Origin: Hexactinellida sp. DTS-2022
Lineage: Eukaryota; Porifera; Hexactinellida
Direction: 5' to 3'
DNA length: 64,000 nucleotides
NCBI GenBank assembly: GCA_028753945.1
Contig: JAPNXP010000010.1
Span: 1,119,042-1,183,041, forward strand
Shown: positions 1 through 64,000 of the stretch, in pieces
Layout of the letters: the number at the start of each line of letters is the position of its first letter
Position numbering within the stretch: the stretch's first letter is position 1
Program-made: the position numbers and the translations under genes
The notes under the pieces: generated by a model
What the model saw: the letters and a program-made list of their open reading frames with translations, nothing else
What the model was told of the DNA's origin: nothing
Database searches by the model: none

Positions 1-193
1 AAATAGATCCAGATTCTGAGCTGGGACTGAGAGTTCTGCTGTAATAGATCGAAAATGTAAGGTCTGCAATTGATCGAATTTTATCAGGTCTGCAAATGTT
101 GAGATTGAAATGCCTGTAAGCGATCAACTTTTAAGAATTTAATATATTAATTACGTATGTATATACGTAGTTATTGATCTGCTATACCACAGG
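1..193. other. AT-rich non-coding sequence, probable intron end
   Basis: No coding signal is seen. The last bases before the MITE (about 171-193) are pyrimidine-containing and end in a CAG that could be the 3' splice site of the intron before the LRR/EGF exon. This is inference from the way the exon reads across the MITE boundary. Confidence 0.4.
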
Positions 194-328
194 CAAGGGC
201 GGCACGTCCTTTCGAAAAGTGGTACGGCGGAGAATTTTACAGTATATGAATGTGGTACGGCAAAGCTGGCAATCCTGGAAAGTGGTACGGCGCTCGCCGC
301 ACCAGCCATACCGGGTATGCCGCCCCTG
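194..328. repeat. hAT-like MITE (CAAGGGCGGCA ends)
   Basis: A 135-bp insertion begins CAAGGGCGGCA and ends TGCCGCCCCTG, an imperfect inverted repeat of the CAGGGGCGG type common at hAT termini. It holds two or three degenerate copies of a GTGGTACGGC unit. The flanks share only ACAGG, so a full 8-bp duplication is not shown. It sits exactly at the left edge of the LRR/EGF exon. Confidence 0.55.
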
Positions 329-332
329 ACAG

Positions 333-1701
333 GGGTGTATGGAATATACGATGAGTCGGAAATTACTTGCGACAACAATGCTGTGAGAACCTGTACAATC
401 GAAGCAGATGTCGCAAGCAGGACAAGCTATCTGATAGAGAAATGTTCACTTGAATTAGCACAGACTGGACCTGATATTACATTCACTGTAAATGTACAAG
501 AAAACAATGGTGCTATAATCCTGGATTTAGCTGATGATATCACGATATTCAATTTGATAACTTATGGCATACTCTCAATTGGATTCAACAGAACTCAAAC
601 TCAAATCCAACGTCTATATCTAACTAGATCATCAGGTTATCTCTTTTGTCCTTATAATTTATTAAATACTTTCCAAGCCTAACATTTCTTTACATACAGA
701 ATGCAGCATTCGATTTATTTCCCTCTTTAAACTCGACAAGTATAACCCAAATAGGTTTATACTACCTGAAACTACCTAGTGTAGTAACGATTCTACCCTC
801 AATGTTAATACTACCTAACTTGGATAGGTTGTCATTGTATCAATCAAAAAACGGAGCATGGTACCATCTTGTTCCCCACAGCTTTGATAACACCCGTATC
901 CAATATTTATATCTTAGAGGAATACAATATCTCCATAGTTACCATTTTGCTACTTTGACACGTTTGACTACATTGTATTTGAGGGAGTTTTTCACTAATT
1001 TCACTTTTGAAGAGAACGCACTGGAGCCTATATATATTGAGTCTTTAGAAACAAACTTAGATTTTGTAACCGAAGAGACATTTCCTAGTCTGATATTGTT
1101 TCATTTGAGATATTCTCTTGTGACTAATCTCAATCGGACATTTTTTGAGAGACATAAAATGTTAACAACAATTGATGCGCTTTACAATCCATTACATTGT
1201 GACTGTGTGATGGCATGGCTAATTTATGCGACTGGTGATCTTGGCTGGTCAGTTAGTGGCACATGTGATACTCCTACAGACTTGAATGGGAACTCTATCT
1301 CTAATGGTTCCAATTACAATAGCTGTCCAAACCAATCCTATCATTGCTTCGATGTGAGATTCGTTTGTCCTCGTGGCAATATCTGTGTTAATACAGCATA
1401 TAGTGTGTACTGTGATTGTGGACAGGGATACACATTAAACGAAACTAGCAACTGTGAAGATATTAACGAGTGTTCTACTACTCATAAGTGTGAGCATACA
1501 TGTATGAACACTGTTGGTTCGTATATCTGTTCTTGTAACGCTGGATTCACTCTACAATCAGATATGTCATCCTGTGTCTCAGGAGTCAGTCAGCTGATTG
1601 CTCCTTTACTTCTCGCTATCCTCTCTCTCCTCTTCAAATATCGCTTTTATGATCTGTCTTATAAGACGAACTTATATTATTTTTACTTATTTCAAAACTA
1701 A
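333..1701 (+). CDS. LRR / EGF type I membrane receptor, 5'-partial and frameshifted
   Basis: A cell-surface protein. In order it has an N-terminal region with paired cysteines, degenerate leucine-rich repeats, an LRR C-terminal cap (NPLHCDC followed by two later cysteines), one EGF-like module (CFDVRFVC to CDCGQGY), one calcium-binding EGF module (DINEC with CSCNAGF), and a hydrophobic helix near the C terminus (LIAPLLLAILSLLF) with a short basic and aromatic tail. The first frame stops at 682 and the second has its first ATG at 802. Reading from about 669 in the second frame gives FPSLTFLYIQNAAFDLF, clear LRR sequence, so the two parts are one exon broken by a one-base shift near 640-675. 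The ATG at 317 lies inside the MITE and is probably not the true start; upstream exons are missing. It may be a pseudogene or an assembly indel. Ligand unknown. Confidence 0.75.
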
Positions 1702-1934
1702 TATATAGTTTCTATTTTAGGACTTCTTTTATATTTTATATTTATAATCAAAACTTATATTTACTCAATTTGTGGATGTTTATTTGTGGTTCAAAGGGGT
1801 TGAAGGATGAACAATATTTATATTTAATGAATGAATACATATTCATACATCAAATTTTTCAGGTTTACATAATCACCACCATGTGTTAGGTTTATATTTG
1901 TTTTAAAAAACAAACTACTATTTCAATGTACATA
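1702..1934. other. Intergenic, no feature seen
   Basis: AT-rich sequence downstream of the receptor gene. I see no coding signal, RNA gene or bounded repeat. Confidence 0.5.
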
Positions 1935-2021
1935 TAGTGGAGCGATACCCAACCTTTTCAACCGTGGACCTCCTCCCATTGACCGTAATACATCTTGTGG
2001 AACCCGGGTTGGGAACCACTG
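1935..2021. repeat. Degenerate hAT (Charlie-like) MITE
   Basis: An 87-bp segment opens TAGTGGAGCGATACCCAACC and closes GGTTGGGAACCACTG, the canonical CAGTGGTTCCCAACC hAT terminus on the minus strand. The flanking duplication has decayed. Confidence 0.5.
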
Positions 2022-2160
2022 GCATAGTGATTTAATGCGAACTCGGGTAAATTATTTAAGTATGAAATATAACAGCCTATAATATCCACAACATATAGTG
2101 CCTCTATTAGAAAATGCTGTCGGCAACAACTGTAATTTTTCCTTTCTTATCGAAGAGTAT

Positions 2161-2306
2161 CAGGGGCGTATACTCGGGATGGGGATTGCCCGGATTGGTA
2201 GGGCCATTTATGCTAACTTGCATCATACTTAATAGAAGATGATGGCTCTTGACAAATTATTGGTAGGGCCATGGCCTCACCAACCCTACCGGAGCCTACG
2301 CCTATG
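2161..2306. repeat. hAT-like MITE, family shared with 33511-33677
   Basis: It starts CAGGGGCGTATACTCGGG and ends GGAGCCTACGCCTATG. A near-identical copy lies at 33511-33677. Both carry a TTGGTAGGGCCAT motif and the same interior. Ends fit the CA-GGGCGTAG type, but a clean 8-bp duplication is not visible in either copy. Confidence 0.6.
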
Positions 2307-2539
2307 CAGTATAATATTACTAAGACCATTTATCCTAGAGTAGCTGCCTGGGATTATTATCCAATTAATAAATTATTGCATATTTGCCTATTCTACCATC
2401 ACCGCTGTTTAGATTCGGAGTTTTGTATTTATTTATGTTATGAGTGACAGTTCAAATCTCTAAGGAGAGAATGGGACTTATTTAAGTAATAAACAAACAT
2501 AATTGTGTTACAGTTATTATAATGCTATAAGTTGAATTA

Positions 2540-2850
2540 ATTCAACTACTATCGTACTTTGGTCCACCGGACCAAAAACAACACGACTGAATATATCGTG
2601 GCAGTCCTATTTGGTCAACTGAATATATTCGTATCGCAACAACAAAAACAAATACAGTATACTGATATTTGGTATCCAACCGAATATCAACTATTTGACA
2701 AATAGTATTTGATCTGTAACCGAAAACCGAACTACTCGGTTGCAAACTTATTATTATATTTTTGCAAACAACTACGTATTTCTATTTGGGAGTATATCAA
2801 CTATTTGGCGAATAGTTAAGTATGTGGTCTAACAAATATTAAACTATTTG
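2540..2850. repeat. CCGAATAT/ATTCGG motif tract
   Basis: Scattered, partly palindromic copies of a GAATAT...TTGG/CCGAA motif spaced 15-40 bp apart. It is the same sequence class as the denser array at 33790-34145. No protein-coding sense is seen in either strand. Confidence 0.4.
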
Positions 2851-2889
2851 GTTAAACCTTGGATTTATGTATACGTAATAATATATATA

Positions 2890-3818
2890 GTTAGGGAATT
2901 TTAACTCAAAACCTTGAAAAAAATTGTTACCAAACAATTTCTACACTAGAGTCTTCTTCTGGACCCAAATAAACATAGAAAAAAAGTTGCAAGCCCAAAC
3001 CCGTGAGGAAAATTTTTTACACTGGTTGCGGTTTCTGATTTTCCATAGTAAATCTCCGACATTTCTGGAGCTAACTTTCTCAAATCAGCTCCAATCAAAT
3101 TATTATCACCATATTGGTACTCTGCGTTAAATTACCAGCAATTTGATATATCACATGTCCATATTTGGAAGAATTTTTCCATAGCAACGCTGGAATGTCT
3201 TAGGAATGTGTAAAAATTCCATTATCAAATTGTGTTCCCACTTAATCAAGTGACCCCTCATTCGACTCCATTCAGCTACCTGAGTAAAATTATACACATA
3301 CCGACACTCTAAAACGTGATTTTATAAAATTATTCGAGATTTTCGAGATTAACTGTAAATCTCGAATAAATTTTAAAATCACATTTTAGAGTGTCGGTAT
3401 GTGTATAATTTTACTCAGGTAGCTGAATGGAGTCGAATGAGGGGTCACTTGATTAAGTGGGAACACAATTTGATAATGGAATTTTTACACATTCCTAAGA
3501 CATTCCAGCGCAGCTATGGAAAAATTCTTCCAAATATGGACATGTGATATATCAAATTGCTGGAAATTCAACGCAGAGTACCAATATGGTGATAATAAGT
3601 TGATTGGAGCTGATTTGAGAAAGTTAGCTTCGGAAATGTCGGCGATTTACTATGGAAAATCAGAAACCGCAATCCGTGTAAAAAATTTACCTCACGGGTT
3701 TGGGCTTGCAACTTTTTTCCTATGTTTATTTGGGTCCAGAAGAAGACTCTAGTGTAGAAATTGTTTGGTAACAATTTTTTTCAAGGTTTACCTATAATTT
3801 GAGGTAAAATTCCCTAAC
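2890..3818. mobile_element. 929-bp foldback element with TA target duplication
   Basis: Almost the whole element is one inverted repeat. The arms (about 2890-3340 and 3355-3818) are near-complementary over more than 440 bp, with a small centre around 3345 containing CTCGAGA-like sequence. Termini are GTTAGGGAATTTTA and its complement, flanked by TA on both sides (2888-2889 and 3819-3820). Short open frames in the two arms are mirror copies of each other and are not genes. No transposase is encoded, so it is non-autonomous. Confidence 0.85.
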
Positions 3819-3839
3819 TAATATACCATATTATACTTA

Positions 3840-4348
3840 CTAGCGCGCTTCGCTTGCTAGGTCGCTTCGCGGAAGAACACAACCACACACCAACCGCTTC
3901 GCGGTTGGTGTGTGATTATATACTCCTTATATTGATTATAAAGCGTAAATAGGCCTAAATTGTAAATTTAACAATGTGAAATTTTAATGATTACGTCATC
4001 ATGCGATAATGAGTAAGCATATAGGTGATCTGGTTTGACCAACCTGTCCGCATCATTAATGTGCATGTTCTATTAAATTTTCAGATTTTTCTCACTTAAA
4101 GGGCGCGAATTATGTACGATTAAGTGACTTTCCAGGGTTCTAGAAATGTGACAATGACGTCATAACTTGTCGAGGTATGAGAAATTTTGAGTGGAAACCT
4201 CAACTTGTTGGCGGGTGACAAAGATTACCCCTATATGCCAAAAATCACATTTGGAAACCGTCCACTTTCTTCAATCAACTCGTAACATACAAACAAATAT
4301 ATACACACACATATACACATATACAGGTTTGTGTTTTAATAGTATAGA
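3840..4348 (-). mobile_element. Non-autonomous Helitron, copy A
   Basis: Read on the minus strand it starts TCTATACTATTAAAAC after an A and ends CTAG before a T. This is the A^T insertion with TC...CTRR termini that defines Helitrons. Near the 3' end is a strong hairpin (arms ACACACCAACCGC and complement, loop TTC) followed by CG-rich short inverted repeats. Copies at 53293-54533 and 60921-62702 have the same ends and flanking A/T, and a fragment lies at 24299-24456. No Rep/helicase is encoded. Confidence 0.8.
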
Positions 4349-4361
4349 TTAATTAATTAAT

Positions 4362-4495
4362 AATATCATATCATATCATATCATATCATATGACATAGAT
4401 GCCCTTGGGTCCAAGTTATAAATATATAAAAAGACACTTTCATTTTCACTTTCATTTTCACTTTCAATTCAATTCAATTTCACTTTCAATTGGCA
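4362..4495. repeat. Simple repeats (ATATC)n and (CACTTTCATTTT)n
   Basis: Two adjacent low-complexity tracts: a pentamer run at about 4362-4391 and a CTTTCA-rich run at about 4437-4495. A related CTTTCA tract occurs near 52868-52915. Confidence 0.7.
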
Positions 4496-4687
4496 ACTAA
4501 GAGATAGCTATAGCTAATGCCTAGTCCAGATCTCTTTATACAATATTCCAAATTAGAGAAAACTAAAATATCAATGACTGACGAAAATGTAACTTAGATA
4601 ATCTCATCGGTACTGTGATTGCAGGGATTACAGCTTCAAGCCGAACGACTTCTCTGATGAAATTACTTTCTCAGGAATAAGTATAAT

Positions 4688-4837
4688 GAATTCTCGTTAT
4701 AACGGAGTCCAGGGGACCCTTAGGTTACTTTTAGTTATGAGCGAAGTAATTCAACTACTTTTTATCCGTTTGGGAATACGTATGCTATTCTAACTTAGTT
4801 TAGCGGGTATTTTTATATCCGACTTCGTTATAACTTA
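4688..4837. repeat. Pogo-like MITE remnant
   Basis: It opens TTCTCGTTATAACGGAGTCC and closes CCGACTTCGTTATAAC, the inverted GTTATAACGAA signature of the TA-flanked elements elsewhere in the window. The outer CAGT ends are gone. Confidence 0.5.
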
Positions 4838-5150
4838 CTAGCCGGGTGCCCGCGCTTCGCCGCGGTATTCAAATTCACGGGATGTCTTATAATGAGTTTA
4901 TGAATTGAAATATGACGGATGTGTAATGTGTAATATGACAGACGGGTGTGTAATATGACGGATGTGATATGAGAAATATGACGGATTTCACAGAACTTAA
5001 AAATATTGTAAACAATTGTATTAATATTACGGGCACCATAGGAATGAGACTATTGACAACTCAATGCAAGCTGAAATTTTATTGGTTAAATCATGTCAGC
5101 TATAGCAAGGGACATTCAATTGTTGTTTTCTTTCATACACAATTGACCCA
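4838..5150 (-). repeat. Possible further Helitron 3' end
   Basis: CTAG followed by a CG-rich hairpin (CCGCGCTTCGCCGCGG) at 4838-4875 resembles the minus-strand 3' terminus of the Helitrons, with T as the flanking base on that strand. The 5' end was not located, so the right limit is approximate. Confidence 0.35.
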
Positions 5151-5293
5151 TTGAATTATAGGCCAATAAAACTCGAGTCAGAATAATGTGAAAACTCTGC
5201 AATCAGATAGGTCAAGGTCGGTTCCCATTGAAATGTATGGGAAGGTGCCAAAAAATCACATATTTTGACTTAACTTCGCGAGGAATGTAAATA

Positions 5294-5487
5294 CAGTCAG
5301 GTTCTTTTATTATGAACATTCAAGGGACGAAAAATTGTGTTCATAATAGAGAGACTTCATTATAAGCGAACTCAACTTAATACAAAGCCTATGTAACTTG
5401 TTAAATTGGGACCATAGGGTTTGTTCATAATAAAAAATCTTCACATTAAGCAGACGAAATCTTGTCCATAATAAGCAGACCTGACTG
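5294..5487. repeat. TA-flanked MITE, CAGTCAGGT family (copy 1)
   Basis: 194 bp bounded by TA (5292-5293, 5488-5489). Ends are CAGTCAGGTTC and GACCTGACTG. The interior repeats a TTCATAATA/TATTATGAA motif, the likely transposase-binding sub-terminal repeat. A second copy is at 25348-25540. CAGT ends plus TA duplication fit the pogo branch of Tc1/mariner. Confidence 0.8.
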
Positions 5488-5649
5488 TATCTCTTAAAAA
5501 CTCCTTATTCAGGGTGGTGGGGTAACTCCTAGATGGCATACAAATTTTGGTTCAGATCTGTAGTGAACTCTCGGTGGAGATGTGGTGACAGACACACATA
5601 TAGATAACAGTTTACTGAATTTGTAGTGCAAACTGCAGCTTACAGTCTT

Positions 5650-6117
5650 TACAGTTCTACGAATGGTCTCGAAATCATTGTAATCGGTCTACTGCCCTCA
5701 GGTCCTATGAATTATATGTCATTGCTACTTGGACTAATTGTACTAATGATCCCAATAATGTGAGTGTGAGAACAAATCAAGACACACCTAGTCAGCTTCC
5801 AACCAATATGATTGGTGTATCCAATAATGCTACAGAGATCACTCTATACTACTGGTCTGCTATAAGCTAGGGATTTCAGAACGTTATTATAGTTGGATCA
5901 GCATTCTAATTACAGAACCTCTAACTCGGACCAGGGACTGGACACCACTGAGCACTTGAGAGATGCTTCTTCAACTTCCTACAAGATTACGGATCTTGCA
6001 ACTCACACAGAGTATTCGATCTCCGTAGCAGCTGCTACCTCTGTTGGGAAGGGTCTACAGCGCCGCTTCTCTGTTGCATCTCTGGGAGGGGAGTACGCAA
6101 TAGTACTTCTTCATTGA
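5650..6117 (+). pseudogene. Broken fibronectin type III gene fragment
   Basis: Two FN3-like stretches lie in different frames. The first (about 5680-5868) reads RSYELYVIATWTNCTND and later TEITLYYWSAIS before a stop. The second (5893-6117) reads SYKITDLATHTEYSISVAAA, the typical F-G region of an FN3 domain. A stop and a frame change separate them, and no signal peptide or membrane segment remains. It is probably the relic of an FN3-bearing surface receptor, possibly related to the LRR/EGF receptor upstream; the link is not shown. Confidence 0.6.
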
Positions 6118-6525
6118 CCCCTGTAATATAACCAGCTTATTATACGGAGGGAGCTAATCGGGCTCTATAGTCACGTTAGTAGATGTGTGTTGTAGTCTGT
6201 GTCTATGTTTGTATCTGATCCTTCGTCCTAATATTTATGTATTTTCGATTGTCCTTTTTGCCATTACTACAGAATTTCTCTAATTTAGTATAATTATGCA
6301 ATACAATCCTTGAATTTTAATACTTATATACTTATTTTAATTTATTAGTCTACTAAAGATGTCGATTCCTTATTAATAATAAATCATTATTCTGATCAGA
6401 ATCATCAGATATATACGTATACATGTAGTCAAAAACGTGGGTTATCTTGGACTAGAATTGGTTAAATTTACGTCTATGGTTGATATCACAATGCGGTTAA
6501 TTAATTGTGTATTCTGTTGTTTATA
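6118..6525. other. Intergenic, no feature seen
   Basis: AT-rich non-coding sequence between the FN3 relic and a TA-flanked MITE. Nothing further supported. Confidence 0.5.
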
Positions 6526-6692
6526 CAGTGGATGCCGGTTATAAGCACATCGTCGGGAACTGCACTTAATGTGCTTATAACCGACATAAATTATACAGGG
6601 TATATGGCATCCGTTTCCCAACATAGTGTGCTTATATCCGATATATCGCGATATGTTCTTATTACCGGTGTGCTTATTTCCGAAATCTACTG
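6526..6692. repeat. TA-flanked MITE, CAGTGGATGCCGG family (copy 1)
   Basis: Bounded by TA (6524-6525, 6693-6694). It starts CAGTGGATGCCGGTTATAAG and ends CCGAAATCTACTG, with internal GTGCTTATAACCGACAT repeats. Further copies are at 23875-24040 and 32528-32627, and an interrupted one spans about 59089-60734. Confidence 0.8.
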
Positions 6693-7100
6693 TATTGTTG
6701 AAAAATTGAAACTATTGCGCTTAAATCTAAATAAATTTATGCAAAGACAGTCTCAAAAGCTTAGATTTCAAGATTTTGGAATTTTTTCTTTTTTCAATCC
6801 ACAAAAAGACATTATTTACTGTCGTCGGTGGTTTTCAATTATTATATGATTTGAAATTAATTATAATTCAAGTAGAAATAGTTGTATCTTTAGGGATCGT
6901 TAATATTTGAAGCAGATATAAAACTACCTTCCGTTTTCTTAGCTATAAATAATCTTCTCCAGATTTCGCTCCTCATTATTGGAGCGTGCATTCTAATGCT
7001 ATGGCAATGACAAAGGAAAACCCACTCTTTGTGGGACAACAAAGTTTTGAATCATGACTGATTATAATTTTATAGATTTTAACTTCATAGAGAGTGGTAA

Positions 7101-8345
7101 ATGGCTTGTAATAATGTCGAAGATGAGAGATGGAATGAAAATCAGTATTTCTTTGATATCGAGTTGAAAATAGAATCTTGTTTTGAAGGACTGATTATTA
7201 ATCTAATGCATAGAAGAGACTCCCTTTTAAATGAGTTGAAAACTTTACGCGAAGAATTTATACATACAAATAGAGAAAATGTTGAGTCTCTCTTGAAACT
7301 GAAGCAATCCAGAAGTGAAATGAGTATTCTTTTTGAGAAAGTTGATTCTGAAGCAACTAAAGAGAGTTTTGCAAAAGCTCTTAAAGATTTGAACACACAG
7401 ATTAATAGAGAAGAAAGTCTCCTAATTTTAAAACAGCAAGAAATCAGCTACTTCTGGAATTCGAGTGAATTCGATCGCTGTCTACCGAATCTAGGTTTGA
7501 TTTGTAAGAAAATATCAAACGTAGAAACAGGGAGAAACTATGTTGAGATTGAGGAGCCTCAAATTAAATTTGCCAGACATGGAAGGAAAAAGGGGGAATT
7601 CTCATTGCCAAGATCTTTATGTATTGAAGAGGAACAAGGTAGAATATTGGTGGCAGATGGTAAGAATTCTAGAATTCAGGTGTGGACTTTAAACGGGAAT
7701 TATGTACTAGAATTCGGTAGAAAGCTTTTGAAACAACCGTGGGGAGTTTGTCTAACTGTTAATTTTGTGTTTGTTTCTGATTGCGAGCTGAATGCGATAT
7801 TCAAATTTAATTTGTTGGATTTCCAGCTCATTCAAAGAACTATTCCGAAGAAAGGATCCAATCCCGGGACGCAGCTTGCCTCACCTGCAGGTTTAGCAGT
7901 GCAGGGACAACACCTGTACGTTGTGGAGAATGGTAATAATAGAGTTTCTGTGTTTTCACTCAACCTAAATTATATTGGAGTTTTTGGCAAAGGACTTCTT
8001 GAACAACCAATCTGTATTAAGACAGCGAACAATTTTATATTTATAAGCGAGATGGATGGTACAATCAAATATTTCTCTGAAGAATGGAAGTTAACAAGAG
8101 TACTCAAACGGAACCACATTTTCTCAAGTTATGTGAGCTGTTTCTGCATTGATAAATATTTAAATTTCTTTGTGTGTGACCGAAAGAGGAATACCATATT
8201 GGTGATGTCACAGGATGGGAAATTGATAGTCTCTCTCAATTCTTCAAATTGGGGCTGTGAGAATCCTTTCGCAGTAGAAATAACCAGGGATGAGAGACTA
8301 GTATGTTCTTTTCAAAACGGAGAGTATTCAATTGTTGTTTTATGA
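7101..8345 (+). CDS. NHL-repeat protein with N-terminal coiled coil (no RING)
   Basis: 414 aa in one exon with ATG in context GTAAATGG. Residues about 15-115 are charged and heptad-like (LLNELKTLREEF..., SLLILKQQEI), a likely coiled coil. Residues about 150-410 carry degenerate NHL beta-propeller blades: LPRSLCIEEEQGRILVADG then SRIQVWTLNG, and LASPAGLAVQGQHLYVVENG then NRVSVFSLN. Such propellers act as protein- or RNA-binding platforms in TRIM-NHL proteins. Here the RING and B-box are absent, so ubiquitin ligase activity is not expected from this chain. The following gene is a paralogue in the same orientation, 426 bp downstream, which suggests tandem duplication. A possible AATAAA signal lies at 8364-8369. 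Confidence 0.85.
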   Translation: MACNNVEDERWNENQYFFDIELKIESCFEGLIINLMHRRDSLLNELKTLREEFIHTNRENVESLLKLKQSRSEMSILFEKVDSEATKESFAKALKDLNTQINREESLLILKQQEISYFWNSSEFDRCLPNLGLICKKISNVETGRNYVEIEEPQIKFARHGRKKGEFSLPRSLCIEEEQGRILVADGKNSRIQVWTLNGNYVLEFGRKLLKQPWGVCLTVNFVFVSDCELNAIFKFNLLDFQLIQRTIPKKGSNPGTQLASPAGLAVQGQHLYVVENGNNRVSVFSLNLNYIGVFGKGLLEQPICIKTANNFIFISEMDGTIKYFSEEWKLTRVLKRNHIFSSYVSCFCIDKYLNFFVCDRKRNTILVMSQDGKLIVSLNSSNWGCENPFAVEITRDERLVCSFQNGEYSIVVL

Positions 8346-8363
8346 TGTTTTATAATGTTTTAA

Positions 8364-8369
8364 AATAAA
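8364..8369 (+). terminator. Possible polyadenylation signal AATAAA
   Basis: AATAAA begins 19 bp after the stop codon of the first NHL gene. Placement is plausible for a short 3' UTR. Not tested by transcript data. Confidence 0.35.
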
Positions 8370-8771
8370 ATATTCCGATGACTAAATTTAGAATGAACTT
8401 TTCATTATTATACAATCGACTCATCATAATTACGACGTGTCAGTGTCCCAATCAAATAGGGCAGTAAATTATAATATTATTTACACCAAAACGGTATTTT
8501 GTAACCTTCAAGGCCTTGTAAAATCAATTGCTTTAATGCTACCGTATTTTTAGAAAATACGGACTGCGGGTAAAATTAGGATGGGGTGTTATTAGTAATT
8601 TATTTTATGTGGCTTATTTCAACATTTCATAATGTTGTTTATCAAAATTTGAAATGTTTAAAAATAATAATTTTAATACGTAATATTACGTATTCAAATA
8701 TCTATTGTAACATTGTTTCGTAGTGAATTGTTTTGAAACTATTTAGACTATAATTTTATAATTTAAATATA

Positions 8772-9737
8772 ATGAGTCAAAGAAATTTCAAACCAGATCC
8801 ATTATCAACTCAATCAGAAGAAGAAAACTTATTCGTATACAACACTAATGTTAACAAGAAACGTAGGCTTGACGAAACCGAGACAACAATGTCTGGGAAA
8901 TTAATGTTCTCTTTTGGGAAAGAAGGCACGATTTATACAAAACTTTGGGATCCTTTATACTTCAGCATACACCCAACCATGGATGTAATTATATTTTGCA
9001 ATTCTTGTAACAGTTTAATACAGGTGTATACGCTAGAAGGAGATCACATCACAACTTTTACTGAACCTGTACTCCTTAACCCGTTAGCTGTCGTCATGAC
9101 GGAACATTTCTTATACATTACAAGTGAATACCATTATACCAGCTGTTTATTACAGTTTACTGATTTTAAAATAGTTAAGAAAATATGTTTTAATAGAATT
9201 ACAGAAATGTGGAATCCCAAAGGATTGGCTTGTGACACACAAGGCAATGCATACTTCATAGATGAATTCGGTCAACACATAATTGTATATGGCAGTGATA
9301 TGATTATTCATCGTGAAATCGACATCGGTCTACACAGGGACTGTGTGGATATATTTGTTGAAAGAGATAATCTCGTTTTGCTCTCTCAGTCTCCTCCACA
9401 TATAATATATCTCACTCTGGAGGGGGAATTATTGCGAGGGATTAACTGTATCAATTATCTTTCCTTCCCACACTCCTTCTGTTCAAATCAAGATGGAACA
9501 ATTGTAGTTTCTGACAGCCAAAACGATGTTCTTAAAGTTTTCAGTTTTAAAGGAATTATTCCAGAATCCAGTTACAGCTACAAGGTTTCTCTAATTAATT
9601 TAGACTTCAAAATCCCAAATTATACAATCTCAAGTTATGCAATTTTTCAGAGAATCGCTCTTGTACAGAATTCAATACTTATTATGAGTTCTTTAGATTG
9701 CTGTCTATCAATAGTCCTCAGCTACGATTTTTCATGA
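8772..9737 (+). CDS. NHL-like beta-propeller protein, short paralogue
   Basis: 321 aa in one exon. Residues 1-45 are polar and likely disordered, with a basic patch (NKKRRLD) that could be a nuclear localisation signal. The rest forms degenerate NHL blades: KLMFSFGKEG, NSLIQVYTLEGDHITTF, WNPKGLACDTQGNAYFIDEFG, FPHSFCSNQDGTIVVSDSQND then VLKVFSFKG. It lacks RING, B-box and the coiled coil of its upstream neighbour, which shares orientation and blade style. Function unknown; the propeller suggests a binding role. The product looks intact. Confidence 0.8.
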   Translation: MSQRNFKPDPLSTQSEEENLFVYNTNVNKKRRLDETETTMSGKLMFSFGKEGTIYTKLWDPLYFSIHPTMDVIIFCNSCNSLIQVYTLEGDHITTFTEPVLLNPLAVVMTEHFLYITSEYHYTSCLLQFTDFKIVKKICFNRITEMWNPKGLACDTQGNAYFIDEFGQHIIVYGSDMIIHREIDIGLHRDCVDIFVERDNLVLLSQSPPHIIYLTLEGELLRGINCINYLSFPHSFCSNQDGTIVVSDSQNDVLKVFSFKGIIPESSYSYKVSLINLDFKIPNYTISSYAIFQRIALVQNSILIMSSLDCCLSIVLSYDFS

Positions 9738-10182
9738 TATAATTTCATATTATGCCTTATCTTTTTTTAGATAAATACACTATAATGATATTCTGTAAAT
9801 GTAAATTACTTCAAATCTGATTTGGGATTGCTTTGTCTGTAAGTTTGAATGTGGCATGTTATTGGTCTTTATCAGGTCTTTATCAGTCGTTCTGGTTAAA
9901 AACTGATGATACATTATGCGTCAATTATGGAGACTGAATTCATCTTCAAAAGGATAGTTAGTAACTACCATGACAGTTGACAGATCTACTACCTATATTA
10001 CTAGTACCATGGATATTCTTTATCAATTTCAGATTTACTACCTTACATAGCATGAATACTATCCTTTGATCTTGACTTGAGTTCTCATCACTACTCAGTT
10101 TTATTCACAGCTATGACAGTACACTTTCAATGCTTTTCTTATAATTATAGTTTAATTATTATTAGTATTTATAAAGCCCACC
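9738..10182. other. Intergenic, no feature seen
   Basis: AT-rich sequence downstream of the NHL pair. No coding or bounded repeat signal. Confidence 0.5.
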
Positions 10183-10977
10183 CGTGACCTTCGTTATATA
10201 AGGCCAATTCACGACTTAAAAAAATTGGAACATGGATGAGTTCGAAGTCCATTGTAAATAGAGGGTCCCCAGGGCCGTGCCACTAATACAAACTGACCAG
10301 GTCGAACCTGGGCAGAATTTATCCAGACCAGGTTCTGACCAGGTCATATGACCAGGTTCGCACTATCTTGCTGAGTTTCAAAACAATTAATAAGATAATA
10401 TTTTTTAGTTTATGAGCTCATACCATATACGGAATACGAGTTAATTATCTCATAAAATCAAAAAGTATTAAAGTTAGGCATATAAAATGTACTATCTATG
10501 AATAGGAAGTCACCTATAGCTGACAGATTAACACTAGTCTAGTTTACATAACATTTATAGTTTTGGAGTTATGGCTCATTTTAGGAAATCCACATTTGCC
10601 TGACAACCGAGGAATGTGTCAACATTCCATTTATAATTTCGATATATTTTATTTAACTAGATCTGGGCATCACTATGTACCAATGTTGAACATTTATAAA
10701 GCGTTTAACTGTGTTAAAAGCAGGCTTTAAAAACATTATAATTCGCGGGAAATTGACGATTACACTATCAGATGATGACATATTACAATTTTGAAAGGTG
10801 CTATGTATACATTGATATCATGTTCGGATGTTCCCATAAAGTTACAAGTTATATTTCAGGTCTACCATTACTAATAATCGTGATAAAAAAGTACCCTCTA
10901 TTTTACAATGGAGTTCGAACTCATCCTTGGTCCAATTTTTTAAAGTCGTGAATTGGCCTTATATAACGAAGGTCACG
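10183..10977. mobile_element. 795-bp TIR element with 7-bp target duplication
   Basis: Terminal inverted repeats begin CGTGACCTTCGTTATATAAG and run about 95 bp (10183-10275 and 10890-10977). GCCCACC flanks both sides (10176-10182, 10978-10984). The interior (about 10420-10810) is similar in reverse to 15430-15800. A GACCAGGT motif is repeated at 10295-10365. No protein is encoded. A 7-bp duplication is unusual and the superfamily is not assigned. Confidence 0.75.
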
Positions 10978-10984
10978 GCCCACC

Positions 10985-11839
10985 ATACATAGATTTTTGA
11001 ATAAATCTCGAAAATATGGATTAGACACTGGGATCACACATGTACTAGCCATTGTATTTCTAAGATCCGGGAAAATTCCAAGTTATGCCAGTGCCCGGAT
11101 AAGGGAGGTTTGGATGTATAGTATATAAATATCCAGTTCTAACTAAGAATACCAAAAATGGCTATGCCTTATATAAGTTATCACTGGACAGACGATCCAT
11201 CCTTACGAATTCTATATAATTGGATGTGTCAAATGAAGAAATTTCTTTCATCAATTAGCAATTGATGAAATGCACCTTGCGTCTCTCGATTTTTGATCCA
11301 ATCCTTGACCAGGAGATTCTCCTTTTGCGTTAACGAATCAAATGCAATTAACTCCGGCTAAGTATAATAATTTGGAATACGGAAACGACAACGTATGTTT
11401 TATCCATAATATTGAATTGGAAAATAACAAATCTATTGGAATTATATGTATAGTACTGATTTAAAATTATATTTTTACCATGAATGTATAATATAGTAAT
11501 TTCCATACAACAATGTTGCACGAAAATTATGTTGCATGCAACATATTGTTAGCAACTTTGTTGCATCGCGTATGGTGGACTTAGTTTATATATAAATCTT
11601 ATATATTAAATCAGAAAGATTTTGTTTGTTTGTTCGGAATTGATGGAGGAACTGATGAGAGTTACAGAATTTAAATTTGGCAGGGGGGTAGGGAATACTG
11701 TATCTAGAAACAAGTTCTAAAATATCTAAAAATATTCACATCTTCCCTCCCAAAAGGTGACAAAATTTTAGCCAATTTAATTCGATGATGTCCCATTATG
11801 AACTAGCAGCTAGCATTCAATTGGTATAAAGGATTTTAG
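10985..11839. other. Non-coding; one small inverted repeat
   Basis: The only structure noticed is an inverted repeat at about 11505-11578 (CCATACAACAATGTTGCA and a partial complement). Otherwise AT-rich with nothing supported. Confidence 0.4.
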
Positions 11840-12930
11840 TGTCTCTATCAATTGTTAAGTGTGCATTATAGAATGCCTATCTGAGACTGTGATTTAATTG
11901 GTCGAGAGGAAGTTCATTCATCCAATCAGTTATTTGTGTTCCGTCTGTCTATCCACACATTTCTAACATTATATTGTGTCTACAGTAAATATTGGATTTA
12001 ACGACATCGGGTTTAGCGACAAATCGTTATAACGACTTATTTTTCTTGCCCAGAAAGCCGCAGCAGTATTCTGTACACACCCTACCTCGGATATAACGAC
12101 CTTTCAAATAACGACACATCGAATTTATCTACAATTTTTTATGCCCGCTGCCTCCAAATCCCATCGGAAATTACGACTTTTGATGTTTGTACAGTGTACG
12201 GTACACGAAACAGAGTTGGATTCGGGCTCTCTTTTTAGAACCCACCCCTACCCGAATCCCAATCTGACTGAATTTACAATTGCAGAGGTGAAATTTGGTC
12301 AAGATTGTTAGAAACCGACCCAAAACGAAAAATTCGAACTGATTCCAAATCTGACACAATATATGCGTACCGGTACCTTATATGCCACCAGCGTCAACTA
12401 GATGTATACTTAGATGTACATGTACTTGTACCTGTGCGTCGATGTAATTATACTGTTCATGAATAGCGATTAAAATCGGCCGCGGCGCAGCACGTTCTTG
12501 ATGAAGTTGGCTGTAACCCGTAGCTCTTGGAAATGCGTCAGTTGAGTGAATTTCAACAAACTTCAATAAAAAACTTCCAGTCTGCTGACAAACATGATAT
12601 TTATTATACTTGTACTATTATCCAACTACAAGTTATGCATTATAATCAATATATTATAATATACTAGTATATCACGTGTAATGTGTGGTTTATTAAGGTA
12701 TATATTCATTGCATATATGGAGCCTCATCGGATTAGCGACAAATCGGATATAACGACATTTTTAGCCTGCCCAAATGAGTGACGTTAAATCCAATGTTTA
12801 CTCTATTTGATATCCAATTATTACCAATCAATTCAATAACTTCTCCACAGCCCAAAGTCAGGGGTCCACAAAGTTGTACAGTTCCTTAGTGATATTTAAT
12901 TAATTTTGTATTTGGAGTCGGTTTATTATT
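11840..12930. repeat. Interspersed repeat split by a TA-flanked element
   Basis: The outer parts (11840-11990 and 12806-12930) match the continuous copy at 35378-35640, including GTCGAGAGGAAGTTCA and CAATAACTTCTCCA. The join falls exactly at the TA flanks of the 11993-12803 insertion, so 35378-35640 is an independent empty site. Confidence 0.7.
11993..12803. mobile_element. 811-bp pogo-like element with TA duplication
   Basis: It begins CAGTAAATATTGGATTTAAC and ends GTTAAATCCAATGTTTACTC, flanked by TA. Sub-terminal repeats read GTTATAACGAC or GGATATAACGAC at both ends. The last G of the right end has mutated to C. No transposase remains. Confidence 0.75.
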
Positions 12931-13321
12931 TATTATACACGGACAAGATTTGATATCTAGAAAATTGTCAGTTCTAATTATCATAAATATTCAACAGTAC
13001 CGGCGCTGATTAGTATTTCCCCATTTATTTGCTCTGTCCTTATACGTAGATACCTATGGCTGGCTACTCTGAAACAATAGCATTACTGTTATGTGAGTCA
13101 CCTGCGGTCACCTAAATATTACCCATATGATTGCCCGTAATATAATCAACCTGTGTATAGGGCCTTTTAATATTAAGTAATGCTAAGTGTTCAGCCCGTC
13201 CTTTTTATTACAAAATGGCAAAAGCGTGTTGTAGGGAAGGGGTATATAATTTTTGTTAATTTTCGTTACATAACCCGACAGTTTTTATAGGCGCCTAGAT
13301 TCAGTTTGAGCTCAATCAGGC
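12931..13321. other. Non-coding; short shared repeat
   Basis: TATACACGGACAAG and the following 100 bp recur near 45795-45900, so part of this stretch is repetitive. Nothing else seen. Confidence 0.4.
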
Positions 13322-13800
13322 CATGGCCTACTTAATATACGGCTATATATGTCGCCGAGAAGGCCATAAAACAAAGAGGCCAGTTTCTAATTTTCAAAAT
13401 GGAGAATTGATCTTTATTCGAATAATTAGCAATGATAGAGCTGAAAAATGTATTATAACTATATAGGAATATGGTATCCAGGGGCCGTATTCACTAAGAA
13501 GTTAAGTTCGAACTTAAGTTCGAACTTAAGACTTAAGTACTAAGTTCGAACTTAAGTCGTATTCACTAAGATTGGTATTCACTAAGATTTTAGTTCGTAC
13601 TTAAGTTCGAACTTAAGTACGAACTTTAAGCAAGCTAGGGAGGTTGCTTAAGTAATTTTGTATTAGACTAAATTAAGAATTTCTTCGGATTCGTAATAAT
13701 AATAGTATACTTTTATGCTACTCTCTAATTTGGTAGACATAATACAAGTAAAATCGTTATATTTCTGCACACTATCTAGTCTAGCTAGTAACTAATTTAA

Positions 13801-14544
13801 TTATTTTTCTAACAGCTTCTGACGTTTCAGCCTGTAGTACTCCCTCTGCTCTTCAATTAGCTTAAGTTGTGCTGCGAATACAGCCATCTGTTGTAGCAGC
13901 ACTTCCTGCTGTAAAGGGAGTAAGTCCGCTACCTTCATTTCCGGCTGCTGCTGGGACTCCGTTGTACGTAGATAATTTGTTGGATCACGTCTTTGCTTCC
14001 TACTTCTCTTCCCATTACGATTAACGTTAATGTTGGATTCTTCGGGAGCATAAAAAATTGACGTATCGTCTACAGTACCTAGCTGAGGAATCTGTTCGCT
14101 GCTGGTTGCTGTTGCTGGTGGTACGAAATTATCGACAGCACCTGAGATTCCGATAAAAGCTGGGGTGTTCTCAAACATCTCTCTAATTCTACCAGAGTTA
14201 TTTATACTCCTATCTGCAGCTAAAATTAATATATCTTCGTCTTCGACAATCCCAGCGGAGTTTGAGCCCCCTCCGGTTATTCTAGATTCCCTAAAGCTAG
14301 CATCAACTTTTGACTTGGAAGCTAACTTCAGGTTATTCCATTTCTTTCTTAAGTCTTCTACCCCTCTATTATTTCCATATACAGCGTTGACTTTGCATGT
14401 AATGGTTTTCCACAGTTCCTTCTTCTTCTTATTGAGGTCAGCGCTGTTTCCTGAACCTCTCAATAAGTCGCCAGCAGATTCAATTTCACCAATGAGCGCG
14501 CACTCTTCTTCCTTAGTCCAATTTATCTTCCTGGATTTTTCCAT
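13801..14544 (-). CDS. Harbinger-type Myb/SANT-like DNA-binding protein
   Basis: 247 aa and intact. Residues about 8-85 form a Myb/SANT or trihelix-like domain: NWTKEEECALIGEIE, ELWKTITCKVNAVYG, VEDLRKKWNNLKLASKSKV carry the spaced tryptophans and aromatic positions. A basic segment (NGKRSRKQRRD) near residue 180 may be a nuclear localisation signal. Residues about 200-247 are a leucine/glutamine-rich coiled coil ending LKLIEEQREYYRLKRQ. In Harbinger transposons this second protein binds DNA and assists nuclear import and action of the transposase. It lies antisense to the CAG-flanked element's plus strand, on the same strand as the transposase stub. The reading frame is intact although its partner is gone, so it is either recently active, mobilised in trans, or co-opted. 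Confidence 0.85.
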   Translation of the reverse strand: MEKSRKINWTKEEECALIGEIESAGDLLRGSGNSADLNKKKKELWKTITCKVNAVYGNNRGVEDLRKKWNNLKLASKSKVDASFRESRITGGGSNSAGIVEDEDILILAADRSINNSGRIREMFENTPAFIGISGAVDNFVPPATATSSEQIPQLGTVDDTSIFYAPEESNINVNRNGKRSRKQRRDPTNYLRTTESQQQPEMKVADLLPLQQEVLLQQMAVFAAQLKLIEEQREYYRLKRQKLLEK

Positions 14545-14666
14545 TCCGTTTAGAATTGGTTTTGTTCAACTGCAATTTATACAAATGGGAGAAAAAACAT
14601 TGATCATGAAAATTAATCTTCAATGGAATTATATGCATTTGTTATTTTGGCATCAAAGCTACTTTG

Positions 14667-14841
14667 TATATGAATAGAGAACTTAACTGTTTCGTATATA
14701 GAGAACTTAACTGTTTCATATATAGAGAACTTAACAGTTTCATGTATAGAGAACTTTACTGTTTCATGTATAGAGAACTTTACTGTTTCATGTATAGAGA
14801 ACTTTACTGTTTCATGTATAGAGAACTTTACTGTTTCATGT
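14667..14841. repeat. 24-bp minisatellite, about 7 copies
   Basis: Unit GAGAACTTTACTGTTTCATG plus TATA; copy starts at 14677, 14701, 14725, 14749, 14773, 14797 and 14821. As 24 is a multiple of three, both strands stay open and give false 8-residue repeat frames. It lies inside the Harbinger element, upstream of the Myb-like gene. Confidence 0.9.
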
Positions 14842-14976
14842 TTCGACAGACTGACGTACGTAGACACTCCTCTAAATGTTCTTAGGATGTACTTGTCTAC
14901 ATACCAGAGTAGTATATTTCTTTTTTGAATTAATTAAATATACTTCAACTAATTATCTTCATTTACATATATAAAT

Positions 14977-15170
14977 TCAATCAAAATTATGAATAGCAAA
15001 TTGGTCTCTGTAATGCTTAGCAGCCCAGTGTCCCAATTCTTCAATTACAATAGGTTCATCCATAAGTTGGTCAATAGGCGAATCGTCCTGCATTGGTTTC
15101 TTCCAAACTATAGCCATATTATGTAGCCATTCTTTAATAAATAAGAGATTCACAAAACATTGTAGCCAAC
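14977..15170 (-). pseudogene. PIF/Harbinger transposase C-terminal remnant
   Basis: The frame reads EWLHNMAIVWKKPMQDD, then an acidic DQLMDE stretch and AAKHYRDQF before a stop at 14977. LHN-MAI matches the conserved LHNIA motif just after the last catalytic region of Harbinger transposases. There is no start codon and the DDE core is missing. This supports the superfamily call made from the 3-bp duplication and the Myb-like gene. Confidence 0.65.
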
Positions 15171-15975
15171 AAATATTTATGTAAATATTTAGGTATATTT
15201 AACTATATTATTATTTGAGGCCGATTCCAAACTCCAAGAGAATAGAAATTGAGTGAAATAAAATTACAAGTTAAAAAGTTCATACTTAAGTTCAAACTTA
15301 ACTAAGTTTGAACTTAAGTTTGAACTTAACTCTTAGTGAATACGACTTAAGTTCGAACTTAACTAAGTTTGAACTTAAGACTTAAGTTCAAACTTAGTGC
15401 TTAACTTCTTAGTGAATACGGCCCCAGGTATACATAGCACCCTCCAGAATTGTGATATGTCATCATCTGATGACGTTATGGTTATTTTGGTTGCGAATTA
15501 TCTTGTTTTTCTAGCATACTTTTAACATAGTTAAACGCGTTATAAATGTTTAAAATTGGAACATGGGTCTACCCAGAAGTAGTAGAATAAAATATATCGA
15601 AATTATAAATGGAATATTGACACATTCCTCGGTTGCCATGGAAAATGTATATTTCCTAAAATGTGCCATAACTCAAAAACTATGAATGTTATCTAAACTA
15701 GACTGGTACTGATCTGTCCAAAATAGATAACTTCCTATTCATCGATAATACATTTTATATGCCTAACTTCAATAGTTTTTGAGATAATGAGATAATTAAC
15801 ACTTAATTCATTATTATGTAATGACTCACTATCTCAAAAAAAAAGATGGCCGACAAATATGAAAAAGAGCGATTTTCCTCAACTTTTTTTTGTATCATAT
15901 CCCCATGTTTAGAAACTCTATAATATTATAGGCATTAAATTGATATTAAATCGTATTCTATAGTTGTTGTGGTCA

Positions 15976-16133
15976 CAGTGGCGCACACTAGGGGGCGCTC
16001 AAGCGCCCCCAATATATTCAACGAAATTGTGTATCATTAGAGAAGGTGATATATAATTTAATTAATATTACAATAACAAACTAGGATAATTAGGTCAGAG
16101 CGCCCCCAATAATTAGCAAAGTGTCCGCCACTG
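15976..16133. repeat. hAT-like MITE (CAGTGGCG ends)
   Basis: It starts CAGTGGCGCACACTAGGGG and ends AAAGTGTCCGCCACTG, with GCGCCCCC motifs inside both ends. GTTGTGG occurs on both flanks (about 15964-15972 and 16134-16140), slightly out of register on the left. Confidence 0.6.
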
Positions 16134-17480
16134 GTTGTGGATTCCCCAATGCTGGGGAACCCCAACAACACAGGACTACATTACATTATAATTAATGTGC
16201 AGTAATTGTATTCTGTATGATGACTAGTGGTAATTTGTGTTCAGTAATTGTATTGTGTTGTGTTTGTATGACTATTTGGCTATATCTTAGGAGTAATTGT
16301 ATTGTGTTAGCAGATAATAGGTTTCTTCTCCTTTCAGAGTGTCAGCATGGAACTGAACTGGGATCGCTGTGTGATTTGCCAGCAGGAGACTGGTGAACCC
16401 TTGAAGTGTCCCTTGCTGAGCCCTGGATCAAGTCGTGACAATACAGATGCCTACACATCATTCCTTACCAACGTAGAACAGTTCCGGGCCATTGGTGCTC
16501 TTCCAGGTGAATTATCTTTTGGGAGTGATGAAACTGTTGCCAACTTTGCTTCTCATTCTGCTTCCTGGCACTAATCTTCATCTCTTGAAATTCAACAATT
16601 CTAAGTTAGCAAAGGCAAAGAAGAAGAGAGAGCGCAACCATCATGATGAAGAGAAAATGCCCAGTAAGCGCAAAGCACTTGACGTTCAAAAATGTTTATT
16701 CTGCGAGAAAGGGGAAGATGAACATGTTCTTCATGAAGTTTCAACATTTGATGCAGACAAAAATATCCGGGAAATAATCACAGAGCTAAACGACACCCAG
16801 CTCTTGAGTAGAATAGTTGGAGGAGATCTAATTGCAATGGAGGCCAAATACCATCTGACATGTATGGTCAAGTTGAGAAATCGCTACCGTAGTCTCACTC
16901 GCAAGCTAAACCAAATACCTGAAGACACAGATGCGGAAATGAACGAGTCTCGGGCATTTGAAGAACTCACCAGATACATTGCGGAATCTGTGAACTCTGG
17001 AACTCTCCTCTTCAAACTATCCGAGATCCATTCTCTGTATGTGAAACGTCTAGAAGAACTGAGCATCAAGAAACTAGCCAACAAGACCAGGCTGAAGGAT
17101 CATCTGCTAGAACGGTTCCCAGTGGCACAAGAACAGTATGATGGAAGAAACACTTTTCTCGTTTTTAAGGAAGGCATGAGAAATATGTTGAAGGATGCTC
17201 TGAAGACTCGAGACTTCTCAGAAGAGACATCTCAAGCCATCAAGGCTTCAAATTTACTGGTTGCTTCCCGGGCCAATGCCAAGAAGACTCAATACCCTCA
17301 AGCCTCAAGCCTCTTGTTTCCATGATCTTGAATGGCTCCAACTTGAAAGATCAAGACAAGCGTGACTCCCAGGCTTGCCTAACCATCGGCCAGAGCATCA
17401 TTTACAACACAAAAGGACGCCCTGGACAACCTAGACCACAACCCCAGCTCAACCACTTCCCAAACATCATTCCATGGGAC

Positions 17481-17793
17481 CAGTAGCGGCGTCAGCCCAA
17501 ATTCGGGGGGGCTCAAGCCCCCCCGTAATTATAGAGAGCCCCCCCGTAATTTTGGGAGAGCCCCCTCGTAATTTTGGGTAAGCCGACTCGCATTCTTTTG
17601 AATTGGACAAAAATTTTGTAATTTGAGTACGATAGCTTATGTTTTAAAGTTTGTTTTTCTTTCTGGCAATTGTACGTGCATTCTTATTACTCGAAATAAT
17701 TAAAAGTTAATTTGCAGCGTACGCTTGGCCCCCTCGAAAAAGAGTTTCGGCATTCCCAGCCCCCCCGTTCTTCGATTTCTGGCGCCGCCCCTG
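17481..17793. repeat. hAT MITE with 8-bp duplication CATGGGAC
   Basis: 313 bp between CATGGGAC repeats (17473-17480, 17794-17801). Ends are CAGTAGCGGCGTCAG and TGGCGCCGCCCCTG. G/C runs (GGGGGGGCTC and AGCCCCCCC) lie inside both ends. It interrupts the CXC-family pseudogene, so it is younger than that copy. Confidence 0.85.
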
Positions 17794-19435
17794 CATGGGA
17801 CTGGAATCAGCCTTTTTCAGTTGCCTACCAAGACCAAAGCGGGTGTGAGTAGACCACCTATTACGATACCACCCCTGGAAATGAAATTCATTCTCTTCCA
17901 GACAACTACGCCTCTGTCCCACCGTTGCAATGAAGACCACTGCTGTCTCGGTGCCAGAGTGTGATGTATTTAAAGACAAGGTCGGCTGCTTAGATGAGGC
18001 CAGAGAACTGGAGCAAAGCTGGGTAGAGCATGCACTACCACTTCTAGAGAGAGAACTCACCAGTGGAGATGCCATTGCATGGACTGCCTACTTTGCCTAT
18101 ATGCAACCTCCAGTAAAAGACCCTCCAGCACTATGTGCACTCCTTCCTCTGTTCTATGAGAAGTCCGCCACTCCAGCTATGATCAAGCACGGCATGGATG
18201 TCGTGAGACAAGCTGTCGAATTTCTGAATCCTGGACAAATCCCAGTCACTACATTTGACCAGCCTCTGTTTGCCCTGGCAAAATTTGTACAGTGGAGATG
18301 GCCAGACACTCATGGTGAGAGAGTTCATGTGGTTATGCTAGGTGGTCTGCACACAGAAATGGCCCTCTGGAGTACACTGGGTGATGTCTTGGATGGTTCT
18401 GGCTGGATAACGTCCCTCACACAGGCAGAGGTAGCATCCTCTGGCACAGCTGATTCTTATCTGAAGGCAGCACCTAACTCGAACCAGGCATGCCCACCAA
18501 GTCACTCTCTTGACCCTGCATATTCTCCAGAAGGAGGCTTTCATGCTCAGCGAGGGCCCCAAAGACAATGCATCTGACATGGCCTGGAGAAACGACATGC
18601 AGAAGAAGAGTCCTACTTTCATGTACTGGGACCTGATCATGAGATATGAAACCCTAATTCTCATTTTCGTCAGGGCTCACAGAGAGAAAAATTTCCCTCT
18701 GTATGTGGAGGTCTTGGAGGAACTCACACCGCTCTTCTTTGCCTTGGATCATGTTAACTACTCACGGTGGATGCCTATCCACATCAGGGACATGAAGTCC
18801 TTGCCTGACACTATCAATGATGAGTTTGAAAGGTGTTCCCACTGGGTCCTTTCCAAGACCAGCAACAAGTTCTCTGCCATCCCATTTGATCAGGCTCACG
18901 AGCAGGAGAACAAGATTGTGAAAGGATCGGGAGGTGCTGTTGGGCTCACACAAAATCCGGTTGCTTTTCGACGATGGATGCTCTCTGGCCCAGACTGCCA
19001 GACTGCTAAAGCCGTTTGAGGAAGAATACCCTCCTGATGATGATCCACAGATACCCAAGAACTTCCAGCACCACGAGCAGGCTCTCTCGACACAGAAGTC
19101 CTTACAGAGACAGGTTACCAGCCTCTCCGAAACCATCAGAAGAATGGGCAATCCCTTCTTTGATGATTTCCCAGATTTAGTAACTCTCGACAATCGAACC
19201 TCGCAGACGAAACCGCGGTAGTCGCAGTGCACACCTTGGAGGATACAGGCAAGAAACAGTACCAGGAATTCGTCAAGAATGTGCTTGATGTGCGCAGCCA
19301 CTCCATCCATGACCCAATCCACAGGAATTCTCTTGTGATCTTCAGGATTCATCACCGCAAGGTAACATCTAAGCAGGGGAAGAAAACTCAAAGTGCTTCA
19401 GAACAATTTGTCACTCTTTGGTCAGCTATACATAT

Positions 19436-20112
19436 CAGTGATGTGCTCCGTTACTAAATCTTCCGTTACTCCGTTACCCCGTTACCGTTACTTTATATCT
19501 CCCGTTACCCATGGGCGTAGCCAACCAAAAAAATTTGGGTGGGCCATTATTTTTATGAGTCATTACAATAAAGTGAGCGAAAGCTAAATCTATCCTTATT
19601 CAAAGTTAATCTAGAAAATTTGGGGGGGCCCAGGTATAATTTTTGGGGGGCCAGGCCCCCCAATAGCCACGCCCATGCCGTTACCGTTACTTTATTTGCT
19701 CCGTTACCATTACTCCGTTGCCGTTACTTTTTTTCTCCCGTTACTTTTGCTCCGTTACCGTTACTTTATTTCTTCAGTTACCGTTACTCAGTTACTTTTT
19801 TTAATTTTATCAGTTTACCTTTATTCAGTACAGTTTACCTTAATGTAACGGTAACTGATTTAAAATAACATTGTAATTGCAATGGAATAAGTTTAACGTA
19901 GTAACGGTTAGTTGTTACGGTAATGTAATGGTAAGAGTGACTTATTAAAGATAACGGTAACTAGTTAAAAGTAACGGATGTCCGTTACCGTTACTCGGCG
20001 ATGCCCGTTACCGTTACTTTTTTCCATTACCGTTACTCCGCGACGCCCGTTACCGTTACTTTTTCCGTTACCGTTACCGTTACTCCGTTACTAGTGACGG
20101 AGCACATCACTG
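19436..20112. repeat. hAT MITE filled with CCGTTAC satellite
   Basis: 677 bp between ATACATAT duplications (19428-19435, 20113-20120). Ends are CAGTGATGTGCTCCGTTAC and complement. Most of the interior is a degenerate array of CCGTTA/CGTTAC hexamers, in both orientations. It splits the CXC-family pseudogene and carries a nested MITE at 19510-19677. Confidence 0.85.
19510..19677. repeat. Nested hAT-like MITE (CATGGGCGTAGCC ends)
   Basis: 168 bp, starts CATGGGCGTAGCC and ends AGCCACGCCCATG, with CCGTTACC on both sides (19502-19509, 19678-19685). As the target is itself a CCGTTA array, the duplication is less decisive. Interior G/C runs resemble the 17481 and 48649 elements. Confidence 0.7.
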
Positions 20113-21498
20113 ATACATATCTATGCAGAACAGGGAAGATGACTTGGCTGAGTTCTTTGCACATGAAATACAGTCCTTCCCTCCTTCCCTCTCAGACTTT
20201 GGCAAGCTTCATTTACCAAACACGAAGTCTGGCCTGCTGCAATGTCTTGAGCAGCCCGTGCAATCAGAGCCACCCTCAACTTACGACTGCAAAGTCATGG
20301 ATGGTGCCGTCATCGTCCACTTCCTACCAACTGCCAGCGTCAGCACCTTCCATGAGTATGCAGACATTGTATTCATACCGTACCTGGAGAAGCAGATGCA
20401 GACTGCCACGAAGTTGGATGTTGTGTGGGACACATACATATCAGACAGTTTGAAGGAGTCTACGCGGGAAAAGAGAGGCAAGGGCGTGCGCAGGAAAGTC
20501 TCAGGCAAGACGAAACTGCCAGGCAATTGAATGGACTTCCTCCGTGACCCATTGAACAAGAAGGAGCTGTTCGCCTTTTTGACTTCCAAGGTTGAAGAGT
20601 TAAAATTGCCACCAGCCAAAGCTGCATATGTCACATCAGGGCAAGCTGTGGTGTCTATTGGTGCCAGCACCCCCATGAAAAACTGCAATCATGAAGAGGC
20701 GACACCAGAGTTATGGTTCACATAGTGCATGCACTGGAGCAGGGGGCAAAGACTATTCAAGTGCGTACAGTAGATACAGATGTTGTAGTCATCCTTGCAG
20801 GCACATTCCATGATCTTATTGCGACTCATCCTTTGGCAGACATCTGGGTTGCCTTTGGCATGGGAAAAAATTACAGGTTTTTTCACATAAACGCCATCTG
20901 TGCAAGCCTGGGGGAGCCAAAATCACGAGCATTACCTGTATTACATGCATTTTCAGGTTGCGTCACAACCTCTGCCTTCAACGGCAAGGGCAAGAAGTCA
21001 GTTTGGCAGGCCTGGCATGTTTATGAAGACATCACAGAGACATTTATGTATCTCGCCAGTCACCCCTTCCAGCTGCTGGATGTCGACGATGACCATTTCA
21101 AAAAGATCGAGAGATTGACTGTTATCTTGTATGACAAAACCAGTCCTTTGAGATCCATCAACGATACAAGAAGGGAACTCTTCTGTCACAAGAATCGAGC
21201 AATGGACAAGCTCCCACCCACCAATGATGCGCTACTCCAGCATGTCCGACGTGCAGTGTATCAAGCAGGAATCTGGACGACCAGCACACAAACACAGCTA
21301 GTGATTCCTTCTCCACATGATTTTGCCTGGACCAAGATATCAGATTCGTGGGTACCAGTTTGGGTGACAATTCCAGAGGCTTCCAGAGCGTGCAGGGAGC
21401 TAATCAAATGCTTTTGCAAAGGGGACTGCTCCATCTGCCAGTGTGCCAAAGCAAATCTTGACTGCTCACCACTTTGCAAGTGCAAATGTACTCCATAG

Positions 21499-21769
21499 AT
21501 CATATCAAAGTGTATGTAAGTATCTGTGACTGTTGCTATAGTAGTTATTGAATTAAATTAAAAAAATGTTCATATTTAATTCTATAACATTGTATTTTGA
21601 TAACATCTTCATATGAAATTTTTTCAATAATTCAATAAATTGATTTTTTTTTTCAACGTCGGAAGAGAGGGCTCCTAGGCTAACATTCATCAATAGGCCC
21701 TAAGGAAGCCTCATGCAAAATATGGTGCTCTTATCCGCAATGTAACGGTAATTTCACTAAGCCACCTCA
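21499..21769. other. Spacer between opposed CXC-family copies
   Basis: AT-rich with a T run near 21640. No coding signal. Confidence 0.4.
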
Positions 21770-23790
21770 CTAACTGGTTGAAAGCAGTATTGAATGCACC
21801 CATCCTTATGATAATGTTCTTGTAATTTGTCTTGCTTCCACACTATCTCTGCAATATTAGCATACAATGCTTGGTCAAACACACAGACAATTTGGTTCAG
21901 GTGCAGGGACTTCATGATGTCGAGTGTTTGGTTGAGAACTTCATTTACAGTGACATAGCTGTAGCAGGAGCATTGATTGTTGGCAGGTAGCTCACAGTGT
22001 CCTGGATCACAACCACATTATCCCTGATCTGGATGTTAAAGCCAGTGCAGCTGCTGATTGTCTGGTTCTCAGGGATCGACATGCGTGCACCTACCAGACA
22101 AAGTTCTTCATCTTTGCCTCCTGGACCTGGTTCCTAGTGTCAACATCCAATGTCTCAAACATTGGTGGTCCAGCCGGCTGACCGACGTTGTAGGCTGGTA
22201 GTAATTATGGTTTAGGGATGATGCTTCTCTGTTTTGACTTTGTGATGACTGGCATGACATTTGCTGGAGAAATTTGGGCTGAACAACAATTCCATTGACT
22301 CGATGAGTGGTCCCCTCTCCACTTGTTGTCTCTTCAAGACGATCAATATTGTCCCATGCCAATGTTCTGAAGTCACCTGGGTAGACATTTTCTGGAAGTG
22401 GCATATTATCCTTAGAGAGATCTTGCTTCTGGAGACATAGTGCAGTGTCAATCTCCTCAACTTGTGAATAGGAGACACCGTGGCCAAACAGATTCAGAAT
22501 TCGTATCAAGTTTGTATTGCCGGTCAGAGGCTTCACAACAAATGGAAGAAGGATATGCTTGGGTGGCTTTAACTTTCCACAAGTGACAGCAAAGACCAGA
22601 TCACTGCCGAAGCTAGTGGCTAGTCTCTGGATTCTTTCGGAGGGTTTCCACAGTCAGATTCCCCAGTCAGCAGGGTATACAACAATTGTGTGACTGATTC
22701 TGGGATGATGTCCTTGTCCTTCTGTGGGTTGGGTAGCCAAGACTGAATGACATCTCTTTTCTTTATGTCATATCTCAGCTGCATAGCTGCCTTGCCTGAA
22801 GCATCTACAGAAGTGCCAGCTTTTGTATTTTGCAGTTCTTTCTTCAACTGGTATGCTTGTCTGGCAAGCTCATTCCTAGACAGACTGTCTGGAACACAAC
22901 AAGTCTTCCATTGGCACCAGAAAAAAGTGCAGGGATGCACCAAATTCACTTTCAAGCTTTCGACGCAGATGTTTCTTGGATGACTGTTTCAACTCAGTAA
23001 CACCAAAAGAATTCAAAGTCCCCTCCAATCTTTATGTCATGGGTTTAACTTCTGGATTTGTCATCAGTTCATTTCTGATGTAGAAAAACAGCTCCTCGTG
23101 GGCTTGACTCTGCTTCTTGATACACTGCATACTCATTTGCTCTTTTGTCAAACTAACAGATGAGCTGGCAGCAGATTCAACACGTGTGTACAGCCTGTAA
23201 CATGTTCTGTGGTAATGTCCTTTAGCTGCAACCAGCTCTATACTCAATATTGATAACATTCTTTCATCCAGTTTTCTGGTTGCTGCTTTACGAATGATGT
23301 CATCTGCACGTAGTTCAACACACTGGATGAGAGGCTCTCTGGTGTTCTGACCTTTAATATACTTGCTTGATTTGCTACAGAATATACATATTTTCTCATA
23401 GACTCTGGATGTGGAGGATGCCTCTCTGGAGGACCTTCTGATTCTGTCTGTATCACTCTCTGTGCTGATTTATTTGGCAGCTATGGACTCTAGTAGTTTG
23501 TTCATTGTGAAATGCTGCGACACTTGCGGTGATATTGTATCATGTGCGCTGGAGGCATCTCTCCTTCTGGGAGGCCTTTGGCTATGTCCAGAAGTGGGAC
23601 ATGCTTTCTGATCTCGGAGGCCTTTAAGATTGTCCTAAATGAGTCAAGATATTTCGATGACACTAAATACTCGGAGTCCGAAGGATAATCAGAACAGTGG
23701 ATGACACAGGTTGTACGTGCTCGCTTCTTTGGGAACACATGGACTTCCTCTTCACTTCGAGAATCCATGCTCGCACTACCACACAAGACA
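21770..23790 (-). pseudogene. Second CXC-family TE-like copy, N-terminal and middle parts
   Basis: On the minus strand the blocks run from an N-terminal cysteine block with YHRKCRSIS (23502-23786), through SILKVRTPESLSSSV (23244-23456), VAAKGHYHRTCYRLYTRV (23032-23259), a helical region (22620-22955) and LIRILNLFGHGVSYSQVEE (22108-22536). It ends about 21770 with ALYANIAEIVWKQDKLQEHYH. Several frame changes separate the blocks and the C-terminal core and CXC end are absent. It lies tail-to-tail with the first copy. I infer a degenerate, truncated relative of the same multi-copy family; no function is expected. Confidence 0.6.
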
Positions 23791-23874
23791 GATAATTGTA
23801 CAAGAAATACTGAATCTAATAGGCTAAAACAATGATTTAAAATTAATTTAAAATTATATTTATACAGTGGATGC

Positions 23875-24040
23875 CGGTTATAAGCACATCGTCGGGAACT
23901 GCACTTAAGGTGCTTATAACCGACATGTTCTTATAACCGACATAAATTATACAGGGTATATGGCAACAGTTTTCCAACATAGTGTGCTTATATCCGATAT
24001 GTTCTTATAACCGGTGTGCTTATATCCGACATCTCTACTG
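23875..24040. repeat. TA-flanked MITE, CAGTGGATGCCGG family (copy 2)
   Basis: 166 bp, TA on both sides, ends CAGTGGATGCCGG and CATCTCTACTG. Highly similar to 6526-6692. Confidence 0.8.
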
Positions 24041-24298
24041 TATTTATTATTTGAAAAGTTTCCATCAAAAAATATCTACATAATTGAATATCTTGGTCTC
24101 TCATTTGTGATATTGTTACGACCTGGACATATACAGGGCCACGAATTGGTAAAAATTGAAATTATAGAAAAAAGTAATTTAGCTGCCACTGGGAAAAGGT
24201 TATCATAGCTTAAAGTACTTGTATAGACCTTACAAACATTGTCGTATCACTAAAGTTTTGCCACCCCAGATGATACCAATATCTGATCTGGCTCATGG

Positions 24299-24456
24299 AC
24301 TAAAAGTGGACAGTTTCCAAATGTGATTTTTGGCATATGTGGGTAACCTTTGGCCCCCGTCAACAAGTTGAGGTTTCCACTCAAAATTTCTCACACCTCG
24401 ACAAGTTATGACGTCATTGTCACATTTCGAGAACCCTGAAAGTCACTTAATTGGAA
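24299..24456 (+). repeat. Helitron internal fragment
   Basis: It matches Helitron copies A-C in reverse orientation (GTTGAGGTTTCCACTCAAAA, GACAAGTTATGACGTCATTG). Both termini are missing. Confidence 0.7.
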
Positions 24457-25199
24457 ATATTACCTTGTGATCGCCGGCTTTTTGCTAAATTTATTTTAAC
24501 CAAACAATATATGCTATTTTGCGCAGGAATGTTTTCTGGATAATAGAGATAACCCGTGTTTTATACCAATACCATTGATCGCTGTATAAAGATAGATAAA
24601 TATTTTTGTTATGAAGACATTTAAAAATACATTTATAATACAGATTGCTAGAGGGTTCTGGAGTATTTTGAATAGGACATATTTTAATGTTCGTGTTCTC
24701 CACCACGGTTGTAAATCAAATGATCGTGGGAGCTTAGTAGAGGTATATGAGAAACACGAGACAGAAAAATGGGTATTTATAACCACATAATCTTAGAGGT
24801 ACAAAAATGTTCTTTTACTCCCCTAGTTTTTCGACCAGCGGTGGCATGGATAAAGAAGCGGATAAATTTCACAAAATGCTTGTATCACTCCTTGCTAGCA
24901 AAAGAGGAAACTCTTATTGTGATATAAGGGCTTATATTATAAGAAAACTCCGCTTCTCCATCCTTCGCACCACGCTAATGGTTGTTCGGTGCTATAGGGG
25001 TACACCAGGCAGCAAGGATAATGAAAATACCGATATAAACACTATTCCCTATAGCAAACAATTTTATTAGATGTAGATGTAATAAGTATTTACTGTAAAT
25101 ATTCACTTGTCGATTATTTTTTTCTTTTTCCTATATGAGTATACTATATTATTTCACTTATTAAACTTCGTCTCTCATTACATTACAGATACTCCAAAT
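24457..25199. other. Non-coding, no recognised gene
   Basis: Frames of 87-90 codons exist on each strand (24514-24786 minus, 24807-25070 plus) but show no known domain, no repeats of codon pattern and no homologous segment in the window. I treat them as chance. Confidence 0.4.
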
Positions 25200-25956
25200 T
25201 AGGGGTCTCAATCCCGGGATCCCGGTCCATTTTAGCCCGGGATTCAATCCCGGGATTAGACTTTCCAATCCCGGGATCCAGATATATTATGAGTATAGCA
25301 ATGATAGTGAAGCTTGATGTGAATATTATCTTCTCGCATGACATATACAGTCAGGTCTGCTTATTATGAACAAGATTTCGTCTGATAATATGAAGATTTA
25401 TAATTATGAACAAACCCTACAGTCCCAATTTAACAACTTACATAGGGGTTGTATTAAGTTGAGTTCGCTTATTATGAAGTCTCTCTATTATGAACACAAT
25501 TTTTGGTCCCTTGAATGTTCATAATAAAAGAACCTGACTGTAAATATATTCTTTAATTCATTTTTATCGCTTACATTTCTCGGTAATCAATTATTCGTTA
25601 CTTGTTCAATTACGTGTGGCTTTGTCATTAGGTGAATTTTTGATAACATGATGCTTTGTTTATTAACAACAATCTTGGACCATTTCATATAAATATAGAT
25701 TTAAATTCCTATCAGGAATAATCAGAAAAATCTTAATTAAAATATTATTATTACTATACTACGATCTTATGCTCTATTTATTATGTAATGGAGTCATCAA
25801 TCAATACACAATTACATTAATTCAACATATTTGCATGATTGGTCAAGTGTCAATAAATTATTTGATCAATCCCGGGATCCCGGGATCCCGGGATTGAACA
25901 TGATTCCAATCCCGGAATCCCGGGATTGGAAAAAGGCTCCGGGATTGAGACCCCTA
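25200..25956. mobile_element. hAT-type non-autonomous element, CCCGGGAT-rich
   Basis: 757 bp between CTCCAAAT duplications (25192-25199, 25957-25964). Ends are TAGGGGTCTCAATCCCGG and complement. Repeated TCCCGGGAT motifs fill both sub-terminal regions. A TA-flanked MITE (25348-25540) is nested inside, so this element is older. Confidence 0.85.
25348..25540. repeat. TA-flanked MITE, CAGTCAGGT family (copy 2)
   Basis: 193 bp, TA both sides, ends CAGTCAGGTCTGC and GAACCTGACTG. Same family as 5294-5487, in opposite orientation, nested in the hAT-type element. Confidence 0.8.
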
Positions 25957-25964
25957 CTCCAAAT

Positions 25965-27768
25965 TGAAAACATTCTAAACCCATTTTTCTGCTTTCTTCG
26001 CTGACACACATAGATGTGTGGCTAGATAGACAGGGTACAAATAAATGATTGATTTGTGAATTAACTCTCCCCTATTTAGCTACAGTCTCAGTTATAATAA
26101 ATTATTGCTCACTAACGTTAACAACTAATAGAAACACTAAAATACATTTATACTAATTGAATGCTACCTGCTAATCTATGGGACAAGCCTCTAATTTCAT
26201 TGGTTAAAGGTTTTGTCAGATTGTCACCTTTGTGGGTAATATTTGACTATTTCCTCAATAATTATGGACAAACAAACAGAAAAAGCTAGTGTTTATTATA
26301 AAATGTTGTGTTTTTGTAAGTTAGTTATATTCAATATTTATTTCAAAGAAGGCGGATCGAAGCTCTTTTTGATAAATTTAAAATTACACTTCTTATTTTA
26401 ATTCGTTAATGCGAAATATTATCTCATTTGTAACAGTCACTTATCTAGTCTTTCTTTATTATTATTTTTTAGAAAGTATTCAATTTCTACTGAAGATTTT
26501 CCTCTTGCACAACTTGATAATTATATTATGAAGTATCGACGAATTCCTTTTCAGAATATTCGTTGTTATGCTAAATTTTGCTTTCTAACTCGCTCAAATT
26601 TATGAAGGGTAATATTATACAATCTATAAATTACAATGGATTTGACTCAATTTCCTCCAAAAATGTTGATTAGTTTACCCCTAATAAAGCTGAAACTTTC
26701 AGGTTAATTTTGTGTATATATTTATAAGCATAAAACATAGAATGAAAGTTCACGCAAAACTTCCGGGTAATGAACCCCCTTACTTGATATATGAATTTTT
26801 CCTCACGCATTTTACTAATACAAATATACAGTAAGGTAATTAGTGGTAAATTCTGGGTTAGTTTTTGGTCTGGAAAATCCTGTAATAAAAGACTGTTGCC
26901 TTCATTCTGATTAATTGATAATCGATAGTTAATCGTTCTAAACTTTGTGAGATAGTCTTACTTATCGTTACCACTTAGTTGTAACATAATAGTATAACAT
27001 TTACGCTAGTCTGATTGGGATTTTGTCTGGTGTCTTAATAATTACCTATTTGCTAATATCCTCAATTATTCGTAACTTTTAAAAATAATGAGTTAAATTT
27101 ATATTTATATTGATTAGAATTACATAATTTTTCTTAGAGATTATTGAGCTCTGACTTTATGATGGATTGTAAGTTGGTGTTTAATATTATCATCTAAGCC
27201 TCCTACACTACATATTTGTGTTCTGTAGAGCTAAATTGTAATTCTATTCTCATTGAATTATTCATATCCAAACAATACTATGGGGTTTAATATTGAGACG
27301 AGACTTGTTCTAGTGCAATTTCGCAATAATATTTCCAAATACATTTAAGTATCAATTTGTTTCGTAGCTACTCGAATAGCGTCTTGTCTGAGAGTTAATT
27401 AAAAACATTGAATTCTTGTTTATTATACACATTATAGATTTACTTTTCAAATGAATTATTCAGCAATTTATCTTTACCTAGTATACCTCCACTATATAAA
27501 GCGACTCAAATGAAATTTATTAGAATATCATTTTATGCATAATTAGAGGCATGGTTCGGTTATTAACAATAGTATTACTTTATGATAAATTCTTCATTAA
27601 TGCAATGTATTCCATTGTAGTGGTTTAGGTAGGTTTTGCATATATGTATAAATATGTGTTCTTTTTATGGATGAACACAATCTTCTGAATTTAATTTGAC
27701 TAAATATTTTTTGTATATGCAAGCAGTAGCGTTTGCGCAACTATACAGTTTCTTCCAATATAATAGAT
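25965..27768. other. AT-rich intergenic upstream of E protein gene
   Basis: 1.8 kb with no open coding signal, RNA gene or bounded repeat that I can see. It could hold distal regulatory sequence for the E protein gene, which is speculation. Confidence 0.4.
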
Positions 27769-27943
27769 GAGTGAACTCCCGTTATAAAGTCGGATACGTA
27801 TAACGAAGTAACCGCTTAAAACGAAATAGAAATTTTCACCCAGAGCACTAAATGCATTAATTATTATCCGTTTATAACGAATATCCGGGTATAATGAAGG
27901 GATTTACAGGTCCCAAGCACTTCGTTATAACGAGAGTTTACTG
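27769..27943. repeat. TA-flanked MITE, GTTATAACGAA family
   Basis: It starts (mutated C) AGTGAACTCCCGTTATAA and ends CGTTATAACGAGAGTTTACTG then TA when read in two parts. Close relative of 33179-33330 (shared AAATGCATTAATTATTATCC core). Confidence 0.7.
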
Positions 27944-28131
27944 TAGGATTTATTTGTCTCTGTTGACTCAACATATTCCAATCTAGCAAAAAGATACGTA
28001 TTTATATCCTTTTATTAACCATTAATTATTACACATATTATGTTGTTTCTCACTTATCAATTACTTAATTAAATACTAGTATACTACGTATATCACTGAA
28101 TCTCAATATTTACTCACAGTCCAGGGCCGGC

Positions 28132-28271
28132 GGAAGCAGTTATAAAGTGGTCAAGCCATGGCTTGACCTGTTTAATTACTAACGTAAGAGTAGTCAGGCT
28201 ATTGGCCTTGCCACTTGATAAAAGTAGTCAGGCCATGGCCTTGACTAGCCTGACCGCTTCCGTCGGCCCTG
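28132..28271. repeat. hAT-like MITE (CAGGGCCGGCGGAAGC ends)
   Basis: 140 bp with ends CAGGGCCGGCGGAAGC and GCTTCCGTCGGCCCTG. Inner repeats of GTCAGGC/GCCATGGC. Flanks share CAGTC only. Confidence 0.65.
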
Positions 28272-29103
28272 CAGTCTACCTATACATTTATAGTTTTTAG
28301 ATCTGACAATGTAACTTTGTGGAAATTTTGTTAGTTAGCGAATTTTCTATTGAAGAATTTCCGTGATCCTATTGCTATTGTGACCATATTATATTATTTG
28401 TATAAATTCAAATCGAAAGGTTTCAGAAACATTAATACATGTGTCCTATTTGCTATTGTAATATAACTTCATATAGTATATCGCATTTCAACAGTTCCAA
28501 AAAAAGTATTTCGCGATCACAACAAGTCAGTATTATGTCTGACCGTAAATTGTTTCTAAAACTCGCCGTCTTTAATTACAATTACGTCTAAACTGATTAT
28601 TTATACGAAAAGTTTGCAAATCCTATAAACTATGACCTCTATATAACAGACTTATTTGTTTCATAACACATTTCATTTTCACAGAAACGACCGTTTGCAG
28701 ATTACCCTGACCTATGCCTATAAGTCTATTACACAACTAATAAAGATTGCATTCGTAATTAATAATTATTAATTTAATAGTATAACATGAGACTTGATTC
28801 GAAATTTTATAATTCAATTTAAGTTACTACTTCGACCAAATTATCGCTTTCGTAGGCGAAATATGTTGTACGTATTATACTACATGCTTATATTTCCATT
28901 TATCTAGACATGTTTGAAGCAATTATCGAAACCCTTCTTTATTTCTCGGAAATAATTTGATTTCTGTACAATTCGTGGGATGCACTATCAAGATCATCAT
29001 AGTCGAAAAAATCTATTTTAGTCACCTCACCAGTTTATATATAATCACTAGCTAGATTATATTAATAATTCCTTTGAACGTGACAATATGTTTAGATTTT
29101 AAA
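28272..29103. promoter_or_regulatory. Upstream region and leader of E protein gene, with a 4-codon uORF
   Basis: AT-rich and non-coding. A minimal upstream frame (ATG at 29088, stop at 29100-29102) ends one base before the likely start codon at 29104. In eukaryotes such a uORF can lower translation or favour re-initiation; no effect is shown here. No TATA position is certain. Confidence 0.35.
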
Positions 29104-31017
29104 ATGTTTCACGGTGCTAACATCTATCCCAAGTCCTACCTGGCATCAGCACAAAAGCCCCACTCCCAAGTATCCCCTCCCTTTGCAATTATTGGACACC
29201 TACCGTTAGACCCTTCGAAACAGGCAACTATTAATCCAATGAACCAAAAACACTCAGCTCCTCCTGACTGGAATTTGCAACCGGAGTCAGTCAGCATTTC
29301 AAGCACGACACACAAACCATTAGCTCACTCACTATCAGCGCCAGAGAAGAAAATATACATTTTCAGAAGAAAGAAGTCCCCAAATCCTCGCACGCAATCT
29401 CTCAGCAACAACCTGGAACACCCAACTCCCTCCCGCATCATAAAGCGGAGTGGGAGCTGTACCGAGACGCTAGCTAACCCCACTGTCGGCTGCAACTGGG
29501 AGAGGAACATATACCCGCCTATTCAGGAGAACTCGACCGAGCCGACTAACATACTCTCTCCCACCAAGATCCGGAGAGAGGGCTCTTTCAAGGACTCCAC
29601 CCCCAGGTCTGTGCACCAGGACAACTTCACTCGACCCTCTTCTTTAGAGCAGTCCTATTCCAGTATCCACTCAGTCAACTCTGCTAACACCTACACCAAC
29701 ATGACCACCTCTCTCCCCATCTCACAACCCCCCACTTCTCAGTGGAACCCCCGCTCCTCCAAGTCCAGTCTCCCCGCCCAGCTCTACTCTCCCTCTATGG
29801 AGCCCCCTCACATTAGCCACATGCATATGCACAAGGCCACTGAGTGTCAGCCCCTGACATATCAAGCGGTCGCGACGGAGCAGCCCATCTCCTCGCTGCT
29901 GCCTCTCCACCGCAGCTGCGAGGACCTGCTGCACCCGACGCAGAGCCCGCTCTCCGATTACTCGGGCCACCGGGACTCCCTGCCCTCCCAGTCGCTCCTC
30001 AACTCCCGCTCCTCCCTCACCCAGAGCACCAGCTCCCTGCACTACGCGGCCAACCCTCTGCAGTACAAGTTCCCGAGCCACGTGTCTGTCAGCTACCAGC
30101 TGCCCGGACAGAGTCTGGACAAGGTGGCCGAGCACGACGAGGACCTAGACGACGCGCTGCACGTAATTACTAAGTACATAGAGCAGGATAGGATAGAGAG
30201 CGAGCAGCTGGAGCTGAATCAGGACAGCAAATTAATAATCGCTCACGACCAACTTCCTAACGGTACCTTTCAAACCAATAAGTATGGCCAGTCAAACTTG
30301 AGTATTCCTGATCAGTTCTCCAGCACACAAACACAGGTCATTTACAACGACCTTAAGTCTAGCCAGGACTCGTACTGTGCTTCCGAAGGCAATCTCTCCC
30401 CCACCTCCACGCTGAAGCGGTCAGAGCTAACTGATGACGAGATTAGCGAGAAACTGAAGAAGGAGCAGCAGCGGCGGAAGGCGAATAACGAGCGAGAGAG
30501 AGTCCGCGTGAGGGACATTAACTACGCGTTCCGCGAGCTGGGAGATATCTGTGCTAACCACACGAATGAGAGAGCCCAGACTAAACTGACTATCCTGCAG
30601 CAGGCCCTGTCCGTGATACACAACCTGGAAGGAGAAGCGAGACTTAGGAATGTCAACCCGAGAGCTGCCTGCTTCAAGATACTAGAAGACCAACTCACAC
30701 AGCCCTGCAGCCCTGATTTCGGTCCGGACACTCCTCTCTCAGTCTCCTCTCAATCATTCCATCAAACCCTTGAATCAACCGCTTCACTCAATGACATTCC
30801 TGACAACAGTGTTAGTGTTATGTCTGGGAGAGACTTTTCATCGATGTTACCGCTAGCGCAAAACTTTGATACTAAAACTGACCTATCTGTTGACTCCTAT
30901 TCAAAGCCTATTATAAAGACACAATTGTCAGACGATATTCTATTGATGGGAAGAACAGATAATGTTAACTCAATGGGTGGTTATCCATACCAGACTACCA
31001 GTCACACACAACATTAA
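29104..31017 (+). CDS. da: Class I bHLH transcription factor (E protein; daughterless/TCF3-4-12 type)
   Basis: 637 aa from the first in-frame ATG at 29104 (AAAATG context); the frame stays open further upstream, to a TTG at 29074, but without an ATG. The bHLH lies at about residues 457-515: basic region RRKANNERERVRVRDINYAF, then helix 1 ELGDIC, a loop with NERAQTKLTIL and helix 2 QQALSVIHNLE. RERxRVRDIN, the QTKL after the loop and the following RNVNPRAACFK segment are hallmarks of E proteins. These bind CANNTG E-boxes as homodimers or with tissue-specific class II bHLH partners in the nucleus. The N-terminal 450 residues are Ser/Pro/Gln-rich and disordered, as expected for activation domains. 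Other family members are split by many introns; here it is one exon. The middle (about 29850-30200) is strikingly GC-rich for this window. Confidence 0.93.
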   Translation: MFHGANIYPKSYLASAQKPHSQVSPPFAIIGHLPLDPSKQATINPMNQKHSAPPDWNLQPESVSISSTTHKPLAHSLSAPEKKIYIFRRKKSPNPRTQSLSNNLEHPTPSRIIKRSGSCTETLANPTVGCNWERNIYPPIQENSTEPTNILSPTKIRREGSFKDSTPRSVHQDNFTRPSSLEQSYSSIHSVNSANTYTNMTTSLPISQPPTSQWNPRSSKSSLPAQLYSPSMEPPHISHMHMHKATECQPLTYQAVATEQPISSLLPLHRSCEDLLHPTQSPLSDYSGHRDSLPSQSLLNSRSSLTQSTSSLHYAANPLQYKFPSHVSVSYQLPGQSLDKVAEHDEDLDDALHVITKYIEQDRIESEQLELNQDSKLIIAHDQLPNGTFQTNKYGQSNLSIPDQFSSTQTQVIYNDLKSSQDSYCASEGNLSPTSTLKRSELTDDEISEKLKKEQQRRKANNERERVRVRDINYAFRELGDICANHTNERAQTKLTILQQALSVIHNLEGEARLRNVNPRAACFKILEDQLTQPCSPDFGPDTPLSVSSQSFHQTLESTASLNDIPDNSVSVMSGRDFSSMLPLAQNFDTKTDLSVDSYSKPIIKTQLSDDILLMGRTDNVNSMGGYPYQTTSHTQH

Positions 31018-31479
31018 CAAATCCCTGCACACTCACATACCCCTGATCTCTGCTTATTCGCCCGTAGAGTTTGTATTGTTGTTTTTAATTTGTTGTTTTT
31101 AAGTTTCCTGTTTATTTCGTCGTCAAAGCAAGCTGAACAGATGTTATTGTTACTTTTATTGCATATAATTAATTTGCTGGATAATCCCACTTTCTTACCA
31201 ATTGTTGTTGTAATTTTATTCATTTTGTACAAATATGTATATAGTTTTGAGTTTTGTTTATATTTCAATTGAAAATGAATGGATCATTGCTATTTATTTA
31301 ATTTTCAAAGGTTTAAGTATTTTTTATGACAGCCAAATAGTTCAAGCCTGTTAATTCGCATTTCCCGGAAAATACGAAAATTTCGACGGTTCCATTGTGT
31401 TCGTATTAATTAGAGTATATATGTCACCTATATCTGCTAACCAATTGGTGTAATTAATGTACCCTAACAATATCAACTA
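31018..31479. other. Probable 3' UTR of E protein gene
   Basis: AT-rich, T-rich sequence following the stop. No bounded repeat. The UTR end is not identified. Confidence 0.4.
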
Positions 31480-31774
31480 CCTTATTATAGGAAATTTACG
31501 CACCATGTAATTAACGCGAAGGCAATTAACGCGAATTGGAGCTGAATATTTTCAAATACATAAAAAAATTCAGGATTATTAATCTCCTGATTTAATACTA
31601 TTATTGTGCCCAAATAGGCTTCCAATCTACTTGATAGACATGGTATATCCTTTCATACTAGTTACATATCTGAAAATATGTACTCGGAAGTTTGTCCATC
31701 CATTGTATAATTTTGCTAAATAGCAGGAAATTAACGCGATTTGGAGAAATTCGCGTTAATTTCCTATAATAAGG
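31480..31774. repeat. TA-flanked MITE (CCTTATTATAGGAAATT ends)
   Basis: 295 bp, TA at 31478-31479 and 31775-31776. The termini CCTTATTATAGGAAATT and complement are followed inward by ATTAACGCGA repeats on both sides, likely transposase-binding sites. Tc1/mariner-type by target duplication. Confidence 0.75.
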
Positions 31775-31806
31775 TAACTCCAAATTTATATTGGATTAAA
31801 TGGAAT

Positions 31807-31875
31807 ACCATATTTGGATTGCAACCTTGTTTTTAACAGGATATAAAATTGAGGTTGCAAACCAAATATGGTTTA
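31807..31875. repeat. Short inverted repeat
   Basis: ACCATATTTGGATTGCAACC and a near-complement (GGTTGCAAACCAAATATGGT) form a hairpin with a 28-bp centre. Possibly a tiny MITE. Confidence 0.55.
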
Positions 31876-32527
31876 TATATTTATTGCTATAAACCCACTC
31901 TCTCTGTTTCTTCCATTAGTTATCTGCGGCTGTTCTTAGCTACTATTACATTGATTAGTGGTGTAAGTTAAGTTTGATTAATTTTAAAGTTTGATGGTTA
32001 ATTGTTTGACACCTTAATAACAAGGCCATGTATATAACCACATAATTTAACTTGATTATCCCTTTTGTTAAATCATTCGTGACACTCATGCATCAAGTAA
32101 TGTTAATGTGTAGAGACAGCTCTACTGGTAGAACAAAAGGGAAATGAACTTTTGATCCTCAAATTAACACATTTAGCAAATACCTGAGCGCTATGTTACT
32201 TTTAAACAACGTACAATGTTCATTGAACTTTAAATGGTAGAGATTTGGTATAATTACTTAAATGCCCACTTATTAACGAAAATTGCGTAATGTATACTAC
32301 TATTCGAAAATCAACGATTCTTCCATTATTCTTAATTTCTTACCATGCAAATTATAGAAGAAAATTAAGAAAAATTCATTTTGCCATTCAATTAATTCAT
32401 ACTTTATGTTACACTTGTACTCATTTTAATTTTAGATGGACAGGTTGAATTAGGCATAAATCAATGGTATTTATTTTGTTGTCATAACTGTACACAATAT
32501 GCCTTTGACAATAATTGAAAGTTTATA
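31876..32527. other. Non-coding, no feature seen
   Basis: AT-rich sequence between two short repeats; nothing supported. Confidence 0.4.
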
Positions 32528-32627
32528 CAGTGGATGCCGGTTATACGCACATCGTCGGGAACTGCACTTAATGTGCTTATATCCGATATGTTCTTATAAC
32601 CGGTGTGCTTATATCCGACATCTACTG
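32528..32627. repeat. TA-flanked MITE, CAGTGGATGCCGG family (copy 3, internally deleted)
   Basis: 100 bp with the same ends as 6526-6692 but lacking about 65 bp of the interior. TA on both sides. Confidence 0.8.
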
Positions 32628-32943
32628 TACATTGAATTCCATTGAACCTCTCTTGTCAGCACTAATTAGTTAATTAATATAAAGCTACGTACTTTACTAA
32701 TATTTTATTATTGGATTTGTCTACCGTAAAATACTGAATTAATTATATACCATATTTTGTCTCTATTCTACCACATAAAATTGATTTCGTAAACGACTCA
32801 GATATGGAATATTAACTCTAGTTTTAATTTACATTGGGGTAGCAAGTTATTAGAAAATTTTGATTCATTTTTCTTTAAAAATAATTTGAATAGTTACAGG
32901 TATATATGTTATGGGAGATGTTGTCAATCGGGAGATGTTGTCG

Positions 32944-32979
32944 AATCGCCAACATCTCCCGCGGGAGATGTTGGCGATT
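32944..32979. repeat. Perfect 36-bp palindrome (left arm)
   Basis: Half-site AATCGCCAACATCTCCCG with its exact complement and no spacer. The same palindrome recurs at 34978-35013. A perfect dyad of this length suggests a binding site or a cruciform. Confidence 0.9.
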
Positions 32980-33178
32980 TACCATTATGGCTTCAGTTGT
33001 TTATAATTATGGTTTCTATTATTATAATATATATTATTAGTTAGCTAACTTATAAGTAAGTTATCTAATTTCTCATATACGTAGTAATTAACCTGCAAAA
33101 TACAAAGGTTTATCTTCAATATCTTGTATATTTATACTCAATAAATTTTTTGTTTTGTGTCAATGATAACAATAAATA

Positions 33179-33330
33179 CAGTGAACTCCCGTTGTAACGA
33201 AGTCGGATATACCGAAATAACTGCTTTCAACGAATTGGAGATTTTCTCCCGCCTAAATGCATTAATTATTATCCGGATATAACGAAGGAATTTACAGATC
33301 CCAAGCACTTCGTTATAACAATAGTTTAAG
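33179..33330. repeat. TA-flanked MITE, GTTATAACGAA family
   Basis: It starts CAGTGAACTCCCGTTGTAAC after TA and ends CTTCGTTATAACAATAGTTT with a decayed right terminus. Confidence 0.7.
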
Positions 33331-33510
33331 GATATACCAGATCCGACCGGATCTCAAAAAAGTGGATCCGGTGCATCTCTACTAGAGTTCACCATATTCC
33401 TATTATAAATTGTAAATGCGAAATTCGTTTTCATACTGACTGTTTAAGAACTAAGCTGGTATAATAAAGACGACTTGTTTAATATTAATCCAGTAAAATA
33501 TCATACATAC

Positions 33511-33677
33511 CAGGGGCGTAGACTCGGGATGGGGATTGGTAGGGCCATTGGGCTTAGACTCAGGATTGGTAGGGCCATTTATGCTAACTTTCATAATACT
33601 TAATAGAAGATGATGGCTCTTGACAAATTATTGGTAGGGCCATGGCCTCACCAACCCTACCGGAGCCTACGCCTATG
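33511..33677. repeat. hAT-like MITE, family shared with 2161-2306
   Basis: Same ends as 2161-2306, with an additional local duplication of the GGGATTGGTAGGGCCATT segment near its left end. Confidence 0.65.
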
Positions 33678-33789
33678 CATACCTTGTATTAATAATCCCG
33701 AGATTAGATAGCATCTTAATCCGAAATCCCGAAACTATAAACCCTATTTCTAAGGTTAATTCAGTTAGTACGTACACACAGATAATACG

Positions 33790-34145
33790 TATTTATCAAG
33801 GTTGCAACCGAATACTGATATATTTGGTTCAACCGAATATTATTTGCCGAATAGTTGATATTTGGTTGCCAACCTGATATCATTATTAGTATTCGGTTGC
33901 CCGACCGAATATCATCAGTATTCATATTCGGTTATTGCAGCCGAATATTATAAGTATTCGTATATTCGGTTAGGGCACCAAAGATTATCAGTATTAGTAC
34001 TAGGTTTAAAGAAGCGAACATCATCAGTATTCGTATTCAGTTGAAGGAACCGAATATTATCATTATCAGTATTCGGTTACTCAACCGAATATCAGTATTC
34101 GTATTCGGTAGGGCAACTATTCATGAATACTGATATTGGTTCGAG
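33790..34145. repeat. Dense CCGAATAT / ATATTCGG array
   Basis: A dozen or more copies of TATTCGGTT or ACCGAATAT in alternating orientation with variable 15-30 bp spacing. Adjacent inverted copies make imperfect palindromes. Same class as 2540-2850. Confidence 0.65.
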
Positions 34146-34693
34146 CGGTTTCAAACTTGATATTTATGCTTCCCAGAGGCCGAGAGTACATGATTTTATT
34201 AATACTGAACCTAAGCAAAGTTTTTCAAATGTGATTATGATGGTACATAGTTGTATCTGGAAAATTGTAAATTTGGGTGGTAATTACTAAAGTGCCACTT
34301 ATGTGTTGCATACAGAAACCGTCTAAGTGTGATTACTGGTATAAATTAAACCGGAACGAATTTGCTATGCAATAGACAAACCCATGCCATGCCATAGAAT
34401 TGATATATACTCTAAATAGTTCTGGACTAATTTGTTAAACGAACAATTTATGACCGGAATCAATTTGCAGCCGGAACAAATATGTCAAAACAAAACAAAC
34501 AAACAAATGTACAAAGTCGTTGATACTTCTCTTAGATATTCTAAGTTGTTTATAGATGGGTATTTCCGACACCCATGCAAAGTCTGTAGCTCTTACCAGT
34601 TCCTCAATCAATTCCGGACAAAAAATTTATTGAGTATAAATATACAAGATATTGAAGATAAACCTTTGTATTTTGCAGGTTAATTACTACGTA

Positions 34694-34877
34694 CAGTATA
34701 ACCTCGTTAGTACGAACACATTTAATACGAATTTCCGGATAAGACGAACAAACAGATCCACAAAATCAGGTCCCTACAATGGCTATTGAATGGGTATTAC
34801 TCCAGTTAATACGAACTCCGGATAAAGCGAACAGATTTTTACCGTCCGTTGGTGTTCGTATTAACGAGGTTCTACTG
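34694..34877. repeat. TA-flanked MITE (CAGTATAACCTCGTTAGTAC ends)
   Basis: 184 bp, TA both sides (34692-34693, 34878-34879). Internal repeats of ATTACGAACTCCGGATAA type. It interrupts the right arm of the foldback element; the left arm at about 33084 shows the empty site. Confidence 0.85.
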
Positions 34878-34977
34878 TATATGAGAAATTAGATAACTAA
34901 ATTATAAGTTTGCTAACTAATAATATATATTATAATAATAGAAACCATAATTATAAACAACTGAAGCCATAATGGTA

Positions 34978-35013
34978 AATCGCCAACATCTCCCGCGGGA
35001 GATGTTGGCGATT
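34978..35013. repeat. Perfect 36-bp palindrome (right arm)
   Basis: Identical to the palindrome at 32944-32979; see that entry. Confidence 0.9.
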
Positions 35014-35061
35014 CGACAACATCTCCCGATTGACAACATCTCCCATAACATATATACTAAC

Positions 35062-35377
35062 TAAAATGTTAACAATCGGATACCTGGATTGAAAATTATT
35101 CTCTATTATATTCTTTAGTGGTATTATATCCGTTCAATATCCGTTCAATGCAATGTGAGAATTTCAAAATTTGTTGACAGTTGATTTTCTATTGAAATTT
35201 TATGAGACATATTAGTCAAATATTGGACTCTGTTTAATTGGCTCAATTATTACACATTATTTAAATGAATTACAGTTTGGCTTGCGATATTTTTTCGATT
35301 AAATCAACGACATATTATTTATTAAATTAAGTTTTTCAAATGCAACCAGCTGATGAAAACCTAAATATTGTTTTTTA
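35062..35377. other. Non-coding, no feature seen
   Basis: AT-rich spacer; nothing supported. Confidence 0.4.
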
Positions 35378-35640
35378 AGTGTGCATTATAGAATACTGAA
35401 ACAGTAATCTAATTGGTCGAGAGGAAGTTCAGGCATCTAATCAGTTATTTGTCTTCTGTCTGTCTAACCATACATTTCTAACATTCCATTGTGTTATTTG
35501 ATATCAAATTATTATCAATCAATACAATAACTTCTCCAAACCACCACCACGTGACATCCCGGATATCCCAAAGTTAGGGGTCCACTGGTACAGTTTCTTA
35601 GTGATATTTAATTGTTATATTTGGAGTTGGTATATTTTAA
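35378..35640. repeat. Interspersed repeat, uninterrupted copy
   Basis: It matches 11840-11990 joined to 12806-12930. Its continuous ATTGTGTTATTTGATATC junction is the empty target site for the 11993-12803 element. Confidence 0.7.
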
Positions 35641-35704
35641 TATTAATGTGCCGACTATACTATAGTATAGGGTATGCTGGAAATGGTTTGAAAAACTAAA
35701 ACCG

Positions 35705-35806
35705 GAAATTGTTCGAATTTTTTTGTGTTGTTGCACCATGGATATGAGAAAATCCCGGCTTGAATCCATGGTCCAACAATACAAAATGAAATTCGAACTA
35801 TTTCCT
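35705..35806. repeat. Short inverted repeat
   Basis: TTGTTGCACCATGGA pairs with TCCATGGTCCAACAA, and outside it AAATTGTTCGAATTT pairs with AAATTCGAACTATTT. A hairpin of about 100 bp, likely a small MITE; target duplication not clear. Confidence 0.5.
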
Positions 35807-35989
35807 TTTTTGTTCGAACTATTTCCTATTTTGAAAAAATCGAACCATTTCCGCATTACCGTTATATTTACTAAGAACCCAAATATTCAGGATATGTGTC
35901 TCTGACTCATGGGTTATCTGTACAGATAGCCCTGGGGTCAGGATTTTTTATTACATTTTTTTGGACACATTTTTACACCTGTTTACTGT

Positions 35990-36390
35990 TAGAAAAGGAA
36001 CTGCCCGAATATTCAATTTATATGCATGGGGAAGCTGCATTTGTCCGAATTTTGTAGTATTCATTTGTCCGAATTTTGAAATATGCATCTGTCCGACTGA
36101 CGTATGCATTTGTCCGACTGGAGTATGCATTTGTCCGAATTTACATTGATGTAAGCATTTGTCATTCATATGATATTTTGTCACTAAGACACTTAGAAAT
36201 GCGAGTGTTTTATCAATAATCAATACAAGGCACTTAGAAAGTCGGTGTTTTCCCAATGATCACGTAGACACTGAGATTTTCGGACAAATGCATACAACAA
36301 ATTCGGACAAATGCATACTCCCAAATTTCGGACAAATGCATACTAGAAATTCGGACAAAAGCATGCGCCCCATATGCATTCGATAGAGAA
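35990..36390. repeat. Inverted repeat carrying TGCATTTGTCCGAATTT arrays
   Basis: Four or five copies of a 22-25-bp unit (TGCATTTGTCCGAATT) on the left face at least four complementary copies on the right (about 36275-36365). The centre holds a GCACTTAGAAA repeat. Termini are not resolved. Confidence 0.65.
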
Positions 36391-36454
36391 TTAAATTCTA
36401 CACCTTTTCACAGTGCACGAATTTCAAATTGCGCTTCGTTTGTGCCACAATTGA

Positions 36455-36463
36455 GTCGCAAAT
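36455..36463. repeat. Left 9-bp target duplication of the MULE (GTCGCAAAT)
   Basis: Identical to 44674-44682 on the far side of the element, immediately outside the inverted repeats. Nine bases is the standard Mutator duplication length. Confidence 0.9.
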
Positions 36464-36952
36464 ACGAGTGTGAAGTTAGCAAAAGATTCAAGTGAGCACA
36501 CTTCAAACGCCAATTTGACCCACTTATACATGCTCAATTGACTTGATCTTTGTTTTGCTTGAAAGAGGGGATAAAGTGGATTAGGAATATCCCATATTTT
36601 ACACAAAAAGGTGTGAAATTTGTACTTGAAAATTTTACATAAAATTTCCTTTTTTTTTCAAAAAGTGAGCACACTTCAAACGCCAATTTGACCCACTTAT
36701 ACATGCTCAATTGACTTGATCTTTGTTTTGCTTGAAAGAGGGGATAAAGTGGATTAGGAATATCCCATATTTTACACAAAAAGGTGTGAAATTTGGACTT
36801 GAAAATTTTACATAAAATTTCCTTTTTTTTTCAAAAAGTTTGTTTAGAAAATTGTCAATTTTTAATTTGAGCCTACAAATTTATGTAACAGTGAATTATA
36901 GATCTCAAAATGTCATGAATAGATTAGTATTTCCAACTACCTCTGATAATTT
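36464..36952. repeat. Left MULE terminal inverted repeat
   Basis: About 489 bp, matching 44184-44673 in reverse with a few mismatches. It contains two tandem copies of a 174-bp unit beginning GTGAGCACACTTCAAACGCC (36492 and 36666). Reading frames across the unit are repeat artefacts, not genes. Confidence 0.9.
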
Positions 36953-37926
36953 CAAATTCTACATTATTTGACTTTCCGTAAAGTTCGATACTCAATTGTT
37001 GATTAATAAATTCTTCATCACTATTAGATGATTAATGTGTTACTAATTTAACATTGTCTATAACCGTTGACGTAAAGACATGATGATAGGTTAGTTATGA
37101 TTACGATTACGATTAGGATAATAGCTAAATTGTGTGATCGATTAAAATTGATGAAGATTGTAATCGTAATCGGTCCCAACCTGATGATGATCCTTGAGTG
37201 CTATTTCTTAGTTCACAATTATCACTTCAGTTTTGAAAAATGTATATTATTATCTACAGGTAAATAGTTCTGTAGTATAAAACATGGTATACTTTGATTA
37301 AAAGACTAATTTTCAACATTCAAATTCAGAGTATGGAAATACCTCCACATAAAAATGGAATCCCATTCAACGTCTTCGGTAAGTATACTTTGATTCATTA
37401 AAATATGATACAATTTCAAGTCTTTTACTTATGAGTATTTTAATTAACATTACTCGATTTCTTTAGGGATTTTAGTTAGGAGATAATATTCAATGCGAAT
37501 ATTCATTTAAAGCCAATATTAATTAACTTACAGCCAGTCCATAACATTCGGAATAATTGCGTTTGCAGTTCGTATTGACAAGCTGCTCCTCTGCGCTCCG
37601 CGCGTTAAGACAAACTTGCACTCGGGCCTGCGGCCCTCGCTTGTATTCAAAAGCATATACCTTTTCAAATACTATGCCAATTGTAATTAAATATTGTGAT
37701 ATTAATGAAAATTTAATGAAAATTATGCATCCCCTCGCCCTATGTCGATACGTTTTTTTCCCATTTTGTAATAAAAAAACCATCGCGATTAATATATAAG
37801 ATTATTCGGAAAACAGTGTGTACTTCGTATAATCTACTCGGACGATTGGTTTTTTGTTTAAATCTTTATTTATAATGTAGTTATATCTACTGCTTACACA
37901 CTTTTAGATTTACCACCCGATCTACA
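36953..37926 (+). promoter_or_regulatory. MULE 5' region before the transposase frame
   Basis: A possible short upstream exon (ATG at 37334, donor GGTAAGTA at about 37379) could splice to TTTTAG at about 37907, but the phases I tried do not join the main frame, so it is not called. A CG-rich hairpin block at 37590-37650 resembles one at 45970-46010. Confidence 0.35.
37560..37660. repeat. CG-rich hairpin block shared with 45960-46045
   Basis: GGGCCTGCGGCCC-type hairpins with GCTTGTATTC flank, inside an otherwise AT-rich MULE. The same block occurs in reverse orientation at 45960-46045. Origin unknown; possibly an old element fragment captured by the MULE. Confidence 0.5.
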
Positions 37927-40221
37927 ATGGTACTTGAATTTATCATTGAGAATACATTTTCTCTCTCAAGTGCAATGGAACTTCTAAATCAAACTGACTC
38001 GCATCCTAACTCTATTTGGGGCAAAATTAGTAATGCTGTAAATGGCCGAAATCGTCCATTGTTGAGGAAGAAGATTTATCTCAAGTGGGTGAAGAATGTT
38101 TCTAAAATTCAGGATTGTGTAAACAAGCATTTTGAGGCTGTTACAATCCACCCTAAACTATCTATATTTGTTCCAGCGAATAATAAAGATCGTCCTGAAA
38201 CTTGTAAAACGGAGCAAGTTCGTCCCGTTTTTATTATTCAACCTCCACAATATTTGCCTATTAACGAAGATTTACAAATAAGGTATGAACTCGAACGATT
38301 AACTGTACAATTTAGAACATCTCTATTTTCTAAACGTATATTGAAGGATATTAATACCACTACCGTGAATTCTAATTTGAATTTTGTATCAAATTTAACC
38401 CAATTCTTTCGTAAAATAGACCTAAAATGTGTAGAATCGGAGCTAACTAATGATCATCTCTTCACTTTATGGGCATCAGGATCATGTGATATAGATTCGT
38501 ATTTGGATTCTGTTAAAGATGTTAAAAGGCGCCTTAGCGAAAGAGAGATAGATCATGGCGATAATCTTGCCTATTTTAATAATTGCGATAGCCAAATTTG
38601 GTTCGACGGTATTAAACATTACGAATGTACAAATGAAGAAAATATTCATTTCGACAATGGTTTCATATTATTCAAGAAAGATTACATATTCGATGTAATA
38701 CAAAATTTTGTAAATGTTTTTATTGGAAAATATAAATCGAAGCTATTAGAAAGATCTCAAATAATGTCATTATGGCTAATGCACAAAAACATAGATAATC
38801 CTAATTATGTTTATTTATGGGGTAAATATTATATCTGGATCACGCAATCTGAAATAGCTAACTTTATTGGATGGATAAATGGACTAAGAGAGAAAAATGA
38901 GATTTTCTATAGAGAAAGATTAAGAAGCGTGTATACTGAAATTCTTACTAAGATCAATAATAACTCTGGTTTTCTCCTGGATTCTTCCGAATCAAAATGC
39001 ATAGATTTAGAAAATCATGAAAGTAATGATTCATGCGTAGAAGTCTCTAACCTAGATCATACCTCTTTATGTAGTACTGACTTTGATATTTCTTCAAACT
39101 CTGCAAATTTATTAGGGTCATCAGATAAATTGGAAATCAATGAAAATGGTGAATTCATTGTAAGTTTTGAAGAATGGCAAAATATTACATCAACGGATTC
39201 CGAAGGTAATACTAAATGTAATCAAAACTGGACCAATATTTTTGCAGAAAAATTACTAGAATGTGTCCCGTACTGTGTGTTAGTGTTTAAGATTCACTGG
39301 TTTAGCAAATTGAATAGTCGTAAACATAACTGTGCTTATTTTCAGGCTCGTGCTTATTGTAAATTTGATAACTGCCTTTCATTTCATATTTGTATTCAAG
39401 ATAGACCAGATCCTTTAAATACTTGGGTTAAGGTTATCTATTCTACCCGAGGGGTGATATCTTCTCAACATTTTGAAGAAAAAACGGCTCATTCGAGACA
39501 TCTATCAGGAAATTTGCGCTGTCAGGTCGCTCAAAAATTGGATAATTTTTCCACCAGTAAGTATTACTATTCCCAATTTGGCGATCCATTTGAACTTTCT
39601 CAATATAAATACGGTAATTTAACTAGCTTAAAATCACAAACATGTTTAAGGAAAGTTAAATCGGAAACAAGATCTGCAGCACGATTTTCTACTGATCAGT
39701 TAGTTGATATTTCAGAAACACGGTCATATTTTTGTCAATTATTACCTGGTAGCTTAATGTCAGGATATATACAATACTTTGCTCAACATCCTTTTGTAAT
39801 ACACATGCATACAGAAGAACAGATTAGGTTATTTAATTGTTATAAAAAAGATATTATAGTTCTCAATTTAGATGCCACTGGATCAATTATCAGTAACCCT
39901 TTTCCTGGTTCTACAAGAATATTTTACTATGCCTTAACTCTACAACACCCAAAGTATAAAATGAGTCCGGTTCCTGTTGCGGAAATGATAAGTAATGACC
40001 ATACAACAGCTGAAATAACCCATTTCCTATACAGATGGTTTTTAACATGCAAAAAAGTTATTTCCAAAGACCTAAATATAGCCCAAGTTGAAATGGATTA
40101 CAGTTGGGCTATTTTACATAGCGCATGTACTGTGTTTAATAAATCTAGCTTGGTTGATTACCTAGAAAAGTGCTGGCGTATTATCGTCAACAAAGAAGAA
40201 CTTAAGGGTAATCTGTATTGA
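37927..40221 (+). CDS. MULE transposase, N-terminal part (catalytic D, D)
   Basis: 764 aa. It would bind the element ends and cut and join DNA in the nucleus. Residues about 475-500 (CAYFQARAYCKFDNCLSFHIC) look like a zinc-binding FLYWCH/GCM-like DNA-binding module. The RNase H-like core begins near residue 645: VLNLDATGSI gives the first catalytic D (649), and QVEMDYSWAI the second (724). The frame ends at 764, before the expected CxxH and E, which appear at the start of the next frame (42255-43940). The end of this frame (CTTAAGGGTAATCTG) contains a plausible splice donor, so the two frames are likely exons of one protein. ATG 37927 is the first in frame. No other gene in the window is similar. 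Confidence 0.8.
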   Translation: MVLEFIIENTFSLSSAMELLNQTDSHPNSIWGKISNAVNGRNRPLLRKKIYLKWVKNVSKIQDCVNKHFEAVTIHPKLSIFVPANNKDRPETCKTEQVRPVFIIQPPQYLPINEDLQIRYELERLTVQFRTSLFSKRILKDINTTTVNSNLNFVSNLTQFFRKIDLKCVESELTNDHLFTLWASGSCDIDSYLDSVKDVKRRLSEREIDHGDNLAYFNNCDSQIWFDGIKHYECTNEENIHFDNGFILFKKDYIFDVIQNFVNVFIGKYKSKLLERSQIMSLWLMHKNIDNPNYVYLWGKYYIWITQSEIANFIGWINGLREKNEIFYRERLRSVYTEILTKINNNSGFLLDSSESKCIDLENHESNDSCVEVSNLDHTSLCSTDFDISSNSANLLGSSDKLEINENGEFIVSFEEWQNITSTDSEGNTKCNQNWTNIFAEKLLECVPYCVLVFKIHWFSKLNSRKHNCAYFQARAYCKFDNCLSFHICIQDRPDPLNTWVKVIYSTRGVISSQHFEEKTAHSRHLSGNLRCQVAQKLDNFSTSKYYYSQFGDPFELSQYKYGNLTSLKSQTCLRKVKSETRSAARFSTDQLVDISETRSYFCQLLPGSLMSGYIQYFAQHPFVIHMHTEEQIRLFNCYKKDIIVLNLDATGSIISNPFPGSTRIFYYALTLQHPKYKMSPVPVAEMISNDHTTAEITHFLYRWFLTCKKVISKDLNIAQVEMDYSWAILHSACTVFNKSSLVDYLEKCWRIIVNKEELKGNLY

Positions 40222-42254
40222 TATTCGGGCGTTCACGGTGAATCTCAGAATTGCATAATTTACTACTAGGAATACTCTAGATGAGATAGAGATTGACTTC
40301 TATGATTTTTTTTCTTCTTAATTTTCAATCAAGATGGTGTTTTTTAATAAAATAAGACGTCGACTTCCTTATATGGGCATGACATTTTTTCAAAATTGTT
40401 GAATCTTTTTGAATTTTTGAACATATTATTATGAGACTATTTCCTCTCAGTAATAATTTTTATTTTATTTATTTTTGCAGAAGAAACGATGCTAAAGGCC
40501 ATTTTTTCAAAATAATCATAAAACGCAGTCGTGCACTAAACTATAGTTCTAAAATGTTAGAAGAAAAAAATTTCAAATCTAGTTCAAGGGTCTGAGGATG
40601 TATCATGTGTTACCCCAGAGAAATTTTTTGACTTTCTGATTATTATTTTTGGTTTTATAAGCATTCTAAGGCTGCGGCCCACGAATTTTTCCGAATTTCA
40701 AAATCAAAAGAGGTGATAAAATTCTACACTGCCATATATTGTTCCCAAAATTAAAAATTTCGGAATCTACATGTCAAAATATACAGGTTCACGTCAAAAA
40801 GTTCAGGAATATGTCAAAAATTAGGAAATTAGGGGCATAAAAGAATATGAAGGGTATGCAAGTACCCGGTGATCATATATTACTGTGGGAAATTGGACAG
40901 CAGAATAATTCTGTTATTCTTCATAAAAATGCGCCAGCTTCTTATCTATGCGTAGCATTTGTTTTCAACACTTTTACAATAATATATCATGAGTTATGAC
41001 CAATTTATGACTATGGTTTTGTCTGTTTTGTCATATTTTCACACCTCAAGGCCCTCAAATATACAATAAAGTATTATATAAAACACCAATTTGGTAATAC
41101 AAATATGGAAATAGCATTTGCGCACAAAATGAGACGTTACACAACACGATCCAATCATTATTCGATAAGTTATGGACTTTTGGGCCACAGAAGGGGGCAA
41201 AAAATATGACATTTCACACCTGTTGATATTTCAGAAACGCTTTGAGATAAAATGATCATAGGCATTAGAAAATACTGTAAATACCTGACTTTCTATACGT
41301 TTATAATACATTTTAGGACTCTAGGTGTCACACTTTTTAACATGACCATATATGGTAATTTGATGTGCCCAATTTTGATGACGAAGCAAATTTTGTAACT
41401 CTTGATCTCTGGACAGCAGAGACTAGCTCTAAAATTCTAGTCACATCATGATACTATTTCTTACTCATTGGATAAACTTTTGGGATTATATTATAATTCG
41501 AATGATGTGTTCTGATTTCAAATGCCCAAATATGGTGGTGTCAAAGTGGCAATATGTTAAAAAGCTGACAAAAATCCAACTTCTGATCCAAATGAGATAG
41601 AGCTTAGCTCTAAATTTCTAAAAATAGTCTAATTCAATTTCAAATGACATTATCTATTTTATGCAGTTTAGGAACTCCTTTTCCTCGCACTTTCATATTC
41701 TGGACTCAGCCACTTCGACACAAATTAATTAAATGCTAATTATGAAGGTGTAAAAAAAGACCATTTGGGCATATGGATGTAAAAAAGAGAATTTTTATTC
41801 TAGAAAGTCAAACTTTTTTTTAAAATGCTCAGAATATGTAGGCGCATGTTTTAAAAGCGGGCAGTTTTGGCAATATAATACAAAAAAATTGAATTAGTAT
41901 ACTTTTAATGAAAAATAGTGGGTTTTTTTTGACCAATTTCACAAAAATGACAATAACATAGAGTAGATTAAAGAAAAAGCATATTTCGGTTCGATTTAAA
42001 ACATTGAGTATTGACTCAGGTATATTTTATAATTGACATGTTTCGCGCTAAAAACTAACATAAAAATTTTTTTTAAATATTTGGCTAGTATGGATTAGGC
42101 CTATATTGACATTGTCTAGTTCATAACTAAGGATATATACATAGTAGAACTCTAATATTTTCAGGGATATCTTAGATATATTAGTACTATCCAAAAACGC
42201 AATAAAAACATTAGGTCGTCGGGTGTCAAAATATCAGTACAGAGCACCCTTAAT
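40222..42254 (+). other. Probable intron inside the MULE transposase gene
   Basis: Two kilobases with many stops on both strands, T- and A-rich. A donor-like AAG/GGTAAT lies near 40207-40212 and an acceptor-like TATTTTCAG near 42165. The frame of 42255-43940 stays open upstream for at least 25 codons, as expected of an exon continuing to an acceptor. Not proven; it could also be a non-coding spacer between two genes. Confidence 0.55.
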
Positions 42255-43940
42255 TTGGAACCAGTCCTTCATATTTGTTCAGCACACATAATGCATAGAT
42301 TTTCTCATCAAATAGCTAAGAAATTCAAGGTTGACAAGAAATTAAAATCATTGATACTGTATGTTTTAGGATCAATGATTTCATGTAAACAAATTTCAAA
42401 ACTTGATACTTTGTTCACCTCATTATGCTATGTGCTAGCTAGTGAATTTATTATTCCTTTAGTGAGTGAACATTTGATTGTCCTAGAATCATTAATACAG
42501 GGGGAGTATTCCTTCGATTTGGATGTAGAGGACATTGATAAAGAAAACGAATCCAATGAAAATGCTAAAACATATAAAGAAAAATCGCTATTTGGTCGAC
42601 ATTTTAGTTCCCTGTGGATTGAATGTATTAATGACATACAGAAATATGAAACATCTATCAAAACCAAATTAAATTTTAATACCTGTTTTAATCCTAATAT
42701 CTTAAAACATATCCTCACTTATTACATGCCATTAGTTCCTTTGTGGAGTGGGCTAATTCTTAATATTATAAAACCTGATAATCATCCTACAGATAGTAAT
42801 GCACCTGTTGAAAATTGGTTCAGGATTGTTAAATACAGTATTTTTGATGGCAAACTAAATATTAAAGCTGCAGATTTTATTCGACAAATATATCCAAATA
42901 TTCAAGAGCGAATTGCGGCATTTAGATTTGGCTTTGAGGCTATAGCGAAAAAAGTCTTTGTACCTAAGAAGAGGAAGTTATCACAAGTTATCCCTGAAGA
43001 GGAAGTTTGTTATGAAAAATGGTCTAAACGAAAGAAATGCAATTCTAGTTATATATACCCTCAGATAAATAAAATTGAGAAAGCATTTGGACAATTTCCC
43101 ACAAAACGACATTGTAGCAAGGTGACTAAAAGGTTTGTAAAAGACCAACTAGAAAATACCTTGCAACATTGCAATAATTCATTAATGTCCAATCTAAATA
43201 AAAGAACACCTAGTTTGAATTCACCCAAAGATAATGTACTTGTACTTTACAAGGAAGATCGAAGTGATATTTCTTCTTTCAAACTACCTATCCAAGATGT
43301 CAATATTATATCGGATTGTGATTTAGTTGAAATTTCAATTGACTATAGCATACTACCTCCATTTCATCCTGTAACACCATTATGGCAAAGTAACATGTGT
43401 AAAGATCTTAAGCTCAATATGGTAAATGGTATAGAATATAATTCAAACAATGGTAACAACAATATTAATCTACAAGTATGTAGTCCTTGCAGGTATAAAA
43501 CAATTGCAGGAGATGGGAATTGTCTATTTTCATCATTATGTTATTGGATAACTGGCAGTGTTGATGACCAAACGACAGTACGCAATATAATAGTCAATAA
43601 TATGGTAGGGAAGTATAGGGATGTCTGCTATAATTATATTAAAAACAAGTATCCAGTCACAGTCAGTGGTTTCAGAAGTACCATAGATTACGTAAATAAA
43701 ATCAGAATGAGAAGAGACAGAATATGGGGAACTGATACTGAATTGTTTTCCGCGGCCTTAATTTTCCAAACTGATATTTGGGTCTATTCAGTTGGAAACA
43801 AATGGGAAATATTCTCAGGATCAGGGAAAAGTATAGGTGAAGTGATACAATCACCACCATCTAACTATTTAGGGAGTATATACATTCATTACACAGGAAA
43901 TCATTATGAACCCATTCTAGGAGTAGTAAAAGACAGTTAA
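42255..43940 (+). CDS. MULE transposase C-terminal part fused to OTU cysteine protease
   Basis: 561 codons counted from a TTG at 42255; the first ATG is 42291, and the frame is open further upstream, so it is more likely an internal exon. Residues 8-11 (CSAH) are the CxxH found between the second D and the E in Mutator-type transposases; the E is residue 186 in NAPVENWFRIVK. After a basic linker (VPKKRKLSQ, KRKKC) an OTU domain spans about residues 410-557: GDGNCLFSSL holds Asp 420 and Cys 423, and GNHYEPI holds His 550. OTU proteases remove ubiquitin-like modifiers. The catalytic triad looks intact, so the domain may protect the transposase or act on host ubiquitin signalling; that role is inference. 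It ends 240 bp before the right terminal repeat. Confidence 0.8.
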   Translation: MEPVLHICSAHIMHRFSHQIAKKFKVDKKLKSLILYVLGSMISCKQISKLDTLFTSLCYVLASEFIIPLVSEHLIVLESLIQGEYSFDLDVEDIDKENESNENAKTYKEKSLFGRHFSSLWIECINDIQKYETSIKTKLNFNTCFNPNILKHILTYYMPLVPLWSGLILNIIKPDNHPTDSNAPVENWFRIVKYSIFDGKLNIKAADFIRQIYPNIQERIAAFRFGFEAIAKKVFVPKKRKLSQVIPEEEVCYEKWSKRKKCNSSYIYPQINKIEKAFGQFPTKRHCSKVTKRFVKDQLENTLQHCNNSLMSNLNKRTPSLNSPKDNVLVLYKEDRSDISSFKLPIQDVNIISDCDLVEISIDYSILPPFHPVTPLWQSNMCKDLKLNMVNGIEYNSNNGNNNINLQVCSPCRYKTIAGDGNCLFSSLCYWITGSVDDQTTVRNIIVNNMVGKYRDVCYNYIKNKYPVTVSGFRSTIDYVNKIRMRRDRIWGTDTELFSAALIFQTDIWVYSVGNKWEIFSGSGKSIGEVIQSPPSNYLGSIYIHYTGNHYEPILGVVKDS

Positions 43941-44183
43941 TACTTACTCTAGCATCTAAATTATGTAATTGGTACTTTAGTGGGAATTTGTATAGTTTAT
44001 ACAGTTCTATGCATATTATTAGTCTCTATTATCATTATTAGTTATTATTCTTATTAAATGTTGTTTAATAAATTAATATGAATTAACTTAGTATTTCAAA
44101 TTGTATCGAATGGGATCTATAAATTCTGAAAGTTTAGATTTACAATTGTAAGTGAATAAGTAGGAAAAACTAAATTAAACTTT

Positions 44184-44673
44184 AAATTATCAGAGGTAGT
44201 TGAAATACTGATCTATTCATGACATTTTGAGATCTATAATTCACTTTTACATAAATTTGTAGGCTCAAATTAAAAATTGACAATTTTCTAAACAAACCTT
44301 TTTGAAAAAAAAAGGAAATTTTATGTAAAATTTTCAAAGTCCAAATTTCACACCTTTTTGTGTAAAATATGGGATATTCCTAATCCACTTTATCCCCTCT
44401 TTCAAGCAAAACAAAGATCAAGTCAATTGAGCATGTATAAGTGGGTCAAATTGGCGTTTGAAGTGTGCTCACTTTTTGAAAAAAAAAGGAAATTTTATGT
44501 AAAATTTTCAAGTACAAATTACACACCTTTTTGTGTAAAATATGGGATATTCCTAATCCACTTTATCCCCTCTTTCAAGCAAAACAAAGATCAAGTCAAT
44601 TGAGCATGTATAAGTGGGTCAAATTGGCGTTTGAAGTGTGCTCACTTGAATCTTTTGCTAACTTCACACTCGT
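44184..44673. repeat. Right MULE terminal inverted repeat
   Basis: About 490 bp, complement of 36464-36952, with the same two tandem 174-bp units, ending at the 9-bp duplication 44674-44682. Confidence 0.9.
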
Positions 44674-45286
44674 GTCGCAAATTCCCTTTGTTTACTAACA
44701 CTTTAGTTCATTTGAAAGTGTTAAATCTAATTGTATTGTTTCAACTTGTGATAATTATATTGATTCCTCTTGTGAGATCGAGTAGGCTTCTATTTTCTAA
44801 TTGAAAACTAAGCTTCTACATTCCATAACAACGACAGATTATGTGATTATATTTACTTCTGCGAGAATATTATTGCACTGTTAATATACTGACGTAATTA
44901 ATTATAATTAATTCAGTCAGTATATGACTTATATAGATGCTTCCAATTTGTTTATGAGGGGTTATCGAGTGTGCGAAATTGAAATTTGATAGCCAAATTA
45001 ATTAATTAATTATTTATGACAAAATAATTTAACTTAATAAATGTAAGTTGACATTGAAATTGATGTTAAATTATAAATAATATTAATAATTATTTATACT
45101 AATTAATTAAATATCATAAATCTCAGAGTTTATAGAAGATAGAAACAATTTCAAATTTACCAATTGATCCTTATGCCACGTAGCACCTCTACAAATGGGT
45201 CTTGACACCTTGAGGTGATGATGACATCGTCAAAAAATGTGTTTTTACAATTTTGTGAATTCCATGTTTCGAATGGGTTGGTTGGT
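44674..45286. other. Non-coding flank of the MULE
   Basis: It begins with the right 9-bp duplication (44674-44682). The rest is AT-rich; CTTGACACCTTGAGG at about 45204 recurs at 50917. Confidence 0.45.
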
Positions 45287-45501
45287 GTTGGGTCATCACT
45301 AGGGTTTCATCCAGGCTTATGCGACGCGCCTTCAGGCGTAATTTCAGAAGGAAACTTTTCTAGGCGCGCGAAAATCGAGAGATGCTCCCAGACTCATAGA
45401 CGTAATATAAATTGAGCATTTTAGGCGCGTGTGAGCGAGCTCAATCTTAATCTAGGCGCGCGGGAAATTTTGCTTGGGTGAAAGCCTGGTCATCACCCAA
45501 C
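45287..45501. repeat. MITE with GTTGGGTCATCAC ends
   Basis: 215 bp, ends GTTGGGTCATCACTAGGG and CTGGTCATCACCCAAC. TAGGCGCGC motifs repeat inside. No clear target duplication. Confidence 0.6.
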
Positions 45502-45670
45502 ACGCACATAAAAATGCTGAGTCATCAGCTTTTATATTCTACTGAAACTTGAATATCTCTAAAATGAAGTGAGCTAAATGGAAACTTCCGCCACTCTAAG
45601 GGTAGTTGCCTTCTGAAACACTTTTCTGAAATAATTCAACACCTTCAAAGTGATGATGACATGGCGAACA

Positions 45671-45797
45671 AAATCCAAAATTGCACCTGAGCCGACAGCA
45701 TTTTCCTTGGAGGCACTATCAATTACCCAACCAGTAGCCACCAAATGATAGTGCCACCAAAGGGAAATGCCTCGCACAGCTGCAATTTTGGATTTTT
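45671..45797. repeat. MITE (AAATCCAAAATTGC ends), copy 1
   Basis: Inverted repeat with ends AAATCCAAAATTGCA and TGCAATTTTGGATTT and an inner GGCACTATCA/TGATAGTGCC pair. Copy 2 at 50951-51075. Confidence 0.7.
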
Positions 45798-45959
45798 ATA
45801 CACGGACAAGCTTTAATATCTAGAAAATTATCTTTTCAAATTAGCATAAATAACCAAATTGTTTACACTGTCCTTATATATACCTATAGCTAGCATAGGA
45901 TCCACGGATATAAAAATACAGCTAGGGGCCACTCATCAAGAACGACATTTAATTGAAAA

Positions 45960-46045
45960 GGAACATGCTTGAAATACAAGCGTGGGCCGCAGGCCCGAAT
46001 ACAAGTTGGAAGGACGCGAGTAGAACAGACGAGCAGCTTGTACTA
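45960..46045. repeat. CG-rich hairpin block (second copy)
   Basis: ATACAAGCGTGGGCCGCAGG and following bases match 37560-37660 in reverse. GGGCCGCAGGCCC is a perfect 5-bp-stem hairpin. Confidence 0.5.
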
Positions 46046-46087
46046 ATAAATATTTGTGTTTGCGATCTCCATACTAGTTTCAATAGT

Positions 46088-46208
46088 CCAATAAAACTTG
46101 AGCATATTTGGAATATTCCAATAAAACTAGAGTATATTTGGAATATTCCAATAAAACTTGAGTATATTTGGAATAATCCAATAAAACTTGAGTATATTTG
46201 GAAAACTT
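46088..46208. repeat. 30-bp tandem repeat, 4 copies
   Basis: Unit CCAATAAAACTTGAGTATAT plus TTGGAATATT at 46088, 46118, 46148 and 46178. It lies about 0.5 kb upstream of the actin-like gene. Confidence 0.85.
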
Positions 46209-46702
46209 CAGTATATTTACAAATTAGTTGAGTATTGTTGAGTATATTTGGAAATTTTCAAAAAGTTAAGCATTATTTTGGGTATTTCCCGATTTAATAT
46301 ACACGGTGATTAAAATTCCGTAATATTAAATTCCCATACCTGATGATTTTCTGTGCGCCCAATTTGAAAAAAAATGCAGAAGTTTAAGAGTTGTTTTGCC
46401 TTTGGATATTATTATGTATACTAAGTGAGCTGCAGGACTTTGATGTGAATTCATATACAATATGTCCCAGTAACGCTTCAAAGTGAAACTATTAAAATTT
46501 CAATGATTATTCGCTTTTTTCTGTTTCAAACACTTACAACAATTCATTAATTCTAGTACAGGGTAAAACACACGATCCAAAGTGACCCAACTAATTCGCA
46601 TATAGATGATTCACCTGGGAGTATATTAGTTACGAGTCACGATCTACGTATATCTGAAATTACTGTTGAACTGCTTGTGAATTACTATAGTGCACTTAAT
46701 TA
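46209..46702. other. Upstream region of the actin-like gene
   Basis: AT-rich, no repeat with clear boundaries, no recognisable core promoter element that I would defend. Confidence 0.35.
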
Positions 46703-47857
46703 ATGGCAGTATATGAGCATGAGGACGTTGATGATGATGCACATCCTCTGGTGCTAGACTTGGGTTCTCGTGTGATTAAATATGGATTCAGTGGAGACGA
46801 CAGTCCAAGAGCTATAATCCCTAATATTATAGGAAAGGTAACTTCAGCCAATAACGTAATGATAGGATTCCCTGTTAGAGATATTTACATCGGAGTTGAA
46901 GCTCAATCAAAGCGAGGTAGTTTGGAAATGATACAACCAATGTTAAACGGAATAATTCAAAGTTATGATTTGCTTGAGAAAGTTCTCCATCACGTGTTCT
47001 ATAACGAGATTAGCGTAGCTCCGGAAATGCACCCACTGCTCATAACAGAGCACCCTCTCAATCCTAAGTATAATCGGGAAGGACTCTTAGAGATTGTTAT
47101 GGAAACATACAACATTCCTGGGGTACATTTCAGTATCCCAGGTGTACTCAACTATTATGCTAGTGCTGTGAGTGCAAACGATGAATCTGGTCTCTTCATA
47201 GACTGTGGTAGTGGAGTTGCATCCGTGGTTCCTATCTACAGAGGCGAAGTGCTGGCAAACTCGATAGTTAGACAGAACTGGGCTGGGGAAGTATGTACAG
47301 ACAGGCTGATGCAGCTGTTACAGGCATCAGGTCACACCTCAGTTCTCAACAATAGGGAAGTTATTGAATCTATGAAGATACAAATAGCAAGTATATCACA
47401 GGACGATAGTCACGATACACCTGGTGTTGCCAGAATAGTTATTAATCCAGCTGGTGAGGAAATCAGAATAAACAGAGAGAATACTCTGTGTATGGAGCCT
47501 CTATTCAATCCCCAGGTGCTGGCATCTGGTCTGCTTGGGATGCATCAGCTGGCGTTCTCTAGCCTCAAGAGCTGTCCCGTGTCGACTCACACAGAGCTCT
47601 GTAGTAGAATTGTGCTCTCAGGCGGCAGCACTACTTGTCCTGGGTTCGAGACTCGCTTCTTTAATGAACTGACTCAACTGTTGCCAGCTGATCTCTGTCA
47701 GCTGGCACATCTCATAGCTCCTCCTCACAGGAAATACACTACTTGGATTGGTGGCAGTAAATTCGCCGTATCTAAGCTATTCTTAAAATCAATGATTAGT
47801 TTACGGGAATATAATGAGTACGGACCAAGTATCGCATATAGAAAGTGTTTATTATAA
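46703..47857 (+). CDS. Divergent actin-like protein, catalytic residues replaced
   Basis: 384 aa, collinear with actin (375 aa) from LVLDLGSRVIKYGFSGDDSP to GPSIAYRKCLL, including EAQSKRG, HHVFYNE, TEHPLNPKYNRE, LSGGSTTCPG and RKYTTWIGGS. It is a full actin fold with no large insertion and one exon. Comparing by eye with muscle actin, phosphate loop 1 keeps Asp11 but changes SG to SR. The position of Gln137 (IQAVLSLY) is Pro (IPGVLNYY). In loop 2 (DSGDGVTH to DCGSGVAS) Asp157 is Ser and His161 is Ser. Gln137 and His161 position the attacking water, so ATP hydrolysis should be strongly reduced. It may be a cytoskeletal or nuclear actin-related protein of a lineage-specific type, or derived from a retrocopy; it does not match a named ARP class. 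Confidence 0.85.
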   Translation: MAVYEHEDVDDDAHPLVLDLGSRVIKYGFSGDDSPRAIIPNIIGKVTSANNVMIGFPVRDIYIGVEAQSKRGSLEMIQPMLNGIIQSYDLLEKVLHHVFYNEISVAPEMHPLLITEHPLNPKYNREGLLEIVMETYNIPGVHFSIPGVLNYYASAVSANDESGLFIDCGSGVASVVPIYRGEVLANSIVRQNWAGEVCTDRLMQLLQASGHTSVLNNREVIESMKIQIASISQDDSHDTPGVARIVINPAGEEIRINRENTLCMEPLFNPQVLASGLLGMHQLAFSSLKSCPVSTHTELCSRIVLSGGSTTCPGFETRFFNELTQLLPADLCQLAHLIAPPHRKYTTWIGGSKFAVSKLFLKSMISLREYNEYGPSIAYRKCLL

Positions 47858-47990
47858 TATTATACTATTGAGAATATTATTTTATTTATACACTTGTTGA
47901 AGTAAACTTTTTTCTAACAAAATCTCTATACAACTTCGCAACTTCGATTAACTCTCCTATTATCCTAACACACCTGGCATGGCTGGTCCA
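47858..47990. other. 3' flank of the actin-like gene
   Basis: AT-rich short spacer up to the repeat at 47991; no firm polyadenylation signal. Confidence 0.35.
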
Positions 47991-48215
47991 TGGCCTACTT
48001 AATATACGGCTATATATGTCGCCGAGAAGGCCATAAAACAAAGAGGCCAGTTTCTAATTTTCAAAATTGAGAATAGATCTTTATTCGAATAATTAGCAAT
48101 GATAGAGGTGAAAAATGTATTATAACTATATAGGAATATGGTATCCAGGTATACATAGCACCCTCCAGAATTGTGATATGTCATCATCTGATGACGTTAT
48201 GGTTATATTGACACG
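47991..48215. repeat. CATGGCCTACT repeat, uninterrupted copy
   Basis: Nearly identical to 13326-13481 joined to 15425-15490. The join TATCCAGGTATAC is the empty site of the Harbinger insertion. Confidence 0.75.
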
Positions 48216-48648
48216 CATCTCTGTTTTTTGTAACCTTTGGTGGGATTTAAATCTGTTATGATTATGTGTTTATAAATTCGTGAAACAAAATTGTTGGTCG
48301 AACAGATTCTGATTAGTTAGACTTTCAATTAATTTTGTCCAATGATTAGGAGTCAATTTGAATTATTAATACACAGGCTCCAGAGGTAATTTAATTTGCT
48401 CCAATTTTGCTCCAACAGTTTACTACGTATTCTATATAGTACTGTAAATTGGTCTTCTAATTTCGTCAAATCGAAATCTGTATGTCCCAATTCCAAAAAG
48501 AAATCTTATGGTGGCAGGGCTTTTTCTGTCTTTGCCCCGAAATTATGGAATTCAGTTCCCAAAGATATTAGAATGTGTGGATCGGTTGATATTTTTAAGA
48601 GACAATTAAAGACCTTTCTATTCGGAATTAATGAAGATGCCTTGTGGT

Positions 48649-49451
48649 CAAGGGCGTAGCCAGGGGGGCGCCAATGCGCCCCTTAGCCGCCCCCACTTGG
48701 AATTGGGATAGATCAATAGATTCAAGATACCGTATATGTTTCTGATATATACGTGTATATATAGTATATACAGTCAACTCCCGTTATAACGAAGCACCTG
48801 CTTATAACGAAGTCATCCAATGGTCCGGAAATCCTTTTATCTTATTACATTAATAAAACTTCGGTTACAACGAAATGGATATAACGAAATTCCGCTTATA
48901 GTCATTTAAATCCCATATAGCCTCTAAACTATTGAATTTCCTCCGGTTATAACGAACTCTGGTTATAACGAATTCTGTCTATAACGAACTTCGGTTATAA
49001 CGAAATCCGTTTAAAATATACTCCGGTTACAACGAAATTAAACTTGTAATGAACTCTTTTTAGATCGAACTCCGCTTCTAACGAAATGAAACTAACGTCC
49101 CGAGCACTTCGTTATAATGGGAGCTGACTGTATGACACATTTACAATTTGAACTTGTAACCATAAATTTTTAAGGTATCAAATATAAGTGATATAATTTC
49201 ATAATTATTGTCTCTATTGCCTATTGGTGTGAAGCTCTAATAAATTTTGTGATATGTGGAACAATGTTTGCATCAAAGAATAATCATTATTACACTGTGA
49301 AATAATAAAAAGTGATAAATCCATCAGAGCCTAAAAGAACGAGCCCCGGGATGTAAAATATAGTATGTTAAAAAATATAAGAAATGCGCCATCAGTTAAT
49401 GTTGTACGCCGGTTGTGCGCCCCCAGTTCAAAAACTCTAGCTACGCCCCTG
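48649..49451. mobile_element. hAT-type non-autonomous element with 8-bp duplication CTTGTGGT
   Basis: 803 bp between CTTGTGGT copies (48641-48648, 49452-49459). Ends are CAAGGGCGTAGCCAGG and CTAGCTACGCCCCTG. It is inserted in the retrotransposon tail and carries a nested TA-flanked MITE at 48771-49130. Confidence 0.88.
48771..49130. repeat. TA-flanked MITE with many TTATAACGAA copies
   Basis: 360 bp, TA both sides, ends CAGTCAACTCCCGTTATAAC and GGAGCTGACTG. About ten direct copies of GGTTATAACGAA-like sequence fill it, the richest example of the motif in the window. Confidence 0.85.
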
Positions 49452-50642
49452 CTTGTGGTTAAGTTAGCTGAGATGTATTAATATTCTAATTTTTCATTGT
49501 CATCTGTTCGCACTCTTAGTCCAATTACTTAATGTACTTTACACCAGTGAACTTAATCTTATTACACTGTATATATTCTGAATCTTTTAATTTTATTTTA
49601 TTATTATTTTAATGTACAAAATTGTAAGCGCATTGAGACATTTCTATATTTATAATGCGCAAACAAATGCTGTATTATTATTACAGTCAAACCTCTCATT
49701 AGTGAACGCCTCCAAATAGTGAACACTATATTCCGGTCCCAAATATTTCCCTATCAAATAATCTTAATATGAACCTCTCTTTAATGAACACCTCTATATT
49801 GTGAATAGTGAACACCTTATGTGAACACTTCCTATGTATCTCAATTAGAATGAACCTCTAATTAGTGAACATGGGTCAGGTTTCTGAATACATAATAATC
49901 GGTGTTATATAAAAAGCGTGAAAAGATATATGTCATAGACTACTCAAAAGTTATCAATGGGTATATTACGTACTACGTAGTTTTGAATTACTCTATCAAG
50001 TCAGGTTTATTACTGTGCCGACTATACTATAGTATAGTGGCCCAGTATTGAAATCACTGCCTTTATTTCTATATTTTTTCTCCGTAGACGGTGCCCTGGC
50101 CAGAGCTTTATAGTTGATGGGCTGAAACTTGGCATATAGGTGGGATGGGACCGTCTAATTTGCACCTGGGGTTACGATTGTTGATTAAGAAATTTTGGAC
50201 ACATCAACACCTTTCAAATTTTGTCTGGTCCATAACTAAAAAAATGTTTTACTAAACCCCCAAATTTTATTTAATATTTGGATTCACCATAAAAATCTGC
50301 GTCTGATGGGAGAAGAAAACTTTCAATAAAGGGTTTAATTTCTGCCATAAATGGGGGTTGAAATTTCTTTGTTTACTCACACTTCAATTTCAGTAAAGTG
50401 TTAAATCTAATTCTATTGTTTCAACTTGTAATAATTATATTGATTTAACTTGTTAAATCCTACTCTAGTGATTCAACTTGCGATAATTATATTGATTTAA
50501 CTTATAAATTCCAGCTGGCTTCTATTTAATTCTAGTATTACTATACAATGGATTAAATAAAATAAAATAATATAAGGAATTTGTTGACTCAACTCAAATC
50601 ACCGTGGATAACATTGCTAAATTAATTAAACATTATATTATA

Positions 50643-50805
50643 CAGTCGAAATCGGGTTTTTTTGCCCCCCAAAATGCACGACAAAAGGAGGCAAAGAAAC
50701 CCAATAAGCAAAAAAACCCGATGGAAAACACATTAAGATATCACATTTTTGCACGACAAAAGGAGGCAAAAAAACCCAATAAGCAAAAAACCCCGATTTA
50801 GACTG
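50643..50805. repeat. TA-flanked MITE (CAGTCGAAATCGGG ends)
   Basis: 163 bp, TA both sides, ends CAGTCGAAATCGGGTTTTTT and ACCCCGATTTAGACTG; contains two near-identical 60-bp direct repeats (ACGACAAAAGGAGGCAAA). Both strands stay open across it by chance. Confidence 0.8.
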
Positions 50806-50950
50806 TAGTTTATTATCAATACATATGCCATTAAACTCAAGATGGTTTATGATAGAAACAAACTTCAAATTTATCTACCGTTCCTTGTGACTCGGACCAA
50901 TTAACAAATGGTTCTTGACACCTTGAGGCTTTGATGACTGGGCGAAAAAA

Positions 50951-51075
50951 AAATCCAAAATTGCAGCCTGTGCCGACAGCATGTTCCTTTGGAGGCACTA
51001 TCAATAAACCACCAACAAAATATAGTGCCACCAAAGGAACATGCGTCGGCACAGGCTGCAATTTTGTATTTTTTT
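50951..51075. repeat. MITE (AAATCCAAAATTGC ends), copy 2
   Basis: Inverted repeat with CAGCCTGTGCCGACAGCATG and CATGCGTCGGCACAGGCTG arms around a GGCACTATCA centre; same family as 45671-45797. Confidence 0.75.
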
Positions 51076-51090
51076 ATTCATCTAGACGTA

Positions 51091-51520
51091 ATGTCACTGA
51101 AAAGGAAAAATCTTACAATATCCGAAAAGCTCAATGTAGTATAATTTGCCTCAACCCATAGCTAATCGATTTGGCATATCTGTGGGAGCCGTAAATAACA
51201 TCTTTAAGAAGAAACAGGAAATCAAAATGGCTTGCATAGAAAACTGTAATCCACAAATGAAGAGAGTTAGATTGTCTAGTCATTGCGAGTCATTCTTATC
51301 TAGTCATTGCGAGTCATTCTTATCTAGTCATTCTTATTTGGCAGTGGTTAGTTGTAATCAAGGCATTCAGTAATTACGACAGTCAGGTGTTTGGAGCCGT
51401 AATGAAAGCTGAATCAGCAATCAAAGAGTTAATTAATATTTGAAGGAACATGTCAAAGGCAGTCAAAACTAACTGATTATTTAAAAATAAGATTAATTAA
51501 AAGCGAAATACACAGTTAAC
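51091..51520 (+). pseudogene. Pogo/Tigger transposase relic (Psq helix-turn-helix and C-terminal tail)
   Basis: From ATG 51091 the frame gives KRKNLTISEKLNVV, then after a stop and frame change IANRFGISVGAVNNIFKKK. Together these are the N-terminal pipsqueak/CENP-B-type helix-turn-helix of pogo transposases. Near 51457-51495 RQSKLTDYLK resembles their usual C-terminal end. The CENP-B and DDE regions between are deleted. It supports assigning the CAGT-ended, TA-flanked MITEs of the window to the pogo group. Confidence 0.75.
51275..51336. repeat. 24-bp tandem repeat, about 2.5 copies
   Basis: Unit TCTAGTCATTGCGAGTCATT plus CTTA, within the pogo relic. Confidence 0.8.
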
Positions 51521-51760
51521 ATTGCATACTTAAAGTGGATATAATAAATTGCGGATAATAACGAGGTTCTCCTTAGTAGAATGTTTTAAATCATCGGCTT
51601 AATAAATTTCATTGTTATACTATCCCAATGTAACCTCTGATTAATGAACACCTTGCTATAATTAACAAAAATTCCGGTCCCGAGGGTCGGAGGGTGTTCA
51701 CTATAGAGAGGTTTGACTGTATTATTATTATTATTTTAATTAACTTTCCCTGAACTTAGA

Positions 51761-52240
51761 ATGGAGAGTCGAGAGGAAAAGATTAGCCGTTTGCAGGCAC
51801 AAGCTAAGAACGTGAGGATGGGAGGGAAGGGAACTGCTCGCCGCAAGAAGAAGACTGTCCACAAAACAACTGTTACTGATGAGAAGAAACTACAACAAAC
51901 ACTCAAGAAGTTAAGCGTGAACCCAATTCCTGGAATAGAGGAGGTGAATATGATCAAAGAGGATGGCAAAGTTCTACACTTCTCAAATCCCAAAGTCCAG
52001 GCTGCTCTCTCTTCGAACACATTTACTGTGACAGGTGCTGCGGAGGAGAAACCCATAGCAGAGATGCTGCCTAGTCTGATACAGCATTTAGTTGGCAACC
52101 AACAGGATGTGGCGAATTTAATGAAATCCTATGCTTCTTCAGAAAATGCAATTGGAACACCTGGCACAGTCGTACCATCCAATGATGACATTCCGGAACT
52201 TCTAGAAAACTTTGATGAGGCGTGTAGAGACGAAGTCTAA
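51761..52240 (+). CDS. BTF3: BTF3 / nascent polypeptide-associated complex beta subunit
   Basis: 159 aa, the usual length of the family. The ribosome-binding stretch near residues 18-32 is present (VRMGGKGTARRKKK), then the NAC domain: KLQQTLKKLSVNPIPGIEEVNM, VLHFSNPKVQAALSSNTFTVTG. The C-terminal tail ends VPSNDDIPELLENFDEACRDEV, close to the family's DVPDLVENFDEA. With NAC alpha it forms the heterodimer that binds nascent chains at the ribosome exit and prevents mistargeting. Intact and in one exon. It starts 41 bp after the right end of the pogo element, so its promoter may overlap that element. ATG context AGAATGG. Confidence 0.96.
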   Translation: MESREEKISRLQAQAKNVRMGGKGTARRKKKTVHKTTVTDEKKLQQTLKKLSVNPIPGIEEVNMIKEDGKVLHFSNPKVQAALSSNTFTVTGAAEEKPIAEMLPSLIQHLVGNQQDVANLMKSYASSENAIGTPGTVVPSNDDIPELLENFDEACRDEV

Positions 52241-52530
52241 CACAGGTGTTACACATTGCATATTACTGCCGTGTTATTTACCACTTGTGTAGGATAGCTA
52301 GTTAGATTGGTCTGTCACTATAGTAGAGTATAGTTTGAATTATCTCAACGATTAATTCTTGTATCAATGGTACCTTTTGATCTGTTTCCTATTACAATTT
52401 AGTTTAGAAGATTCTCATTACAGTAGGTGATCTAATTACCACAATGATTCAGGGGTTAAATAGAAATCAATTTACATAATTTTATCATTAGCACTGTTCT
52501 AATTTTACGAGTATTTCCTAGTTTGACTCG
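52241..52530. other. 3' flank of BTF3
   Basis: AT-rich, presumably 3' UTR and spacer. No bounded repeat. Confidence 0.4.
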
Positions 52531-52678
52531 CATAGGCGCAAACTTTTCACCTGTAGCCAAAAGTGCCAGTGGTGCACCTCAATACAAAGTACAGGTGGAC
52601 CTAGCACCACCAGCACTTCTATCGCTGAGTGCAGGTGGTGCACTTGCACCACCTGCACCACCGTACTTTGCGCCTATG
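52531..52678. repeat. hAT-like MITE with near-perfect 8-bp duplication
   Basis: 148 bp; ends CATAGGCGCAAACTTT and ACTTTGCGCCTATG; flanks TTGACTCG (52523-52530) and TTGACGCG (52679-52686), 7 of 8 identical. Interior of GGTGGTGCA/CACCACC repeats. Confidence 0.8.
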
Positions 52679-52951
52679 TTGACGCGTAATAGCAAGTCAC
52701 ATTTGAACGAAATTTGCTTGCTAATAGGCCAACTTTCAATTAGGGGAACAGAATTAACATTAAATGCTCGCTTGGGGACTGAAATAACTTGCTAATAGAG
52801 CAATTGCTATTAATTTAATTAATTAAAACCCGTAGTTGCCATTGGGGTCAAAGGTATAAATAGAAAATCTCATTTTCACTTTCAGTTTAAAGTGAATTAA
52901 CTTCACTTCAACATTCCTAGGCAGCTACGAGTTAATAAGCGAACACCACTA

Positions 52952-53047
52952 CAGTCTGTTCTCTCTAATTGTCCACTTCTCCATATTCTCTAATAGTCCA
53001 CTTTGGGCCAATTGCACACTGGTGGACTATTAGAGAGAACAGTGTGT
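52952..53047. repeat. TA-adjacent inverted repeat (GTTCTCTCTAATTGTCCAC)
   Basis: CAGTCTGTTCTCTCTAATTG at the left and GGACTATTAGAGAGAACAG at the right, with a second TCTCTAATAGTCCAC inside. Same style as the other CAGT-ended MITEs; right terminus decayed. Confidence 0.6.
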
Positions 53048-53292
53048 ATATTTATGCACATTCTGTTTCGAACTTTTGAGTTCAAGGAATTTATCCATGG
53101 TCGTAAATTTTTGTTTCGGAATTCAGAACAACTACAGTATTTTACTGTTTAATCCAATTGGGGCATTCAATTATCCGATCATTTGATTGGTGTGGGAATC
53201 AACGTCCACCTGGTATTCAAATTAAACTTAGTTTAGTTATCCTTATTTATATGTCTAAACTGAGTGGAGTTTTTATATACGTTTATTTATAA

Positions 53293-54533
53293 CTAGCGCG
53301 CTTCGCTTGCTAGGTCGCTTCGCGGCAGATCACAACCACACACCAACCGCTTCGCGGTTGGTGTGTATTAAATCTCGATTGTTGTTTATTTGTTTGTTTG
53401 TGTGTGTGTTTGTCCGGATTGTATTAAAGTGATGGGGGAATAGAAACCGCAATTAATATTGGGATATAAACTAACTTTCAAATGTTATAATAGGTAAACA
53501 AGTATGCTGAACACGAATTTCGCGTTTATAAATTTATCATATTCATATTTGTTGTTGTTTACACAAAATAGGTAAACAATTAATGAATATTCAAAATCAA
53601 CCTAGAAGTTAGCTTCCAACGGGTATTATAGGTAAACAAGTATGCCGAACACGAATTTCGCGTTTATAAATTTCTCATATTAATATTTGTTGTTGTTTAC
53701 ACAAAATAGGTAAACAAATTAATGAATATTCAAAATCAACCTAGAAGTTAGCTTCCAACGGGTATTATAGGTAAACAAGTTTGCCGAACACGAATTTCGC
53801 GTTTATAAATTTATAATATGAATATTTGTTGTTGTTGTTTACACAAAATAGGTAAACAAATTAATTAAAATTCAAAATCAACCTAGAAGTTAGCTTCCAA
53901 CGGGTATTATAGGTAAACAAGTACGCTGATTTCGAATTTCGCGTTTATAAATTTAGAATATATAAAACAAGTTTAAAAAATGGAAATCTTATATAGGGAT
54001 CCATATAACGTCCCTTTCTGCCATTTTCCATGGCAGAAAGGGTGAGGAGTAAGGCCGCATAGCGGCCGTTAACTTGAGGTGCGTAGCACCGATCTGTCGC
54101 AAAGCGACCGAGACCGAAGGGCTCGTTGATTATAAAGCGTAAATAGTCAAATTTAACGATGTGAAATTTTAGTGATTACGTCATCATTCGATAATGAGTA
54201 AGCAGATTGGCAATCTGGTGTGACCAACGTGTCCGCATCATTAATGTCCATGTTCTATTAAATTTTCAGATTTTTATCTCTCAGAGGGCGCGAATTAGGT
54301 GCGATTAAGTGACTTTTCAGGGTTCTCAAAATGTGACAATGAAATCATAATTTGTCGAGGTGTGAGAAATTTTGAGTGGAAACCTCAACTTGTTGGCGGG
54401 TGCCAAAAGTTACCCCTATATGCTAAAAATCACATCTGGAAACCGTCCAGTTTCTTCAATCAACTCGGAATATACAAACAAATATCTATATACACACACA
54501 TATACACCCAGCCTTGTGTTTTAATGGTATAGA
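53293..54533 (-). mobile_element. Non-autonomous Helitron, copy B, with internal tandem array
   Basis: Minus-strand ends TCTATACCATTAAAAC (after A) and CTAG (before T), same as copy A, with the same 3' hairpin. It is longer because of a roughly 140-bp tandem repeat at 53485-53960 and a hairpin-rich CG block near 54018-54125 (CCCTTTCTGCC...GGCAGAAAGGG; GGTGCGTAGCACC; GGCCGCATAGCGGCC). Confidence 0.8.
53485..53960. repeat. About 140-bp tandem repeat, 3.3 copies
   Basis: Units starting TAGGTAAACAAGTATGC at about 53491, 53630, 53769 and 53911, each containing CGAATTTCGCGTTTATAAAT and CTAGAAGTTAGCTTCCAACG. Copy number expansion inside Helitron B only. Confidence 0.85.
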
Positions 54534-54590
54534 TAAACGTTTATGGCAAGCACGACGAAATTTGCAATATGGCTACAGCAACAACACGAG

Positions 54591-54866
54591 TCTGGCGCCC
54601 GATTTTGTTACGTGGACGAATGTGGGCATGGGCTTTATACAGCAAGAACACGTGGTCGTTCAGTTATCGGACACCAGGTAAAAGGATTGCCGGATTGTTA
54701 ATAACCAACGAACTCCTCACATCACGTTGCTGGTTGCTATTACACCATCCCTCGGGCAATTCATTCTCGAATGATTTTAGGCGGAGCAAAGCAAGCGGAT
54801 TTTGATGGTTTCATCTCCAAATTAGTCCAGCTTAATTTTGGAGCAGCTTTAGAAACTGCGGAATGA
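54591..54866 (+). pseudogene. IS630/Tc1-type DDE transposase fragment
   Basis: The frame from 54591 reads FCYVDECGHGLYTARTRGRS then VIGHQVKG, followed by two stops and a further open stretch (AIHSRMILGGAKQADFDGFI). YVDE-GH-LYTARTRGR matches the second catalytic aspartate region of Tc1/IS630-like DDE transposases. The helix-turn-helix and other catalytic blocks are missing. An overlapping 78-codon frame at 54569-54805 is a shadow of it. Confidence 0.65.
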
Positions 54867-54904
54867 GTAACAAAGCAATATATATATAATATTGGATAAT
54901 GCTC

Positions 54905-55135
54905 CATGCAGGGGGGGTCCGGATGGATTACGGATTTTACGGATTCCAAATCCATCAAATCTGTAATTTGCTGATTTTGGAACGGATTTTGAAAATTCTC
55001 ACATCCATTCCAAAAACCGTAAATTACGGATTTTTTAATGGATTGGGAAATTGAATGCCTGAATCGAATAATTGAATGACCCAATCGGATAAGTGATTGG
55101 CTGAATGAGATAATTGAATGCCCCAATCGGATAAA
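54905..55135. repeat. Degenerate GGATT/CCAATCGGATAA repeat tract
   Basis: Repeated TTACGGATTTT and CCAATCGGATAA.TGAATG motifs. It may be a hAT-type remnant; no ends found. Confidence 0.4.
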
Positions 55136-55165
55136 ACAGTTAAAAATACTGTAGTTATTAAACAC

Positions 55166-55437
55166 TGTATTTCTCGAACTAGACTTTTTACATAAATTTA
55201 GAGTCTGTAACCTTACTATACTTAACGAAAAAATTATCGCTAATCAGGTGCAAAAATTTATAATATTTTCACCACACTAGCTCCATGAATATCACAGGAA
55301 TTACAAGTTACAATATATTTGATATTACAGTACTACCTCGTTTAACGAACTGAAATATTTCTTATATTAATAACAAATCATTCACATATCTTAACTTGTG
55401 GTGGCATATTACTATCTATGCTATGTGACTTATCGAA
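55166..55437. other. 3' flank of ATPase beta gene with a pogo-type end
   Basis: TTACAGTACTACCTCGTTTAAC at about 55325 resembles a pogo-MITE terminus, but no matching right end is visible. The remainder is AT-rich. Confidence 0.35.
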
Positions 55438-56238
55438 TTATTCAATACCAATTGGCAGCTGTAGGGATATAGGACAGTGAATAGAGTTACTGTCTCTACA
55501 GGCCTTGAGTTGGCATTGTAGTATCATATTTATGTCCCGCTTTATATTAACAGCATCTCTCGTTATGTTAGAGAAATCAATCTCCACTGCCAGCATAGGT
55601 CTGTCGTAGTTAGGCTGAATAGCAAAAGGGAAGCTCCTCTCGTCTGTGTTGTTGAGATATAGAGGAAGTCCTGGGGAACAGGCTGAGGCCGTCAGGTTGT
55701 AATCAGCACTCGCTAAGCTGCACTCCACTGGCAGGTAGTCCTCGAATGCTAGCTTCAAGTCCACTAACTGGGGCTTCCATAGAATAACTTTGTTGAGATA
55801 GACTAGCACGCATTTCTTGTTAGATATTGTCCTATCCGTATCATACGCACATGTGCAGTTGGTGGAATCAGAATTGTTCACAACTTGACTGATTGTGTTG
55901 AATTCATAACTACTATCTGTTTGTAGAGTTCCGTTCTGTAGCGACAGACTGAGCTTGCTTGGGTTAGAAGAGAAGTGGAATGGATTGTTGGGATAGTTAG
56001 TATAGCCTAGATTAGGTCCCGCATTGAGTGGTAATGATTGCTGCCAAGCAAAACCCATAAATACCAACAAATGCAGAATTAGGAATATCCCCATTGATAA
56101 ATAAAATCCGCAGTAAAATAGTAATCTTTTTCCCCACACATCTAGTAAGTGAATTATGTCCCTTGAGCTAACTGCTAATATCGACTTCTTGTAGGAGAGA
56201 ATTCTCTTTTTCAAATTATTGAAATAAATCATTATCAT
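55438..56238 (-). CDS. ATP1B-like: Na,K-/H,K-ATPase beta subunit
   Basis: 266 aa type II membrane glycoprotein; vertebrate beta subunits have about 300. A short cytoplasmic segment ends WGKRLLFYCGFY, leading into one membrane helix (residues about 37-60), as in FKILLFYVIFYG of ATP1B1. The ectodomain has several N-glycosylation motifs and the conserved KKCVLVYLNKVILWKP, PVEC, SPGLPLYL, and PMLAVEIDFSN followed by LQC. These match CIIIKLNRVLGFKP, PVQC, SPGFPL and PLLAVQF of the family. The cysteines for disulfides 2 and 3 are present; the region of the first disulfide is shortened and the YYPYYGK motif is missing. The subunit is needed for folding and surface delivery of the catalytic alpha chain. 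Two in-frame ATGs occur (56238 and 56232). Head-to-head with PAK1IP1. Confidence 0.88.
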   Translation of the reverse strand: MIMIYFNNLKKRILSYKKSILAVSSRDIIHLLDVWGKRLLFYCGFYLSMGIFLILHLLVFMGFAWQQSLPLNAGPNLGYTNYPNNPFHFSSNPSKLSLSLQNGTLQTDSSYEFNTISQVVNNSDSTNCTCAYDTDRTISNKKCVLVYLNKVILWKPQLVDLKLAFEDYLPVECSLASADYNLTASACSPGLPLYLNNTDERSFPFAIQPNYDRPMLAVEIDFSNITRDAVNIKRDINMILQCQLKACRDSNSIHCPISLQLPIGIE

Positions 56239-56397
56239 TTTGCAAAAGGATTGTATTTCCGAAATTCAATGTTTTATATACTATGAAATTTTCAGATTTG
56301 CTCCTGTATTTCTATTTACAGTAATTAGATATCAAAAAGCTTTATTCTTATTGGTCAGTAATTTAATTAATTTCCAAACTCGGAAGTAGATTATCCA
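56239..56397. promoter_or_regulatory. Likely bidirectional promoter (ATPase beta / PAK1IP1)
   Basis: Only 159 bp separate the two divergent start codons. No repeat lies in it. A CTTATTGGTCAG (CCAAT on the minus strand) at about 56346 could be an NF-Y site. Shared regulation is inferred from spacing. Confidence 0.45.
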
Positions 56398-57558
56398 ATG
56401 TCAGAGAGCTTTCTCTATGATATTGTTGCTGGATCCTATGATGGCTACATATACGGAATGTCAGCTCTAATTGAGAAGCAATTGCCAGCTACAAATTCTT
56501 ATAAAGCTACTATTGTACAACAATTCATTGAACGAGCGCATTCCTCTCACATCAAAGTGTTGTCAAGCAGTTGGCCACACCTGGCCACCGCTGGAGTCGA
56601 TGATGTAGTAAATATCTACAATCTTGAGACTCTACGAGAAGTCGGATCCCTTCACCAACACCTGTCTAAGATCCAGCACATGGCCTTCCTTCCTTCCTCG
56701 CACCTGCTGACTCTGTCAGAAGACGGAGACCTGATTGTATGGAGCACGCGTGGCTGGAGGCCTATTAGAACCCTATCGCTTGGCGAGAAGGGAAATGCTT
56801 TCACTTATTTCTCTGTGCATCCTAGCGAGAAATTGTTGTTCGCACTCAATCCGAATGAAAGCACTCTCTCTCTCTGTGATCTGAGAACAGCCCGCTGTGC
56901 TTACAACATGAAGCTCAATGACAGGCCAGTTTCAATAGAGTGTTCTCCTGGAGGAGACTTGTATGCACTGGTACACTCCACCACGCTATCTCTGTACGCT
57001 ATGGATAGTACGGAAGCTATGTGCAGTCTGCAGTTAAGGGAGAGCTCTGAGATTAACTGTGTGGTTTTCGTAAGGAATGACCTGCTAGTGCTTGGAGGAG
57101 AGACTGGGTTTATTAACATTGTAAGGATAGACGCAGTTAGAAGGGTTATAATTAGTGAGATGGAGTATGAAGCTCATGAGAACAGAGTTAAATCTCTCAA
57201 GGGAAATATGCCTTTTCTATTCTCCAGCTCGACTGATGGGATAGTTAAGGTTTGGCACTTGTATTGCGCTGGTATTTCGGATGTGAGTATTGAGCTGATC
57301 GGAGATATTGAACTCAACACTAGACTGACTAGTCTAACCGTTTCCTGTATATCTGAGTTTAGTGCTAGCGAGAGGGAGGATAAACATCTGATTCGGTATG
57401 AACACAAGTTTCATAAACTGGTTAAGTTATATAAACAGAAGAGAATAAAATGGAATTTGAGGTCCAGGTCAAGATATAAGAAAAAGTTTTTAGTTTCCTC
57501 TAGATTGGGCAGTAATTCTTACAAAATGCTGCGTAAAATTAAAGTACAAAGTTTCTAA
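56398..57558 (+). CDS. PAK1IP1: PAK1IP1 / Mak11 WD40 ribosome-assembly protein
   Basis: 386 aa, one exon. WD40 blades from the N terminus: VAGSYDGYIYG, HLATAGVDDVVNIYNL, HLLTLSEDGDLIVWS, YFSVHPSEKLLFALNPNES with LSLCDLRT, EHS-like IECSPGGDLYALV, DLLVLGGETGFINI, and EAHENRVKSLKG with FLFSSSTDGIVKVWHL. The order and the motifs AHENRVK, SSTDGIVKVW and LNTRLTSL match human PAK1IP1. The C-terminal 45 residues are strongly basic (KRIKWNLRSRSRYKKK), fitting a nucleolar protein. The family acts in 60S subunit assembly, and the human protein also binds and restrains PAK1. Short 3' end with AATAAA near 57603. Confidence 0.93.
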   Translation: MSESFLYDIVAGSYDGYIYGMSALIEKQLPATNSYKATIVQQFIERAHSSHIKVLSSSWPHLATAGVDDVVNIYNLETLREVGSLHQHLSKIQHMAFLPSSHLLTLSEDGDLIVWSTRGWRPIRTLSLGEKGNAFTYFSVHPSEKLLFALNPNESTLSLCDLRTARCAYNMKLNDRPVSIECSPGGDLYALVHSTTLSLYAMDSTEAMCSLQLRESSEINCVVFVRNDLLVLGGETGFINIVRIDAVRRVIISEMEYEAHENRVKSLKGNMPFLFSSSTDGIVKVWHLYCAGISDVSIELIGDIELNTRLTSLTVSCISEFSASEREDKHLIRYEHKFHKLVKLYKQKRIKWNLRSRSRYKKKFLVSSRLGSNSYKMLRKIKVQSF

Positions 57559-57663
57559 TCATTACATTCCTCATATTTTAATTCACAATGGATTTATAGT
57601 TCAATAAATACCGTAGAATCTCGTAAACAGAAAATATTTGGATTTTTATTTCTTAAACTGGGG

Positions 57664-57871
57664 TTCACAAACCCTCGCTAATCCGAACAACAGTGTTTTG
57701 ATTCCAAAATAAAACACTGTTCCGAATAGTGAAGTAATGCATTTTCTATATACATCTATCAATAAAATGAGAACCTCGACAATCCGAACCAAAGTTTTCC
57801 AAACCTTTTTTTCCACTTTTATTAAAATATAAATATATTATTTGGTCTCGCGTTCGGATTAGCGAGGGTGT
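57664..57871. repeat. MITE with CACCCTCGCTAATCCGAAC ends
   Basis: About 208 bp. AAACCCTCGCTAATCCGAAC at the left and GTTCGGATTAGCGAGGGTGT at the right. Inner CCGAACAACAGTGTTTTG and AAAACACTGTTCCGAA pair. Pogo-type style; the duplication is not clean. Confidence 0.65.
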
Positions 57872-57984
57872 ACTTTAATGTGAGTTATTATTATATGGGA
57901 AGTGGAGTCTTAACGAAGACAGGTCACTGTTTAACACCCTCGCTTCATTCTTAGCAACACTGGTACTGGTAGGCAGTAGTAGCA

Positions 57985-58095
57985 CTGTTGTATGAGATTT
58001 CTACTACCATGAGATTCTTACTACTTTGAATACAAGGACCATGGATGACAAATTGCTATGAGATTCTTACTACCATGAGATTCTTACTACCTTTG
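57985..58095. repeat. Short repeats of ATGAGATTCTTACTACC
   Basis: Four to five copies of a 17-19-bp unit, some adjacent, some separated by up to 40 bp. Confidence 0.65.
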
Positions 58096-59088
58096 TTATT
58101 CTTTGTCACCTGTTTTATCAAGATCTATTCTCAATATAATTGAGTGTTAACCACATTAATAACCAATTTATAAAGGAATAGCAAGAATTTAATTGTGATA
58201 TGTAATGGAATAAATTCCATTACAATATCTCAATTTGCTATTATAATTATTGCTACAATATTTATTGTTATTGTACAGTATCAATTTAATTTACAATCGT
58301 TTGTTAAGTGTATTTTGTATATATTTGTTTGTTTGCAACACTTAGATAGGCTAAGAAATGAGAACAATTTCATAGAATAATATTATTTATCCAAAATATA
58401 TTTAGGTAATTTTTTCCAAAAACTTCTTGTGTCAATCTATTATCAAAATGTTAATTTTTCGTATAAGTTGTTTTCAACAGCTATAATGGGGTAATCAACT
58501 ATGTTGACATGAATTTACCAATTATACATGGCCTAGGACACAATACTTTGACATTATGCAATCATATTATAGACTCACTTTATAGGAATTAAAATATTAT
58601 CATGATATCTTCAAGTTGACAATCGTGCAACTGCCTCTTACAGACATCAAGGGACAATTTAGACAATTAATATCGATATCTATCTACGTACTAGGAAAAA
58701 AGATTATAGCTTAGGCTGGTATAGAGTTACTTAAATGTTACAACCTCCAGTATTATCAGTAAACAGTAAATAAAAACGTGATACTGCACTGGTTATAGTT
58801 CGTTCTACCTGATATTGTAATTGAATTCTACTTTCTCTTGCCTTCCGATATTTATATTCGAAATATATTGTACAAACACTGTAGCAGAAAAAACTGGCTG
58901 TCTACTACTTCTCTAACTTCCATTCCAACTTTCCAGTAACTATATTAGTGACAAATATCAAAATGCAACCTACTCGATTTTTAAATCCTGCAATAATTGG
59001 CAACGTTTATTCCACTCGCCGTGAGCCTATTGAACCACATGGGAACACTTTTTCTAGCAATATCTGCTGTATTTGGAAAAATACACAA
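58096..59088. other. Non-coding, no feature seen
   Basis: About 1 kb AT-rich. A 61-codon frame at 58195-58380 has no recognisable domain and is treated as chance. Confidence 0.4.
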
Positions 59089-60734
59089 CAGTAGATGCCG
59101 GTATAAGAACATCGTCGGGAACTGCTATCAAGGCTGGATTCGGTTAGCCGTTGCTAATATCGGTTAGCGGTTACAGAATTCGTTAACTTAACCAGTTTTC
59201 CGGTCTGTTCAAAATCAGCAGTATTACTTGGAAATTATTGTATAAATAATTAAAATTATCTGAATTGTGTTAGAAGATGATATCATAATTCCACATTTCC
59301 CATCACGGCACCACCAAATAATATATTTTCTTTTTAACTTACCCAAAATATGAAATGCATCAATTAATGTACTATTTTTGGGTAATACATTTTAAAGCTG
59401 AGTCTTATTCAGAGTATAATCTGGATTTTCTAGAGGATTAGTTGGATTGAATAGCAAAGCTGGGCACTAATCCGTTAATCCGTTAATCGTTAATTAACGG
59501 AAGTTAAATTTTTCGTTAACGATTAACTTTTAAGGTAACTTTGAAATCGTTAACGGACTTAATTAACTTCCGTTACATTTACAAGTCCGTTAATCGTCGG
59601 TTAACGCAATTATGAATTCTTGATAGTTTCTATTACAATTACCGAACAAATGTTTTTGAACAACAGGTATTTTATCCCACACACAATATGCTTCTTGTAG
59701 CGTATTAATGGTTTTTAATCTACTTTGGAAGACTTTAAATATCTTGCTATAGTTATAAACTTCATAAAATTTCGATTTAAAGTCATTTTTTTCCAATATC
59801 CATGAATAGGTGTCCCTGCCACGTGCCACTTGTAATACAAGTGGAACAAATGGGAATGTGACTGTATTTCAGTGGAAAATAATCGCAAAAATGGTTAGAA
59901 AATAAGCACTTATAGTAATTCGACCATGTGGTATTCAAATCTTAAATCAGAATTTGTATATTTCATTATTTATTTTATAGAAATGAGTTTAACACCTCCA
60001 TAAAATGTAAATTAATATTGTTTTGGTCAACTTATCGTTTTAAGTAAACATCAAAGTTGAAGCATCTACAAATGTTATTATCGTTGCTAGAAGCATCTAC
60101 AAATGTTATTATCGTTGCTAGAAGCTTGAATGTATGAACACAAATTATTATTGTTTAATTAAATCGGAAATCCTTTTGACCGTTTAGTGTATTTTTAGAT
60201 TTTCAATAGTGACACTTATGTGAATTTGAATCTTATAGTATTAGTCAACATCCCTGTCTGATGAAAACTTTGACATGATATTTTTTATGAAGGGAAACAT
60301 GCGTTTCATGGAATTTTCTCAACCTCCCTTCTAAGATCCTTTTAAGATCCCTTAAACAACTTATTCCCCTTGTTATTCGCTAATTATACGATATAAAGGT
60401 TGTGCTAGTATATATTTTAGCTTGAATGACCCAACAAAGGAACATTTTATCGTTAGAGCACTTTTTGAGATGTCTTATAGCAAAAAACTGATTTGTTGTT
60501 GTTGTTTGTATAATATAAATTAACTGTAACGGATTAACGTTAACTTCCGTTACATTTTTAACGTATTAACGGATTAACTGTTAACGAAGTTAACTTTTTG
60601 ATTAACTGTGCCCACCTTTGTTGAATAGCATGGGCGGTTAATCGGTTAACCATGTCGAGAAATCGAATCACAACCGTAGCTTAAGAACGGTTAATGTTCT
60701 TATAACCTGCGTTCTCATATTACAACATCTACTA
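59089..60734. repeat. CAGTGGATGCCGG-family MITE (copy 4) split by nested elements
   Basis: The left end CAGTAGATGCCGGTATAAG with CATCGTCGGGAACTGC (59089-59128) and the right end GTTCTTATAACCTGCG to CATCTACTATA (60695-60734) match the family. Between them lie a CGGTTAGC/GGTTAA tract (59140-59200, 60630-60660) and the hAT element 59455-60620. Confidence 0.6.
59455..60620. mobile_element. hAT-type element with 8-bp duplication TTGAATAG
   Basis: 1,166 bp between TTGAATAG copies (59447-59454, 60621-60628). Ends CAAAGCTGGGCACTAATCC and GTGCCCACCTTTG; both sub-terminal regions are dense in CGTTAATTAACGG-type palindromes. A 79-codon minus-strand frame (59590-59829) has no hAT signature that I can recognise. 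A 31-bp tandem duplication lies at 60059-60122. Confidence 0.82.
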
Positions 60735-61193
60735 TACTATATAAAGAAATACAGATTCATTGGAATACAAGGAGCTGAATTTATTTGCGTTACTTGTAAG
60801 TAAAGTTAGTGGACACTCACCAACAGAATATCTTCTGAATTCTCAAATGGATTCTAATCAGATTTTGGTAACAGATATACAATTAGTGGATGATTCGTGC
60901 TAATTATAATTTCAATATAACTAGAGCGCTTCGCTTGCTAGGTCGCTTCGCGACAGAAGACAACCACACACCAACCGCTTCGCGGTTGATGTGTGGTTTA
61001 TACACTGATTATAAAGCGTAAATAGGCCTAAATAGTCAATTTTAACATTTTGAAATCTTTGTGATTACGTCATCATGCAATAATGACTCAGCATATTTCC
61101 AATCTGGTGTGACCAACGTGTCCGCATAATTAATGTGCATGTTGTATTAAATTATCAGATTTTATCTCTTAGAGTGCGCGAATTATGTCCGAT

Positions 61194-61993
61194 CATGGCC
61201 TACTATATTATACGGCTAGATAAGTCAAGTATTTGCCATTTTATTTCCAGGCCAGTGTTTACTTTCTAATTGCTCGTAAAATAAATTACATATTGTCATG
61301 GAATAAATTAAACTTAGGTTTTCAAATACGCTGGAAACATCTAAAATACTTTTGAGAATGATTTCTCATCGGATTTAACCACAATGACGTAATCAAATAT
61401 ACATACCCATATATGGTCATTAGTACTAATTATGAAGTAGAGATTTGAAGTAGAGATTTTGTGAACATTAGCTAAACAAGTCCCAAGAACGGTCATTAAA
61501 CTGACTGGGCAACATGTACGTCGTCAAACAGCACTTTTAAGACTTAGATTAAAATCTAACTATACATTTCAAAAAATACAAAACATATGGTTTGATAACA
61601 ATAGCATAATTATTTACTTACATTGACGTTGAAAAGAATTTGAGTTAAAGGAATGACATAATTTGTTACTGTAGTTAGTTTTTTTACAAGAAAAATGCAT
61701 TAGGATAAAAACGGCAAAGTTAGATTCTCAAATTATCTAAAAAATTAACATTTATTTAACATCATTACCATATATGGGTATGTATATTTGATTACGTCAT
61801 TGTGGTTAAATCTGATGAGAAATCATTCACAAAAGTATTTTAGATGTTTCCAGCGTATTTGAAAACCTAAGTTTAGTTTATTCCATGACAATAGGTGATT
61901 TATTTTACGAGCAATTAGAAAGTAAAAAACTCTGGCCTGGAAATAAAATGGCAAATACTTGACTTATCTAGCCGTATTATATAGTAGGACATG
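61194..61993. mobile_element. 800-bp TIR element with 7-bp target duplication
   Basis: Long inverted repeats begin CATGGCCTACTATATTATAC at the left, CATGTCCTACTATATAATAC in complement at the right, and continue with AAGTCAAGTATTTGCCATTT and beyond 150 bp. Flanks are GTCCGAT (61187-61193, 61994-62000). Copy A of the Helitron (GTACGATTAAG near 4117) gives the empty site. No protein encoded. Its terminus resembles the CATGGCCTACT repeats at 13326 and 47991. Confidence 0.82.
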
Positions 61994-62215
61994 GTCCGAT
62001 TAAGTGAATTTTCAGTGTTCACGAAATGTGACAATGACGTCATAATTTGTCGAGGTGTGAGAAATTTTGAGTGGAAACCTCAACTTGTTGGCGGGTGCCA
62101 AAATTTACCCACATATGCCAAAAATCACATTTGGAAACCGTCCAGTTTCTTCAATCAACTCGGAACATACAACCAAATATATATATGCATATAGCATATA
62201 TATATATACAGAACA

Positions 62216-62246
62216 TGTCCCTATATCTCCAGATATAGGGACATAT
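62216..62246. repeat. Hairpin in Helitron C
   Basis: ATGTCCCTATAT and its exact complement separated by CTCCAG; ATGTCCCTATAT recurs at 62356. Confidence 0.7.
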
Positions 62247-62412
62247 TTATGGAAAATACTCCATAAAAACACACTTTTATGGAGAATTTCCTTATAGGGA
62301 ATCGAGCTTTTTTTTTACCTAAATTGTGTTGTGAAAAAAGCAAAGCTTTAAAATATGTCCCTATATATGTAGATAAAAATACTTGATTTGTATATATACG
62401 TATACACACACC

Positions 62413-62660
62413 CATAGGCGCCGAAAGTGGGGGGGTCAGGGAGGGTGTCACCCCCCCTGGCCGAGGAGAAGTCAGGGAAGAAAAATGGAAAATTAATGAT
62501 TCCATAATGAGTTTGTATAAATTTCAGTTGATGATGTATATATCTATACAATTATCCCCATCCAACATTGATTTTATCCCCATACGCATTGTTTTTTTAA
62601 CTTTGACATTTGAATATTACGTCACACCCCCCCTAGCGTTTGAGAGTTTCGGCGCCCATG
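62413..62660. repeat. hAT-like MITE (CATAGGCGCCGAAAG ends)
   Basis: 248 bp; ends CATAGGCGCCGAAAGT and TTTCGGCGCCCATG; CACACACC on both sides (62405-62412, 62661-62668), though in CA-rich sequence. Runs of G and C inside both ends. Confidence 0.75.
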
Positions 62661-62736
62661 CACACACCCAGCCTTGTCAGTTTTAACTTTTAATAGTATA
62701 GATGAAAACGTGGAGAAAACACCAACCAAGCAATAT

Positions 62737-63233
62737 CAGGGTTGCCAATCCAATCCAATCCAATCTACAATCCAATCCAATCGAGCCAAATTTGGACAAT
62801 CGGCAATCCAAATTTCGACAATCGATTATTCGGATGACAATCTAATCGCAATCGACAATCCAAAATATAATCGATTTTTTTGGATTGTTTCTCCGATTTT
62901 TTTCGATCGTTAACTCCTCAGTATTATATCAAAAAGAGTTATGCTTCATCATATGTTCAAACTTAAAACATATATTATTGGGTTTAATTGACGAGCAATT
63001 GAGCATTTTAAATTCTGGCATTATTTAGAAATTGAAAAAACAAACAATCGTAAAAATCGATGAAAATTCATCGATTGCAATACAATCGACAATCCAATCG
63101 ATGAAAAATGCAGCAATCCAATCGACAATCCAATCGATGAAAAATGCAGCAATCCAACCGATAATCCAATCGATTAAAAATGCAGCAATCGGCAATCGAA
63201 AATCTTCTCGATTGGATTGGATTGGCAACCCTG
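62737..63233. mobile_element. hAT-type element of CAATCCAATCGA repeats
   Basis: 497 bp between AGCAATAT duplications (62729-62736, 63234-63241). Ends CAGGGTTGCCAATCCAATCC and complement. A 27-30-bp unit (ATCGATGAAAAATGCAGCAA) repeats at 63085-63190. Both strands stay open over the repeats and give false protein repeats. Confidence 0.85.
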
Positions 63234-63242
63234 AGCAATATA

Positions 63243-63828
63243 CAGTCAACTCCGCTTAATAGAGCCACCGGTTAATCGGTTTCTCCACTTAATCGGGTCA
63301 AAATTTCACAGGATTTATAGGACAGAATTACAGTTTGGCTTACAATATTTTCGGTTAATCGGTTTCCACGCTTAATTGGGTCAAAGCAACCTGGGGCCTT
63401 GTTCACTAACAATTCTTAACTTTTTTCTTAACTAATATTTATACAAATTCTAGGAGAAATAATTAGAAATTCAAGAAGCCTGTTTAGATGAGCATTTCAA
63501 TTAGGGGTTAGATTCGTATCCAACCAAATTATCTGTAAAATCTATCAAACAAGGTGCAATTTTGTATTAAAATGAGTTAAGAAAAATTCTAAGAATATGA
63601 CGTCATGCTTAAGTTAATTGGTGGCATAACTCTGAAGATATTTTGAGGAATCGAATAAAATTTATCCTCCAAGGTGTTTTAGGTAATTCGAACCTATAGA
63701 CTGGTAATTCAAATATTGTTTCGATAACCTCTCATAATTTCAAGAATACAAAGTTAAGAAAAAAGTTAAGAATTGTTAGTGAATATGGCCCCTGGTCCCG
63801 AGGTAGCTCTATTAAGCGGAGTTGACTG
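63243..63828. repeat. TA-flanked MITE (CAGTCAACTCCGCTTAATAG), interrupted
   Basis: Ends CAGTCAACTCCGCTTAATAG and complement, TA on both sides (63241-63242, 63829-63830). GGTTAATCGGTTTC repeats inside. A Harbinger-type MITE is nested at 63394-63791. Confidence 0.85.
63394..63791. repeat. Harbinger-type MITE with CTG duplication
   Basis: 398 bp; ends GGGCCTTGTTCACTAACAAT and complement; flanked by CTG (63391-63393, 63792-63794). Terminus GGGCC-T-TTCACTAA and a CCWGG target match the larger element at 13482-15424, so it may be mobilised by the same machinery. Confidence 0.82.
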
Positions 63829-63830
63829 TA

Positions 63831-64000
63831 GTTAGCAAATTTGGATCACCATTTTCAGCCTGTTACTGATCTCATAAATGGTCGTTAACCTTAATATTTT
63901 ACGAATTACAGTTTTAGTAATGTATATATTTGCAATCAAAACTCTTTTGCAATCCTTTTTAGAAATTAGTTAGTAACTAAATAATACTAATTCATAGCCT
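63831..64000. other. Window end, non-coding
   Basis: AT-rich, no feature seen. Confidence 0.4.

Follow-up and report, generated by a model that had tools for sequence, protein, structure and literature searches.

Results

Anatomy of the window element

The window, a 64,000-nucleotide stretch of DNA from the sponge Hexactinellida sp. DTS-2022, contains a transposon copy bounded by inverted repeats of about 490 bp and by exact 9-bp target-site duplications (GTCGCAAAT) directly outside both ends, confirming the termini described in an earlier note on this DNA (Table 1). The coding sequence comprises two open reading frames (ORFs) with a 2,044-bp insert between them. The N-terminal transposase ORF carries a CxxxxC motif at 39358, the first catalytic aspartate in LDATG at 39868 and the second in EMDY at 40090; the C-terminal ORF carries CSAH at 42276, the catalytic glutamate in PVENW at 42804 and the GDGNC and NHYEP motifs of an OTU cysteine protease, so that every motif named earlier (DATG, EMDY, CSAH, PVEN, GDGNC and NHYEP) is present.

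Table 1. Coordinates of the window element and its parts
Feature	Position	Strand	Details
Target-site duplication, left copy	36455..36463	+	9 bp, GTCGCAAAT
Terminal inverted repeat, left	36464..36956	+	outer end ACGAGTGTGAAGTTAGCA; two ~173-bp tandem units at 36490-36839
Transposase, N-terminal part	37876..40221	+	781 aa stop to stop; first ATG 37927
Nested non-coding repeat	40206..42249	.	2,044 bp; TTAA flanks 40202-40205 and 42250-42253; ends GGGT/ACCC
Transposase, C-terminal part, and OTU	42156..43940	+	594 aa stop to stop; residues before 42250 insert-derived
OTU cysteine protease domain (PF02338)	43509..43907	+	D and C in GDGNC 43509-43523; H in NHYEP 43899-43913
Terminal inverted repeat, right	44181..44673	-	two ~173-bp tandem units at 44298-44647
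Target-site duplication, right copy	44674..44682	+	9 bp

The element had been described as complete, but the window copy is broken, because the 2,044-bp repeat separates the second aspartate from the CxxH motif and leaves no uninterrupted transposase ORF. The stop codon of the N-terminal ORF falls within the insert, and as far as the insert this part of the transposase matches the element at locus L009 at 99.8%. Two sister copies, 99% identical, encode transposase and OTU in one open frame of 1,343 and 1,349 aa, and the OTU is therefore the transposase's C-terminal domain. The insert has a longest open stretch of 69 aa and at least 40 matches at 99-100% identity, the window copy included (40 of 856 candidates scored). 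It is missing from sister copies, four of which (L009, L010, L013 and L014) have a single CTTAA at the insertion site. A TTAA-targeting element thus probably jumped later into the transposase of the window copy, parting D-D from CxxH-E and the OTU, and with its core split in this way the window copy would be mobile at most in trans.

Further copies, ends and superfamily placement

A genome-wide search for further copies with the same termini, as the earlier note had proposed, returned 48 matches to the terminal sequence at 79-100% identity, several per element, a recurrence that chance does not account for. We scanned the ends of 21 loci (the window and 20 fetched loci); both ends are present in 16, and the other five are without one end in the stretch examined. 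Among the two-ended copies the target duplication is a perfect 9 bp in 10 and a perfect 8 bp in four, with 8/9 and 7/9 matches in the last two, so that 14 of 16 have a perfect duplication within the 8-10-bp (mostly 9-bp) range typical of MULEs. The inverted repeats are of foldback type, built from tandem sub-repeats of varying number, with two ~173-bp units per arm in the window copy and about six, judged by match positions, in the left arm of L010. Before the 3′ terminal inverted repeat of the window copy, where we looked for a Rehavkus-type minisatellite, there is only a 19-bp repeat of about two copies (44006-44056).

The D-D-CxxH-E core is unchanged across all 15 proteins aligned, vertebrate relatives included, and a predicted model together with VIA-align places an RNase H fold beneath it. 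Profile comparison with PF10551-type MULEs of the same genome gave weak local hhalign matches: an eight-sequence MULE profile hit the E and D2 regions, in order, with E-values of 0.001 and 0.016 against 0.69 for the reversed control, a pooled 13-sequence profile gave E 0.0017 and 0.0074, and a two-sequence profile reached E 0.043 at best, with 0.36 for the other MULE type and 0.55 and 0.77 for reversed controls. Foldseek alone returned nothing for the transposase at E ≤ 0.001. P element, hAT and Transib chains appear in the VIA list, from which a family's absence proves nothing, and we did not file the element with any of them. Because of the 8-9-bp duplications, the weak profile match and the predicted fold, these results suggest a divergent MULE/foldback type. 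Assignment as a MULE by Pfam failed: neither window part and none of seven fused proteins matched PF10551 at E ≤ 1. The earlier description of a MULE carrying an OTU with an intact triad thus stands for the OTU, its Asp, Cys and His and the MULE-like character, while Pfam withholds the MULE label. The Pfam MULE model matched none of the 31 sequences scanned (relatives and fused proteins), which suggests that it overlooks an animal transposase clade including fish and a sea cucumber.

Protein searches that used alignments gave 28 relatives in one case and at least 63 in another; a single query sequence gave at least one. A hake protein named '120 protein in NOF-FB transposable element' by its source is 29% identical over 301 aa to the transposase core, and eight of 10 fish relatives scanned have a Ulp1 match at the same, C-terminal end. 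PHD fingers are present in several of the relatives found, as in Rehavkus; in the OTU elements (window parts and seven fused proteins) no PHD finger was found at E ≤ 1. PADLOC gave no match, and the viral and prokaryote contigs, with 32 and 46 pattern matches, yielded no confirmed relative.

Conservation and age of the OTU domain

The window OTU matches PF02338 (E 6.4e-7, 30.4 bits against a curated cut-off of 23.3), the profile match by which the earlier note had proposed to check the domain, and six of seven fused proteins from fetched loci also exceed the cut-off, with L022 below it at 19.8 bits. The modelled OTU region of L009 has an OTU fold (pLDDT 83.7), with OTUD3, OTUD2, viral OTUs and DUBA as top structural matches. 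A sequence search of solved structures found nothing significant; the best hits were to a kinase at E ~0.5 and, at E 0.76, to a chain that structural comparison of the L009 region identifies as a viral OTU. The Asp/Cys/His triad is present in the window and in 20 of 20 long loci. Copies without the OTU or with a dead triad, which had been named as evidence against the original reading, occur only singly: the OTU is deleted in L053, Asp is changed to Asn in L041 and Cys to Asn in L042, and His is not aligned in L040, while 27 of all 31 loci examined keep all three residues. Judged by the intact relatives of the window copy in the same genome, the OTU seems to be a working, long-kept part of the transposon machinery.

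Because subfamilies 33-46% identical retain the OTU and OTU-bearing transposases form one clade (99/99), the fusion is, as far as these sequences tell, old and ancestral to one deep transposase clade. Capture of a protease by the window element, as first proposed, is not borne out. Twelve pairs were run for dN/dS, of which L018/L015 and L020/L022 are informative for the OTU; the remaining pairs have few OTU differences or saturated dS. In the two informative pairs purifying selection on the OTU, for which the earlier note had proposed a test between copies, is evident: dN/dS is 0.02 and 0.13 against 0.23 and 0.20 in the catalytic core, and thus no higher, and 0.24 and 0.36 in the weakly conserved linker of ~130 residues between transposase and OTU. 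Among these remaining pairs, the OTU shows five synonymous and two non-synonymous changes between L018 and L027 (0.11), and a ratio of 0.20 at dS 2.1 between L009 and L018. A second repeat family in the same genome, that of L055, with 40 copies including the one read, also has an OTU module; the module may be shared between different repeat families there.

Discussion

On balance we read the window element as a cut-and-paste DNA transposon of divergent MULE/foldback (NOF-FB-like) type that inserted recently and has since been broken, and its OTU as a likely active deubiquitinase acting at the transposition complex. An intact element encodes one protein of roughly 1,250-1,350 aa, ordered as a CxxxxC/H DNA-binding-like region, an RNase-H-fold D-D-CxxH-E transposase, a linker and, at the C-terminus, the OTU cysteine protease. 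Once bound to the element's ends and tandem units, the transposase would cut the element out and integrate it, producing 8-9-bp duplications; the anatomy of this scheme is observed, and its chemistry is deduced from the predicted fold. Fusion would bring the OTU, most likely an active deubiquitinase, to the transposition complex, where its substrates may be the ubiquitinated transposase or ubiquitinated chromatin and repair factors at the break. We infer that the OTU may shield the complex from ubiquitin or alter repair; a role in repair during transposition has been suggested for such proteases (PMC2836005).

Two alternative readings concern what belongs to the element. GT- and AG-like sites seen by eye close to the insert ends could make the 2-kb insert an introner-like intron and the window copy still functional, but the nearest candidate splice pair (GT 40208, AG ending 42164), the one pair worked through by hand, fails to join both frames, and a TTAA-flanked repeat with so many matches makes this very improbable. 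MULEs are prone to picking up host gene fragments (PMC6446971), a habit that would fit a Pack-MULE-like passenger OTU without a role in the element; in-frame fusion, ancestry to one deep clade and purifying selection all speak against this, and we give it hardly any credence.

What the OTU does allows two further alternatives. Some viral OTU-fold proteases act as autoproteases, and the single long ORF with its weakly conserved linker would suit an OTU that frees transposase and protease from the fused protein. The alignment, read by eye, shows no conserved cleavage-like motif in the linker, and in fish relatives the same place is occupied by Ulp1, a protease of ubiquitin-like conjugates; ubiquitin or SUMO is therefore favoured over self-cleavage, which we consider quite unlikely. 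The changed triads of L041 and L042 are what might be expected if the fold were kept for ubiquitin or chromatin binding or for dimerisation, a non-catalytic purpose that is unlikely given the retention of Asp, Cys and His in most loci and an OTU dN/dS that does not exceed the catalytic core's.

Preferring an active deubiquitinase, we tentatively extend the idea: the foldback/NOF-type clade might depend on a fused ubiquitin or ubiquitin-like protease, with unrelated folds occupying one and the same C-terminal position: an OTU in the sponge-type clade, in fish a Ulp1 that may or may not come with a PHD, and perhaps USP-like Cys boxes elsewhere. If so, the clade would parallel Ginger1, and a ubiquitin or SUMO step would limit transposition. 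In several groups of DNA transposon an enzyme that cleaves ubiquitin or SUMO is carried along or fused in. The present family has intact copies that are nearly identical, a single ancestral OTU fusion, and both decayed copies and Ulp1-bearing relatives for comparison; it is suited to asking, by domain swap or active-site change, whether deubiquitination is required for transposition.

OTU domains on MULEs (MuDR-6_HM), Ginger1 and Helentrons are already published, and the window element family is a further variation. Our literature search found no paper on an OTU-bearing MULE, a weak negative, as Table 1 of PMC6446971 has one: MuDR-6_HM, a Hydra MULE listed in group 14 with 'Ovarian Tumour Gene'. 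Like the window family it is a MULE-type element with an OTU and one ORF, a likeness by description; in that table its target-site duplication is not indicated and it has no terminal inverted repeat. Rehavkus, the outgroup to MULEs in the same source, shares the 9-bp duplication and long terminal inverted repeats; again by description, it differs by its PHD and by the minisatellite that precedes its 3′ repeat, whereas the OTU elements are without a PHD match. Foldback elements are described with long inverted repeats containing tandem units, like those of the window element (PMC4079207, PMC3169594). The comparison with NOF-FB elements was made through fish proteins (P0024-P0026, P0029, P0042, P0061 and P0071), which have a transposase core homologous to that of the window family, but where the C-terminus is recognised they carry Ulp1 in place of OTU, several with a PHD finger. 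Helentrons also encode an OTU protease (PMC4067079, PMC6431247), with all residues required for function described as conserved (PMC4067079), but these are rolling-circle elements with the OTU as an additional ORF (PMC4067079), whereas the window family has it fused to the transposase. Ginger1 is described with a C-terminal OTU or Ulp1 on its transposase, not both in one protein, and sometimes a PHD; its transposase is of the Gypsy-integrase type, unlike that of the window family, which makes it a parallel case (PMC2836005).

The OTU protease is the C-terminal domain of the transposase

On re-examination of the window copy of the transposon, we confirmed the coordinates and motifs that the earlier note had assigned to the element. 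An inverted repeat of ~490 bp forms each arm and contains two tandem ~173-bp units; the outer ends of the element read ACGAGTGTGAAGTTAGCA, and GTCGCAAAT adjoins it on either side. The description of this copy as complete had to be withdrawn, as its frame is split by a nested insert that is absent from sister copies retrieved from this genome and that separates transposase motifs D1 (LDATG) and D2 (EMDY) from CxxH (CSAH), the catalytic E (PVEN) and the OTU. The insert has TTAA at either end, starts with GGGT, ends with ACCC and contains no open stretch longer than 69 aa. The site is a single CTTAA in L009, L010, L013 and L014, and the transposase frame of the window copy therefore ends a few codons inside the insert. 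With at least 40 genome matches at 99–100% identity, the window one included (40 of 856 candidates scored), the insert is a recently amplified, TTAA-targeting non-coding 2-kb repeat; family members L023 and L028 carry two further copies (98.8 and 98.6% identity). Just beyond the left end of the transposon lies a 45-bp direct repeat (TTTCGGACAAATGCATAC..), and a separate region of the window has raised G+C (0.43–0.46) and several long ORFs resembling another repeat.

Coordinates of the window copy and neighboring features
Feature	Position in window	Length
Transposon, window copy	36464-44673	8,210 bp
Nested insert	40206-42249	2,044 bp
45-bp direct repeat	36278-36370	
G+C-raised region	16001-24000	

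The sister copies L009 (contig C7) and L010 (contig C5) each encode one frame, of 1,343 and 1,349 aa, with DATG, EMDY, CSAH, PVEN and the OTU motifs GDGNC and NHY. Two subfamilies (L015–L018 with L027, and L020–L022 with L028) likewise hold DATG, CSAH and GDGNC within single frames of 995–1,261 aa, and L023–L026 read PDGNC at the OTU motif in frames of 819–1,096 aa. No frame spanning both parts was found in copies such as L019, L012 and L014. The single frames of sister copies and subfamilies demonstrate that the OTU is the C-terminal domain of the transposase. Subfamily proteins share 33–40% identity with L009 overall and 36–46% over the second two thirds, and eight residues are invariant across nine aligned proteins: D671, D746, C790, H793, E968, D1202, C1205 and H1332.

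The OTU is kept in most copies and, in two informative pairs, under purifying selection

We surveyed catalytic residues in 31 loci: the window copy and L009–L028 (21 loci), plus ten shorter stretches. All eight residues are present in 21 of 21 of the former, decayed copies among them, a count that pools matches from different frames and so credits decayed copies with keeping residues. L011 has an intact triad with the motif reading GDRNC. OTU D, C and H were seen in six of the ten shorter stretches; in L052 and L054 the OTU is retained out of frame with upstream sequence. The earlier note had named copies with a missing or dead OTU as grounds for refuting its reading: the triad is kept in 27 of 31 loci, and the remainder comprise L053 (OTU deleted), L041 (D to N), L042 (C to N) and L040 (no H aligned, and D in place of the catalytic E).

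Nei-Gojobori counts were made on 12 pairs of copies, and the two pairs informative for the OTU bore out the purifying selection that the same note had proposed checking. The L018/L015 OTU differs by 13 synonymous versus one non-synonymous change (dN/dS 0.02), compared with 0.23 in the core, 0.24 in the linker and 0.40 in the N-terminal part; the corresponding L020/L022 values are 0.13, 0.20, 0.36 and 0.32. The remaining pairs have few OTU differences or saturated dS. OTU dS in L018/L015 (0.145) is over twice core dS, which may reflect recombination between copies.

OTU domains in the host genome are spread by several repeats. The genome contains at least 150 OTU matches, the number scored among 440 candidates; many of them lie in multi-copy ORFs 226, 227 or 446 aa long. 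One second repeat family has 40 copies at 93–100% identity, including the one read (L055:567-1250; G000:C6:3515400-3517600). Its ORF is a 227-aa OTU whose homology to the transposon OTU also covers ~45 residues preceding the core (E 4.5e-24), and the window family's terminal motif was not found in the L055 stretch.

A divergent transposase with exchanged C-terminal proteases

The MULE profile match anticipated for the element failed to appear: the Pfam model PF10551 has no match in any fused transposase–OTU protein scanned, and by coordinate comparison none of the 150 PF10551 places scored (of 961 candidates) falls in the fetched family copies. A profile of eight PF10551-type MULEs from the same genome (L037, L038, L046–L051) aligned locally to the core around E and D2, in the correct order (E-values 0.001 and 0.016; reversed control 0.69), and shallower MULE profiles scored weaker (0.043 and 0.36). 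L037, the sole PF10551 locus scanned individually, carries PF10551 and a FLYWCH finger. Among the matches listed, named protein relatives come from fish, lizard (Pogona), sea cucumber and sponge. D, D, C, H and E are unchanged in 15 of 15 aligned proteins, and one relative, named by its source '120 protein in NOF-FB transposable element', shares 29% identity with L009 over 301 aa. We place the family, which the strict Pfam test does not recognise, among MULE/foldback-type elements as a divergent member.

Several relatives carry another protease at the C-terminus. Ulp1 (PF02902) matched eight of ten fish-named proteins scanned (P0024–P0026, P0029, P0042, P0053, P0061 and P0073; P0025 under cut-off), a fraction that is not a rate because the last five were picked partly for precomputed Ulp1/PHD domains; P0040 and P0041 had no Ulp1 match. 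P0027 likewise matches Ulp1. PHD matches lie above cut-off in P0029, P0042 and P0061, and under it in P0024, P0026 and, near the N-terminus, sea-cucumber P0018. Domain scans recognised no protease in P0016, P0017, P0019–P0022, P0034 or P0037. By eye, Cys-box-like motifs (CWLNS, TCxIDN) occur at the C-termini of lizard, sea-cucumber and other relatives (P0017, P0022, P0016, P0018 and P0019), those of P0017 and P0022 resembling a USP Cys box; Pfam assigns nothing to these termini, which may be further cysteine proteases.

In a core tree of 27 rows and 374 columns, hand-picked from the loci and P0001–P0086, the ten OTU rows form one clade (99/99) with the truncated Oopsacas minuta protein P0076 inside. 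Eight of nine Ulp1 rows group with one truncated relative at 100/99 support, and P0027, the remaining Ulp1 row, sits on a long branch; the tree does not resolve the rest of the relatives. A single ancient acquisition best accounts for the OTU. P0076, from a glass sponge, shares 68% identity with L020 across 409 aa, by far the nearest among compared proteins with a named organism, and the host is probably a hexactinellid; P0006, P0007 and P0015 are 95, 77 and 96% identical to L009.

Mechanism and precedent

Unrelated ubiquitin/SUMO proteases recur in one slot, a pattern that speaks for selection on the reaction rather than on the fold. Beyond the anatomy, conservation, selection and predicted folds shown here, the OTU would cleave ubiquitin, would be delivered to the transpososome and would benefit transposition. 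Elements of this kind have been reported: the Hydra element MuDR-6_HM is listed with an 'Ovarian Tumour Gene' (PMC6446971), Ginger1 transposases bear OTU or Ulp1 at the C-terminus with a suggested repair role (PMC2836005), and an OTU is reported in Helentrons (PMC4067079). The words OTU, protease and ubiquitin are absent from the main text of a 2026 arthropod MULE survey (PMC13359780). The OTU-bearing transposon is thus already known as a kind, and what is new here is an intact family of many copies in which the OTU is fused to the transposase and shows evidence of selection.
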